Positions 1 through 48,685 of a DNA stretch of 48,685 nt are shown one piece after another. The translations under genes and the position numbers were made by a program. The stretch's first letter is position 1, and each line of letters starts with the position of its first letter. This stretch comes from Candidatus Levybacteria bacterium RIFCSPHIGHO2_01_FULL_36_15 (GTDB lineage Bacteria; Patescibacteriota; Microgenomatia; Levybacterales; GWA1-39-11), in NCBI GenBank assembly GCA_001782015.1, contig MFNJ01000060.1, positions 1-48,685 on the forward strand. The letters run 5' to 3'. Below the pieces are notes generated by a model. The model worked only from the letters and a program-made list of their open reading frames with translations, did not search any database and was not told where the DNA came from.

Positions 1-57
1 AGAAAATATCTTTACCTGGAAAGAAGTACAGCCGTAGGAGAAAAGATTAAAAATTAA
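1..57 (+). CDS. 3' end of an unidentified gene cut by the window edge
   Basis: An open frame enters from the left edge and reads RKYLYLERSTAVGEKIKN before a TAA at 55-57. It overlaps the stop codon of the leftward response regulator by four bases, a tail-to-tail layout typical of this compact genome. Only 18 residues are visible, so no family can be assigned, and the frame could be fortuitous. Confidence 0.35.
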   Translation, partial: RKYLYLERSTAVGEKIKN

Positions 58-431
58 TTTTTGTCAAGATATACTTTAACTTCGCGGATCAGATCTCCCG
101 GGGTAATTTGGCTTTTGATAATATATCCGTTTCCAAGCTTCAAAGCTTCCTTGATTTCATCATCCTTATCCAGGTTTGTCAGGAAAATAATTTTTTTATT
201 AGGCGCGTCTGGAGGTTCATTTTTTATTTTCCTCATTATCTCAAGCCCGTCAAGTTTTGGCAGGATTATATCAAGCAAGACCAGATCCCATCCTCCCTTT
301 TTAATCTTATTTAAACCCTCATCTCCGTCTTGAGCCGTGTCTACATGATAGCCCTCAGCTACAAGCGTTTCCTGATAAAGTTCTCTTAAAAACGGATCAT
401 CTTCTACAACAAGAATTTTTGCCGGATCCAT
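54..431 (-). CDS. Single-domain response regulator (CheY-like receiver)
   Basis: A 125-residue protein consisting only of a receiver domain. The acidic pair D11/D12 follows ILVVE, the phosphoacceptor is D54 in LVLLDIILPK, the switch Thr is T85 and the conserved Lys is K106. All phosphorylation residues are present, so it should accept a phosphate from a histidine kinase or Hpt protein and act by protein-protein contact, because no output domain is present. No kinase is adjacent. It is divergent from the glycan operon, with both promoters in the 102-bp gap. Its own promoter predicts a leaderless mRNA. A second receiver of the same size lies in the pilus operon at 13111-13476. Confidence 0.9.
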   Translation of the reverse strand: MDPAKILVVEDDPFLRELYQETLVAEGYHVDTAQDGDEGLNKIKKGGWDLVLLDIILPKLDGLEIMRKIKNEPPDAPNKKIIFLTNLDKDDEIKEALKLGNGYIIKSQITPGDLIREVKVYLDKN

Positions 432-438
432 GAGATAA

Positions 439-467
439 ATCGTAGCATTATACTATGTAAAAGTCAA
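439..467 (-). promoter_or_regulatory. Leaderless promoter of the response regulator
   Basis: Read on the minus strand: TTGACT (462-467), 17-nt spacer, TACGAT (439-444), then 7 nt to the ATG at 431. A better-looking TATAAT inside the spacer has no -35 at a workable distance. The geometry puts the transcription start on the ATG. Confidence 0.6.
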
Positions 468-497
468 TACCGGTAGTGGTGGCTTACATTGAATGTC

Positions 498-526
498 TTA
501 CATAGTTAGTTGATGTCTTGTATAAT
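498..526 (+). promoter_or_regulatory. Leaderless promoter of the glycan operon
   Basis: TTACAT (498-503), 17-nt spacer, perfect TATAAT (521-526), then 7 nt to the ATG at 534. The -10 box lies inside the longest open frame, which argues that translation does not begin at the upstream TTG (510) or ATG (513). Confidence 0.65.
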
Positions 527-533
527 AAATACT

Positions 534-1415
534 ATGGTAATTTCGGTATCAATAGGAATAATGGCGTATAACGAAGAAAAAAATATCGGCAAATTCCTAA
601 ACACTCTTCTTGCCCAAACTTTCCAGAAAGCTATATATGAAATAATTATCATTTCAAGTGGATCTACTGATGATACAAATAAAATAGTAGAATGTTTTTC
701 CAAGAGAGATAAAAGAATAAAACTGATTATAGAAAAAGAAAGAAAAGGAAAATCATCAGCTGTTAATTTATTCCTTTCTCTTGCAAAAAGAAACGTAGTT
801 ATTTTAGTAAGCGCTGATTTATTATTAGAAAAACACACTTTGGAGAATTTGCTTAAACCTTTTAAAGATACAGATGTGGGAATAGCTGGTTGTCGTCCTA
901 TTCCCATAAACGATTCTAAAAAATTTATGGGTTTTACTTCCCATTTTCTCTGGAGCCTACATCACTATATATCACTTGAGAATCCTAAAATGGGAGAGAT
1001 GATAGCTTTTAGAAAAGTATTTAAAAAAATACCTGTCTTGTCAGCAGTTGATGAGGCGAACATTGAACCTTTAATTCGCGGACAAGGGTATAAAGCTGTA
1101 TATGTTCCAGATGCAATTATTTACAACAAAGGACCGGAAACAATAAAAGAATTTATCAAGAGTAGACGCCGTATTTATTTTGGGCATCTGGCTACCAAGA
1201 GTGAATATAGCTATGAAGTGTCAACTTTTAACAGTATTAAAATTTTATCTTTTATATTAAAAAACTTCCAATATTCCTGGCGTTTTTTTGTCTGGACTCC
1301 TGCAATCATCTTATTAGAAGCATATAGCCGCCTTTTGGGTATGCTGGATTATAAGTTTAAGCTAAAAGATCATGTTATATGGGAAACAGTATTCACGACA
1401 AAACAGCTAAATTAA
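534..1415 (+). CDS. Family 2 glycosyltransferase
   Basis: A GT-A fold glycosyltransferase of about 293 residues, expected to act on the cytoplasmic face to build a surface glycan. The N-terminus has the GT2 strand (SIGIMAYNEEKNIGKFL), then IIIISSGSTDDT and a conserved K-G-K-S region. The usual DXD position reads SAD. The protein ends with hydrophobic stretches that could associate with the membrane. I chose ATG 534 because a TATAAT box sits at 521-526; the frame extends upstream to a TTG at 510. It is the first gene of an operon with a methyltransferase and a second GT2. Acceptor and sugar cannot be told from the sequence. Confidence 0.85.
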   Translation: MVISVSIGIMAYNEEKNIGKFLNTLLAQTFQKAIYEIIIISSGSTDDTNKIVECFSKRDKRIKLIIEKERKGKSSAVNLFLSLAKRNVVILVSADLLLEKHTLENLLKPFKDTDVGIAGCRPIPINDSKKFMGFTSHFLWSLHHYISLENPKMGEMIAFRKVFKKIPVLSAVDEANIEPLIRGQGYKAVYVPDAIIYNKGPETIKEFIKSRRRIYFGHLATKSEYSYEVSTFNSIKILSFILKNFQYSWRFFVWTPAIILLEAYSRLLGMLDYKFKLKDHVIWETVFTTKQLN

Positions 1416-2113
1416 ATTTTCAATTAGAAAGAATGATTCCTGAGAGGATCTCATGGTTTTCAAAAAGGCTCTTTCAGGAACATGTAGCCCGTTATCAATT
1501 TGTAAGTAGTATAGTTAAAGGGAAAATTGTTGCAGATATTGCATGTGGTGTGGGTTATGGATGTGTAGAAATGGCAAACTTTGGCGCAAAGAAAGTAATA
1601 GGCATAGATAGTAGTGTAGAAGCAATAAGATATGCAAATAATTTTTACCGCCATAGTAAAGTTGATTACATGTTAACAGATGCATCTAATACGAGATTAT
1701 CAAGCAAAAGCATTGATGTTGTTACTTCTTTTGAAACTATAGAACATCTTACTAAGCCCAGATGTTTCATCACAGAAATTAAAAGAATACTTAAACCTGG
1801 GGGAGTTTTAATTGTTTCAACTCCGAATAAAACGATGTCTATAGAAGATAATCCGTTCCATGTTAAAGAGTATGATTTGAATGAGTATAAAGAATTGTTG
1901 TCAGGATTTGAAAGTATAAGATTTTATGGACAAAGACCGTCCAGCTATTCATTTACTTCCTTTATTAAAAAGATTAGAGGTGTAATTCCGGAACGCCTAC
2001 ATTTTGTCCTGCATTTCAGGCCATGGGAAAAACTCAGTTTATCTCCGCTTAGGTCATTTAAAGACACTAATTATCTTTACTATATTGCAATTTGTAGGAT
2101 AGGTGATTTATGA
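1379..2113 (+). CDS. SAM-dependent class I methyltransferase
   Basis: A 244-residue Rossmann-fold methyltransferase. Motif I is VADIACGVGYG (51-61), the acidic ribose-binding residue is D77 in VIGIDSS, and LKPGGVLIVSTPN follows the post-motif region. It probably methylates a sugar or glycan intermediate made by the flanking glycosyltransferases; this is inferred from context. From ATG 1379 it overlaps the upstream gene by 37 nt. ATG 1433 would remove the overlap. I keep 1379 because the stretch ending LERMIPER resembles the N-terminal block common in this family. It ends in an ATGA overlap with the next gene, so translation is probably coupled. Confidence 0.8.
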   Translation: MGNSIHDKTAKLNFQLERMIPERISWFSKRLFQEHVARYQFVSSIVKGKIVADIACGVGYGCVEMANFGAKKVIGIDSSVEAIRYANNFYRHSKVDYMLTDASNTRLSSKSIDVVTSFETIEHLTKPRCFITEIKRILKPGGVLIVSTPNKTMSIEDNPFHVKEYDLNEYKELLSGFESIRFYGQRPSSYSFTSFIKKIRGVIPERLHFVLHFRPWEKLSLSPLRSFKDTNYLYYIAICRIGDL

Positions 2114-3006
2114 ACTTTCCTAAAATAGGGGTAGTTGTCCTTACATTCAATGCGGAAAAATACATAAAAGTATGTTTGGATTCATTGATTAACAACAATT
2201 ATCCAAATTGTACAATAATAGTTGTAGATAACAATTCACAGGATAATACTTGCCATATGCTTTGCGATTTATTTCCTGGTGTTAAGTTAATTAGAAACAA
2301 AAAAAATTTAGGATATGCAGGAGGAAATAATATCGGTATCAAGTATCTGCTGAAAAAAGAAAATTGTGATTATATATTGATCTTGAATGACGATACAATA
2401 GTAAATAAGAATATAATTAATGAATTACTGAAGTCCCTAAACAATAATGCTCACAATGGTATAGCCGGATCAGTTATTACTTATTTTGATAGGCCTGACA
2501 GGATTTGGTTTGCTGGTGGGTATTTAAATAAAAATTTTTGCTTCACGCGCCATTCATGCATGAACAAAGGTATAGATATTTTACCAGATAAAGGAATAGT
2601 AGGTTTTATTACTGGTGCGTGCATGATGATAAAACGTGAAGTATTTGAGGTAGCTGGATTTTTCAGTGAAGATTATTTTCTGTATTGGGAAGATGTTGAT
2701 TTTTGCCAAAGAGCGACAAACTATGGTTACAAATGCTACTTGGTCAATAAGCCATTAGTAAAACATATGGTGTCTGTTTCTGCTGGAAACAGTGGGAAAA
2801 ATACTCTTTCTCCCATTCGTGCTTATTATTATGCAAGAAACCCATTTTTATTTATGGAAAAAAATGGATTTCCTAAATTTTCTGGGATAATGGGACAGAT
2901 GTTTATTAGATTTCCTTATTATCTCTTTTCATTAGAAAATTTTTTTGCTTTTAGAGAGTATTTAAGGGGAATAAAAGATGGTTTCAGATACATGTTGAAA
3001 ATTTAA
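2110..3006 (+). CDS. Family 2 glycosyltransferase, rhamnosyltransferase-like
   Basis: A 298-residue GT2 resembling the WbbL/rhamnosyltransferase group: GVVVLTFNAEKYI at the N-terminus, IIVVDNNSQDNT, the NLGYAGGNNIG nucleotide-sugar loop (66-76), a metal-binding NDD (93-95), and the ED pair (194-195) in YWEDVDFC as likely catalytic base region. It shares ATGA with the methyltransferase upstream and ends immediately next to the stop codon of the convergent gene, with no bases between. It probably adds a deoxyhexose or hexose to a lipid-linked or surface glycan; the actual sugar is not determinable. Confidence 0.88.
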   Translation: MNFPKIGVVVLTFNAEKYIKVCLDSLINNNYPNCTIIVVDNNSQDNTCHMLCDLFPGVKLIRNKKNLGYAGGNNIGIKYLLKKENCDYILILNDDTIVNKNIINELLKSLNNNAHNGIAGSVITYFDRPDRIWFAGGYLNKNFCFTRHSCMNKGIDILPDKGIVGFITGACMMIKREVFEVAGFFSEDYFLYWEDVDFCQRATNYGYKCYLVNKPLVKHMVSVSAGNSGKNTLSPIRAYYYARNPFLFMEKNGFPKFSGIMGQMFIRFPYYLFSLENFFAFREYLRGIKDGFRYMLKI

Positions 3007-5052
3007 TTATGTAGATGGCAACTCCAGATTTTTAATTCTAAAGTCTTTTTCTAAATCTATATCTTTATTAAAATATTTTTTGTAATAATCTTTAAAATCG
3101 GTTAGAGTCTTTTGATCTTTATTGCATTTATCGTAAATTATATATAAATAACTATAATATGTTTTCCAAACTGGGTAATAAGAAATTGCCTTTTTTATGT
3201 TTTCTTCTGATTTTCTGCAATCTTTAAATAATTTGTATTGGTTAATTCCTATCGCAAAATAAACCTCTGAATTTTCATTATCAATTGATAATGCTTTTTC
3301 GTAAAATTCCATAGCAATTTTCTGGTCATTATAGTAACTATTTATAAAGTTTCCTATACGCAAAAGAGCATTGGAGTATAATAAAGGAATTTCAGCAGCT
3401 ATAAGATTCATTTCTGAAGTAGTTAAATCTTTTCTGGTTACCATATTAATCCTTCCCAAAATATTTTCTATATCATTTAGATATTTGTCTTTTGAGGGTA
3501 AATCTTTTTCCGGTATTATTTCAAAGACTAGGCCTTTAGGGACTAGAATTAATTTTTTTTCAACTTTAATGGGATGAGTTGAAAATATAGAGTTTGCCCT
3601 TTTAATACTGTTTGATGATTTAGTTTTAGCAATCTTTTCTTTATTTAGAGTATTTTTCAGATAGTCTATGCCATGAGGATTTATAAGATAAATATCCGGC
3701 CTTATTCCAAGAGCATAATACTGATACCAAATGTTGAAAGTGGTAGTATCTCCGCCTGTAAATAATGTAGAATTTTTTGGTAGGTAAAGAAGTATATTAA
3801 GCGCGAAAGTATTACCAATTGCTGTCTTTGATAAGTCAGTTTTGGGAAGATTATATATTATAAGCATAATAGGAATAATGAAAAAATAAAAAATTATTAT
3901 GGTGGTATATATTTTTTTTGAAAATTTTGAATCGAGAAAATTTTTTATAAAAAGAAATCCGAAAGGCACAAAAAATATAAAAGTAACAAACGAGAGTACA
4001 TAAATTCTTTCTATAACACCCCATTCATGAGAACTTTTAATAATGGGGGCAATATAAAAAAGAAGCGTTGGTCCACTGAGAAAAAAAGCAATGATAAATG
4101 AGAACATTAACCTTTTATCGCTCTTTAATAGTTTGAATATGCCTATCATTGATATGATAATAATTAAAAAGGAATAAGCTGAGAATAGGTGAGAAAAATA
4201 ATTTTGGAGAATAATAATTCTGACAGTTAATGGTGTGCTGCTTGTTATTGGAAGCGCTCCATAATCTTTACGAAGGATAAGGTGAAAAAAGCTATTTAAA
4301 TTTGAAACATTATCCCAATTTATTGGTGGATTATAAGATGCTGCAATAGGGATATAAAGAAAGGGTGTTAAACCTAATATAAAAGATAACAGGAGAAATA
4401 TTATTCTTTTTTTACTTTCAAAAAAAATAAATTTCCAATGCTTTAATGTTAAAATAAGAACTGACGGAAAAATTGTCAATATTGTATTATGGTGGGTAAG
4501 AGAAAGAGAAGAAAAAAACGCTAATAGGTAGAGATATTTAGATTTTTTTTCCTGATAAAAGAGTATGGCAAAATATAATATTATAATTGCCAGAAAATTA
4601 TTTAACGCAAAAACTTCAGGAATTTCAGCTTGCATCCAAAAAGGATAAGAGAACGCAAGGATTGACACGGAAAGAATTGAGATTGCAAGACTTTTAGTTG
4701 TTCTGTAAGAAAATTTATAAATTATAAAAAGACTCAGTATAGAAGACATGATAGATATTAACCCGACTCGGGATACAATAGGAAGAGGAAATGGAATATG
4801 GGATAGAATAGAACCAAGAAGAGTAAATAAAGCATAGCCGGGAGGATGAGGTACACCAAAAACATATGCCGCCGTTACCAAATCTCCAAGGTCTCCAGCA
4901 TAAATATCACGTGTTAAGTTTTTTAAATAGAGCAGTGAAACAGATAAAAAAAATAATGCAGGAATTAAATAAAGGAACTTTTTTTGAATATTATTTTGAT
5001 TTTGATTTGAAGATTTGTTTTTGACATATTTAACAGGAGCCTTTTTAAGCAT
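3007..5052 (-). CDS. DUF2723-type membrane glycosyltransferase with C-terminal TPRs
   Basis: A 681-residue protein with a short basic Asn/Gln/Lys-rich N-terminus, about ten hydrophobic segments to residue ~410, a soluble region, and TPR-like helices from ~555 to 650. The segment GDLGDLVTAAYVFGV followed by HPPGYALF (69-76) matches the DUF2723 signature, a GT-C-like family related to protein O-mannosyltransferases; this is known of the family. The acidic Asp in the first loop would be catalytic. It is probably a polyprenyl-phosphate-sugar-dependent transferase acting outside the membrane. It is a single-gene unit convergent with the glycan operon and divergent from nothing, with its own near-consensus promoter. 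Confidence 0.8.
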   Translation of the reverse strand: MLKKAPVKYVKNKSSNQNQNNIQKKFLYLIPALFFLSVSLLYLKNLTRDIYAGDLGDLVTAAYVFGVPHPPGYALFTLLGSILSHIPFPLPIVSRVGLISIMSSILSLFIIYKFSYRTTKSLAISILSVSILAFSYPFWMQAEIPEVFALNNFLAIIILYFAILFYQEKKSKYLYLLAFFSSLSLTHHNTILTIFPSVLILTLKHWKFIFFESKKRIIFLLLSFILGLTPFLYIPIAASYNPPINWDNVSNLNSFFHLILRKDYGALPITSSTPLTVRIIILQNYFSHLFSAYSFLIIIISMIGIFKLLKSDKRLMFSFIIAFFLSGPTLLFYIAPIIKSSHEWGVIERIYVLSFVTFIFFVPFGFLFIKNFLDSKFSKKIYTTIIIFYFFIIPIMLIIYNLPKTDLSKTAIGNTFALNILLYLPKNSTLFTGGDTTTFNIWYQYYALGIRPDIYLINPHGIDYLKNTLNKEKIAKTKSSNSIKRANSIFSTHPIKVEKKLILVPKGLVFEIIPEKDLPSKDKYLNDIENILGRINMVTRKDLTTSEMNLIAAEIPLLYSNALLRIGNFINSYYNDQKIAMEFYEKALSIDNENSEVYFAIGINQYKLFKDCRKSEENIKKAISYYPVWKTYYSYLYIIYDKCNKDQKTLTDFKDYYKKYFNKDIDLEKDFRIKNLELPST

Positions 5053-5059
5053 ATTAAAT

Positions 5060-5088
5060 AATTAAACCAGAAAAAAACACTATGTCAA
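5060..5088 (-). promoter_or_regulatory. Leaderless promoter of the DUF2723 gene
   Basis: On the minus strand: consensus TTGACA (5083-5088), exactly 17 nt, TTAATT (5060-5065), exactly 7 nt, then ATG at 5052. No Shine-Dalgarno-like sequence intervenes. Confidence 0.7.
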
Positions 5089-5114
5089 GTAATTAAGGAA
5101 TTTCAATATATGAA

Positions 5115-5573
5115 CTAGCGGGTTACTTCTATAGTTGTACCAAGATCAGCATTGGGGGCACTTACAATTACTCTATTGCTGGTATCGAGCCTTATTTGAT
5201 ATCCAGAATTATACGTTGCGCAGCTAGTAATAGGGGCACCAGCATTTGATTCTGGGTCTTGAGGTAGAGCTGATATGTATGTAGGCATTATATCGCTGCA
5301 AATATCTACTCCGGTATCTGCGATATTTGTTGCTGTTGTTGAGGTTATACCTGCTGGTAAATTACCTGAAGTGTCAGCCGCATATTGATGAACGGCGTTT
5401 AGTATCTGGAGAACATCGCTTCTTCTTTTTGTGTTGTTTGCCTGAGAAAATTGTCTTGAAGGATTAATAGCTATAAGTGTGATTGCGAGAAGAATTGCTA
5501 AAATTCCGATTACAACTAAAAGTTCAATTAATGTGAAACCTTTTTTATTTTTAATTTGGGCAGTTATTTTCAT
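5115..5573 (-). CDS. Type IV pilin / pseudopilin with prepilin cleavage motif
   Basis: A 152-residue prepilin. A short basic leader ends in KKG, followed by FTLIELLVVIGILAILLA: prepilin peptidase would cut after the Gly, expose Phe1 and leave Glu5. The globular domain contains two cysteines (in DICSD and TSCATY) that could form the pilin D-region disulfide. Length and the N-terminal block fit a major pilin or GspG-like subunit. It is last in the leftward pilus locus but separated by 83 nt, with its own consensus -35 box, so it may be expressed separately and at a higher level, as expected for a major subunit. Confidence 0.85.
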   Translation of the reverse strand: MKITAQIKNKKGFTLIELLVVIGILAILLAITLIAINPSRQFSQANNTKRRSDVLQILNAVHQYAADTSGNLPAGITSTTATNIADTGVDICSDIMPTYISALPQDPESNAGAPITSCATYNSGYQIRLDTSNRVIVSAPNADLGTTIEVTR

Positions 5574-5582
5574 GTCTGTTGA

Positions 5583-5613
5583 TAGCTAACCATAAAATCA
5601 TATTTTTTGTCAA
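5583..5613 (-). promoter_or_regulatory. Probable promoter of the terminal pilin gene
   Basis: On the minus strand: consensus TTGACA (5608-5613), a 19-nt spacer, and a weak TAGCTA (5583-5588) ending 9 nt before the ATG at 5573. The -35 is convincing; the -10 assignment is uncertain. Confidence 0.4.
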
Positions 5614-5656
5614 GAGGTATTTTCTTATAGGTTTTATAGTTGTATAAAAAAAATTA

Positions 5657-6745
5657 TTAGTTTTTCCCGATAGTAATAATTACATCAGGCTTTAAGTTGT
5701 TGTTTTCCTGAACAGATATGTTGGGGAAAATTGTAACGACAGCGTTTGTTATCTGATCTTTTGTTTCTTTTGATATTTTGTCTGAAAAAACTATAAGTGT
5801 TTTTGAGGTATTAATTGATGTATTAGTTTCAATTTCAATGTTGTTAAATCCTTGTTTTCCAAGTTGAAGCTTTACTTTTTCTGTAAGCGTCGCGCTTGTA
5901 GAACCGTTTAGTATTTTTATGTTTAAATCATTTTTCAATATTCCACCTGGTGTGCCGGTACTTATTTGTTCTTCGTTGAGGGGTATTGCCGGCGCTTTAG
6001 TTGTTGAAATTCTTGTTTGAGATGGAATATTGATGCGTTGTTTTGGGCTTTTTTGGGGAGATATATTTGTCAGATACATAAATATTAATATTATTATCAA
6101 TATACCAAGTATTATCAGCATAGCCAAAAGTCTTTTATTTTCAATAGGACTATTTTTATTTTCTTCTTTTTCCTGCGTATAATTTTCATTGATAGGCATG
6201 CTATTCATTTTTATGGAATCAAGTTTTCTGAGTATGAATTTTCCTGTCTCCAAATCAAGACTTGTTGTTGTTTCCAGCCTATTGTTAGTCCCAAGCACTA
6301 ATACGGGAATTATAATGTTCACGGTGAAGCCTTGTTTCTCGAAACCTTCTTTTATAACCCGGTAAAAATCTCTGTTTGTGGCTATTACTTTAGTTGTTTT
6401 TTCCTGTTTTAAAAGTTTAATTCCTATGGTTTCAAACGGTACAGTATCCAGGTATTTTTGTATTTCTTCCCATCCTTGCGGTCCTTCTGTTTCCTGCGTT
6501 GGTAAATCCCTTTCAAAAATTAAATCCCTTGAGAGTATGATAACCGCCTCAGAAGGAGGAATTTTATTTGTTTCAATAAAAGCTTTAATAAGCACATAAA
6601 ATTTTTCTTTATCAATTACTTCCAAATCTTTTACGATATCATTGTTAAATAAAAGACGCAGGATTCTTTGGGAATTATTTATATAAACATCCAGCTTGTC
6701 TTTACTTAAATAAATAACACCTTTTTGTTTTATAATACCAGTCAT
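5657..6745 (-). CDS. PilM-like cytoplasmic domain / TM / LytR_C fusion protein
   Basis: A 362-residue bitopic protein. Residues 1-200 resemble part of the actin-like PilM fold (AVIILSRDLIFERDLP is like the PilM strand that docks its partner), but no clear nucleotide-binding motif is seen. One transmembrane helix lies at about 206-225. After a Ser/Thr/Pro-rich linker, residues ~274-360 fit a LytR_C domain (IKILNGSTSATLTEKV, then KTLIVFSDK and a final DVIITIG). It abuts the PilX-like gene with no gap. By position it could replace PilM/PilN as the inner-membrane platform, with an outer domain that contacts the wall or pilin; this role is inferred. Confidence 0.6.
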   Translation of the reverse strand: MTGIIKQKGVIYLSKDKLDVYINNSQRILRLLFNNDIVKDLEVIDKEKFYVLIKAFIETNKIPPSEAVIILSRDLIFERDLPTQETEGPQGWEEIQKYLDTVPFETIGIKLLKQEKTTKVIATNRDFYRVIKEGFEKQGFTVNIIIPVLVLGTNNRLETTTSLDLETGKFILRKLDSIKMNSMPINENYTQEKEENKNSPIENKRLLAMLIILGILIIILIFMYLTNISPQKSPKQRINIPSQTRISTTKAPAIPLNEEQISTGTPGGILKNDLNIKILNGSTSATLTEKVKLQLGKQGFNNIEIETNTSINTSKTLIVFSDKISKETKDQITNAVVTIFPNISVQENNNLKPDVIITIGKN

Positions 6746-7150
6746 TTAAAATACCTCTTTCCAAGATTCTATGGTTAGTATATTATCAGTATATCCTATT
6801 TGCGCTTGAATTTTCCTCACGAAATTTCCCAGTCTTCCTTCAGATATGGCAATTTTGGGCTCAGTTCTTGAAACAGAAATTATGGCACTCCCGTTTCCAA
6901 TAGACAGTGTTTCACCTGTATAGTCAGGATTTCGAAGTATTCGTAAAACTGCATTTTCCATTCCGCTTTCAGCAATGGAAAGTGCAAGAGATCCTTGTAC
7001 AACCTTACTTGCTGTTGTTGAGTTAATAGTAATTATAATTACCGCAGCGGACGTGATGATTACAGAAATAACTATGAAAAACAAAAGAGTTATCATGGCC
7101 TGACCAGCTTCTTGTTTGACAATCTTTAATTTTATATTTATTTTTATCAT
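6746..7150 (-). CDS. PilX-like minor pilin / pilus assembly protein
   Basis: A 134-residue protein with a short basic N-terminus and QEAGQAMITLLFFIV starting one long hydrophobic helix (about 16-42). SIAESGMENAVLRIL follows, typical of PilX-type minor pilins in which the Glu after the helix is conserved. The cleavage-site Gly is followed by Gln rather than Phe, and the usual Glu5 is missing, so peptidase processing is uncertain. It sits directly before the PilM-like fusion, within the pilus locus. A -10 box lies 18 nt upstream. Confidence 0.65.
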   Translation of the reverse strand: MIKINIKLKIVKQEAGQAMITLLFFIVISVIITSAAVIIITINSTTASKVVQGSLALSIAESGMENAVLRILRNPDYTGETLSIGNGSAIISVSRTEPKIAISEGRLGNFVRKIQAQIGYTDNILTIESWKEVF

Positions 7151-7168
7151 TAAATCCCAATATTAGAA

Positions 7169-7198
7169 ATTATATACAGTATTAAATTCAAAAGTTAA
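7169..7198 (-). promoter_or_regulatory. Possible internal promoter of the pilus locus
   Basis: On the minus strand: TTAACT (7193-7198), 18-nt spacer, perfect TATAAT (7169-7174), then 18 nt to the ATG at 7150, with GGGA close to the start. It would drive the PilX-like and PilM-like genes. The -35 lies in low-complexity AT-rich DNA, so this is tentative. Confidence 0.35.
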
Positions 7199-7245
7199 AA
7201 GTCAAAATTACAAGTAAAAATTAAAAAGTTTTTTCTTTTGGATTT
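7185..7245. repeat. AAAGTTAAAAGT-type low-complexity micro-repeats
   Basis: This 111-bp spacer holds several imperfect copies of an AAAAGTTAAAAGTC-like word. The same kind of word forms the arms of the inverted repeat at 25072-25166. It encodes no recognisable protein. Confidence 0.4.
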
Positions 7246-7261
7246 AATTTTTGCATTATTT

Positions 7262-7795
7262 TTATTTGAATCTTAATCCTGCTGTTGTTTGATAATTTCT
7301 TACTTCTGGTCCTGATTTTCTTATAGTTTTACTCGTCAATGTAAAATTTATTTTTACTGTATCGTCTCCTCCTGCATTTCCTATTTTTTGGAACTGTAAA
7401 TCTGAAACAATTGTATAAAGACTGTTAAGATTATCTGTTCCATTATTGTTAGTAATCTGAAGATTTCCGTTATTTAAGTTATTATATATATTGTTCACCC
7501 CATCTATTATAATATTCAGGTTGTTGCTTTGATCGCCCAAATTGGAAGGAACCACTACTTGTTCGGCTCTATTTATATCATATATAACTCGTGTAAGAAT
7601 ATATTTCCCATCTTGTTCTACGCTAGATGTTGCTTCTGATTCCATTTGGGTATCAAGAATTGTTACAAAAATTTCAGAGAGTACTAAAAGCAGAATAGAT
7701 AAAATTCCCATATAGACAATGAGCTCAACAAGAGTAAATCCCGATTTACATTCTCCATTTTTTAGAAATTTAAAATTTAAAATGTTTCTTATCAT
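7262..7795 (-). CDS. Prepilin, PilW/GspJ-like minor pilin
   Basis: A 177-residue prepilin with a long leader ending in CKSG, then FTLVELIVYMGILSILLLVL: the cleavage Gly, Phe1 and Glu5 are all present. YMGIL at the start of the helix is typical of PilW/GspJ-like minor pilins. The mature domain is rich in Asn and Thr, as expected of an exposed subunit. Its start codon overlaps the stop of the upstream beta-propeller prepilin by four bases, so the two are translationally coupled and may assemble together at the pilus tip. Confidence 0.8.
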   Translation of the reverse strand: MIRNILNFKFLKNGECKSGFTLVELIVYMGILSILLLVLSEIFVTILDTQMESEATSSVEQDGKYILTRVIYDINRAEQVVVPSNLGDQSNNLNIIIDGVNNIYNNLNNGNLQITNNNGTDNLNSLYTIVSDLQFQKIGNAGGDDTVKINFTLTSKTIRKSGPEVRNYQTTAGLRFK

Positions 7796-9825
7796 GGTGA
7801 ATAATTAATAGTAACATCATTAAGAACGGGTGTATTGTTTGGATTCGTTGTTGAAAGATATGCTTTATATCTCATGCATTGGCCCGGATTTTTATAATTA
7901 TTAAATGTTGCAAATGGAAAAGTTATTGACTCTCCCGAGTTAAAAGTAAAGTAAGTTCCTGACGTGCCGTCAGGGCCAACAAATGTATAGCTTCCAGAAC
8001 TAGGGCAATTACCTCCAATAAGATCTGCCAAGCTTACTTGAAATGCAATACCGGTAGATGGAGGAATAGAGAATGTGGCTGAAAGTCTATTATTTGCTGT
8101 TGAATATCCGGGATTAAATGTTTGTGACTCAAAGTTGCCGGACATTGCATAACCTCCTCCTGGTCCTCCTTCTATGATGCGAAACTCTGGATCTTGGGCT
8201 ATCACAATATAGGAGTAAGCATTATTGTTTGCGTCAAGAATTGATGAAATGCCATTGATCGCAACTCCACCAGGAAGAGTTACTCCACCGCATCGGCTTG
8301 GATTTGATTCATTAGATATATCAAGCACTTTATATTGTTCGCCACCTGATCCTACAATTATCGCATGGTTGCCCGGAACGACAGTTATGCCTTGCGGATT
8401 CATTGGACTTGTGTTAAGTGATCCAACAAGAGAGGGGCTTGTTTTTGATGATATATCTATAATAAAAAATTCATTTTGCGTAGAAGATTGTCCTGTTACT
8501 AAATAGGCTCTGTTAACGTTACTCGGATCTGCTGTGCTTACATAGATATCTTTTGCATCTTGTGAGTCTATGCTTATACGTCCGACTCTTACTAAATTTG
8601 CTTGATTACTCATATCAATGATATCCATTTTATATGTAGATCCTTCAATGGCAACATATGCGTAGCTACCTACAACAACAACTTTTTTGCCTGTTCCGCT
8701 GAGCGCAACTCCATCAGAATCAATTATTGGACAACCACTTGAGCCGCATGTTGCCATATTGGACATATTAAAATTATATAACTTGCCGTCAGTTATCATA
8801 TACCCGGTACTTCCGACTATGTAAACGCTATTGCCAGACCCATTCCCGGGTGCATTGAAATATCCAGCCTCTTGGTATTTATTGTCTATTACATTATTCA
8901 AATCAATAATTACTACTTCTTTTCCGTTATTGTCTGTTGCTAAATATCCATAATTGCTATTACCAAATACTCCGTTTGTTTTATATCCGTCAAATGTATA
9001 TCCTAGTGTGGGTACAGGAGGGTTGGCACTGTTTACATTTACTTTTGCAAAAGAGACTCCTGATGCATTTTCTCCTGTTCCCACAAAAGCAATACCGGGT
9101 ATAGCAGAAACTGAGAGAGCTACGCCATTTTTTGGTAAATCCAACGTGTTTGAATCAACTGTAGGTGAACACCAGTCACTATTGCCTCCTGAGCCTAAGA
9201 TTACTTCACCATCATCATCTATTAGTGGAAGACTGGTTGCTTTGACTGTTACTCCTGTTTTTGTACCGGCATTAAAGTGTGCCTGAGTTGTTTCAGTGTA
9301 AGCGGCGTTTTCAAGGTGACGAGTAAGATATATAGTTGATACGATAGATGCAGGAATGGGTTGTATCCATGATACTGTTATTTCGACTTTTTTTGTTGAG
9401 GGATCTATTACTGCTCCAGGATTATCCTGAGGTACAATGGGTCCTGATAATGTATTTCTGTAAACATCACTAATAACAACTTGGCGGGTGAATTCACTGC
9501 CGGTAGGCTCATTAATGGTTTCTGTTCCTAATGTAAGTTCCCACGCGGATCCATTTATCACGGGATAGTATGTTCCGTTTTCAGCAAATGTTGACCATCC
9601 TTGCTCTCTGACACTTCGTGTTGCTTCTTCAGCTTCTTTAACATATCCTAATGCTTTAATTCTTTGAGTCTGTTGTACTTTTCCTTCACGTGAGGAAATA
9701 ATTCCTACAATTAGTGCCGGCAGAAAGATAGCGCTTATTCCCATCACTAGTAAAAGCTCAATTAATGTCTGCCCAGATTTAGAGCTAAAAATTTGAATAT
9801 TTTTGAGTAATTTTATTATTTTCAT
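7792..9825 (-). CDS. Prepilin-anchored beta-propeller (LVIVD-like) protein, candidate pilus-tip adhesin
   Basis: A 677-residue protein. The N-terminus has a prepilin-like signal, SGQTLIELLLVMG, with Glu5 kept but Gln instead of Phe at +1. Residues ~45-200 form a pilin-like head. Residues ~235-560 contain repeated blade-like units such as VVIIDLNNV, YKMDIIDMSNQANLV, FFIIDISSKTSPSLV and YKVLDISNESNPS, each followed by a strand and a GxAYV/ITVV segment; these match the LVIVD beta-propeller pattern. A final beta-rich domain (~570-677) follows. It could be a tip adhesin functionally like PilY1, but fused to the pilin rather than separate. It overlaps the next prepilin gene by 4 nt. Confidence 0.75.
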   Translation of the reverse strand: MKIIKLLKNIQIFSSKSGQTLIELLLVMGISAIFLPALIVGIISSREGKVQQTQRIKALGYVKEAEEATRSVREQGWSTFAENGTYYPVINGSAWELTLGTETINEPTGSEFTRQVVISDVYRNTLSGPIVPQDNPGAVIDPSTKKVEITVSWIQPIPASIVSTIYLTRHLENAAYTETTQAHFNAGTKTGVTVKATSLPLIDDDGEVILGSGGNSDWCSPTVDSNTLDLPKNGVALSVSAIPGIAFVGTGENASGVSFAKVNVNSANPPVPTLGYTFDGYKTNGVFGNSNYGYLATDNNGKEVVIIDLNNVIDNKYQEAGYFNAPGNGSGNSVYIVGSTGYMITDGKLYNFNMSNMATCGSSGCPIIDSDGVALSGTGKKVVVVGSYAYVAIEGSTYKMDIIDMSNQANLVRVGRISIDSQDAKDIYVSTADPSNVNRAYLVTGQSSTQNEFFIIDISSKTSPSLVGSLNTSPMNPQGITVVPGNHAIIVGSGGEQYKVLDISNESNPSRCGGVTLPGGVAINGISSILDANNNAYSYIVIAQDPEFRIIEGGPGGGYAMSGNFESQTFNPGYSTANNRLSATFSIPPSTGIAFQVSLADLIGGNCPSSGSYTFVGPDGTSGTYFTFNSGESITFPFATFNNYKNPGQCMRYKAYLSTTNPNNTPVLNDVTINYSP

Positions 9826-9841
9826 TTATAATTTTGAATTT

Positions 9842-10327
9842 TTAATTTACACCTGTTACTACCCCATATCTATTAATGGTTATTATTTTCTCTTCATTGC
9901 TTTGAATGTTTCTAATGGTTATAGTATTTGATCCATCTATGAATCCCTCAACTTCACCGCTGCCGGGTAAGAAAACTATTTTCGATCCAGAAAATGAAAC
10001 ATTGCTGAATTCCAATCCATCTAGTTCAATAACAAGATTTAAATTATCGGAAGGAGAATGAGAACTACCTTTAAAAAGAGTATACTGGTTTGGTTCAAAA
10101 TATATTCCATAGCCGTTATTGGAAACCGTTCCACTGTTATCTCCCAACATTGATTTCACTTGTTGTTGTTTTACGTCAGAGGTTAAGGTTGTAATTGTGG
10201 CGTTGATTGATGCTTGTTTGCGGGCATTGATTAAATTAATTGTTATAAATCCCAGAAGAAATGAAAAAATACCCATTATGATGATGAGCTCTACAAGAGT
10301 AAATCCTTTTTGAGTATTTTTTACCAT
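9842..10327 (-). CDS. Prepilin, GspH/FimT-like
   Basis: A 161-residue prepilin with a short leader (QKG) and FTLVELIIIMGIFSFLLGFI: Phe1 and Glu5 are intact. The helix is followed by LINARKQASINATITTLTSDVKQ and a beta-rich domain (YGIYFEPNQYTLF, then ITINRYGVVTG), the layout of GspH/FimT minor pseudopilins. It lies 3 nt after the pilC gene and 16 nt before the propeller prepilin, so it is probably a co-transcribed initiation-complex subunit. Confidence 0.82.
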   Translation of the reverse strand: MVKNTQKGFTLVELIIIMGIFSFLLGFITINLINARKQASINATITTLTSDVKQQQVKSMLGDNSGTVSNNGYGIYFEPNQYTLFKGSSHSPSDNLNLVIELDGLEFSNVSFSGSKIVFLPGSGEVEGFIDGSNTITIRNIQSNEEKIITINRYGVVTGVN

Positions 10328-10330
10328 ACA

Positions 10331-11383
10331 TCATCTTGTGCCAACCTGGCCTATCATGCTGTAGATTGGGGCTATTATCGCAAGCATCATTGCGCCAACA
10401 AGTCCTCCAACGATTACCAGCATTACCGGTTCTAGAACCGCAGTCAGTGTTTTTAGGGTTCCTGAGACCTGGTAATCCAGAAATTCCGATACGTCCTGCA
10501 TTGACTTGTCCAATGTTCCGGTTTTTTCTCCCGCCTCAATAATTTTTATCATTATACCCGGTATAACTTTTTTTGAATCTTTAAATCCTTCTGATAATTT
10601 TTTCCCGGCAAGTATGCCTTCTCTTGAATGGGCAATAGCTTTTGCCACTTCTTTTTTCAATACTACTTCCTGAGCAAGTTCCAATGCGTTATTTATGGTT
10701 ACTCCAGAACTTAACAATAAATAAAGGCTTCTTGAAAAACGTGTTAAGTCTATTTCTTTCACAAGTTGCGAAATAAGAGGAAGGGAAAACGTAAGATGCA
10801 AAAAAGCTCTTTTTTGTCTCTTATATAATAGTACTATTAAAGCAAACACCACTATTGTGCCTACTATGACGGGCAGAGTATAAGTCAAAAGAATATTTGA
10901 AGTAAATATTAAAACTTTTGTAGGCAGAGGCAAATCAACCTTCAGCCGGGAAAAAACTGTGGATATTTTGGGAATAACCACAACAAGTATCATTAAAAAC
11001 ACCGCCGCAAACACAATCATTATAAGTATGGGATAAATTAAAGCGGACTTTATTTTGTCCATAAATTCCATTTCCCGTTTTATGTTATCTCTCAGATCTT
11101 TAAGGGAGGTATCAAGCTTCCCTGCTTCTTCTGAGGCCTTAATTAAATTTACCGTTACTTTATCAAATACCAGCGGAAATCTTGCGAAAGAAGCATAAAC
11201 ATGTTTTCCCTGCATAAGATCTTCCCTTAATGTTTCCAGTACTTTTTTTTGGTTTCCTTTTGAATCTTCAAGAAGCGAATCAACTGTTTCAAGAATAGGA
11301 ATTCCTGCGGCAAGCATAGTGGAGAGATTGCTTACCAAACCAAGTTTTTCACTGTTGGAAATGTTAGTTGTTTCCGTTCTCAT
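10331..11383 (-). CDS. pilC: Type IV pilus inner-membrane platform protein PilC (GspF family)
   Basis: A protein of about 350 residues with two cytoplasmic GspF domains and membrane segments near 125-150, 168-190 and the C-terminus. Diagnostic segments are FPLVFDKVTVNLIKASEEAG and, in the second repeat, VIPGIMIKIIEAGEKTGTLD, followed by EPVMLVIVGGLVGAMMLAI. It anchors the assembly ATPase at the membrane and passes pilins into the fibre. The frame extends to a TTG at 11389, but ATG 11383 is preferred. It is 31 nt or more after pilB. The usual length is about 400; this copy is compact at the N-terminus, as in many minimal systems. Confidence 0.9.
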   Translation of the reverse strand: MRTETTNISNSEKLGLVSNLSTMLAAGIPILETVDSLLEDSKGNQKKVLETLREDLMQGKHVYASFARFPLVFDKVTVNLIKASEEAGKLDTSLKDLRDNIKREMEFMDKIKSALIYPILIMIVFAAVFLMILVVVIPKISTVFSRLKVDLPLPTKVLIFTSNILLTYTLPVIVGTIVVFALIVLLYKRQKRAFLHLTFSLPLISQLVKEIDLTRFSRSLYLLLSSGVTINNALELAQEVVLKKEVAKAIAHSREGILAGKKLSEGFKDSKKVIPGIMIKIIEAGEKTGTLDKSMQDVSEFLDYQVSGTLKTLTAVLEPVMLVIVGGLVGAMMLAIIAPIYSMIGQVGTR

Positions 11384-11420
11384 GATCAATATTATTTATT
11401 ACGATCCTTAATGTGCCAGG

Positions 11421-13103
11421 TCACAATGATTCTATTTTAGTGACGCGAAGAACCTCTTCAATTGTAGTCATTCCTTTAATCACTTTTTGCAGTCCGTCAT
11501 CAAGCATTGTAGTCATTCCTTCGTGAATAGCCTGCTCTAAAATAACATCAGAATCATTTTTTTCCGTAATTAATTTTTTAATTTCTTTGCTTACTTCAAG
11601 TATCTCAAAAACACCTATTCTGCCTGAATAGCCTGTAAAATGGCATATTTTACACCCCTTTCCCTGGTAAACCCTTATATCTTTTCTGTTGCCAAAATTT
11701 TTTTTAACTACATCAGCTGGAAGATTTTTTAAAAGTTCGGATTGATCGATTTCTATTGATGATTTACACATGTCGCATATTTTTCTGACGAGTCTTTGTC
11801 CTACAATAACGTTTACGGTTGAAGCCACAAGAAATGGTTCAACATTCATATCTGTTAAGCGTGGCAGGGTAGTTGCCGAATCATTTGTGTGCAAGGTTGA
11901 TAGAACCAGATGGCCTGTTAATGCTGCGTTTACGGCAATTCCTGCGGTTTCGTTGTCTCTTATTTCTCCCACAAAAACAATGTTGGGATCCTGTCTTAAG
12001 ATAGATCGTAGGCCGTTGGCAAAGGTAAGATTTGTTTTTGGATTAACCTGGATTTGATTGACTCCTTTAATTCTGTACTCAACCGGATCTTCAATTGTTG
12101 TAATATTTTTTTCTCTTGTATTTAAGATTTTAAGTATGGCATATATAGATGTAGTTTTGCCTGATCCGGTTGGTCCGGTTGATAAAATCATTCCAAAAGA
12201 TTTAGAGAAAGCACTGGTTATTTTTTTTAAGTCGGTTTCATTCATACCCAAATCAAGAAGTGAAAAATGACGGGATTTTGAAGATAAAAGCCTTAAAACT
12301 ACCTTTTCACCCTCCGTGATTGGAATAATTGACACTCTGATATCTAAATCTTCTTCGTCAAGTTTTATGCGCATTTTTCCATCCTGCGGACTTAAATGTT
12401 CATCAGTTCTGAGCCTGGATAAAACTTTAATTCTTGTGACAATCTGGTCATGCAGGGATTTGGGTAAAAATAAAACATCATGCAGAATTCCGTCAATCCT
12501 GAAGCGTATAAGTGAATCTTTTTCTTCAGGCTCTATGTGTATATCTGAGGCCCTGTCCTGATACGCATAATCTATTATCATATCCACTATTTTTGCTATT
12601 GGGGCGTTGGTTGCAATATGTTCAGTTTTTCCGATTTCTTCCTGTAGCAGTTTATCAAAGTTTTTTTGCAACTCCTTTTTATATATATGAAAAGTATTGC
12701 TGATATCCCTTTCTGTTGAGAAATATGGAATGACCTTACTGCCTGTTTTTTTGGTTATCATATCCTGAATTTCTTTATTGAGAGGATTATTCATTGCTAC
12801 TTTAATTCCATTTTGGTCTCGGGCAAAGGCTATAATTTTTTGTTTTCTGGCTATTCTTTCGGGAACAATATGGAATACTTCTTCCGGAATAGATATTTTA
12901 GAAAGTGAGACAAAAGGCATTTTCAGAAAATCCGAAATCATTATTCCCAGATTTTCATCGGAAATAATATCTTTTTCAACCAATGTATCAACAAGTGTAG
13001 CGTCAGAGTTTTTGGCAAAATCAGATAACTCTTGCAGTCTTTTTTCATCAATGAGACTCGTTTTTAAAACAAGCGCCTTAAGCTGTTCTTCAGAAATTAA
13101 CAT
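11421..13103 (-). CDS. pilB: Type IV pilus extension ATPase PilB (GspE family)
   Basis: A 560-residue secretion ATPase. An MshEN-like N-terminal domain (1-150) is followed by the N2 domain and the RecA-like core: Walker A GPTGSGKT (310-317), Asp-box IEDPVEYRI, Walker B IVFVGEIRD (375-383), and His-box GHLVLSTLHTND. A tetracysteine zinc motif is complete at C443/C446 and C484/C487, typical of PilB/GspE and not of retraction ATPases. It hydrolyses ATP in the cytoplasm to power pilin polymerisation. It follows the response regulator by 7 nt. No PilT-like retraction ATPase is seen in this window. Confidence 0.95.
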   Translation of the reverse strand: MLISEEQLKALVLKTSLIDEKRLQELSDFAKNSDATLVDTLVEKDIISDENLGIMISDFLKMPFVSLSKISIPEEVFHIVPERIARKQKIIAFARDQNGIKVAMNNPLNKEIQDMITKKTGSKVIPYFSTERDISNTFHIYKKELQKNFDKLLQEEIGKTEHIATNAPIAKIVDMIIDYAYQDRASDIHIEPEEKDSLIRFRIDGILHDVLFLPKSLHDQIVTRIKVLSRLRTDEHLSPQDGKMRIKLDEEDLDIRVSIIPITEGEKVVLRLLSSKSRHFSLLDLGMNETDLKKITSAFSKSFGMILSTGPTGSGKTTSIYAILKILNTREKNITTIEDPVEYRIKGVNQIQVNPKTNLTFANGLRSILRQDPNIVFVGEIRDNETAGIAVNAALTGHLVLSTLHTNDSATTLPRLTDMNVEPFLVASTVNVIVGQRLVRKICDMCKSSIEIDQSELLKNLPADVVKKNFGNRKDIRVYQGKGCKICHFTGYSGRIGVFEILEVSKEIKKLITEKNDSDVILEQAIHEGMTTMLDDGLQKVIKGMTTIEEVLRVTKIESL

Positions 13104-13110
13104 AAATAAA

Positions 13111-13476
13111 TTATTTACTAAGTAAGCTTTTAACTTTGACTACCAAGTTGTCAAAATCAAAAAAACTTTTATTTACAAAATCCCGAGCCCCCAGGTTTTT
13201 TGCTCTTTCAACATCGGAGTCCTGACCTAATGTTGAAAAAACCAAAACAGGTATATTTTTTAATGCAGGATCTCCCTTCAGAGCTTCAAGTACCTCAAAT
13301 CCGTCCTTTTTGGGCATAATAATATCAAGCAAAATAAGGTCGGGTTTATATTGTGTCAGTTTTTCAAGCGCTTCTACGCCGTCTCCGGCCAAATCAACTT
13401 CAAAACCAGCCTCTTTTAATTTTAAAGAATAGAATTTCTGGAAAAAATGGTCATCTTCCACTACTAATATTTTCAT
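13111..13476 (-). CDS. Response regulator receiver protein of the pilus operon
   Basis: A 121-residue stand-alone receiver: acidic pair E7/D8/D9, phosphoacceptor D51 in LILLDIIMPKKDG, conserved Ser and Lys in LVFSTLG and FVNKSF. It lies between an Hpt protein (4 nt upstream) and pilB (7 nt downstream), so it is a strong candidate to relay phosphate from Hpt H48 and adjust pilus extension, in the manner of PilG/PilH or ZtaR-like regulators; the link is inferred from operon structure. Confidence 0.9.
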   Translation of the reverse strand: MKILVVEDDHFFQKFYSLKLKEAGFEVDLAGDGVEALEKLTQYKPDLILLDIIMPKKDGFEVLEALKGDPALKNIPVLVFSTLGQDSDVERAKNLGARDFVNKSFFDFDNLVVKVKSLLSK

Positions 13477-13480
13477 AGTT

Positions 13481-13876
13481 TTAAAAATTTATTTTTAATT
13501 CCAGTTCCCTTTTTAGTCTTTCAATTTGTTCCGATAAATCTATCTCTCTGTTGTCTGTTTGAATTTTGTTTACCGAACTTTTCAATTTTTCTACGGAATT
13601 TAAAATTAGTGTAATTAATTTATCTGAGACTTGAATTTTTCCATCTTTAACAGTTTTAAATATATGTTCAATTACGCCTGAAAGAACACCCGTGTTTTTG
13701 TATCCCATTGCAATGCTTTGGCTTTTTAATGAATGTACATCAATGTATATCTGGTTGATTAATTCGTTATTCTTAGGATTTGAAGGTAACTGCCTGATTC
13801 CGTTTTGCAGATTTGCTAAATACTCATTTGCGGTTTGTATGTATAAGTCTTTAAAAAACGATAAATCATTTTTCAT
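13481..13876 (-). CDS. Histidine phosphotransfer (Hpt) protein
   Basis: A 131-residue all-helical protein. The segment IDVHSLKSQSIAMGY has the Hpt signature: H48 as phospho-acceptor, K51 three residues later, and the small/Gly residues of the second helix, as in the CheA P1 domain. No catalytic kinase domain follows, so the phosphate must come from a kinase encoded elsewhere. A coiled-coil-like tail (~105-128) ends the protein. It is first gene of the pilus operon, which places a phosphorelay entry point at its head. Confidence 0.75.
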   Translation of the reverse strand: MKNDLSFFKDLYIQTANEYLANLQNGIRQLPSNPKNNELINQIYIDVHSLKSQSIAMGYKNTGVLSGVIEHIFKTVKDGKIQVSDKLITLILNSVEKLKSSVNKIQTDNREIDLSEQIERLKRELELKINF

Positions 13877-13885
13877 ATTAATTTC

Positions 13886-13915
13886 ATATTACAACAGAAG
13901 ACGGAATATCTTCAA
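13886..13915 (-). promoter_or_regulatory. Candidate promoter of the Hpt-pilus operon
   Basis: On the minus strand: TTGAAG (13910-13915), 18-nt spacer, TAATAT (13886-13891), then 9 nt to the ATG at 13876, leaving at most a two- or three-base leader. A consensus-like TTGACA lies a little further upstream, but no -10 sits at the right distance from it. Confidence 0.4.
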
Positions 13916-14090
13916 GTTTGTCAAATATCTATTTAATTCATTATATACACAAAAAAATATTTTTTGAAAGTACAGCTTCAAAGCCTTTGATCTCAGGATA
14001 ATTGAGCATGTGTCATCAGAGTAATCGAACAGCAGTTACATTATATTAATAGTCTGGTATCATCAATAAAAACTATAGTTGTTATTCTAT

Positions 14091-14119
14091 TTGATACAAT
14101 GATCTTTTATAGTTAGAAT
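14091..14119 (+). promoter_or_regulatory. Promoter of the TPR glycosyltransferase gene
   Basis: TTGATA (14091-14096), 17-nt spacer, TAGAAT (14114-14119). The next start codon in a long frame is 55 nt downstream, so unlike most promoters here it would make a leader of about 50 nt. A leaderless -10 close to 14175 was not found. Confidence 0.5.
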
Positions 14120-14174
14120 TAAAATGCAACATATCTAAAAACGGTACTACTATTGTTAAGAAATTATTGCTCAT

Positions 14175-15899
14175 ATGACAACATCTAAAGCACTCTATAT
14201 TATTGTTATAATCGGTATCATTGTATTTTTTAATTGTCTTTTTAATAATTTTGTCTATGACGACATTAAATATATTCAACAAAATACACAAATACATAAT
14301 TGGGATTTTAATTTCATTATCGGGCAAAGTTTATTTAATGGAACAGGACAATATCGTCCTATCCCCGCTTTTTATTTTACGGCGTTATATTCAATTTTTG
14401 GTGAAATTACGTTTTTCTATCATATTATCCAATTAATATTACATATTGGTATCGCCATTTTACTTTTTTTTCTTTTAAAAAAGTTTTTCAGCAGTACGCT
14501 TTCTCTATTCCTTTCTCTTGTTTTCCTTGTACATCCGATACAGGTAGAATCTGTTTCCTACATCTCTTCAGTCGGCAACCTATTATTCTTTCTTTTCGGG
14601 ACATTAGCGTTATTTCTCAGTTTAAGTAATGAAATTTCACGCAGTAGATTGGTTAATATATGTTTACTGCTTCTTTTCTCTTTCTTAACAAAAGAAACAG
14701 GATTCTTATTTCTTTTTATAGTTATGTGTTACAGAATAATTTTTAAAAAGAAAAATATTCGTTTTTTCTTGTTGGGTGGATTGGTAACTGTGCTTGTATA
14801 CTTTTTTATACGATTTGTGATAGGTGAAGTTTATTTTGGGAAGTTTGACATAATACCCATGCACAGACTTACGTTTGGAGAACGTTTAATCAATATACCT
14901 GCAATTATCTTCTATTACCTCAAGACTTTTATCTTTCCTTTACATCTTGCAATTTTACAAAATTGGGTTGTTGATGCTATTGATCTTTCTCATTTTTATT
15001 ATCCTTTATTCATTGATCTTCTTTTTTTTATCCTTGTTGGATTTTTAGGCATATATCTTTATAAAAAAAAGAGGGAAGAATTTAAAACGTACCTTTTTTT
15101 CTTGCTCTGGTTGGTGAGCGGTATTTTATTTCATTCGCAGATACTTCCTCTTGATATGACGGTTGCAGACCGTTGGTTTTATTTTCCTATTGTTGGCCTG
15201 TTGGGTATTGGAGCAGTCGGGTTTACATCATTAAAAAATATACTGACAAAGAGATCTAATTTATCAAGACCCGCAGTCGTTGGGGGATTTATGGTTTGTC
15301 TATTTCTTATTGCCTCATTGTCATTACGAACAATAATAAGAAACACTAACTGGACTGATCAGAGAACTCTTCTTATGCATGATATAGCTGTTTCAGATGA
15401 CTATAGTAAAGAAGATTTGTTAGCAGTCTATTTTTTACACGATAAGCAATATGATTTGGCAATCACACACATGACTAAATCTATAGAGCTTAATCCTGTT
15501 TCTGTAAATATTAACAATCTAGGAACAATATATCAGCTTAAGGGAGATTATAAAAAAGCAAAAGAGATATATTATGAGGCGCTGAAATTGGGACAAAATT
15601 CAAATTCATCCTACATCTATATAAACCTTGCTAATCTTTATACTTATCACGACGATCCAAAATTCGCAATCCCGATATTGAAGGATAAAATTTTACCTAT
15701 TTACCCAAATAACGCGGATTTCTGGTTAATGCTTGCGATAGCAGAATATAAAGTACACAATCAAGTTGAAGCATTGGAAGCTATACGGAAAGCATTAACT
15801 CTTTCATCTAATCCAAATATTCTGTCAATTCACAATTTAATTATTAATAAAGGCCCAGCTAATGTTATTACACAAAATGATCCAGGCTTTACCGATTAA
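14175..15899 (+). CDS. Multi-span membrane glycosyltransferase-like protein with C-terminal TPRs
   Basis: A 574-residue protein with about eleven hydrophobic segments to residue ~395, then TPR helices (~405-560; NNLGTIYQLKGDYKKAKEIYYEAL is one clear unit, interrupted here only by description). The first loop has the acidic pair D29/D30 in FVYDDIKYI, then YRPIPAFYF and HPIQVESVSY, a pattern seen in GT-C proteins of the TMTC/PMT type. It is probably an O-glycosyltransferase or oligosaccharide transferase acting outside the membrane. It has the same membrane-plus-TPR plan as the 3007-5052 protein but differs in sequence. Confidence 0.65.
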   Translation: MTTSKALYIIVIIGIIVFFNCLFNNFVYDDIKYIQQNTQIHNWDFNFIIGQSLFNGTGQYRPIPAFYFTALYSIFGEITFFYHIIQLILHIGIAILLFFLLKKFFSSTLSLFLSLVFLVHPIQVESVSYISSVGNLLFFLFGTLALFLSLSNEISRSRLVNICLLLLFSFLTKETGFLFLFIVMCYRIIFKKKNIRFFLLGGLVTVLVYFFIRFVIGEVYFGKFDIIPMHRLTFGERLINIPAIIFYYLKTFIFPLHLAILQNWVVDAIDLSHFYYPLFIDLLFFILVGFLGIYLYKKKREEFKTYLFFLLWLVSGILFHSQILPLDMTVADRWFYFPIVGLLGIGAVGFTSLKNILTKRSNLSRPAVVGGFMVCLFLIASLSLRTIIRNTNWTDQRTLLMHDIAVSDDYSKEDLLAVYFLHDKQYDLAITHMTKSIELNPVSVNINNLGTIYQLKGDYKKAKEIYYEALKLGQNSNSSYIYINLANLYTYHDDPKFAIPILKDKILPIYPNNADFWLMLAIAEYKVHNQVEALEAIRKALTLSSNPNILSIHNLIINKGPANVITQNDPGFTD

Positions 15900-15941
15900 G
15901 TATTAATATATATTGTTTCCTATGTCTCTTGTTTTGTGTAA

Positions 15942-15971
15942 TTGCAATTTGATTGCGGAGAGGTATAAAAT
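15942..15971 (+). promoter_or_regulatory. Leaderless promoter of the small membrane protein / Clp operon
   Basis: TTGCAA (15942-15947), 18-nt spacer, TAAAAT (15966-15971), then 6 nt to the ATG at 15978. An overlapping TATAAA begins two bases earlier. Confidence 0.5.
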
Positions 15972-15977
15972 TAAAAT

Positions 15978-16307
15978 ATGACTGCCTTTTTATATCCGCT
16001 TCTTGTAGTACACTTTTGGTATGTTGAAGCTCCGTTTGGAATCTTAAAATTTTACAGATCTTTATATTTTTATCTTCTGAATATGTTTTCATTAAAACTT
16101 CTTGTTTTGACTTTTTTCAGGCCCGTAAAAAATGAATATAGGGAAGGACTAATAGGTTTTTCAATAGCTTTTGGCATGATTGTCAAGTCTTTTTTGATAC
16201 TTATAAGCCTTTTTATCATTCTACTGGTTAGCTTTTTTGAAATAATTTTTCTATTCGGATTTCTAGCCTCGCCGGCAATATTAGTTTATTATTTATTTCT
16301 TGTGTAA
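15978..16307 (+). CDS. Small membrane protein upstream of the Clp-type ATPase
   Basis: A 109-residue hydrophobic protein with one amphipathic or membrane segment near the N-terminus (about 2-20), a second at 28-48, and two strong transmembrane helices near 58-105 separated by a short turn. The loop between contains basic residues and FRPVKNEYREG. I do not recognise a family. It ends one base before the start of the membrane-anchored Clp-type protein, so the two are almost certainly made together and could form one complex. Confidence 0.65.
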   Translation: MTAFLYPLLVVHFWYVEAPFGILKFYRSLYFYLLNMFSLKLLVLTFFRPVKNEYREGLIGFSIAFGMIVKSFLILISLFIILLVSFFEIIFLFGFLASPAILVYYLFLV

Positions 16308-16308
16308 T

Positions 16309-18690
16309 ATGAATAGATACAGATATTTGTTCGAAACATACTCTTTTTTCAATCAAAAAGTGATCTTTTGGATAAGGTTTCTACTTTATCTTGTCTTTGC
16401 TTTGTTGATACTGCAAAATTTAAACAACGTTATTGTTTTAAAAACCGTCGTTTCTTTTTTCTTCCTGTTTTTGGTTAATGAAGTATTTCTCCATTATAAA
16501 GTTTTTAAGATGCGGCCCCGTTCCAGAGTAGAGGATGCAACTGATCCGCAAGATGCGCTTCTTTTTTCAGCTTTATATCATTATGTATGTGCAATAAATG
16601 GATATGATTTGATTTCAAGCTTTATGTTGAATCCGGAAGCTCAATTCATAGCCTATAAAGTGGATTCATCATTTACTCTATTCAAAAGTGATATTTCAAA
16701 AACTGACGTATTGAATAAAGCTTTGGAAATTGTAAAGAGCATAAAAGGCGATTATATCCTAGAAATTGATTTATTGATTGCCTATATTATTTTAACGGAG
16801 GATAAGGCAAAGCTCCTTGAAAAAAATGATCTTAGAACAGAAGACGCGATAAATTTGCTCTACTGGGCGCGAAACAAATATTGGACTGAAAAAAGCGGTT
16901 TTGAAAACTTAGTTTATGACGGTTCCGGCGTTTTTGATTTTTTTATATTTGGTTGGAATGTAGAAACCAAAAAATATACTTCAGATATGTCCATGAAGGT
17001 TTTATCTTATAGATTTGCTCCAAGCGTTGTTGGAAGAACCAAGGAGTATGAAAAATTGATTTCAGCGCTTTCTAAAGATCAGGAAAACAGCGTTATTTTG
17101 ATTGGTGAGCCGGGTACGGGAAAAATGTCCCTGGCGCAATATTTTGCCTATCAAAGTCATATAGGTCACACCCCGGGAAGAGTTGCCTATAGGCGTGTTT
17201 TTGAGCTTTATATTGACAGACTGCTGTCGGGAGCACAAAACCAGGGTGAGCTTGAAGAGCGGCTGGTCAGTTTTTTTGAAGATGTTTATCATTCCGGTAA
17301 CACGATTGTTTTTATACAGAACATTGAAAATGTATTTGGACAAGGGGGGTTTGGTTTTGACGTATCTGGCGCAATTTTTGAGTATTTAAAGAGCGGAAAA
17401 ATCCAAATAATCGGTACATCTTCTTCTGCTTCTTATAAAAGATATCTTGAGAATAGAAGTGATATCAGCGTCCTTTTTGAAATTATAAGACTTGAAGAAC
17501 CAAGTGAGAAAGACGCGCTTTTCATGCTTTTTGAAAAAGTTTGGGAGAAAGAATCCACGCATGGGGTTGATTTTACATATGGAGCAATAAAGGCAACAGT
17601 ATCTCTTTCTTCTTCTTATTTAATCGGGCGCTATCTTCCCGGAAAAGCTGTTGATTTACTGGAAGAAGTTGCCTCGGATGCAAGGGTAAAAAATAAAAAA
17701 ATAGTGGATAGAGATGATGTGATTAAAAAAATTGAGGAAAAAACACAAATAGTTCTTTCAGCTCCCACAGAGAAAGAAAAAAATATACTTCTTAATCTTG
17801 AACAGGAAATTCACAAGAGAATAATTGACCAGCAACAGGCAGTTGATGCGGTATCAAATGCCATAAGAAGGCTGCGGAGCGGATTTGCGAATAGGAAAAG
17901 ACCAATCTCTGTATTTCTGTTTCTTGGGCCAACGGGTGTGGGGAAAACAGAAACCGCAAAAGCACTTGCTCAGGTTTATTTCAAAGACGAAAACAGGATG
18001 ATCAGGCTTGATATGTCAGAATACCAAACACAGGAATCTATAAAAAGACTTTTGGGTTCACTGCCCGGAGAAGATTATTCCCCTTCAGAATTTATGGAAA
18101 ATATTAAAGAGCATCCTTTCTCCCTTCTGCTTTTGGATGAGTTTGAGAAGGCAAATCCGCAAATACTGAACGTATTTTTGCAGGTTTTTGATGATGGAAG
18201 ACTTACGGATAATCTGGGCAGAACGATTCCTTTTACCAACACCATAATAATTGCTACCTCCAATGCCGGAACGGAGCAAATCCGTGAGATGCTGCAAAAA
18301 GGCATGGACATAACCTCAATGAAAAAAACGCTTCTTGATTATCTGCAGAAAAACGGTCTGTTCAGGCCTGAACTTTTGAACAGATTTGATGATATCATTA
18401 TTTTTAAACCTCTTGGAAGCGCAGAAATAAAAAGCATCGCGGAGCTGGAACTTGCCAAAGTGTTAAAGCAGACGGAAGAAAAAAGTATTTATATAAAATA
18501 CGATGGAAAAATAATAGATAAAATTTCAAAAGAGGCGTTTGACGCGGAATTCGGAGCAAGAAACGTAAGGCGCTTTATAGAAAGCAACGTAGAAAATTAC
18601 GTGTCTAAAATGATTCTGCAAAATCAAATAAAAAAAGGAGACAAGAAACTTCTTACTGTTGATGAAAAAGGCCAAATTGCCGTAGTATAA
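16309..18690 (+). CDS. Membrane-anchored Clp-type double AAA+ protein with a degenerate first ATPase domain
   Basis: About 793 residues from ATG 16309 (the frame extends to a TTG at 16300). Positions here count from that ATG. Two membrane helices lie near 18-61, followed by a divergent N-domain (~75-200). D1 has GEPGTGKM (266-273) with Met replacing Thr/Ser, and its Walker B reads VFIQNIEN with Gln-Asn instead of Asp-Glu, so D1 is probably inactive. D2 is intact: GPTGVGKT (540-547), LLLLDEFEKA and a sensor TSNAG. IGRYLPGKAVDLLEE matches the Clp D1 small domain. It should be a ClpB/ClpC-like unfoldase tethered to the membrane. No clear ClpP-docking loop was recognised. Confidence 0.8.
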   Translation: MNRYRYLFETYSFFNQKVIFWIRFLLYLVFALLILQNLNNVIVLKTVVSFFFLFLVNEVFLHYKVFKMRPRSRVEDATDPQDALLFSALYHYVCAINGYDLISSFMLNPEAQFIAYKVDSSFTLFKSDISKTDVLNKALEIVKSIKGDYILEIDLLIAYIILTEDKAKLLEKNDLRTEDAINLLYWARNKYWTEKSGFENLVYDGSGVFDFFIFGWNVETKKYTSDMSMKVLSYRFAPSVVGRTKEYEKLISALSKDQENSVILIGEPGTGKMSLAQYFAYQSHIGHTPGRVAYRRVFELYIDRLLSGAQNQGELEERLVSFFEDVYHSGNTIVFIQNIENVFGQGGFGFDVSGAIFEYLKSGKIQIIGTSSSASYKRYLENRSDISVLFEIIRLEEPSEKDALFMLFEKVWEKESTHGVDFTYGAIKATVSLSSSYLIGRYLPGKAVDLLEEVASDARVKNKKIVDRDDVIKKIEEKTQIVLSAPTEKEKNILLNLEQEIHKRIIDQQQAVDAVSNAIRRLRSGFANRKRPISVFLFLGPTGVGKTETAKALAQVYFKDENRMIRLDMSEYQTQESIKRLLGSLPGEDYSPSEFMENIKEHPFSLLLLDEFEKANPQILNVFLQVFDDGRLTDNLGRTIPFTNTIIIATSNAGTEQIREMLQKGMDITSMKKTLLDYLQKNGLFRPELLNRFDDIIIFKPLGSAEIKSIAELELAKVLKQTEEKSIYIKYDGKIIDKISKEAFDAEFGARNVRRFIESNVENYVSKMILQNQIKKGDKKLLTVDEKGQIAVV

Positions 18691-18731
18691 AAAGCAGTTT
18701 GATATACTCCTGATATCCAATGTGTTTTGTC

Positions 18732-18753
18732 CGCAGATTTTATTTTATCTGCG
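18732..18753. repeat. Perfect 7-bp hairpin in the clp-nusA gap
   Basis: CGCAGAT (18732-18738) pairs with ATCTGCG (18747-18753) around an 8-nt AT loop. An alternative stem (GCGCC with GGTGC, 18751-18765) overlaps it. There is no T-run after either on the plus strand, so it is not a typical terminator. Its role is unknown. Confidence 0.5.
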
Positions 18754-18843
18754 CCCCGAAGGTGCAATATAGTGAATTGGTAATTTCGAAATTCTCAAAA
18801 TTATTTTTAAAAAAAAGTCTTTGATCTTTTAAGAGGTAATTTC

Positions 18844-18872
18844 TTGACTACAAAATGAGTATCTGTTAAAAT
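18844..18872 (+). promoter_or_regulatory. Promoter of the nusA operon
   Basis: TTGACT (18844-18849), exactly 17 nt, TAAAAT (18867-18872). Initiation near 18879 would give a leader of about 60 nt that carries the hairpin at 18900-18925. This is one of few promoters here not abutting the start codon. Confidence 0.7.
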
Positions 18873-18899
18873 GAATTCAGTTTTGGTTAGTAATTGTTG

Positions 18900-18934
18900 T
18901 GGTGGGAAGAAGATTTTACCCACCATATTTTTTG
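18900..18934 (+). terminator. Intrinsic-terminator-like attenuator in the nusA leader
   Basis: TGGTGGG (18900-18906) pairs perfectly with CCCACCA (18919-18925) around a 12-nt loop, and TATTTTTTT follows at once. The GC-rich stem plus T-run lies between the promoter and the nusA start (18942). Since NusA stimulates pausing and intrinsic termination, this is a natural site for autogenous attenuation; the function is inferred. Confidence 0.65.
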
Positions 18935-18941
18935 ATAGTAT

Positions 18942-20018
18942 ATGCCAGTAGTTCAAAGAAGCGAATTTTCTTTAGCATTAAATCAAATAGCCTCTGAACG
19001 GGGGGTAGATCCCTCTATTGTTATTGACACAATCAAGGGCGCAATACTTGCCGCCTACAGAAAAGACCATCCGGGTATTGAAATTGAAGAATACAGCGTG
19101 GATTTGGACAAAAATACGGGTGAAACTAAAATTCTGCATAAAGAAGAGGATGTAACTCCTCCAGGTTTTGGGAGAATTGCCGCCCAAACTGCCAAACAGG
19201 TTTTACTTCAGAAAATTCGAGAGAAGGAAAAGGATGCTATTTTTGAGGAATATTCAAAAATAGTAGGCAATGTGGTAAACGGGATGATTCTAAGATTTGC
19301 CGGACCCAATATAATCATGGATATTGGCAAAGCTGAAGCTATTATGCCTTCCTCTCAAAAAATACCAAGCGAATCATATTTTCTTAACAAAAAAATACCG
19401 GTTTATATAGTTGAAATTAATGAAGAAAAAAAAGACAGAGAAATTATTGTCTCACGAACTCATTCCGGGCTTTTAGAGGGGCTTCTTAAAAAAGAGGTTC
19501 CTGAGGTTGCTGCCAGAAGCGTGGTTGTTAAAAAAGTAGTCAGAGAGCCGGGAAGCAGGGCAAAAATTGCTGTTTATTCGGAACAGTCGGGAGTTGATCC
19601 TGTGGGAAGCTGCGTGGGACAAAAGGGAGTGAGAATTCAGGCCGTTATTGAAGCTCTTGACGGACTTGAAAAAATAGATGTGATCCAGTACAGCAGCGAT
19701 CCGGCAAAGTTTATAGCCAATGCCCTCTCACCAGCAAAAGACCTTAAAGTTTCAGTAAATGAGGAAGAAAAAATAGCTAAAGTTACTGCCCCAAAAGAAG
19801 AATTACCGCTTATTATTGGTAGAGAAGGACAGAATGTGCGTCTTGCCTCAAAACTTGCCGGCTACAACATTGAAGTTGAAGGAATAGAAGAGGCCGTTAT
19901 CAGCTACACCTGTTCTTTGTGCAGTATGAAGTTTGAAAGCCAGGAAGAATTGGAAAAGCATTTCAAGGAAAAGCATGAGAAAGAAGAGAAAAAAAGTAAG
20001 CGAGAAAAGAAAAAATAA
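18942..20018 (+). CDS. nusA: Transcription factor NusA with a C-terminal C2H2 zinc finger
   Basis: A 358-residue NusA. The N-terminal RNA-polymerase-binding domain occupies about 1-110, S1 about 112-175 and KH1/KH2 about 190-315, with the signature GSCVGQKGVRIQAV and IIGREGQNVRLA GxxG loops. It modulates pausing, termination and antitermination. Bacterial NusA normally ends at KH2 or in acidic repeats. Here, C324 and C327, F331, L337, H340 and H345 form C-x2-C-x3-F-x5-L-x2-H-x4-H, a canonical C2H2 zinc finger, followed by a Lys/Glu-rich tail. It heads the nusA-infB operon, as in many bacteria. Confidence 0.95.
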   Translation: MPVVQRSEFSLALNQIASERGVDPSIVIDTIKGAILAAYRKDHPGIEIEEYSVDLDKNTGETKILHKEEDVTPPGFGRIAAQTAKQVLLQKIREKEKDAIFEEYSKIVGNVVNGMILRFAGPNIIMDIGKAEAIMPSSQKIPSESYFLNKKIPVYIVEINEEKKDREIIVSRTHSGLLEGLLKKEVPEVAARSVVVKKVVREPGSRAKIAVYSEQSGVDPVGSCVGQKGVRIQAVIEALDGLEKIDVIQYSSDPAKFIANALSPAKDLKVSVNEEEKIAKVTAPKEELPLIIGREGQNVRLASKLAGYNIEVEGIEEAVISYTCSLCSMKFESQEELEKHFKEKHEKEEKKSKREKKK

Positions 20019-20057
20019 AAGTATGAGATTTTTTCTTGCCAATCTAAATTATGATTT

Positions 20058-21560
20058 ATGCAAAAAAATAGCGTTAATATTAAAAATATTAAGTTGCAAA
20101 ATAAAGACAATGTTTTCCCTCCGGTTGTTTCTGTGCTTGGACATGTAGATCATGGCAAAACCTCACTTCTTGATGCTATTCGAAAAACCAATATTGCCTC
20201 CCGCGAAAAAGGCGGTATTACCCAAAAAATAGGCGCCTCAGAAGTGGAAATAGAACATGAGGGCAAAACGCGTAAAATAACTTTTATTGATACTCCGGGA
20301 CATGAAGCATTTGACAATATGAGAGCAAGAGGAGTATTGGTTTCTGACCTTGTGCTTCTTTTGGTAGCATCTGATGATGGGGTAATGCCTCAAACTAAGG
20401 AATCAATTAAAAAAGTAACGGAAGCAAAAGTTCCATTCATAGTGGTCATTACAAAAGTTGATCTTCCAAATATAAATATTGAGAAAGTGAAGCAGCAAAT
20501 CAATAAAGAAGGAGTCCTTCTTGAAGGATTAGGCGGGGATGTGCCCTATATTGGAGTTTCGTCAAAAACCGGTGAGAAGATAAAAGATCTTTTAGATTTG
20601 ATTGTTCTTGTTTACGATATAAATCAAGTAAAAAAGGATGAAAATGCTGATTTTCTTGGTCTTGTGATTGAGTCAAAACTTGATAGAAAAAAAGGCGCGG
20701 TTGCAACGGTTATTGTAAAAAACGGAAAAATCCAAACAGCAGACAAGGTTTTCTCACTGGAAAACAAAGAAGTCGGCAAGGTTCGCGCGCTTATTGATGC
20801 TTTTGGTAAGAATATTCCTGTTGCTACTCCCGGTAAAGCAGTTGAAATTTTGGGTATAAGAGATATTCTTCCTACGGGGAGTGTTCTTTATAATACACAG
20901 CAAAAAGAAATAATGCCTAAAGTTTCAAATGCTATTCTTCCGGTGCAGCAGTCAACTGCTGATCTTGTAAAATTACTTTTTAAGGACGATGAGAGCACAT
21001 TAAGGATAGTTCTCAAAACCCAGACTAAAGGAGAAGTTGAGGCTATTAAAAACAGCCTGCCTGAGAAAAGAGTTGAAGTTGTATTTGAAGGACAGGGAGA
21101 TGTCAGCATATCGGATGTTCTGCTTGCCAAGGATTTTGGCGCAATTATAGTGGGATTTAACAATGAAATAACCCGCGAAGCAAAAAGCCTTGCCGAAAGC
21201 GAACACATATTTTATAAAATATACAGCATTATTTATGAGCTTCTGGATGAGGTTAAGGAAGCTGTTGAGGCGCTCCTAAGAGGAGAACAGGAAGAGATTT
21301 TAGGTAAGGCAAATATTTTAGCCTCGTTTGACAGCCAGGAAGGGAAAATCTTGGGGTTGAGAGTGATTGAGGGGAGGCTGGCTTTAAGCGATAAAGTTAA
21401 GGTTACCAGAGGAAAGAAGGAAATTGGCAGATCCAAGCTTGTTTCTTTAAGAAGAGGCAAACAGGAGGTTAAAGAAGCAGGCCGGAATATTGAATGCGGC
21501 GCGATGATAGCTCCTTTTATTGACTTTTTAATAGGAGATGTGATATCATCCTATAAGTAA
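20058..21560 (+). CDS. infB: Translation initiation factor IF-2, short form
   Basis: A 500-residue IF-2 that delivers initiator tRNA to the ribosome in a GTP-dependent way. G1 is GHVDHGKT (28-35), G2 lies in GGITQKIGA, G3 is DTPGHE. G4 reads TKVD where NKxD is normal, a tolerable but uncommon change. Domains II, III and the C-terminal fMet-tRNA-binding region (GKILGLRVIEGRLALSDKV) are present. The IF2N repeats and the long linker seen in E. coli (890 residues) are absent. It follows nusA by 39 nt. No Shine-Dalgarno-like sequence precedes ATG 20058. Confidence 0.95.
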   Translation: MQKNSVNIKNIKLQNKDNVFPPVVSVLGHVDHGKTSLLDAIRKTNIASREKGGITQKIGASEVEIEHEGKTRKITFIDTPGHEAFDNMRARGVLVSDLVLLLVASDDGVMPQTKESIKKVTEAKVPFIVVITKVDLPNINIEKVKQQINKEGVLLEGLGGDVPYIGVSSKTGEKIKDLLDLIVLVYDINQVKKDENADFLGLVIESKLDRKKGAVATVIVKNGKIQTADKVFSLENKEVGKVRALIDAFGKNIPVATPGKAVEILGIRDILPTGSVLYNTQQKEIMPKVSNAILPVQQSTADLVKLLFKDDESTLRIVLKTQTKGEVEAIKNSLPEKRVEVVFEGQGDVSISDVLLAKDFGAIIVGFNNEITREAKSLAESEHIFYKIYSIIYELLDEVKEAVEALLRGEQEEILGKANILASFDSQEGKILGLRVIEGRLALSDKVKVTRGKKEIGRSKLVSLRRGKQEVKEAGRNIECGAMIAPFIDFLIGDVISSYK

Positions 21561-21579
21561 TTCCTTTAGGATTGTGGCT

Positions 21580-22503
21580 ATGAACGAATCAGTTTTTTCA
21601 CAAAATAGAGACTTATTAAGTGGTTTGATCGGCGAAAATTCCGATATTGGGATAATTGTGGGTGATCCTCATAATCTTGATAAAGTGGCTTCAGGTCTTG
21701 CTTTGTATTTAGCCCTGTCAGAAGCCGGTAAGAATGTTCAAGTTGCCTCAAAAAGTGAGCCGATAGTTGAATTTTCCAATTTAGTTGGGATAGATAGAAT
21801 CAGAAAAGATTTTTCAGGGGCTGTCAAGACTTTCACGATTTCTTTGCCTTATGCTGAGGGTGAAATAGAAAAAGTTTCCTATAAAATTGAGAACGAAAAA
21901 CTTAATATAAACTTATTTGCTGGAGACCAGAATATTTCTTTTTCCGAAAAAGACATTAAATATTTAAAAAAAGGATCTCTTCCTTCGCTTATTATAACCA
22001 TAGGCGTTTCTTCCGTAGAAAAACTTACAAACTTTTTTGATTTTTCTTCAAATGTTAAGCTGGTTAATATAGATAACAGTCCGGAAAACAGCGGTTACGG
22101 TGATATTGCTTTTGTTGGTGCAGGTTATTCTTCTATATCAGAAATGGTTACTAAAATAATACATGATTTATCAATACCCATGAATATAGATATTTCACAA
22201 AATCTTTTGGATGGGATAACAGCGGCAACAGAAAATTTCAGTTCTTATAACACAAGTCCTTATGCTTTTGAAGCAGTTTCTTATCTTTTGAGAAACGGCG
22301 CAAAAAGAATTTTGTCAGGGAGAAGACAGACGGCAAAGAAAGACTTCTTGAGAGATCTTGGTGAACAACGTGAAAATCTTTCTGTACCCGTAGCACAAAA
22401 TAATAACCAACAGCCTGCAAATAATGAAAGTACTGATGAGGTACCTGAAGATTGGTTTACTCCTAAAGTTTTCAGAAGTTCATCAAAAAAACAGGATGAA
22501 TAA
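21580..22503 (+). CDS. Degenerate DHH-family (NrnA-like) protein, probably non-catalytic
   Basis: About 307 residues. The fold pattern follows NrnA-like DHH phosphoesterases: an opening DPHNLDKVASGLALYLAL resembling the H-x-x-P-D-x-D motif, a middle VNIDNSPENSGYGDI where active enzymes have D-H-H, and LLDGITAATENF where they have GIxTDTGxF. Most metal-ligand residues are thus replaced. An Asn/Gln-rich tail (~270-309) ends the protein. It takes the slot after infB where other genomes carry nrnA, supporting homology. ATG 21580 has AGGA 8 nt upstream; a GTG lies at 21574. It may bind nucleotides or RNA without cutting. Confidence 0.6.
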   Translation: MNESVFSQNRDLLSGLIGENSDIGIIVGDPHNLDKVASGLALYLALSEAGKNVQVASKSEPIVEFSNLVGIDRIRKDFSGAVKTFTISLPYAEGEIEKVSYKIENEKLNINLFAGDQNISFSEKDIKYLKKGSLPSLIITIGVSSVEKLTNFFDFSSNVKLVNIDNSPENSGYGDIAFVGAGYSSISEMVTKIIHDLSIPMNIDISQNLLDGITAATENFSSYNTSPYAFEAVSYLLRNGAKRILSGRRQTAKKDFLRDLGEQRENLSVPVAQNNNQQPANNESTDEVPEDWFTPKVFRSSSKKQDE

Positions 22504-22537
22504 AAATCAGGGAATCAGGGTATGAATATCTTCCCCA

Positions 22538-22567
22538 TTGAAATATAAACCCTTTTTTTGGTAAAAT
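22538..22567 (+). promoter_or_regulatory. Leaderless promoter of rpsO-pnp
   Basis: TTGAAA (22538-22543), 18-nt spacer, TAAAAT (22562-22567), then 7 nt to the rpsO ATG. With no leader, the usual S15 autoregulatory mRNA element cannot precede the start codon. Confidence 0.6.
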
Positions 22568-22574
22568 TACAGAC

Positions 22575-22841
22575 ATGCCATTAACATCAGACGAAAAAAA
22601 GAAAATAATTAAAGACTTTTCAGTAGTTCAAGGCGATACAGGAAGCCCTGAAGTGCAGATTGCTTTATTAACACATAAGATACAAAAGCTTACTGACCAT
22701 TTGAAAATTCACGCAAAGGATTTTCATAGCAGACGTGGGCTTTTAAATATGTTATCAAAAAGAAGGAGGCTCTTTAATTTTCTTGTTAAAATGGATAAGA
22801 AAAGATCCGACTTTATTGGAAAGAAGATAGGGCTTGCATAA
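22575..22841 (+). CDS. rpsO: 30S ribosomal protein S15
   Basis: An 88-residue protein matching S15 in length and conserved blocks: DTGSPEVQIALLTHKI near residues 21-36, the 16S rRNA-binding HSRRGLLNMLSKRRRL, and the final DFIGKKIGL. It binds the central domain of 16S rRNA early in small-subunit assembly. It shares one base with pnp (TAATG), the classic rpsO-pnp pairing, so the two are translationally coupled. Confidence 0.98.
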   Translation: MPLTSDEKKKIIKDFSVVQGDTGSPEVQIALLTHKIQKLTDHLKIHAKDFHSRRGLLNMLSKRRRLFNFLVKMDKKRSDFIGKKIGLA

Positions 22842-25033
22842 TGAAATATTCCTCGAAGACTTTTGATTTATCAGGTAAAACAGTTTCATTGGAGACCGGA
22901 GTTCTTGCTGAGCAGGCAACCAGTAGTGTTATGGCAAGGATAGGAGATACAATGGTTCTTGTAACCGTTGTTATGGGTCAGGAAAATCCCAATCTTGACT
23001 ATTTTCCTTTGACAGTTGAATACGTTGAAAGACTTTATGCAGGCGGAAGAATTAAGGGTAGCCGTTGGGTTAAAAGAGAAGGAAGGCCAACCGATGAAGC
23101 AATACTTAAAGCAAGATTAATTGACAGATCCATAAGGCCCTTTTTCCCTAAAGAATTTAAAAAAGAAGTTCAGGTGGTTGTAACTATTCTATCAGTGGAT
23201 GGAGAAAACGATCCGGATATTCTTTCTTTGATCGCAACATCTGCAGCGCTTGCTATTTCAAGAATACCTTGGAATGGACCTATTGGGGCAATAAGAATAG
23301 GTATGATAGGTGAAGGAAACGGACAGCACGAATTTATTGTAAATCCTGACAGCAGTGAGGTTGATGCCCTTGATCTAGAATTGGTTGTTACCTCAAAGAA
23401 TAATAAAGTTTTAATGATGGAAGCCGGAGCAAAACAGGTAAAAGAAGAGCTTGTTCTGGAAGCAATACTTAAAGCAAAAGAATGGAATGAGAAAATAATA
23501 AATATTATAAATGAGTGGGTAAAAGAAATAGGAAGTAAAAAAGAGAAAGTCTTAAAGGATGAAGATTTTGAGAAAATAGTTTCTCTTATTGAAAAATCTT
23601 TTAAGGAAGATATACATGCCCTTATTGAAAGTAGTGTAGACAAAGAAGTTGGCGCAGATCTTAATGCGATTGTTGAAAAAGTAAGTGAACTTGAAAAAGA
23701 GAATCCTTTTGACAAAGCAAAAATTAAAAAAGCGGCAGATTATGTATTTAAAAAAACTATAAAGGAAAATATTCTCACAAAAGAAAAGCGACCCGATGGT
23801 AGAAAGATAGATGAAATAAGACCAATCAGTGCTAAAGTAGGAATTTTACCAAGAACTCACGGATCGGCAATTTTTCAGCGCGGTGAAACACAGGTTTTAA
23901 CAGTCGTAACACTGGGAACTTCATCTTTTGAACAGTTAATTGAGAGTCCTGAAGGGGAAGAAGCAAAGCGCTATATACATCATTATTCTATGCCTCCTTA
24001 TTCGGTGGGTGAGGCAGGTAGAATGGGTGCGATTTCAAGACGTGAAATCGGGCATGGAGCATTGGCTGAAAGAGCGCTTCTTCCGGTTGTTCCAGCAGAT
24101 TTAAAATTTCCATATGTTATAAGAGTTGTATCAGAAGTAATGTCATCCAACGGTTCAACCTCTATGGCTTCAGCCTGCGGATCAGCACTCTCTCTTATGG
24201 ATGCGGGTGTTCCAATTTCTTCTCCCGTTGCGGGTATTGCGATAGGTCTGGTTTCTGATAAAGATAAATATGTTGTTTTATCAGACATAATAGGACTTGA
24301 AGATTTTTCAGGAGAGATGGATTTTAAAGTTGCGGGAACGGAGCGCGGAATAACGGCAATCCAACTTGATGTAAAGAATGACGGTTTAACTGAGGAGATT
24401 ATCAAAGAAACATTCTCACGCGCGCTTTCTGGAAGACTTTTTATTCTTGAAAAAATGAATGAAGTTATGAAATCTTCAAGAAAGGAAGTTTCTAAGTTTG
24501 CTCCCAAGATTAAAGTTGTAACTATCGATACCAGCAAAATTGGAGAAGTTATTGGAAGCGGTGGAAAAGTAATAAGAAACATAATCGCAAATACAGGAGC
24601 GAATGTGGACGTTGATGAAACTGGTAAAGTGACGATTTCTTCAATAGAAGAGGAAGCGGTTGAAAAAGCAGCTTCCTGGATAGATTTATTGACCCGGGAA
24701 ATTCTAAAAGGTGAAGTATTTGAAGGAAAAGTAAAAAGAATATTACCCTTTGGGGCAATGGTTGAAATAGTTCCGGGCAAGGAAGGATTGGTTCATGTTT
24801 CAGAAATGGCTACTGAGTATGTTCAAAATCCGGCAGACGTGGTAAAAATTGGCCAAACGGTAAAAATAAGAGTTAAGGAAACAGATGAACAGGGAAGAAT
24901 CAATTTGTCAATGGTTTTTGGAGAAAAGGCCACAGATGAAAAAAGAATGGATAGGCCAATGGGTAGAATGCGTGACAACAGGCGTCCTTCATTTTCTCCA
25001 AGAGACCGATTCTCCCGCAAGAAAAGATTCTAG
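22841..25033 (+). CDS. pnp: Polyribonucleotide nucleotidyltransferase (PNPase)
   Basis: A 730-residue 3'-5' phosphorolytic exoribonuclease. Two RNase PH-like domains (1-~210 and ~310-530) flank a helical linker. The second contains SNGSTSMASACGSALSLMDA and the catalytic FKVAGTERGITAIQLDVK region. KH follows (~550-610, GEVIGSGGKVIRNI) and then S1 (~625-695, GLVHVSEMA). The tail is Arg/Met/Phe-rich and basic, which may help hold RNA. It degrades mRNA and can add tails. It starts on the last base of the rpsO stop codon. Length and domains are normal for the family. Confidence 0.97.
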   Translation: MKYSSKTFDLSGKTVSLETGVLAEQATSSVMARIGDTMVLVTVVMGQENPNLDYFPLTVEYVERLYAGGRIKGSRWVKREGRPTDEAILKARLIDRSIRPFFPKEFKKEVQVVVTILSVDGENDPDILSLIATSAALAISRIPWNGPIGAIRIGMIGEGNGQHEFIVNPDSSEVDALDLELVVTSKNNKVLMMEAGAKQVKEELVLEAILKAKEWNEKIINIINEWVKEIGSKKEKVLKDEDFEKIVSLIEKSFKEDIHALIESSVDKEVGADLNAIVEKVSELEKENPFDKAKIKKAADYVFKKTIKENILTKEKRPDGRKIDEIRPISAKVGILPRTHGSAIFQRGETQVLTVVTLGTSSFEQLIESPEGEEAKRYIHHYSMPPYSVGEAGRMGAISRREIGHGALAERALLPVVPADLKFPYVIRVVSEVMSSNGSTSMASACGSALSLMDAGVPISSPVAGIAIGLVSDKDKYVVLSDIIGLEDFSGEMDFKVAGTERGITAIQLDVKNDGLTEEIIKETFSRALSGRLFILEKMNEVMKSSRKEVSKFAPKIKVVTIDTSKIGEVIGSGGKVIRNIIANTGANVDVDETGKVTISSIEEEAVEKAASWIDLLTREILKGEVFEGKVKRILPFGAMVEIVPGKEGLVHVSEMATEYVQNPADVVKIGQTVKIRVKETDEQGRINLSMVFGEKATDEKRMDRPMGRMRDNRRPSFSPRDRFSRKKRF

Positions 25034-25071
25034 ATTTTAAAATCATCTTTGCCGCCCGGAGCAGAATGAAG

Positions 25072-25166
25072 TTAAAAGTTCAAAGTGCAAAGTTTAAAGT
25101 TACGGTTTTCAGTTTAAAAGTTTTATACTCATAATCAATTTTTAACTTTTAATTTTGAACTTTAAA
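25072..25166. repeat. Imperfect 27-bp AT-rich inverted repeat after pnp
   Basis: Arms at 25072-25098 and 25140-25166 match at about 22 of 27 positions in inverse orientation, with a 41-nt loop. The words resemble the micro-repeats at 7185-7245. It lies just after the rpsO-pnp operon and could act as an RNA 3' stabiliser or as a mobile-type intergenic repeat. Confidence 0.55.
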
Positions 25167-25227
25167 TTATTGTAAGGGCGCAAAATACAAGGCTTTGGAA
25201 AAAATATATATCCTCATTTTAATGTCA

Positions 25228-25257
25228 TTGTTTATAAAATTGTTTTAATGTTATACT
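25228..25257 (+). promoter_or_regulatory. Leaderless promoter of the Lon-like gene
   Basis: TTGTTT (25228-25233), 18-nt spacer, TATACT (25252-25257), then 7 nt to ATG 25265. Confidence 0.6.
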
Positions 25258-25264
25258 ATTTTTA

Positions 25265-26335
25265 ATGGATGATAATGCAATTATTTATGAAATAAAAAAA
25301 CTTCAAGAAAGTATTGACGCCGTAAATCTTCCTAAGGAACTAAAAGAAAAGTCCACTGCGATGGTTGAAAGGCTTAATTTTATGGCTAAATCCGGGCAAT
25401 ATTCTAATGATTATGAAAGCATCGCAAGGTATATAGAATGGATTACGAGTCTTCCCTGGAATAAAACTTCTAAAGACATTCTTGATTTAAATCATGTGAA
25501 AAAAGTACTTGATCATAATCATTACGGTTTGCAAAGTGTGAAAGACTCAATTCTCGAATATCTGTCAGTTATGATAACAAAAAATTTGCGGCAAGCACAA
25601 GGCGCAGATTTATTTAAAAGAGCTCCGATTATTTGTGTGGTAGGTCTTGTGGGAACAGGTAAAACTACTATTGCTTATTCTATAGCTGAGGCTATCGGCA
25701 GAAAATTTGAAAGGATTCCTTTTGGGGGAATGGGTGGAGCTCAAACTTTAAGAGGCCAGTCCCGTGTTTTTCCGGATGCGGAGCCAGGTCTTATTATCAA
25801 AGCTTTAAGACGGGCAGGAACAAATAATCCGGTAATTTTACTTGATGAGCTTGACAGGGTAACGGAGGGATCAAGATCTGACATTATGGGAGTTCTTGTT
25901 GAGCTTCTTGATCCTGAGCAAAACAGAAACTTTTCGGATCATTTTATAGATTATCCTTTTGATCTTTCAAATGTTCTTTTTGTGGCAACAGCGAACAATA
26001 CAAAAAATATTTCAATAGCAGTGCTTGACAGACTTGAGGTTATACAGATGCCGTCATATTCCGATGAAGAAAAAACAATAATTGCCAAATCTTACATGTT
26101 GCCAAAAATTCTTACAGATGCTTCTTTAACACCTGATGATCTTGTTATTGACGATAATGTTTGGGCTCGGATCGTAAGACCTTTGGGTTTTGATCCGGGA
26201 ATAAGGACTTTGCAAAGAACTGTCCAGGGACTGGTTAGAAAAGTCATGAGGTATGCTTTGGAGGGGAAAATAAAACAGGAAAATGGCCCCTTTAAAATAA
26301 CCCTTGAAAACGTAAAAGAATTCTTACCTGCCTGA
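25265..26335 (+). CDS. Lon-like AAA+ ATPase without substrate-binding or protease domains
   Basis: A 356-residue protein colinear with the central part of Lon. YIEWITSLPWNKTSKD and the HYGLQSVKDSILEYL stretch match the helical linker, then Walker A GLVGTGKT (127-134), Walker B ILLDELD (191-197), LLDPEQNRNFSDHF, a sensor ATANNT, and the alpha-helical lid with PGIRTLQRTV. The normal N-terminal LON domain (about 200 residues) and the C-terminal Ser-Lys protease domain are missing: the stop follows EFLPA. It is probably an unfoldase or chaperone, or a partner of a separate protease. The stop codon is clean, and the promoter and start argue against a decayed fragment. Confidence 0.8.
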   Translation: MDDNAIIYEIKKLQESIDAVNLPKELKEKSTAMVERLNFMAKSGQYSNDYESIARYIEWITSLPWNKTSKDILDLNHVKKVLDHNHYGLQSVKDSILEYLSVMITKNLRQAQGADLFKRAPIICVVGLVGTGKTTIAYSIAEAIGRKFERIPFGGMGGAQTLRGQSRVFPDAEPGLIIKALRRAGTNNPVILLDELDRVTEGSRSDIMGVLVELLDPEQNRNFSDHFIDYPFDLSNVLFVATANNTKNISIAVLDRLEVIQMPSYSDEEKTIIAKSYMLPKILTDASLTPDDLVIDDNVWARIVRPLGFDPGIRTLQRTVQGLVRKVMRYALEGKIKQENGPFKITLENVKEFLPA

Positions 26336-26343
26336 TAAAGTAG

Positions 26344-26349
26344 TATAAT
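26344..26349 (+). promoter_or_regulatory. -10 box of the RNase J-like gene
   Basis: A perfect TATAAT ends 6 nt before ATG 26356. A weak TTCTTA (26321-26326) lies 17 nt upstream, inside the end of the Lon-like gene. The spacing predicts a leaderless transcript. Confidence 0.5.
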
Positions 26350-26355
26350 ACTAAT

Positions 26356-28002
26356 ATGGATAAAATTTCATTTATACCAATAGGAGGAATTGGTGATGTA
26401 ACAAAAAACATGTACCTTTATGAAAATGATGAAGGCATAATAATAGTTGATTGCGGTTTGGGATTTCCCGATGAAACAATGCCCGGAGTTGATCTTTTAA
26501 TTCCCGATATTGCTTATTTAAAAAAAACCAATAAAAAAATTCTTGGAATGATACTTACTCACGGACATGAAGATCATATAGGAGCTCTTCCTTTTGCGTT
26601 GCCAAAGCTCCCTGAATTTCCAATCTATGGATCAAAACTTACCGCGGCGCTAGCCAATGAAAAACTTAGGGATTTTCAGGTTAAAAGAAATGTGCAAACA
26701 GTGAGTTTTGGAGATGAAGTAACTCTTGGTAATTTCAAGGTAACTTTTATAAGAGTTACTCACTCTATTTTAGATGCGGCAAATTTGCTTATAAAAACTC
26801 CCATTGGTAATTTTTATCATGCCAGTGATTTTAAATTTGATTTCACACCGGTTGACGGAAGACGTTCTCAGTTAGATAAGATTGCAAAAGCGGGGAGCGA
26901 AGGGATATTATGCTTATTCTCTGATTGTCTGGGAAGTCTAAGAGAAGGACATTCGCCGTCTGAGCAGATGCTTTATGAAAGCTTTGAAGATGAATTTAGA
27001 AAAACTCGTGGCAAAATTTTTGTTACCACATATTCTTCTAATATTTCAAGACTAAATCAGGCGATAGAAGTTGGTTTGAAATTAGGCAGAAAAATTTGTT
27101 TTATTGGTAGATCTTTAATTAATGCAAAAGAAATAGGTCGTGAAATGGGTTATATGACTTATCCTCTAACTTCTGAAATAAAACCTTTTGAAATTAGAAA
27201 ACATAAGCCGTCTTCTCTGCTAATTTTTGTGGCAGGAAGTCAGGCACAGGAAAATTCTGCGCTTGTCCGGATTGCAAACGATGAGGACAGAGATATAAAA
27301 ATACAAAAAGGCGATACTGTTATTTTTTCGGCAGACCCGATCCCTGGGAATGAAAACAGTATTAACGGTCTTATTGATGTTATTTCAAAAAAAGGCGCTA
27401 AGGTTGTGTATTCAGATATTACTGATGAGTTCCATGTTTCAGGACATGGTTATTCTTCTGATCTTAAACTTATGATTTCTCTTACCAACCCAAAATATTT
27501 ACTGCCCATAAGCAGCGACTATAAACAAATGGTGGGGTACAAAGATATAGGTCTCTCAATGGGTTACAAAGAAGAAAATATACTTCTGATTGACAGCGGT
27601 CAGGAAGTTGTTTTCACAATAGGATCTGTAAATTTGGGCAGGAAAATTGAAATTGCCAACATTTTTGTGGACGAGGTAACTCATGAAAAACTGGAAGATT
27701 ATGTATTAGTTGATAGGCTTAGAATTTCCAAAGAAGGAATTATTGTAATAATTAGTGAAATTGATTCTTCTACCGGGCAATTGGTTGGAAAGCCAGACAT
27801 TATAGCACGGGGTTTTATTTATGATAAGAAAGATGAGTTTTCAAATAGGCTGGCATCAAACATGAATAAAATTCTTGGTAAAAAGCATGAAAGAGTTACA
27901 AACTGGGCATACTACAGAAATATCATAAAACAAAGGGCGGAAGATTATCTTTTCAAAGAAGGCCGTGAACCTCTGGTTATACCCATAGTGCTGGAAGTTT
28001 AA
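26356..28002 (+). CDS. rnj: RNase J-like beta-lactamase/beta-CASP ribonuclease with altered active-site motifs
   Basis: A 548-residue member of the RNase J family of RNA processing nucleases. The metal ligands HGHEDH (69-74), H136 and D158 and the beta-CASP HVSGHG (360-365) are present, as is the C-terminal RNase J domain. Two conserved blocks differ: GSQGEP reads GSQAQE (295-299 region) and the motif C sequence PVHGE reads PISSD (384-388), replacing the conserved His by Ser386. In characterised RNase J that His is important for catalysis. It may therefore be a weaker, altered or structural RNase. The overall length is normal. Confidence 0.88.
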   Translation: MDKISFIPIGGIGDVTKNMYLYENDEGIIIVDCGLGFPDETMPGVDLLIPDIAYLKKTNKKILGMILTHGHEDHIGALPFALPKLPEFPIYGSKLTAALANEKLRDFQVKRNVQTVSFGDEVTLGNFKVTFIRVTHSILDAANLLIKTPIGNFYHASDFKFDFTPVDGRRSQLDKIAKAGSEGILCLFSDCLGSLREGHSPSEQMLYESFEDEFRKTRGKIFVTTYSSNISRLNQAIEVGLKLGRKICFIGRSLINAKEIGREMGYMTYPLTSEIKPFEIRKHKPSSLLIFVAGSQAQENSALVRIANDEDRDIKIQKGDTVIFSADPIPGNENSINGLIDVISKKGAKVVYSDITDEFHVSGHGYSSDLKLMISLTNPKYLLPISSDYKQMVGYKDIGLSMGYKEENILLIDSGQEVVFTIGSVNLGRKIEIANIFVDEVTHEKLEDYVLVDRLRISKEGIIVIISEIDSSTGQLVGKPDIIARGFIYDKKDEFSNRLASNMNKILGKKHERVTNWAYYRNIIKQRAEDYLFKEGREPLVIPIVLEV

Positions 28003-28023
28003 TATCTTATAATAAACCAGTTA

Positions 28024-28052
28024 TTGACTTTTACGGAATAGTTTATTATTAT
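28024..28052 (+). promoter_or_regulatory. Promoter of the unknown gene at 28091
   Basis: TTGACT (28024-28029), 17-nt spacer, TATTAT (28047-28052). A leader of about 32 nt follows, with a weak hairpin (GCTG 28062-28065 with CAGC 28076-28079) and CTTTTT before the ATG. It resembles the nusA arrangement but with a poorer stem. Confidence 0.5.
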
Positions 28053-28090
28053 TCTGCGTAAGCTGTCCAAAGGGTCAGCCTTTTTAATTT

Positions 28091-28759
28091 ATGAGAGCAT
28101 TGCAAGAAATATTACGACGTAAACAAAAAGCGCCTGTTCCATCTATTCCAAAGCAGGAAGCAGTTACATCTCAACTAGTTCCCGAGCAAAAAGAGCAATA
28201 CCCAAATACTATAGTTGGAATTTTAAAAAGAGTTGAAGGAAAATGTTCTGTGCTTGATTATAGAGGTACAAGAGAAGAATTGGGAAAAGCTTATGAAGGC
28301 CTTTTGGAAATATATCAGGATGGGGTTGCAAACTATAGAAAACTTGCGCAAAGACAAGAAAAACCTTGGAAGGGAAGAATATCTGCGTCGGGAAATATGC
28401 GTGAGCAAGACGGAGTGATTACGGATGACCATGAATACTTAGATATTGGAGTAAAATATCTTAAATTATCTTCCGGGGGAGGATATTATTTTCTTGGTGA
28501 TGGTCATCATGATGGTGAAGAGATAGAAATGGTAGGAAGCGCAAATGAGCAGGAGGTAACACGCATAAGGTACAGAAGACTTAAAACCGAAGAGGCTGAT
28601 GGGATAAAGAGAAAGAAAGTTTTGGAATCTGTTGAAGCAAGATTTAGCCAGAGAGGCAATCCTGTAGGAGTTTCTGTTCTCTTAGCTCCTGAAAAAGCAG
28701 GAGAGCCTTCAGTAGAATATAAATTAAAGTTTCCATCTAAGCAAGCACCAAAGGCTTAA
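28091..28759 (+). CDS. Protein of unknown function
   Basis: A 222-residue soluble protein, not recognised. A basic, Pro/Gln-rich N-terminus (1-40) precedes a helical region (~41-90; TREELGKAYEGLLEIYQDGV) and a beta-rich, charged domain (~95-215) with a glycine patch, SSGGGYYFLGDGHHDGEE. It has no signal peptide or membrane segment. It lies between the RNase J-like gene and ftsK, but has its own promoter, so function cannot be inferred from neighbours. Confidence 0.6.
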   Translation: MRALQEILRRKQKAPVPSIPKQEAVTSQLVPEQKEQYPNTIVGILKRVEGKCSVLDYRGTREELGKAYEGLLEIYQDGVANYRKLAQRQEKPWKGRISASGNMREQDGVITDDHEYLDIGVKYLKLSSGGGYYFLGDGHHDGEEIEMVGSANEQEVTRIRYRRLKTEEADGIKRKKVLESVEARFSQRGNPVGVSVLLAPEKAGEPSVEYKLKFPSKQAPKA

Positions 28760-28774
28760 ATTTTTCCACTAAAG

Positions 28775-28804
28775 TTCCAATTTATCCACAAAATGTTGTA
28801 TAAT
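28775..28804 (+). promoter_or_regulatory. Leaderless promoter of ftsK
   Basis: TTCCAA (28775-28780), 18-nt spacer, perfect TATAAT (28799-28804), then 7 nt to the GTG start at 28812. This is a leaderless candidate with a non-AUG start. Confidence 0.55.
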
Positions 28805-28811
28805 TTCTAGT

Positions 28812-30962
28812 GTGAGCAAAAAAAGAAAATACAGAAGAAGAAAGTCACCCTACAAAATGAATCTTAAAAAGGGTACTGTTTATTCTTTATCTTCTATTTT
28901 TATGATCTTTTTTAGCATAACTCTGCTTTTTTCCTATGCAAGAAGCGGGAGTTTGATTACAAAAATTAATGATTTACTGGTATCATTTTTTGGTTTTCTT
29001 TCTTTTTTAATTCCAATTACTTTGATTTTCTTTTCTCTGGCATTAACCCGGATAAAAGGAAGTCTGACAAAACCAAATGTTACATTGGGATTTGGCGTTT
29101 TTACCCTTTCTTTAATAAGTCTTTTTAAATCCGGTTTATTTGGCCAGGAAGTTTCAGGATATGTTGAGCCGTTGCTTGGTAATTTAAGCATGATTTTATT
29201 TATTGCGGGAGTTGTGGTGGGTTTAGTTGTATTTCTAAATTTGTCTTTGGAGCAGGTGTATAAAGTGTTTGAAGGAACATTTGGTGGGATATTCGGAGGA
29301 TTTTTATCTATCTTTAACAGCAGAAAACCTATTGTTGTTAAAGAAGGCGGCAGGAATCTTGAGATAAAAGGCATGAAAAATGTAATGGATAATATGCCTA
29401 CGGTTGAAAATAAAAAACCTCCTGTTATAAATGAGAAAAGAGTTGATGAAAAATCTCTTGATAGCCTGCGTTTGACAGATGACATAGTTCTTAACAAACC
29501 TCTTGAAATAGGTATTTGGGAATATCCTCCCGTATCTCTTCTTTCAGAGCGCGAGGATAGAAAGGCAGATAGAGGTGATATAAAAAAGATAGCATCAATA
29601 ATTGAGAAAACTCTCCAGAGTTTTGGTATTAATGCGCATGTGGTTGAGATAAATGTCGGTCCGTCGGTCACTCAATACGCTTTACAAATTGCGCTGGGGA
29701 CAAAGCTTTCAAAAATTACAGCTTTATCAAATGATTTGGCTTTGATGACAGAAGCACCTACAGGTCAAATAAGGATTGAAGCACCGATCCCTGGAAGAAA
29801 TTTAGTAGGCGTTGAGGTTCCAAACAGATCATTGGAAGTAGTATCTCTTAAAACAATGCTTTTATCAAGTGTTATGCATAAAGCCAAATCAAAACTTTCA
29901 GTTCCTCTTGGTCTTGATGTTGCGGGTAATCCTTTGATTATTGATGTTGCCAAAATGCCCCATGTTTTGATTGCAGGAACAACAGGTTCAGGAAAATCGG
30001 TACTTATAAATTCCGTTATTGCTTCTCTTCTTTTCAGATCCGCGCCCACAGAAGTAAAAATGATTATGATAGATCCGAAAAGAGTGGAGCTTACAGCCTA
30101 CAATGATATTCCCCACCTTTTGTATCCGGTTGTGGTTGAACCGGCAGAAAGCATTTCGGCATTAAAATGGGCTTTAAAAGAAATGGACAGAAGATATATA
30201 GAATTCGCTAAAAACTCTGTTCGCAATATTGATTCATTTAACGAACTTGCAGGTTTTCAGGCTCTGCCGTATATCGTGATTTTGATTGATGAGCTGGCAG
30301 ATATCATGGCTCTTGCACCCGTTGAAGTAGAAGATTCCATAGCGCGTATTGCTCAGATGGCCAGGGCTACCGGAATACACCTTATTGTTTCAACCCAAAG
30401 GCCATCAGTTGACGTAATAACAGGACTTATTAAGGCAAATATTCCATGCAGAATTGCGTTTAATGTTTCTTCTATGGTTGACAGCAAGGTAATCATTGAT
30501 ACGCCCGGCGCTGAAAAGTTATTAGGCCGGGGAGATATGTTGTATATTCCGCCGGACCAGGCAAAGCCTACCAGGATACAAGGAGCTTTTGTGTCGGAAC
30601 AGGATATCAAAAGACTTGTTAACTTCATAAAATCTAAAAACATTCCTGTTGAATATACGGAAGAAATAGTAAAACAGGAAGTAAATCTTAAAAGAGGCGG
30701 AGCGGGACAAATGACCGGAGGTTTAAATGGAGGTAAGGGCAGAGACGAGCTTTTTGAGCAGGCGGTCAGAATTGTTTGCCAGTATGACAGAGCCTCATCG
30801 TCACTTCTTCAGAGGCGTCTTTCAATTGGATTTGCAAGAGCAGCAAGAATAATAGATCAGCTTGAAGAAGCAGGAATTGTAGGACCGGGAGAAGGTTCAA
30901 AACCAAGAGATGTGATCATTAAAAATCCTGAGGAAATTTTAAGGAACTTATCAGAACAATAA
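28812..30962 (+). CDS. ftsK: DNA translocase FtsK/SpoIIIE
   Basis: A 716-residue, septum-located DNA pump that clears chromosome ends during division. A basic N-terminus precedes four membrane helices (~22-145), a short linker, then alpha and beta motor domains: Walker A GTTGSGKS (389-396), Walker B VILIDELAD (488-496), and MARATGIHLIVSTQRPS. The gamma winged-helix (about 645-716; DRASSSLLQRRLSIGFARA) should read orienting sequences. The linker is short compared with E. coli FtsK and matches the SpoIIIE size class. Start is GTG 28812, fixed by the adjacent -10 box. Confidence 0.96.
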   Translation: MSKKRKYRRRKSPYKMNLKKGTVYSLSSIFMIFFSITLLFSYARSGSLITKINDLLVSFFGFLSFLIPITLIFFSLALTRIKGSLTKPNVTLGFGVFTLSLISLFKSGLFGQEVSGYVEPLLGNLSMILFIAGVVVGLVVFLNLSLEQVYKVFEGTFGGIFGGFLSIFNSRKPIVVKEGGRNLEIKGMKNVMDNMPTVENKKPPVINEKRVDEKSLDSLRLTDDIVLNKPLEIGIWEYPPVSLLSEREDRKADRGDIKKIASIIEKTLQSFGINAHVVEINVGPSVTQYALQIALGTKLSKITALSNDLALMTEAPTGQIRIEAPIPGRNLVGVEVPNRSLEVVSLKTMLLSSVMHKAKSKLSVPLGLDVAGNPLIIDVAKMPHVLIAGTTGSGKSVLINSVIASLLFRSAPTEVKMIMIDPKRVELTAYNDIPHLLYPVVVEPAESISALKWALKEMDRRYIEFAKNSVRNIDSFNELAGFQALPYIVILIDELADIMALAPVEVEDSIARIAQMARATGIHLIVSTQRPSVDVITGLIKANIPCRIAFNVSSMVDSKVIIDTPGAEKLLGRGDMLYIPPDQAKPTRIQGAFVSEQDIKRLVNFIKSKNIPVEYTEEIVKQEVNLKRGGAGQMTGGLNGGKGRDELFEQAVRIVCQYDRASSSLLQRRLSIGFARAARIIDQLEEAGIVGPGEGSKPRDVIIKNPEEILRNLSEQ

Positions 30963-31005
30963 TTCCATTTTTAAATATTTTATAAAATTCATCCAGTGGT
31001 AAATA

Positions 31006-31632
31006 ATGAGAAGGGTAAGCGATATTTTAAGGGAAGAAAGAGAGAAAAAAAATCTTTCTCTTGAATATATTGAGAAAACTACAAAAATTAGGGTTGAGTA
31101 TTTAAAAGCAATTGAAGAAGGAAGATTTCATACTCTTCCCTCAGAATCTTATGCTTTGGGTTTTGTTAAAAATTATGCCAGTTTTTTAGGGTTATCCCGC
31201 GCAAGAATAGTTGCGCTTTTCAGGAGAGAATACAAAGAAGAGAACCGGGAAATAATTCCTAACTTTAGAAAAAACACTAACCGTTTTTCTAAGAACCCTT
31301 TTCGCAATTCAAAAAACATTCTAATAACTGCAATTTTTTTAATAGTTGCCGTGTATATTTTCTTCCAGTATAATTCGCTTCTTTTTGGTCCGCCTTTGAG
31401 CGTATCAAGCCCCAAAAACGGAGAAACGATACACAATAATGTTGTTGAAATAAAAGGGAAAACTGATCCTTACGCTGTTTTATCAATAGATGGAGAAGAG
31501 ATATTTGTGGGTATTGACGGAAGTTTTAAAAAATCGATTTATGTTTTTCCGGGCAATAAAAAAATTTCAATCGTGGCAAAAAACAGATTTGGAAAAGAGA
31601 CAAAACAGAACTTTGAGGTTAAAGTAGAATAG
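31006..31632 (+). CDS. RodZ-like membrane protein (HTH_25 domain, TM, Ig-like exterior)
   Basis: A 208-residue bitopic protein. A RodZ-type helix-turn-helix occupies ~3-70 (LREEREKKNLSLEYIEKTTK, then YLKAIEEGRFHTLP), followed by a basic linker, one membrane helix (~103-121), and an outer beta-sandwich domain (~130-208; PKNGETIHNNVVEIKGKT) of the Ig-like type. RodZ links MreB to cell-shape machinery; here the outer domain is a compact Ig-like fold. It lies 43 nt after ftsK and is probably in the same unit, as a division or shape gene pair. Confidence 0.8.
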   Translation: MRRVSDILREEREKKNLSLEYIEKTTKIRVEYLKAIEEGRFHTLPSESYALGFVKNYASFLGLSRARIVALFRREYKEENREIIPNFRKNTNRFSKNPFRNSKNILITAIFLIVAVYIFFQYNSLLFGPPLSVSSPKNGETIHNNVVEIKGKTDPYAVLSIDGEEIFVGIDGSFKKSIYVFPGNKKISIVAKNRFGKETKQNFEVKVE

Positions 31633-31662
31633 AAATTTGGCATTTTTCACCATTTTTATATA

Positions 31663-31692
31663 TTGACTTTTTAATGCATAAAATGGTAGTCT
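31663..31692 (+). promoter_or_regulatory. Leaderless promoter of the small membrane-protein pair
   Basis: TTGACT (31663-31668), 18-nt spacer, TAGTCT (31687-31692), then 7 nt to ATG 31700. Confidence 0.55.
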
Positions 31693-31699
31693 AAAATAT

Positions 31700-31954
31700 A
31701 TGATAGATACTGTCCAAGCTGTGCTTTTGGTGGTAATAGTTCTTCTAACAGTTTTGCTTTTTGTGCTTGGAGTGCAGATATTCTTCATCCTTAAAGAGTT
31801 TAAAAAAACAGTTGAAAGAACAAATCGGATTCTGGACGTTGCAGAGTCAATAACGGAAGCTGTTGTTGAACCTGTTTCTTTTATTTCTACGCTTCTTTTA
31901 GGTGTAAAAACCATTTCTAAATTTTTAAAATCAACAAAAGAAAATAAAAAATAA
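31700..31954 (+). CDS. Small single-span membrane protein
   Basis: An 84-residue protein. One long hydrophobic helix (about 5-30) is followed by an amphipathic helix (FKKTVERTNRILDVAESITE) and a hydrophobic C-terminal segment (~58-74). It resembles DUF948-type envelope proteins in plan, but a firm family call is not possible. It precedes the YtxH-like gene by 5 nt, and the pair is likely to act together at the membrane. Confidence 0.65.
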   Translation: MIDTVQAVLLVVIVLLTVLLFVLGVQIFFILKEFKKTVERTNRILDVAESITEAVVEPVSFISTLLLGVKTISKFLKSTKENKK

Positions 31955-31959
31955 TTAAT

Positions 31960-32241
31960 ATGAATGAAAAGAAAGAAAATTCTTCAAACGGATTTGTTTG
32001 GGGGATGCTAATTGGCGCTTCTCTTGTTCTTCTTCTTGGAACCAAGAAAGGAAGAAAAATTTTAGAAAAAGTTTCAGAAAAAGGATTGGAGACAATTGAG
32101 AATATAGTAAAAAATCAAGGATTAGACTGTTTAATGGATGAAGATGAAGAAGTTCAGGAAATGGAAACATCTTCCCGGGAGGCAGAGAACAACCACTCTG
32201 CCGGTAAAAGATTTTTTAAGGGAATTAAGAAAAAAAGCTAA
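31960..32241 (+). CDS. YtxH-like small membrane protein
   Basis: A 93-residue protein with a short hydrophilic N-terminus and FVWGMLIGASLVLLLGTKKG, a glycine-containing membrane helix followed by the T-K-K-G-R basic turn typical of YtxH/Gas-vesicle-like stress proteins. An amphipathic helix follows, then an acidic stretch (~56-75) and a basic C-terminus. YtxH proteins are general-stress envelope proteins of unknown mechanism. It is co-transcribed with the 84-residue protein upstream. Confidence 0.6.
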   Translation: MNEKKENSSNGFVWGMLIGASLVLLLGTKKGRKILEKVSEKGLETIENIVKNQGLDCLMDEDEEVQEMETSSREAENNHSAGKRFFKGIKKKS

Positions 32242-32281
32242 ATTAAACTTGTCAGTTTTATTTCTCCCTATTTCTCGCTCT

Positions 32282-32372
32282 GAATATGCTTTTTCTTATT
32301 CGCAACGCGCCTATACTCTTATTTTTCCATAATCTTTTTTCTCGCTTACGCTTATTGCGAAAAAGTATATTC
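32282..32372. repeat. Intergenic inverted repeat with 14-bp arms
   Basis: Arms at 32282-32295 (GAATATGCTTTTTC) and 32359-32372 (GAAAAAGTATATTC) pair along all 14 positions with one G-T wobble. CGCAA (32301-32305) and TTGCG (32355-32359) can form an adjoining inner stem. CTCGCT words recur nearby. It could be a structured RNA, a terminator for the upstream pair, or a small repeat element. Confidence 0.5.
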
Positions 32373-32397
32373 CTCGCTTAATAATTTTATATAATAA

Positions 32398-32426
32398 TTC
32401 CATTTTTACCTGGTTTGTAATATAAT
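32398..32426 (+). promoter_or_regulatory. Leaderless promoter of yvcK
   Basis: TTCCAT (32398-32403), 17-nt spacer, perfect TATAAT (32421-32426), then 7 nt to ATG 32434. Confidence 0.65.
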
Positions 32427-32433
32427 TGACCGC

Positions 32434-33423
32434 ATGAAGAAGGTTGTTGTGATAGGTGGAGGTACAGGCGTATTCACCGTTCTTTCCGGCCTTAAAATTT
32501 ATCCCTATAAACTTTCCGCTATTGTTTCTATGGCAGATGACGGGGGATCAACAGGAACATTGCGTGAGGAATTTGGAATTTTACCGCCAGGAGATATAAG
32601 GCGAGCTTTAATTGCGCTTTCTGATGCCAACAACAAGACTCTTTCCGAACTTTTTAATTTCAGGTTTGAAGAAGGGTCAAGTCTTAAAGGGCACAGTCTT
32701 GGTAATCTTTTAATAACCGCGCTGGAACGGATAACCGGTAATTTTCGTGACGCAATAAAAGAAGCTACAAAGATATTAAACGTAAAAGGGGACGTTGTTC
32801 CGGTAACTCTTGAGGCAACCCATCTATATGCTGAACTTGAGAATGGGGAAGTAATTGAAGGAGAAACAAATATAGATATTCCCAAACATGATGGTAAACT
32901 GCACATTAAAAAACTTTTTTTACACCCAAAAGTTATTGCCAATCCTGATGCTGTTGCAACCATTAGAAAAGCGGATATAATCATACTTGGTCCGGGAGAT
33001 TTATATACTTCTATTCTTCCTAATTTGCTGGTTGATGGAATTACAGGAGCAATTGTCAGTTCAAAAGCCCAAAAAATCTGCGTTGTAAATATTATGACAA
33101 AACTTGGGGAAACTTACGGGTTTTGCGCTTCTGATTTTCTTAGAACTCTTGAGACATACCTGGGCAAAAATATTGTTAATTATTGTGTTGTAAATATTCA
33201 AAGGCCCAATAAAGATCTTCTTTTAAAGTATCAGAGGGAAAAAGATGACTTTGTAAGATTTGATAAAAATAATTTTAAAAACAGCAGAGTAAAAATAATT
33301 ACCGGAAATTTCTTAAGGCGCGGAACATTTTTAAGGCATGATCCAACAAAACTTGCTGAATCTCTATCAAAAATTATCAATCAAAGAAGAATTGGCTTCT
33401 TTAAGCTTCCAACCAATGGATAA
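32434..33423 (+). CDS. yvcK: YvcK/CofD-like protein (gluconeogenesis factor family)
   Basis: A 329-residue Rossmann-like protein. VVVIGGGTGVFTVLSGL opens the nucleotide-sugar-binding site; MADDGGSTGTLREEFG, PPGDIRRALIAL, GHSLGNLLI and LGPGDLYTSILPNL are all family signatures. In Firmicutes YvcK binds UDP-sugars and influences cell-wall synthesis and carbon use; it is not a true CofD transferase in organisms without F420. The function here is by homology. Its last bases overlap the likely nth start by 8 nt. Confidence 0.93.
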   Translation: MKKVVVIGGGTGVFTVLSGLKIYPYKLSAIVSMADDGGSTGTLREEFGILPPGDIRRALIALSDANNKTLSELFNFRFEEGSSLKGHSLGNLLITALERITGNFRDAIKEATKILNVKGDVVPVTLEATHLYAELENGEVIEGETNIDIPKHDGKLHIKKLFLHPKVIANPDAVATIRKADIIILGPGDLYTSILPNLLVDGITGAIVSSKAQKICVVNIMTKLGETYGFCASDFLRTLETYLGKNIVNYCVVNIQRPNKDLLLKYQREKDDFVRFDKNNFKNSRVKIITGNFLRRGTFLRHDPTKLAESLSKIINQRRIGFFKLPTNG

Positions 33424-34036
33424 AAAGGTCAGAGAAATTACAAAAGTATTAGACAAACTTTTTCCAAATCCCAAGATTGCTTTAAATTATTCAAATATTT
33501 GGCAGTTATATGTTGCTGTTGTTTTGTCCGCCCAAAGCACGGATAAAAAAGTTAATGAAATGACAAGAAAATTATTTAAAAAATACAAAACAGTTGAAGA
33601 CTATAAAAATGCCACAATGTTAGAACTGCAAAATGATATAAAACAAATCGGCTTATTCAGAAATAAGGCAAAAAATATAATAAAAGCGGCAGAAATAATA
33701 GATGCGAAACATAAAGGAAAAGTTCCAAAAACAATGAAAGATTTATTAGAGCTTCCCGGAGTGGGCAGGAAAACTGCTAATGTTATTTTAAATGTTGGTT
33801 TTGGAATTATGGAGGGAATTGCGGTTGATACTCACATTGCAAGATTGTCTAAATTATTTGGGCTAACCAATCAAAAAGATCCAAATAAGATAGAAAAGGA
33901 TTTATTAAAAATAGTTCCTAAAAAAGATTGGAAAAAGTTCAATTTACAAATGGTTTTATACGGTAGGCAATATTGTTCTGCTCACTGCAAGCACACAAAC
34001 TGCCCGTTGAAAAAATCTGTTGTTAAACTAAACTGA
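33416..34036 (+). CDS. nth: Endonuclease III-like DNA glycosylase with a rearranged iron-sulfur region
   Basis: About 206 residues from ATG 33416, which overlaps the yvcK stop by 8 nt; the frame extends further upstream to 33338, but the extra residues lie inside yvcK and look spurious. The helix-hairpin-helix LPGVGRKTANVIL with the catalytic Lys, and AVDTHIARL with the catalytic Asp, are intact, so it should remove oxidised pyrimidines and cut at abasic sites. The C-terminus reads CSAHCKHTNC, i.e. C-x3-C-x4-C, instead of C-x6-C-x2-C-x5-C, and the fourth Cys is absent. The [4Fe-4S] cluster is therefore probably lost. Confidence 0.9.
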   Translation: MDKKVREITKVLDKLFPNPKIALNYSNIWQLYVAVVLSAQSTDKKVNEMTRKLFKKYKTVEDYKNATMLELQNDIKQIGLFRNKAKNIIKAAEIIDAKHKGKVPKTMKDLLELPGVGRKTANVILNVGFGIMEGIAVDTHIARLSKLFGLTNQKDPNKIEKDLLKIVPKKDWKKFNLQMVLYGRQYCSAHCKHTNCPLKKSVVKLN

Positions 34037-34077
34037 AACCCCTTTTATGATTATTCATGAAGCATGAATCTGGGTTT
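34036..34077. terminator. Possible bidirectional terminator between convergent genes
   Basis: An outer stem AAACCC (34036-34041) with GGGTTT (34072-34077) encloses a perfect inner stem ATTCATG (34053-34059) with CATGAAT (34063-34069), loop AAG. It spans the junction of nth and the convergent gene. T-runs are short, so function is uncertain. Confidence 0.35.
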
Positions 34078-34767
34078 AACTGGTGAATTATGAGAGTTGC
34101 CAAAAATTCTTAGATGGTAATTGTTGGTTGCTAACTCTTGAACTATTTTTGCCATTTCAGAAAGACTGGCTTGGGCCATGATTGCTGTTTCTTCAGTTTT
34201 AGATACCGGAATTCCTCTTGTAGTAACAGAATCAATGTAGCCCGCTGTCATAGGGTTTTCTACATGGGTCACTTCCGATATTACTGCCGGCCAAGTTAAT
34301 CTTTGGACGCTTGGATTTGGCACATCAATAGTCAAACGGGTAAATTCTACAGTTTCTGATCCTTTTGGAAAAAGTTCCAATTGTCCTTTTTCAATTGCTG
34401 ATTTTTGGCTTATTAAAATTCCTATCGAAGCCGGTCTTGATCTTTCCGGAATTTCATTGTCGCTGGCAGGATAGAAATTTATTTCAAAAGCTGGCTCCGG
34501 GCCATGTTCCATTTCAGAGTAAGATTTATTTAATACTTTATTTGGATCAATGTCCATCACCTGGCGCGGGGTGACCTGCTTTGGATCAAAACCATATATT
34601 CTCCAACCTGCAGGATCTTTTTGGGTCATCTGATTTTCTATACGATCTCGAAATTCCAATAGATCTTTTGCTATGCCTTTATGATGATTAAGAATATCTT
34701 CCTCAAGCCTTAAAAGTTTTGGATCTGTCTCTTCTCTTCTTATATCAAAATCTGACTCTCCCGCCAT
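34051..34767 (-). CDS. Protein of unknown function
   Basis: A 238-residue soluble protein, not recognised. Residues 1-55 are helical and charged (LRLEEDILNHHKGIAKDLLE), residues ~60-175 are mixed with beta-like runs (EFTRLTIDVPNPSV), and ~175-238 are helical at first (ETAIMAQASLSEMAKIVQEL), then end in a short beta run. No signal peptide or membrane span. It is convergent with nth and is transcribed away from the AAA+/transglutaminase genes. It has its own -10 box, and may or may not be linked to that system. Confidence 0.6.
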   Translation of the reverse strand: MAGESDFDIRREETDPKLLRLEEDILNHHKGIAKDLLEFRDRIENQMTQKDPAGWRIYGFDPKQVTPRQVMDIDPNKVLNKSYSEMEHGPEPAFEINFYPASDNEIPERSRPASIGILISQKSAIEKGQLELFPKGSETVEFTRLTIDVPNPSVQRLTWPAVISEVTHVENPMTAGYIDSVTTRGIPVSKTEETAIMAQASLSEMAKIVQELATNNYHLRIFGNSHNSPVKPRFMLHE

Positions 34768-34773
34768 AAATAT

Positions 34774-34779
34774 ATTATA
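34774..34779 (-). promoter_or_regulatory. -10 box of the unknown gene at 34051-34767
   Basis: On the minus strand a perfect TATAAT lies 6 nt before the ATG at 34767. No good -35 was found. A second overlapping TATAAT sits 5 nt further upstream. Confidence 0.45.
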
Positions 34780-34832
34780 TTATAAAAATTTTCTATCTAA
34801 CATTGGTATTTTCCAAGTTTTAAATCCATAAC

Positions 34833-35237
34833 CTAATCAGCAGGTAATATTTTATATTGTGTACAATTTTGATTGTGCGTACCAATCATAAGCTGCACGT
34901 TTTTTTGGATTCCCGATTTTTCATACACAAATGTACCAAGGAGATTTTTATTATTAACATTTTGAATGCATGATTTTAAAGAAAGCAAAGTATCGTTTGA
35001 TTTTATGCAAAACTCATCCGCGTATTTGGTATCTTTTAGTATCTTATTTAGCATCTTATACGTTTCCGAATTAGATTTTTTGACACAATTATTTAAATTT
35101 GTTGTGGCTGGTTCAATAAGAGATACGTAAACGTAGTAAATAATAAGTATCAAAAGAAAAAGAACAGCAATAAAATTAGAGGTTGATATCTTGAGAGAAT
35201 AAGAATTGGGAGAATCTTTTTGGTTGTTATTTGCCAT
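34833..35237 (-). CDS. Small single-pass membrane protein with four extracytoplasmic cysteines
   Basis: A 134-residue protein with a polar Asn/Ser-rich N-terminus, one membrane helix (about 21-40), and an outer domain with Cys at 51, 77, 90 and 125 that could form two disulfides. No family was recognised. It is divergent from the AAA+ gene across a 162-bp gap with opposing promoters, so shared regulation with the AAA+/transglutaminase genes is possible. Confidence 0.6.
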   Translation of the reverse strand: MANNNQKDSPNSYSLKISTSNFIAVLFLLILIIYYVYVSLIEPATTNLNNCVKKSNSETYKMLNKILKDTKYADEFCIKSNDTLLSLKSCIQNVNNKNLLGTFVYEKSGIQKNVQLMIGTHNQNCTQYKILPAD

Positions 35238-35244
35238 TAATTAA

Positions 35245-35250
35245 AGTATA
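35245..35250 (-). promoter_or_regulatory. -10 box of the four-cysteine membrane protein gene
   Basis: On the minus strand TATACT ends 7 nt before the ATG at 35237. The nearest -35-like TTGAAA (35272-35277) is 21 nt away, which is too long to be convincing. Confidence 0.4.
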
Positions 35251-35306
35251 TCAAATTTTTTAAAACCACTTTTTCAATATCTGAATGTTCCGATGTGTCA
35301 TATCTA

Positions 35307-35325
35307 TTCCACTTTCGGGGTGGAA
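35307..35325. repeat. Hairpin in the divergent control region
   Basis: TTCCAC (35307-35312) pairs with GTGGAA (35320-35325) around TTTCGGG. It lies between the two divergent promoters and upstream of the -35 of the AAA+ gene. It could be an operator palindrome, because no T-run follows. Confidence 0.4.
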
Positions 35326-35364
35326 GGTTAATATCAATGACCTATTTTTTAATAAAAGATATAC

Positions 35365-35393
35365 TTGTCTTTTAATATTTTATTAAATACACT
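35365..35393 (+). promoter_or_regulatory. Leaderless promoter of the AAA+/transglutaminase operon
   Basis: TTGTCT (35365-35370), exactly 17 nt, TACACT (35388-35393), then 6 nt to ATG 35400. Confidence 0.6.
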
Positions 35394-35399
35394 AATAAT

Positions 35400-38099
35400 A
35401 TGGAAACAGCAGGCGCGGAAGCAAGAGACAAAGGATCAGTGCCGTATATTAAAGAGTCAAGAAAAATATTTAGACAAGAATTAAAAGGTGTTTCAGTAAC
35501 CGCAGAACAAACGAAGACTCTTAAAAGAGTAGTTGATGTTTATGAATCGGGACTTTATGAAGCTATTTATAATAAGGCATTAAATGAAGACGTTATAGAG
35601 TCGGCTTCTTTTGTGGTACGTACAAAAGGATTAAAAAAACCACCACAAGATGATGGTGAAAAAGGACTCTCAATTGCAAAAAGAGAAAATGCGAAAAAAG
35701 TGTTCGGATGGTTTGACAAACATTACAATGGAGCAACATCTCTTTTATTTGCCCAATTTAAAGATAAAGAAGGGAATTTTTCAAATTCTGGAATTGAAGA
35801 AGATCTAAAAGAACTTATAGGCTCTAACTTATCACACTGGATTATAATTAGAAAAGGCTTGGGAAGTGCGTATAAAAAGGAACTTGAGGATAAACAGCTT
35901 GCGCAGACAACTAGATTTTTGATAGATCTCTCTCCAAAATTTGCAGCCCTTAAAAAACATGTTAATTTAGAAAGCGGAGACTTATTACATGATGTTGATT
36001 CTCTTATGGTAACATCTGAAGTTGAAGAACAAGTACTTGAGCTTGATGAACAAATAAAAGCATTTGAAACTAAGGAATGGATAGCAAACACAGCCAAAGA
36101 AGCAAAATTAGGAAGAAAAATTTATGAAACACCATACTATAGAGATCTTCTGGATAGATTGCACTTTATGAGTCAAAAGAAAAATGGAGTAGGGGGAGTA
36201 ATTTTATACGGTCCTCCAGGGACAGGAAAAACAGAACTTTTGCAGGAGAAGAATAAAGAGCAGGGATATAAAAGCAGGGTAATAAATATTCACCACTATA
36301 CAAGTTTTGAAGATCTATTAGCGAGTAAATCTATACAGCTTGGAATAGATAGGGGAGCAAGTTTGGTTCAGAAACTTTCTGCTGTTGTTGATATGTATCA
36401 AAAAGAAGATCCACAGAGGTTTATGGATTATATGCAAGAAATATATAATCAGCTGAAGATTGAAGGAAAAGTGAGTGAAGGACAAACATTCGGAAGTTTT
36501 ATGTCTTCTATTGTAAGTGCTGGTGCCGCTGAAGTTTTGGGCGAGAGAACAATTAGTTCAAAAGAAGATTTGACAGATAAAGAAAGAGAAATAGTAAAAT
36601 CTGGTTTTATTGACAGACAAAAAGCAAGAATCGCAAGAGCAGCTTTACCAGATGCAAGTCAGGAATCAATTGAAGATATTGTAAAGGGAGAAATTTTAAC
36701 AGCTATTGCCAATAATGAACGAGTAGTATTGGATGAACTTGATAAAGCCGGACCAAATTCCCTGGGCGGAATACTGAGCTTCCTGGCAAAATCACCCGGT
36801 GAATCATTCGTTATTGGAAGTTCTAAACAGGAAATTCCCGCATGGTTTTCTGTTGATGCAACCAGTAACAGCATGGATCTTAACGATTACCTGAAAGATA
36901 GATTTAGTCATTTTGAAGTAGGTATGCCGCCAGTCAAAGATCAATTGATGATTGCTGCTGTCAGACTTTCTGATGATCAGGGCAATATTCTTCTTTCTGA
37001 TTATGAACAAAAACAATTGGTGGGATTTTTTATTTATGTAGTTCCGGAGGTTAATAAAGTCATGGAGGCGAACAAACTTCCACCCCTTTCTAATAGAAGC
37101 ATCCAGGAACTGACTAGCTATTTAGTAAATTTCGGGAAGATGAGGCGAACAGATGTTTCGTTCAGGGAGGCAGTAAAAATGCTTTTAGTTCAGAATAAGC
37201 TGTGGGCTAAAGACGAAAATGTACTAAACGCAATCAATAATATGCTCTCAAGCTATAACAATATTGTTAAAAATAAACCTTATGACCTTAGCGAGGAAAC
37301 TGCTCCCACAAAAGCACATCTTGGTTTAAAAGATAAATCTGAAAGTGGCTTGAAATCATCAATACATTCTCCTGTTGTTCTTGCAATAAATGGATTAATT
37401 GAGGAACCAAACGAAATATCAGAACCAAAAATTGTAAGAGTAGAATTACACGAAAAACAAAAAACATATATACAAAGTTCTATAGAGGCAGAAAAAACAG
37501 CGACCAAAGCAAGAGGAGATGTAAGAGAGCTTGCAACCGGAATACTACTTAGTAAAACAACTAATCAAGATGGATTAGGGCTTTATTATGTTCCAGGAGA
37601 CGGTGATCTCCAACTTTTGCTGTGGAACGCAATTGGTATTCAAGGTAAAATCGCGGCCGCCTCAGAGGATGGTAAAAGAGCAGTTGTTCTTAAACCAGGA
37701 AATAAAGGCTATGAAGAACCCTGCGTGTTAACACTGTTTGGACAAAGTAATGCAGAGCTTAATGGACTAGGAGAGGTTAAAGCTGGAAGTGATGTTGAGA
37801 TGGATATGACAGGAAGGTTTACATGTGTTTTAGATAAAGGTGATAGACAACTTTTGGTATATGATAAAAAAGGAGGTAAAAAATATCTACAGTCAATCTC
37901 CCGTTTTTCTCTTTCTAAAGACGGAAAATTATTGATAACGGAAGATTTTGATGGGAAAACTTCTGTCATGTTTACCAGTTCCCTGGAAACATTTGCTGAT
38001 AAACTTTCCGGAACTTCATGGAGATTTGCGGGAGAAAATTTAATTATCCAGCAAGAAGAAAATAATCAAATTGCGACTAAAGCATTTTTACTTCGATAA
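35400..38099 (+). CDS. MoxR-like AAA+ ATPase with a long insertion and a propeller-like C-terminus
   Basis: An 899-residue soluble protein. A helical N-terminal region (1-260) of unknown type precedes one AAA+ module: Walker A GPPGTGKT (271-278), Walker B VVLDELDKA (442-450), a sensor DATSN, and an arginine finger in LKDRFSHF (R501), the last two like MoxR family proteins. Walker A and B are about 165 residues apart, where MoxR proteins have roughly 60, so an insertion (~310-430) exists. Residues ~710-899 have repeated S-x-DGK-like strands (SEDGKRAVVL, then SLSKDGKLLITEDFDGK) like WD40/TolB blades. MoxR proteins often work with vWA proteins and a membrane transglutaminase; here the third gene is a transglutaminase. 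It leads the operon. Confidence 0.7.
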   Translation: METAGAEARDKGSVPYIKESRKIFRQELKGVSVTAEQTKTLKRVVDVYESGLYEAIYNKALNEDVIESASFVVRTKGLKKPPQDDGEKGLSIAKRENAKKVFGWFDKHYNGATSLLFAQFKDKEGNFSNSGIEEDLKELIGSNLSHWIIIRKGLGSAYKKELEDKQLAQTTRFLIDLSPKFAALKKHVNLESGDLLHDVDSLMVTSEVEEQVLELDEQIKAFETKEWIANTAKEAKLGRKIYETPYYRDLLDRLHFMSQKKNGVGGVILYGPPGTGKTELLQEKNKEQGYKSRVINIHHYTSFEDLLASKSIQLGIDRGASLVQKLSAVVDMYQKEDPQRFMDYMQEIYNQLKIEGKVSEGQTFGSFMSSIVSAGAAEVLGERTISSKEDLTDKEREIVKSGFIDRQKARIARAALPDASQESIEDIVKGEILTAIANNERVVLDELDKAGPNSLGGILSFLAKSPGESFVIGSSKQEIPAWFSVDATSNSMDLNDYLKDRFSHFEVGMPPVKDQLMIAAVRLSDDQGNILLSDYEQKQLVGFFIYVVPEVNKVMEANKLPPLSNRSIQELTSYLVNFGKMRRTDVSFREAVKMLLVQNKLWAKDENVLNAINNMLSSYNNIVKNKPYDLSEETAPTKAHLGLKDKSESGLKSSIHSPVVLAINGLIEEPNEISEPKIVRVELHEKQKTYIQSSIEAEKTATKARGDVRELATGILLSKTTNQDGLGLYYVPGDGDLQLLLWNAIGIQGKIAAASEDGKRAVVLKPGNKGYEEPCVLTLFGQSNAELNGLGEVKAGSDVEMDMTGRFTCVLDKGDRQLLVYDKKGGKKYLQSISRFSLSKDGKLLITEDFDGKTSVMFTSSLETFADKLSGTSWRFAGENLIIQQEENNQIATKAFLLR

Positions 38100-38102
38100 A
38101 TT

Positions 38103-38981
38103 ATGGCAGAAAATTTGGATTTTATTTCTCAAGAAGTAGGTAGAATTTCAGCAAGAACCTTAGAGGGAAAAAATTTCTCAGAACCGGGTGCTGATTTCTA
38201 TAAAAAATATGAGGATGAGTTTATTTTTGGAATTTTACAAGCTGCACATTTTATTAATCCAAAAACTCCAACTACTACTATTGAGATAGAAGGCAAAGCC
38301 GGCATTCTTCCTGCTCCTGCGAAAAGAATAATTGTCAGAGAAGCACTTGCCGGTCAACCTTTATCTCCTCTTAAAGTATCTGAGGAAGAAATTATCAGAG
38401 GAAAACCTGAAAGAGTAGTGGAGCTTGCAACAGTCCATGTTATAGCAGACGTAAATCCAACAAGCGCGGCAAATCCACGTGAGATAGAGACAATGCTTAA
38501 TACTCTTCTTTCAGTTAGAAAATCCACAGATGAAGACAATATGTCTTATTGGTACATAGACAAAGATGAGCCATTGGTTCGTGTTCTTAAATTTCAAGCT
38601 CAGGTGCATATGCTGAGAAGAGGTGTTGTAGGAAATTACGATTCTTTATCACTTCCTTTAAACAATCCTGATGATTTGCGAAAAGCTATTGAACAATATA
38701 GAAAATCTCTCGCAGGCGTTTTATCTTTTGACCCTTCCAAAAGACCAAGCGAAGATCAAATTCCTCATATCGTTTTTAACCGTTCCATTGCGGATAAAAT
38801 CTCTATAGATGAAAAATATCCTAAAATCCATCTTCCTGTTGTTGTTGCTCCAAAAGACTATCGTACCGGAATTGGTGGTTATTCTTATCACCACACATCT
38901 GTTCTTGGCGGAATTCCTTCGGGGATGTCATTGATAATAGTAAATCCTGGTGGAAATGTGGATCTTGCAAAACAAGGTTGA
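38103..38981 (+). CDS. Unknown protein between the MoxR-like ATPase and transglutaminase
   Basis: A 292-residue soluble protein, three nucleotides after the AAA+ gene, so co-translated. No firm family. The segment VHVIADVNPTSAANPREIE (about 120-138) vaguely recalls a degenerate vWA metal-site strand, which would fit the usual MoxR partner, but the DxSxS residues are not conserved, so this is weak. The C-terminus is rich in Gly/Tyr/His (GIGGYSYHHTSVLGG). No signal peptide or membrane helix. It probably works in the cytoplasm with the ATPase. Confidence 0.55.
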   Translation: MAENLDFISQEVGRISARTLEGKNFSEPGADFYKKYEDEFIFGILQAAHFINPKTPTTTIEIEGKAGILPAPAKRIIVREALAGQPLSPLKVSEEEIIRGKPERVVELATVHVIADVNPTSAANPREIETMLNTLLSVRKSTDEDNMSYWYIDKDEPLVRVLKFQAQVHMLRRGVVGNYDSLSLPLNNPDDLRKAIEQYRKSLAGVLSFDPSKRPSEDQIPHIVFNRSIADKISIDEKYPKIHLPVVVAPKDYRTGIGGYSYHHTSVLGGIPSGMSLIIVNPGGNVDLAKQG

Positions 38982-39004
38982 TATAGAATAGTAATAAAAG
39001 ATAT

Positions 39005-42000
39005 ATGGAACAAAGAGAATCTAATGAAAAGTTAATGCCTCGAATTTCTCCGGATGAAGTGTGGACGAGATTTGAGGAATTTCAATTAAAAGCACAGGAA
39101 GGCTTTCAAACACAAGCCGCAAGATTTGGTTATTATGGAAGATTTCTGCACTCATTAAGCACTTTTCTCAAACAACCTGAATTGTCTGACACTGATTCTG
39201 CTGAAAAAGCAAAAGTTGTAGACAAACTATTTTATCATCATGAAGATGTAGCGCCTGTTCCTATTGGATTTTGTATAGATGCAAAAAAAAGAGTTCAGGA
39301 AGAAATACTTGATCAAGCTACACATCAACCTTTAGGAGAACGATGGAATCAAGAGTTGCGTTTTTTCTCCGGTATAACTGAGGCAGAATTACACGATACT
39401 ACACTTGGCTTTAATAAGGAAAAACAAGCCGCAGATCGTTTAAGAAAACTAACAGAAGCCGGTCCTAAAAATGAAGAGGAGTTGCCGGTGCAACAAGAAG
39501 TTGACGCACATGAAAAACGAGTTAAACGAGTTAAGGAAACTACTCTTGCTCTTTTAGGTAAAAAAGATCCTGAACTTGCTGATGATATTGCGCAAAGTAA
39601 ACGATTTACTGAAACATTAGCGGGTATGGTTCAAGAAGCAGAATATTCGCCAGACACAATAAAGGAAAATTTGGAAATGTATGAAGATTATCTTAAAAAA
39701 CCAGACGGTTCTTCTTGGAGTGATGAATTGTTTCTCAGGGCAAGCATAGGTCAACATGAAACAGTTAGAAAAAAATTACAGGGAATACTATCTAATGCTC
39801 AAAGTATAGATTTTATATGGAAAAAGTGGGCAGAAAAAGGACATATTCCTACATCTCTTCTTTATTCCTTTCAGGAGCTTACCGCTCTTATTGAACTTCA
39901 AGAGACCGCTGAAATTGTAAAAGGAACTTCTCCCCAGACTAAGGCAAAAGCTCTTACTCCGTTTATAGAGCGAGGAATAAGCGCGGTAATGCTGGAAGAA
40001 ATTGCGGAAGACAAATATGAGTTCGCTGAGAATTTTGTTTCTGAACAGATTAGTTCTTTTATGGATTTCTATGATCAATATGAGAAAACTCAAAGAAAAG
40101 GCTGTTCTCTTAAAAGAAAAATAATAACAGCTGCAATAGCAGGTCTTATTATAGCTTCACCTTTTATCTATAAAAATTTTGCTCCGCAGGATAATACGCC
40201 CAGTGAGGAAATAAATCAAATTATGCAGGAATTATCTCCGGAGGAACTTGCGGCGCTTCAAAGTTTGAATGATGAGCAAAGTAGTAATCCGACTGGATCA
40301 GAGGAGGAAGGCGCAAAAGGATCAGGACAGGACTCAGGACAATCCAAAGCAGCTTCTGGTTCAGAAGAAGGAAGCAGGCAAGAAGGATCTAGTGGACAAC
40401 AATCTGATCAGCAAAAACAGGGAAGTGGGCAAGAAAGCGGAAAAAAAGATGACAGTTATCCTGTTTCGCAAAATTTTGAAAAACCTAAAAATAACTCTCC
40501 GGAAGAGAGAAAGCAAAATGAGAAAATTGAAATGTGGAATCTCTCAGGACGGGATCTTCTTGGATACTACAGATCTAAAACAGCTTTGCGTTTTGATACA
40601 AATAGACAAGGATGGGTAGTTAACAGGCAGTACTCTCCTACCAAACAAATGCTTCAGGGAGAAAACAAAAATATTACCATTTCTCAGACTATTAATATAC
40701 CTGGTCAGTTTATTGAACTTCCGGGAAGAGAAAATTATAAGGTAACCAAAGGAAGCGTAAAAATTACAGGAGAGGGGGTAATATATAGTGTTCTGCAAGC
40801 AACGGATGGAACTTATTTCTTGTATTTGTCTTCTGAAAGTAAAGGAAAGACTATAAATATTACGTATGATATAGGAAAAGCAGATAAAGTTGCTACTCCT
40901 GCTCCTTCTGAAAATGAGATTAAAGAAATGAAAACAAAAATTGCCGATGTTAATAGTTTTCCTCAGGAAACTAAGGATTTTATGCGTGAATTGTCAGAAA
41001 GAAAAGATCTTTCCTCAGGAGCAAAAGCCAAAATTATGGAGAAGTACATTAAGGATAATTTTCTCTACTCTCTTAATCCGCAGTGGTCAGATTACTATCA
41101 CGCGGGGGGAAGCAGTAGAATATTTTTTAAGCGGGTATTTGAAGTAAAAAAAGCAGACTGTGATGTGGCTAATACCGCGTTAGTGGCTCTTCTCCGGTCC
41201 CAGGGTATTTCAGCGCGTATGGCTTTTGGCTTCAGACATATTGAAGGAGTTGCAAAAAAACCCGAAAAAATAACAGCTTCAGAAGCGCATGGCTGGGTAG
41301 AAGCATATATAGGCGGGCAGTGGATGACGCTTGATGCAACTCCAACAAAACTAGATGATTACACAAAAGCAGCTTTGGAAAAGGAAGGCGGATCAAATTC
41401 ACAAGAAGCACAAGACATCCAAACCAGAGAAGATTTTGCCAGAACAATTGGATCAGTCTCGGCTACGTTAAGCGAAGATGAAACTATTCGTACGCTTTTA
41501 CTTGCAGAGCTTGTAAATTTAACCGCCCTAGGAAGCAGCATTCTTCTTAGAAGAAGAAATAACGCTTATGCAGACAGACTTATAAAAGAAGTTGAAAGAA
41601 GAGCAAGGCTTTATACGGGTAGTAAAGATAATTATATTTCTTCCTATCTAGAACGTAGACAAACTGATAAGGTACGGCAAGATCAAGACTACGAAAGGAA
41701 TGCGGTAGGCGAGTCAATTCCTCCTTTTGCTTTATTTGCTTTAAAAAATGATATAAGACATTTACTTCACCTAAGAAAGTTTCCATTTAAAGATTCAGAT
41801 AAACATATTAGGCAATCTGAAGTGCCCAATAGAGTAGAATTTTTAACTGAGGCTTTAGGCTTCCCTGAGGATAAAGCACGCATAGGTGTGTATATGGAAG
41901 CGTATTCCGAAATGTACAGGCAGACAAAAGATGAAATGATAGAAGTAGTAGACAACATTGGAGGAAATTACTCTAGTTATCACGGGGGACCCATCCGTGG

Positions 42001-42307
42001 ATTTTGCGACAAACTTTATTTTGGAAAACTGCAAAAACTTCCAAAACCTAAAACTTCTGAAGAATGGGAAGAGACTAAAAAGAAGACAATGGAAGAAAGC
42101 TACAGAGATTACACAAAGGCTCATAACAAAACCGTTAAACAGCTTATTAAGGATTCAGAAAAAAGAAAAAAGACTCCAGAGTTGCCAACGCTTGTTTCGC
42201 GGGAAGATTTCTCACATCACATGGATTCTCTTTTTAGATATGTATTGCTTCTTTGGGATATGGATAATAAATGTAGACAAGCAGTGAAGAGTGCTTCTGG
42301 AAAATAA
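39005..42307 (+). CDS. Giant membrane protein with an extracytoplasmic transglutaminase domain
   Basis: An 1100-residue protein. Residues 1-370 are a helical, charged N-terminal region. A membrane helix lies at about 372-390, then a Ser/Gly/Gln/Glu-rich low-complexity linker (422-485), a beta-rich domain (~505-630), and a transglutaminase-like domain with the full triad: C719 in KKADCDVAN, H762 in SEAHGWVEAY and D777 in MTLDATP. A second hydrophobic segment (829-848) could return the chain to the cytoplasm, followed by a 250-residue charged C-terminus. The triad implies protease or amide-transfer activity outside the cell. The third gene of the MoxR-like operon; TgpA-type transglutaminases are known partners of MoxR systems. 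Confidence 0.75.
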   Translation: MEQRESNEKLMPRISPDEVWTRFEEFQLKAQEGFQTQAARFGYYGRFLHSLSTFLKQPELSDTDSAEKAKVVDKLFYHHEDVAPVPIGFCIDAKKRVQEEILDQATHQPLGERWNQELRFFSGITEAELHDTTLGFNKEKQAADRLRKLTEAGPKNEEELPVQQEVDAHEKRVKRVKETTLALLGKKDPELADDIAQSKRFTETLAGMVQEAEYSPDTIKENLEMYEDYLKKPDGSSWSDELFLRASIGQHETVRKKLQGILSNAQSIDFIWKKWAEKGHIPTSLLYSFQELTALIELQETAEIVKGTSPQTKAKALTPFIERGISAVMLEEIAEDKYEFAENFVSEQISSFMDFYDQYEKTQRKGCSLKRKIITAAIAGLIIASPFIYKNFAPQDNTPSEEINQIMQELSPEELAALQSLNDEQSSNPTGSEEEGAKGSGQDSGQSKAASGSEEGSRQEGSSGQQSDQQKQGSGQESGKKDDSYPVSQNFEKPKNNSPEERKQNEKIEMWNLSGRDLLGYYRSKTALRFDTNRQGWVVNRQYSPTKQMLQGENKNITISQTINIPGQFIELPGRENYKVTKGSVKITGEGVIYSVLQATDGTYFLYLSSESKGKTINITYDIGKADKVATPAPSENEIKEMKTKIADVNSFPQETKDFMRELSERKDLSSGAKAKIMEKYIKDNFLYSLNPQWSDYYHAGGSSRIFFKRVFEVKKADCDVANTALVALLRSQGISARMAFGFRHIEGVAKKPEKITASEAHGWVEAYIGGQWMTLDATPTKLDDYTKAALEKEGGSNSQEAQDIQTREDFARTIGSVSATLSEDETIRTLLLAELVNLTALGSSILLRRRNNAYADRLIKEVERRARLYTGSKDNYISSYLERRQTDKVRQDQDYERNAVGESIPPFALFALKNDIRHLLHLRKFPFKDSDKHIRQSEVPNRVEFLTEALGFPEDKARIGVYMEAYSEMYRQTKDEMIEVVDNIGGNYSSYHGGPIRGFCDKLYFGKLQKLPKPKTSEEWEETKKKTMEESYRDYTKAHNKTVKQLIKDSEKRKKTPELPTLVSREDFSHHMDSLFRYVLLLWDMDNKCRQAVKSASGK

Positions 42308-42308
42308 A

Positions 42309-42336
42309 TTAGAATTCAACCCTCATGTAGTATAAT
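42309..42336 (+). promoter_or_regulatory. Promoter of alaS
   Basis: TTAGAA (42309-42314), 16-nt spacer, perfect TATAAT (42331-42336), then 12 nt to ATG 42349. The predicted leader is only about 5 nt. Confidence 0.5.
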
Positions 42337-42348
42337 ATTATTAAAATC

Positions 42349-44178
42349 ATGGCCGCAAAAGATCTTATTGATAAATATCTTTCATTTTTCCAAGCGCGGG
42401 GGCATAAAATTATTCCCGGCGCGCCTCTTGTGCCGGAAAATGACCCCACAACTCTTTTTACAAGTTCAGGTATGCAGCCGTTAGTTGCCTATCTTCTAGG
42501 TGAAACTCATCCTGAAGGTAAAAGACTGGTAAATATTCAAAATTGCTTCCGCGCCCAGGACCTGGATGAGGTGGGAGATAACCGTCATACAACATTTTTC
42601 AGAATGCTTGGGAATTGGAGCTTGGGAGATTACTTTAAAAAAGAACAACTGCCCTGGTTTTTTGAATTTTTGACAGATAATCTTAAGATTGACGCAAAAA
42701 AACTTTACATCAGTATTTTTGAGGGCTTCGATAAAATTCCAAAAGACGAAGAATCGGCAAATATATGGAAAGAGCTTTTCAGAAAAAAAAGCATTGATCC
42801 TCAGGAGAGAATTTTTTACTACGGACCGGAAAAAAACTGGTGGTCCCGCTCGGGTGTGCCTAAAAACATGCCGGAAGGCGAGCCGGGGGGTCCTGACAGC
42901 GAAGTATTTTTTGATTTTGAAACAAAACATGACGTAAAATTTGGAGAAAAATGCCATATCAACTGTGACTGCGGAAGATTTTTGGAAATCGGAAACAGCG
43001 TGTTTATGGAGTATAAAAAAGGGAAAGAAGGTTTTGAAAAATTGCCCCAGCAGAATGTTGATTTTGGTGGAGGGCTTGAGAGAATTCTGGCTGTAATTGA
43101 GAGAAAATCTGATATTTTTGAAACGAGTCTTTTTTATCCGATTATTGAAATGATTGTAAGGCTAACAAACAAGAATTACATTAATCATGCAAAAGAAATA
43201 AGAATTGTGACAGATCATTTTATATCTGCCGTATTTATTGCTTCAAGTGGGGTTTATCCCTCAAACAAGGAACAGGGATACATTTTAAGAAGGCTGATAA
43301 GGCGGGGCTTGGATAATTTTTATAAACTCGAAGGCAAAAATATCGAACAAGTCATTCATGTTATTGTTGAACAGTATAAAGATACAGATACTTATCTTGT
43401 TGATAATTTTGAAAAAGTAAAAAATATCATTTTAGAAGAGGAACAAGCTTACAATAGAACACTTAAAAACGCCAGAGAATTCATTGCCAAAAAATACGGT
43501 ACAAAAAAAGCAGGAGGCGAGCTTTTGGGCATGACTGAAATTTCTGCAGATGATGCTTTTTTGCTTTATTCAACTCATGGGCTATCCCCGGCTCAAATAA
43601 AAAGCTTAGGATATGCTTTTGACGAACAGGAATTTGCAAGGAAGATGGAAGAGCATCAGAAATTATCTCGGCAGGGCTCAGGACAAAGATTTAAAGGAGG
43701 CCTTGCGGATACAGAAGAAAAAACAGTAATGGGGCATACTGCAACACATTTATTGCATAAGGCGTTGCGCGATGTGCTTGGAGAAAAAGTTCATCAGACC
43801 GGCTCAAATATTACAACGGAAAGAGTAAGATTCGATTTTTTTTATGAGAAAAAACTCACTTCGGAAGAAATTCAAAAAGTTGAAGAGGTAGTAAACCAGA
43901 AAATAAAAGAAAATCTACCCGTGCATTTTGAAATTTTAGATATAGAAGAAGCAAGAAAGAAAGGCGCGATCGGGCTTTTCAACGAAAAATATGGAAATAA
44001 AGTTAAGGTTTATTTTATCGGAGGGGGTCTTTCGACGAGCTCAGGACGGCCGTATTCGGCCGAATTCTGCGGCGGACCGCATGTAAATTTTACAGGGGAA
44101 ATTAAAAGTTTTAAAATAATAAAGGAAGAAGGGCTTGGAAAAAATATCCGAAGGATATATGCTATAGTAGGAGAGTAG
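42349..44178 (+). CDS. alaS: Alanyl-tRNA synthetase, short form lacking the C-Ala domain
   Basis: A 609-residue class II synthetase that charges tRNA-Ala. The N-terminal catalytic domain begins with FFQARGHKIIPGAPLVPEND and has motif 2 around FRAQDLDEVGDNRHTTFF. The editing domain has its zinc-type metal ligands in HTATH and the CGGPH motif (AEFCGGPHV), so it should clear mischarged Ser/Gly. E. coli AlaRS has about 875 residues; the C-terminal oligomerisation (C-Ala) domain is absent here, as in other short AlaRS of reduced bacteria. It ends at a stop that overlaps an AGGAGG upstream of the next gene. Confidence 0.95.
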   Translation: MAAKDLIDKYLSFFQARGHKIIPGAPLVPENDPTTLFTSSGMQPLVAYLLGETHPEGKRLVNIQNCFRAQDLDEVGDNRHTTFFRMLGNWSLGDYFKKEQLPWFFEFLTDNLKIDAKKLYISIFEGFDKIPKDEESANIWKELFRKKSIDPQERIFYYGPEKNWWSRSGVPKNMPEGEPGGPDSEVFFDFETKHDVKFGEKCHINCDCGRFLEIGNSVFMEYKKGKEGFEKLPQQNVDFGGGLERILAVIERKSDIFETSLFYPIIEMIVRLTNKNYINHAKEIRIVTDHFISAVFIASSGVYPSNKEQGYILRRLIRRGLDNFYKLEGKNIEQVIHVIVEQYKDTDTYLVDNFEKVKNIILEEEQAYNRTLKNAREFIAKKYGTKKAGGELLGMTEISADDAFLLYSTHGLSPAQIKSLGYAFDEQEFARKMEEHQKLSRQGSGQRFKGGLADTEEKTVMGHTATHLLHKALRDVLGEKVHQTGSNITTERVRFDFFYEKKLTSEEIQKVEEVVNQKIKENLPVHFEILDIEEARKKGAIGLFNEKYGNKVKVYFIGGGLSTSSGRPYSAEFCGGPHVNFTGEIKSFKIIKEEGLGKNIRRIYAIVGE

Positions 44179-44182
44179 GAGG
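44177..44182 (+). promoter_or_regulatory. Strong Shine-Dalgarno-like AGGAGG, unusually placed
   Basis: AGGAGG lies 12 nt before ATG 44195 and overlaps the alaS stop codon. It is the strongest Shine-Dalgarno-like site noticed here, and stands out because most genes lack one. The spacing is longer than optimal. Confidence 0.45.
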
Positions 44183-44194
44183 ACGGCTCTGCCC

Positions 44195-46390
44195 ATGGAT
44201 TTACTGCAACTTATAAAAAAGAAAAAGGAGAAGAAAGATTATTTCTTAGCGCTTCTTTTTAAGCCTTCAAAAATCGGAGCTATTTTGTTTGAGGAAATTG
44301 AGGGAAAACTTCTAATTCTTTCCACAAAAGAAGAAAAGATCAACGTTAATATTAATGAACTTTCAGAAGAGGAGCTTATTGATACCTGTGATCTTGTGAT
44401 AAGTTTTGTAGAGAATAGCTTACCTGAAAATGAATTTGTTACTAAAACTGTTTTTGGTTTGCCTTATGACTGGAGTGCTGACAGTAAGATAAAAAAAGAA
44501 AATCTTGTTAAACTTAAAAAACTCTGTGAGGAGCTGGAACTTACTCCTATTGGTTTTATTATTTCAGCGGAGGCAGCGATTCATTTTTTGCAAAAGAAAG
44601 AAGGCGCGCCGATTTCCGGAATTTTTGTTGAGATTTTGAGCGGAATAATAGCAGTATATCTGGTTCGTGCCGGAAATATAACTGAGGTAAAATCAGGTTC
44701 CACTGCGGAGGGTGGATACGCGCATACAGTTGAGAATATATTAAAACAGATGGAAACAACAGACGTCCTACCCTCCAAAATAATTCTGCTTGACTATGAA
44801 GGAATTAATAATATTCAACAAGAATTTCTTTCCTATCATTGGATGACAAATCTTCCTTTTTTACACCTTCCGCAGGTAACTATATTTGAAAGCGGTTTTG
44901 AAAATGAGGCAGTTATAAATGGAGTTGCTACCCAAATGGGATTTGAGATTCTTGATGACACTATTGATTACATAGAAAAAAATCCTGAGAAAGAAGAAAA
45001 AAATACAGAATCTTATGAGAATTTCGGTTTTCTGCAGGATGAAGATATTGCAGAAAAAACCGGAAAGGAAAAAGTGAAGAAAGAAGATGATGATTTTACT
45101 CAAAAAAAGAAACATGTTTCCGATGCCGATTTTTATGAAGACAATCATGAGAACAAACATGATTTTCCCAATAAGCCTTTCTCATTGATAGAAAAGTTTG
45201 GGATTTTTTCAATTCTTGAAAAAATCAAACTTGCCCGCTTGCCTAAAGCACCTTTAAATTTAAAAGCAATTTTTGCTTTGTTTGTTTTGGTTGCCTTAAC
45301 CGTTTCTTTTATTTTTGTTTATTACAATTTAATTTTAAAAGCAGATATTACTCTTTCTCTGGAAAAAAAGACATTTAGCAAGGATTTAAATGTTGCATTG
45401 TCTGCTTCTTCAAAATCCAGCGCCAAAGACGGTATTGTAAAAATTAATTCCATAGAAGACCGGGAGGAAGGAGAAAAAAAGATACAAACCACTGGTAAAA
45501 AAGAAACAGGAGATAACGCAACAGGTGAGGTTATTGTTTACAATAAAACTGATAAACAGGTAAATTTAACAAAAGGAACAATTCTAATTGGAACTAATGC
45601 CTTGGAATTTGAGTTGGCAAATGATATAAATATTGCCTCAACCGGCGCATTTTCAACTACTTTATCCAGTACAAAAGCGCAAATAAAAGCAAGAAGTTAC
45701 GGAACTGAGTATAATCTTCCTTCCGGCACAAATTTTTCATTTAAAGACTATCCAACATCTTCCTATTTTGCGAAAAATGATAATCCTTTTTCAGGCGGAA
45801 CAAAAAAAGAAGTTCAGGTAGTTTCTCAGAGCAATTTAGATAACTTAGCAAAAATGGTAAGCGATGAATTAAAAGATAAGGCAACAGATTCCATGAAATC
45901 AAAAGTTAGCGGAGATAGCTTGTTGTTGCCTATCATAATATCGTCAGATTTTGTTGAAAAAAAATTTGACAGAAAAGAGGGGGAAGAGGGACAAACTGTA
46001 CGGCTTTATGCAAAAATGAAGTTTACAAGCGGATCTTATGACAAAAATGAATTGGATAACATTGAAAAAGAATTGATCGGTTCTTCAATGCCTGGAAGTT
46101 TCCATAAGGATCTTGGAGATTCCAGATCAGAGATAAAAGATATTAAGATTGACAAAAACGGTGTTATTACGGGAGTTTTATCAATAAATTCCATATATAT
46201 TCCAACGTTTGATTTAGCGCAACTTAAAATTGACATAAAAGGCAAAAACAAATCTTTTTATGAAAATAAAATAAGAGAGACAAAAGGAGTTTCAAGCTTT
46301 AATGTAATATCAAAAAACAGAATCCCGATCCTGCCAGATCTTTTACCTTTCAATCTTAAAAACATTACAATCACAGTTCATGCAGATTAA
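44195..46390 (+). CDS. Membrane protein with an actin-like cytoplasmic domain and a baseplate-J-like exterior
   Basis: A 731-residue bitopic protein. Residues ~15-255 resemble an actin-like (ASKHA, PilM/HydA-type) fold (YFLALLFKPSKIGAILFEE, then IFVEILSGIIAVYLV), without clear ATP-site motifs. A charged acidic linker (~258-325) precedes one membrane helix (~361-382). The outer part (~385-731) has repeats resembling the baseplate J/gp47 family (ATGEVIVYNKTDKQ, then SYGTEYNLPSGTNFSF). It overlaps the sortase gene by 11 nt. It may be a trans-membrane scaffold for a surface structure; no LPxTG-like C-terminus is seen. Confidence 0.6.
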   Translation: MDLLQLIKKKKEKKDYFLALLFKPSKIGAILFEEIEGKLLILSTKEEKINVNINELSEEELIDTCDLVISFVENSLPENEFVTKTVFGLPYDWSADSKIKKENLVKLKKLCEELELTPIGFIISAEAAIHFLQKKEGAPISGIFVEILSGIIAVYLVRAGNITEVKSGSTAEGGYAHTVENILKQMETTDVLPSKIILLDYEGINNIQQEFLSYHWMTNLPFLHLPQVTIFESGFENEAVINGVATQMGFEILDDTIDYIEKNPEKEEKNTESYENFGFLQDEDIAEKTGKEKVKKEDDDFTQKKKHVSDADFYEDNHENKHDFPNKPFSLIEKFGIFSILEKIKLARLPKAPLNLKAIFALFVLVALTVSFIFVYYNLILKADITLSLEKKTFSKDLNVALSASSKSSAKDGIVKINSIEDREEGEKKIQTTGKKETGDNATGEVIVYNKTDKQVNLTKGTILIGTNALEFELANDINIASTGAFSTTLSSTKAQIKARSYGTEYNLPSGTNFSFKDYPTSSYFAKNDNPFSGGTKKEVQVVSQSNLDNLAKMVSDELKDKATDSMKSKVSGDSLLLPIIISSDFVEKKFDRKEGEEGQTVRLYAKMKFTSGSYDKNELDNIEKELIGSSMPGSFHKDLGDSRSEIKDIKIDKNGVITGVLSINSIYIPTFDLAQLKIDIKGKNKSFYENKIRETKGVSSFNVISKNRIPILPDLLPFNLKNITITVHAD

Positions 46391-47114
46391 GTATTATTAT
46401 TTTAAAAAAGAGAGAAACAAGCTTAAAAGATATTTAAAAGTATGTGGCATTTTTGCTACTGGTGTGGGTGCTTTAATATTTATATATTTTTTGCTTTTGA
46501 TGGCCACATGGCAGGTTGACATATCAAAAGCTTTTGCAGCATCAGACCTTCTTTCCCCTGTGCCTTATAATGAGTTTTCAGGTAGGGATGTTTTTCAAAG
46601 CCCAGTTTCTGAAACAGTAGATCTTTTCACAACTAGCGATGATGTTTTGCGAAACTGGTACCCTCATCTGTTAAAAGATTCAGAAAGAAATAAAAACATT
46701 GATTATTATGCTCTTACTATTAAGAGTTTGGGAATTTTTGACGCGGATGTGTCAACGAATGACTATGATTTATCACGCCACCTTATTCAATATCCGGGAA
46801 GTTCTTATCCTGCGGAAAACGGCACAGTAATAATTTATGGACATTCCACACTGCCTCAATTATTTGACCCCAAAAATTATAAGACAATTTTTGCTACTTT
46901 GCATCTTGTTCAAGTGGGAGACGAGATTTTAATCAACGTAAGCGGAGTAATTTATAAATATAAAATTTTTTCAATCACCGTGCATGATAAAAATGATCCA
47001 AGTATTTTATCTCAATCATATAACAACAGTAACTTGGCTCTTGTTACCTGCACGCCTCCGGGTACAGTCTGGAAAAGGCTGGTTATAAGAGCAAACTTGG
47101 TAAGTGAAATATAG
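46380..47114 (+). CDS. Sortase (transpeptidase)
   Basis: A 244-residue membrane-anchored sortase. The N-terminus is basic, with a membrane helix at about 23-43. The catalytic residues are H155 in IIYGHST, C224 in LVTCTPPG and R233 in VWKRLVIRA. It cleaves a sorting motif and joins the substrate to an amino group of a wall or pilin component outside the membrane. The N-terminal signal anchor and TxTC motif suggest a class D/E-like enzyme; the class is tentative. It overlaps the preceding gene by 11 nt, which implies co-translation, but no LPxTG substrate is visible in the window. Confidence 0.88.
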   Translation: MQIKYYYFKKERNKLKRYLKVCGIFATGVGALIFIYFLLLMATWQVDISKAFAASDLLSPVPYNEFSGRDVFQSPVSETVDLFTTSDDVLRNWYPHLLKDSERNKNIDYYALTIKSLGIFDADVSTNDYDLSRHLIQYPGSSYPAENGTVIIYGHSTLPQLFDPKNYKTIFATLHLVQVGDEILINVSGVIYKYKIFSITVHDKNDPSILSQSYNNSNLALVTCTPPGTVWKRLVIRANLVSEI

Positions 47115-47116
47115 TC

Positions 47117-47122
47117 TAATAT
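47117..47122 (+). promoter_or_regulatory. -10 box of the 44-residue membrane peptide
   Basis: TAATAT ends 7 nt before ATG 47130. No -35 at 16-18 nt was recognised. Confidence 0.35.
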
Positions 47123-47129
47123 TTAAGAT

Positions 47130-47264
47130 ATGTGGATTAGAATAAGATTCCATTTAATGAATATCTGGCCTTATATTATGAGGCTTATAAATTTTCTCGT
47201 TTTTACTATTCTAAAAACTATAAAAGAGATCATTAAATACTCTCTTAGACAAATTGGTATTTGA
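47130..47264 (+). CDS. 44-residue amphipathic membrane peptide
   Basis: A short frame from ATG 47130 to TGA 47262-47264 encodes a very hydrophobic peptide rich in Ile, Phe, Tyr and Trp with regular basic residues (MWIRIRFHLMNIWPYIMR at its start). It has a -10 box at the standard leaderless spacing and ends 5 nt before the AMP-phosphorylase start. It may be a small membrane protein or merely a spacer with an open frame; no homologue was recognised. Confidence 0.45.
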   Translation: MWIRIRFHLMNIWPYIMRLINFLVFTILKTIKEIIKYSLRQIGI

Positions 47265-47269
47265 ATCTT

Positions 47270-48538
47270 ATGGATGAAAGAAATATAGCCCTTGAAGCAA
47301 TAAGAAAGAAGCTTATTGGTAAAAAGTTGAGTTACCAAGAGATCTATGCAATCATGGATGAAATTTCCAATAAAAAGCTTGGTGACATTCTGTCTACCTA
47401 CTTTGTTGCTTCAGGGTATTCAAAAGGTTTTTCCAATGAAGAGATTTATCATCTGACGCGCGCAATGGTTGAGACCGGCGAGAAACTTCATTTTAGAGGA
47501 ATCGTTGCAGATAAGCATTCGATCGGAGGCATTCCGGGAACTCGCGTCACACTGATTACTGTACCAATTATTGCCAGTGCCGGTTTTAAGATACCAAAAA
47601 GCTCATCCCGCGCGATTACAACTCCGGCCGGCACGGCGGATGCGATGGAGGTTTTGTCAGACGTTACATTCAATGAAAAAGAAATATATAAAATTGTTGA
47701 GCAAACGCGAGGTTGTATAGTTTGGGGAGGAAGCTTTAAAATTGCGCCGGCTGACGATGAAATTATAAGAATAGAAGAGCCGCTTTTGTTTGAAAGTTAT
47801 GACAAAATTCTTGTTTCAGTTATGGCAAAAAAAATTGCTTTCGGATCAAATCACGTAATAATAGATCTTCCTTACGGAAAAACCGTAAAAATTCGTAAAC
47901 TGGAAGATGCAAAACTTCTTGGTGAAAAGTTTAAATACTTGGCTCACAAGTTTAATATAAAACTGGAAGTATCAATTAGTAAAGCCGATCAACCTGCAGG
48001 CAGTGGTATAGGACCTCTTCTTGAGGCGCGTGAGGCCTTAAAGGTTTTGGAGCAAGTAAAAGAAAAACCTTTGCTTTTAGAGGAGAAAGCACTGCAACTT
48101 TCTTCCCAGCTTTTAGAACTTTGCGTGCGGGACTCAGCCAGTATAAAAAAAGACATGCTCAGAAAATACAAAAACACGGAAGAATGGGCTAAGGATATAT
48201 TAAAAAGCGGCAAAGCACTTCTTAAAATGAAAGAAATAATTAAAGCTCAAAGAGGTGATCCGAATATTACATCTTCTGATCTTCATCCCGGAGAATTTTC
48301 TTTTAATGTTAAAGCGGAGAAAACCGGGAAAATATCTTTTATAGATAACAAAAACCTGACAATTATTGCAAAAATACTCGGGGCGCCGCAAAATAAAAAA
48401 GCAGGAATTTATATACATAAAAAGTTAGGTGAGATAATTGAAAAAGGAGAACTTGCCTATACTTTATATTCCGAAAGCAGGTACAAATTGAACGAAGCTC
48501 TTGACTCACTTTCTTTATTTCCCCTATTTAAGATTTAA
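47270..48538 (+). CDS. AMP phosphorylase / thymidine phosphorylase-family enzyme
   Basis: 422 residues from ATG 47270 (the frame extends to a TTG at 47261). DKHSIGGIPGTRVTLI and SSRAITTPAGTADAMEVL match archaeal-type AMP phosphorylases rather than thymidine phosphorylase, whose motif continues STGGVGDKTS. AMP phosphorylase converts AMP and phosphate into adenine and ribose-1,5-bisphosphate, feeding nucleotide salvage, in many CPR genomes via an isomerase and RuBisCO. The archaeal enzyme has an extra N-terminal domain of about 85 residues that is missing here. No RuBisCO or isomerase is seen in the window. Confidence 0.85.
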   Translation: MDERNIALEAIRKKLIGKKLSYQEIYAIMDEISNKKLGDILSTYFVASGYSKGFSNEEIYHLTRAMVETGEKLHFRGIVADKHSIGGIPGTRVTLITVPIIASAGFKIPKSSSRAITTPAGTADAMEVLSDVTFNEKEIYKIVEQTRGCIVWGGSFKIAPADDEIIRIEEPLLFESYDKILVSVMAKKIAFGSNHVIIDLPYGKTVKIRKLEDAKLLGEKFKYLAHKFNIKLEVSISKADQPAGSGIGPLLEAREALKVLEQVKEKPLLLEEKALQLSSQLLELCVRDSASIKKDMLRKYKNTEEWAKDILKSGKALLKMKEIIKAQRGDPNITSSDLHPGEFSFNVKAEKTGKISFIDNKNLTIIAKILGAPQNKKAGIYIHKKLGEIIEKGELAYTLYSESRYKLNEALDSLSLFPLFKI

Positions 48539-48541
48539 TCC

Positions 48542-48559
48542 CTACTTAACAATAAGTAG
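48542..48559 (+). terminator. Hairpin after the AMP-phosphorylase gene
   Basis: CTACTTA (48542-48548) pairs perfectly with TAAGTAG (48553-48559), loop ACAA, just after the stop codon. The T-run is poor, so it may be a weak terminator or 3' stabiliser. Confidence 0.4.
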
Positions 48560-48616
48560 AAGTATTTAAGCTTTCAAACATTTATAATTATTTAAGGTAA
48601 CTTTGTCAAGCCAATT

Positions 48617-48667
48617 TAGAAATGTCCGCTTTTCTCCAAAATAGAAATGTCTTCTTTTTCCATAAAA
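48617..48667. repeat. Tandem direct repeat at the window edge
   Basis: Two copies of a TAGAAATGTC(C/T)-headed unit of about 25 nt lie head to tail (48617-48641 and 48642-48667); each continues with a pyrimidine-rich run and ends in AAAA. Repeated terminal motifs of this kind occur at ends of some insertion elements, so the edge of a mobile element may lie beyond the window; this is conjecture. Confidence 0.5.
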
Positions 48668-48685
48668 GTATGTTTTACTTTCGGT

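Follow-up and report, generated by a model that had tools for sequence, protein, structure and literature searches.

Patescibacteria have reduced genomes, and an accessory machine of roughly 7 kb is therefore costly to keep. What, then, do three tightly packed genes encode in the 48,685-nucleotide stretch of DNA analyzed here (the window, contig C60 of a 1.37-Mb genome whose relatives are Patescibacteria), and is their product new? A first-pass annotation had seen in them a MoxR-like ATPase, an unrecognized protein and a membrane-bound transglutaminase, together forming a candidate undescribed system. The locus is made up as follows:

35400..38099, + strand: ORF1, an AAA_5-type AAA+ ATPase of 899 aa (ORF call, Pfam, homology to genome G044)
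38103..38981, + strand: ORF2, a protein of 292 aa (ORF call, G044 orthologue)
39005..42307, + strand: ORF3, a transglutaminase-like protein of 1100 aa (Pfam, G044 homology, AlphaFold model)
34037..42348, no strand: the variable gap between nth and alaS, which holds two minus-strand genes of no recognized family besides the operon

All three genes are placed as first annotated, with ATG starts and intergenic gaps of 3 and 23 bp. Genome G044, from another family of the same order, has relatives of all three (E = 5.6e-168, 3.8e-26, and 3.4e-148; identities of 40%, 28%, and 35% for ORF1, ORF2, and ORF3), in identical order and again tightly spaced (3 and 6 bp between genes), and thus the three ORFs are not chance frames. 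The genes are a co-inherited unit, and they do occur together elsewhere, although rarely. The genomic site in G044 is unrelated: by eye, the operon's neighbors there are XTP-pyrophosphatase-like and serS-like genes, and in the window they are nth and alaS. In G040, a third genome, the enzyme gene survives only as pieces, interrupted by stops and frame changes. The window-type enzyme is absent from 79 of the 82 genomes of the order that were searched, where weaker matches belong to other enzyme types, and sampling of 374 genomes across the class and 380 across the phylum turned up no further operon of the window type. The proposal of a single promoter found no support, as promoter-like sites occur at chance level (22 found vs. 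24.6 expected).

The operon is an accessory unit, and the content of the gap differs in each relative. Four genomes of the same family share a conserved block around the gap, comprising genes for a Lon-like ATPase and RNase J, ftsK, a RodZ-like gene, cofD (in most) and nth (33338-34036 in the window) on one side, and alaS (42349-44178), a PilM-like gene, and genes for a sortase and a phosphorylase on the other. The cargo between nth and alaS is an IS200-like transposase in G003, a TrpR-like gene in G002, a 517 aa gene without known family in G001, and small genes in G004. In the window, the gap also holds minus-strand genes at 34051-34767 (238 aa) and 34833-35237 (134 aa); the 134 aa product has a membrane helix and several Cys, and neither product matches a Pfam family above cut-off. 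Recent foreign origin was considered on the basis of base composition and is unsupported (36.3% GC in the gap vs. 34.9% in the window), so any transfer was either not recent or came from a donor with a similar genome.

Judged by profile matches, the family of ORF1 is AAA_5 and not MoxR proper. It matches AAA_5 (PF07728) with 33 bits against a cut-off of 22 and with catalytic motifs intact, and has no Pfam match at E ≤ 1 to AAA_3 (PF07726, MoxR proper), a profile for which the control, the MoxR of Patescibacterium G682, scores 7e-65. The label “MoxR-like AAA+ ATPase” is thus right as to the AAA+ motifs, which are conserved, and wrong as to the family. Two motifs anchor the ATPase core:

36210..36233, + strand: Walker A, GPPGTGKT, residues 271-278
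36720..36752, + strand: Walker B region, RVVLDELDKAG, residues 441-451

Beyond Walker B, N490 probably serves as sensor 1, R501 as the Arg finger and R566 as sensor 2; these three and both Walker motifs are conserved in G044. The spacing from Walker A to Walker B is 171 residues, vs. 65-68 in relatives of F2 and F8 (the two of our groupings F1 to F9 in which both Walker motifs were located), indicating an insertion of ~100 residues. The protein has a helical-looking N-terminus, an ATPase core at about 230-630, and a tail (650-899) without an assigned fold. The tail had been described as a propeller; we found no Pfam match to it, and hhalign detected neither similarity to other ATPase tails nor, on self-comparison, the internal repeats expected of blades. 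Incidentally, the G682 MoxR is a true AAA_3 protein encoded near a TgpA-like gene (L094:7788-12902), so the classical module is present in Patescibacteria too.

ORF2 is as unrecognized as first stated, without a family in Pfam, NCBIfam or PDB, and no membrane helix was found in it. The only orthologue found is in G044, and its AlphaFold model, built on a two-sequence alignment, is uninformative (pLDDT 38). Small proteins of other operons were tried as relatives of ORF2 and rejected, with hhalign probability below 1%.

ORF3 carries the enzyme, and its recognizable parts are:

40562..40879, + strand: beta domain, residues 520-625, N-terminal to the transglutaminase core, as in TgpA (hhalign and model)
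40910..41344, + strand: transglutaminase core, residues 636-780 (Pfam and model, pLDDT mostly 90-97)
41159..41161, + strand: codon of catalytic Cys719 (conservation)
41288..41290, + strand: codon of catalytic His762 (conservation)
41333..41335, + strand: codon of catalytic Asp777 (conservation)
41828..42292, + strand: all-helical C-terminal domain, residues 942-1096, at the position of the vWA domain in relatives (model)

Residues 670-778 match Transglut_core (PF01841) at 2e-14 (54 bits vs. a cut-off of 23). The complete triad first read from the sequence is borne out: C719, H762, and D777 are unchanged in G044 and show at least 90% conservation over 15 aligned rows. The modeled beta domain (of fair AlphaFold confidence) and core together match the periplasmic domain of TgpA (6g49) with a Foldseek E of 4.6e-6 and TM of 0.57 (target), so that the third protein does have a transglutaminase fold of TgpA type. 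With this fold and an intact triad, amide-bond chemistry can be predicted for ORF3. The earlier view was that a vWA domain had become unrecognizable. It is absent rather than hidden, and in relatives it is not a separate gene but part of the same chain as the transglutaminase. ORF3 has no MIDAS motif and no vWA similarity by hhalign, and there is no DUF58/vWA gene in the operon and no PF00092 match in the window genome's set (G000) or G044. A vWA concealed within ORF3 was rejected by the hhalign comparison and by the model, in which residues 942-1096 form a helical bundle (pLDDT mostly 74-93).

Profile searches recovered the relatives in question, transglutaminase proteins of about 840-1040 aa distributed patchily across Patescibacteria, with strong matches (E below 1e-15) in about 13 of the 380 genomes of the phylum sample. 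They have a vWA-like C-terminal region, with MIDAS-like motifs in nearly all (G646 was left out of this by-eye check). A large ATPase gene adjoins the transglutaminase-vWA gene at all 14 loci with a readable neighbor (G029, G015, G299, G692, G646, G690, G511, G638, G654, G571, G375, G346, G083, and G620). The count leaves out loci at contig ends (G183, G209, G065, G048, G658, and G528), as well as G656, G642, and the second G083 copy. Pfam confirms AAA_5 in G029, G690, G692, G375, G620, and G083; the other loci were assigned by Walker A motifs and homology. This family of AAA_5 plus transglutaminase-vWA pairs, for which we located no published name, is the larger finding.

When ORF3 is compared by hhalign over its beta domain and core, alignments to the transglutaminase-vWA proteins span 215-306 columns (E 7e-16 to 3e-19, the best value over 279 columns). 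Those to TgpA-type proteins span just 61-104 columns, and secreted transglutaminases match weakly. A tree built from the core separates the window-type and transglutaminase-vWA proteins from the secreted and TgpA-type ones (support 98/94) and, by another branch, from each other (97/95). The window operon is a vWA-less sister branch of the transglutaminase-vWA group, with one probable membrane anchor; because the tree is unrooted, the vWA may have been either lost in the window lineage or gained in the other branch. ORF1, compared as a full profile with the ATPases of the other pairs, is similar at the AAA+ level only (hhalign probability 28% or less). The same grouping bears on whether the operon is simply a divergent form of the true MoxR-DUF58-TgpA module. 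That would explain why one operon combines an AAA+ ATPase with a TgpA-like fold, but we consider it very improbable, given a missing AAA_3 match in ORF1 (vs. 7e-65 for the G682 MoxR), a missing DUF58/vWA gene, and the placement of ORF3 apart from the secreted and TgpA-type enzymes.

How might these parts work together? The product is most likely an ATPase-controlled cysteine amidase or peptidase, and the most economical reading is that the ATPase gates or remodels the enzyme. This draws on the linkage of the genes, their intact active-site motifs, and the analogy to NorQ-NorD, one of the AAA+/vWA pairs that are ATP-driven remodeling machines (PMC9976466). Our preferred mechanism, to which we give somewhat less than an even chance, is a three-gene module in which ORF1, expected to be a hexamer, would remodel or gate ORF3 by contacting its helical cytoplasmic N-terminus; ORF2 would be an adaptor; and ORF3, anchored in the membrane through one helix, would cut or transfer amide bonds of a cell-surface peptide or protein outside the cell. 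The machine first envisaged, in which an ATPase drives and controls the enzyme, accords with the linkage, the motifs, and the fold, while the control itself we infer. In its favor, TgpA has transglutaminase activity and is critical for viability (PMC3507681), and the transglutaminase-vWA proteins are encoded beside AAA_5-type genes. Counting against the mechanism, the vWA co-chaperone is absent, so the ATPase cannot engage its partner by the known AAA+/vWA mode; the low similarity of ORF1 to the ATPases of the other pairs and the mismatch between ORF2 and the small proteins of those operons also speak against it.

The preferred mechanism also depends on the topology of ORF3, for which the key feature is:

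40121..40174, + strand: probable membrane helix, residues 373-390 (hydropathy and G044 conservation)

The stretch is uncharged over residues 373-389, is preceded by RKGCSLKRK, and is conserved in G044 and absent from other relatives; the basic residues before it suggest a positive-side-inside reading. It should be noted that hydropathy by itself does not settle the matter, as soluble-looking relatives have segments that score as high. A second hydrophobic stretch (826-850) is uncertain, as it includes charged residues and is not prominent. If the first helix alone is real, the enzyme and C-terminus are outside; if both stretches are helices, the C-terminus returns to the inside. Of the original description as a membrane protein, the first stretch therefore survives as a plausible helix and the second does not stand out. 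The extracytoplasmic placement of the enzyme draws on this one probable helix, and against it (and the preferred mechanism) is the finding that the transglutaminase relatives have no convincing membrane helix, so that their enzymes look cytoplasmic.

It may be, then, that ORF3 is a cytoplasmic ATPase-gated protease in which the hydrophobic stretches are buried helices and the ATPase keeps the enzyme inactive or delivers substrates to it. We regard this as unlikely but far from negligible: the topology of the relatives favors it, and the retention in both window-type members of an uncharged stretch after basic residues, absent from relatives, does not. Such a protease could be a conflict or defense device akin to the MoxR-vWA ternary systems, with peptidase domains as signaling or effector parts. 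The patchy, accessory distribution and the turnover within the gap would fit, as would the use of peptidases, rarely transglutaminase-like, by the published MoxR-vWA conflict systems (PMC7159879); however, PADLOC gives only short P-loop-sized or weak matches, and no effector or toxin domain was recognized.

Some relatives lie in the dcw cluster, and this hints at division or cell-wall work. In G029 (L020:2617-14867), ftsA and ftsZ flank the large ATPase and transglutaminase-vWA genes, along with purine-type genes; in G015 (L039:128-8304), ftsZ comes immediately after the pair; and in G048 (L102:2913-8923), a run of mraZ, rsmH, a small ORF, and a penicillin-binding protein gene leads directly into the transglutaminase-vWA gene. 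These positions, along with the importance of TgpA for viability in Pseudomonas (PMC3507681), would suit a wall or division accessory that modifies peptidoglycan peptides or division proteins. We nevertheless think this improbable for the window: both window-type operons are dispensable and outside the dcw cluster, the operon is missing from most relatives, and the dcw-linked enzymes look cytoplasmic and would not reach peptidoglycan.

As to novelty, no published description of the operon was located in a literature search that had most subscription journals outside its reach, in keeping with its having been called undescribed. Its parts are known, and it is a variant of AAA_5-plus-partner systems. 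Like TgpA of Pseudomonas aeruginosa (PF01841 plus DUF3488; 6g49), ORF3 has a beta domain followed by the core, a Cys-His-Asp triad, and probable membrane anchoring. Unlike TgpA, which has six membrane helices, it has one probable helix (no match to the multi-helix DUF3488 N-terminus was found, and there are at most two hydrophobic stretches), a 370-residue helical N-terminus, a helical C-terminus, and a linked ATPase that is not AAA_3. The AAA_5/MoxR-clade plus vWA pairs (NorQ-NorD, CbbQ-CbbO, RavA-ViaA) share with the operon an AAA_5-type ATPase gene beside that of a presumed partner, and their vWA with MIDAS-like motifs is carried by the ORF3 relatives; the operon differs from them in lacking a vWA, in its long Walker A-B insert, and in having an enzyme domain in the partner. 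It resembles the MoxR-vWA ternary conflict systems (PMC7159879) in combining an ATPase, a partner, and a third lineage-specific protein, in their use of peptidase domains, and in accessory distribution, but has no vWA and, by Pfam, no VMAP, iSTAND, FtsH, or propeller partner. The Patescibacterial pairs have a homologous beta-domain-plus-core unit, an adjacent large AAA_5-type ATPase and, in some cases, a further protein of about 300 aa; in contrast, window-type operons have no vWA and a probable membrane helix, with neither the ATPase nor the small protein closely related to those of the pairs.

A bolder generalization, which we consider doubtful, is that Patescibacteria have a new class of machine built on direct control of a transglutaminase-like enzyme, normally fused to a vWA, by an AAA_5 ATPase; in some lineages it would be encoded within the division cluster, and in that of the window the enzyme would span the membrane and the machine would work without the vWA. 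The operon ties an ATPase to a thiol enzyme whose possible targets include cell-surface or division proteins. The pairing at 14 of 14 readable loci defines a testable family with a natural vWA-less variant, useful for studying the role of the vWA in such machines.

Some loci of the wider family show further variation. In G083 (L044:6380-10192) and G620 (L098:7704-12485), two paralogous genes encoding about 260-307 aa lie on either side of the ATPase gene; single genes related to them, of no known family, occur in G692 and G646. Loci in G238, G315, G349, and G266 (L103, L104, L105, and L106) have a vWA protein and a large AAA gene with no transglutaminase match, possibly an enzyme-less form of the system. 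In two ATPase subfamilies (L020:3952-7803 and L103:8903-12271), Walker A ends in GKD or GKN rather than GKT/GKS, which is unusual for an active ATPase.
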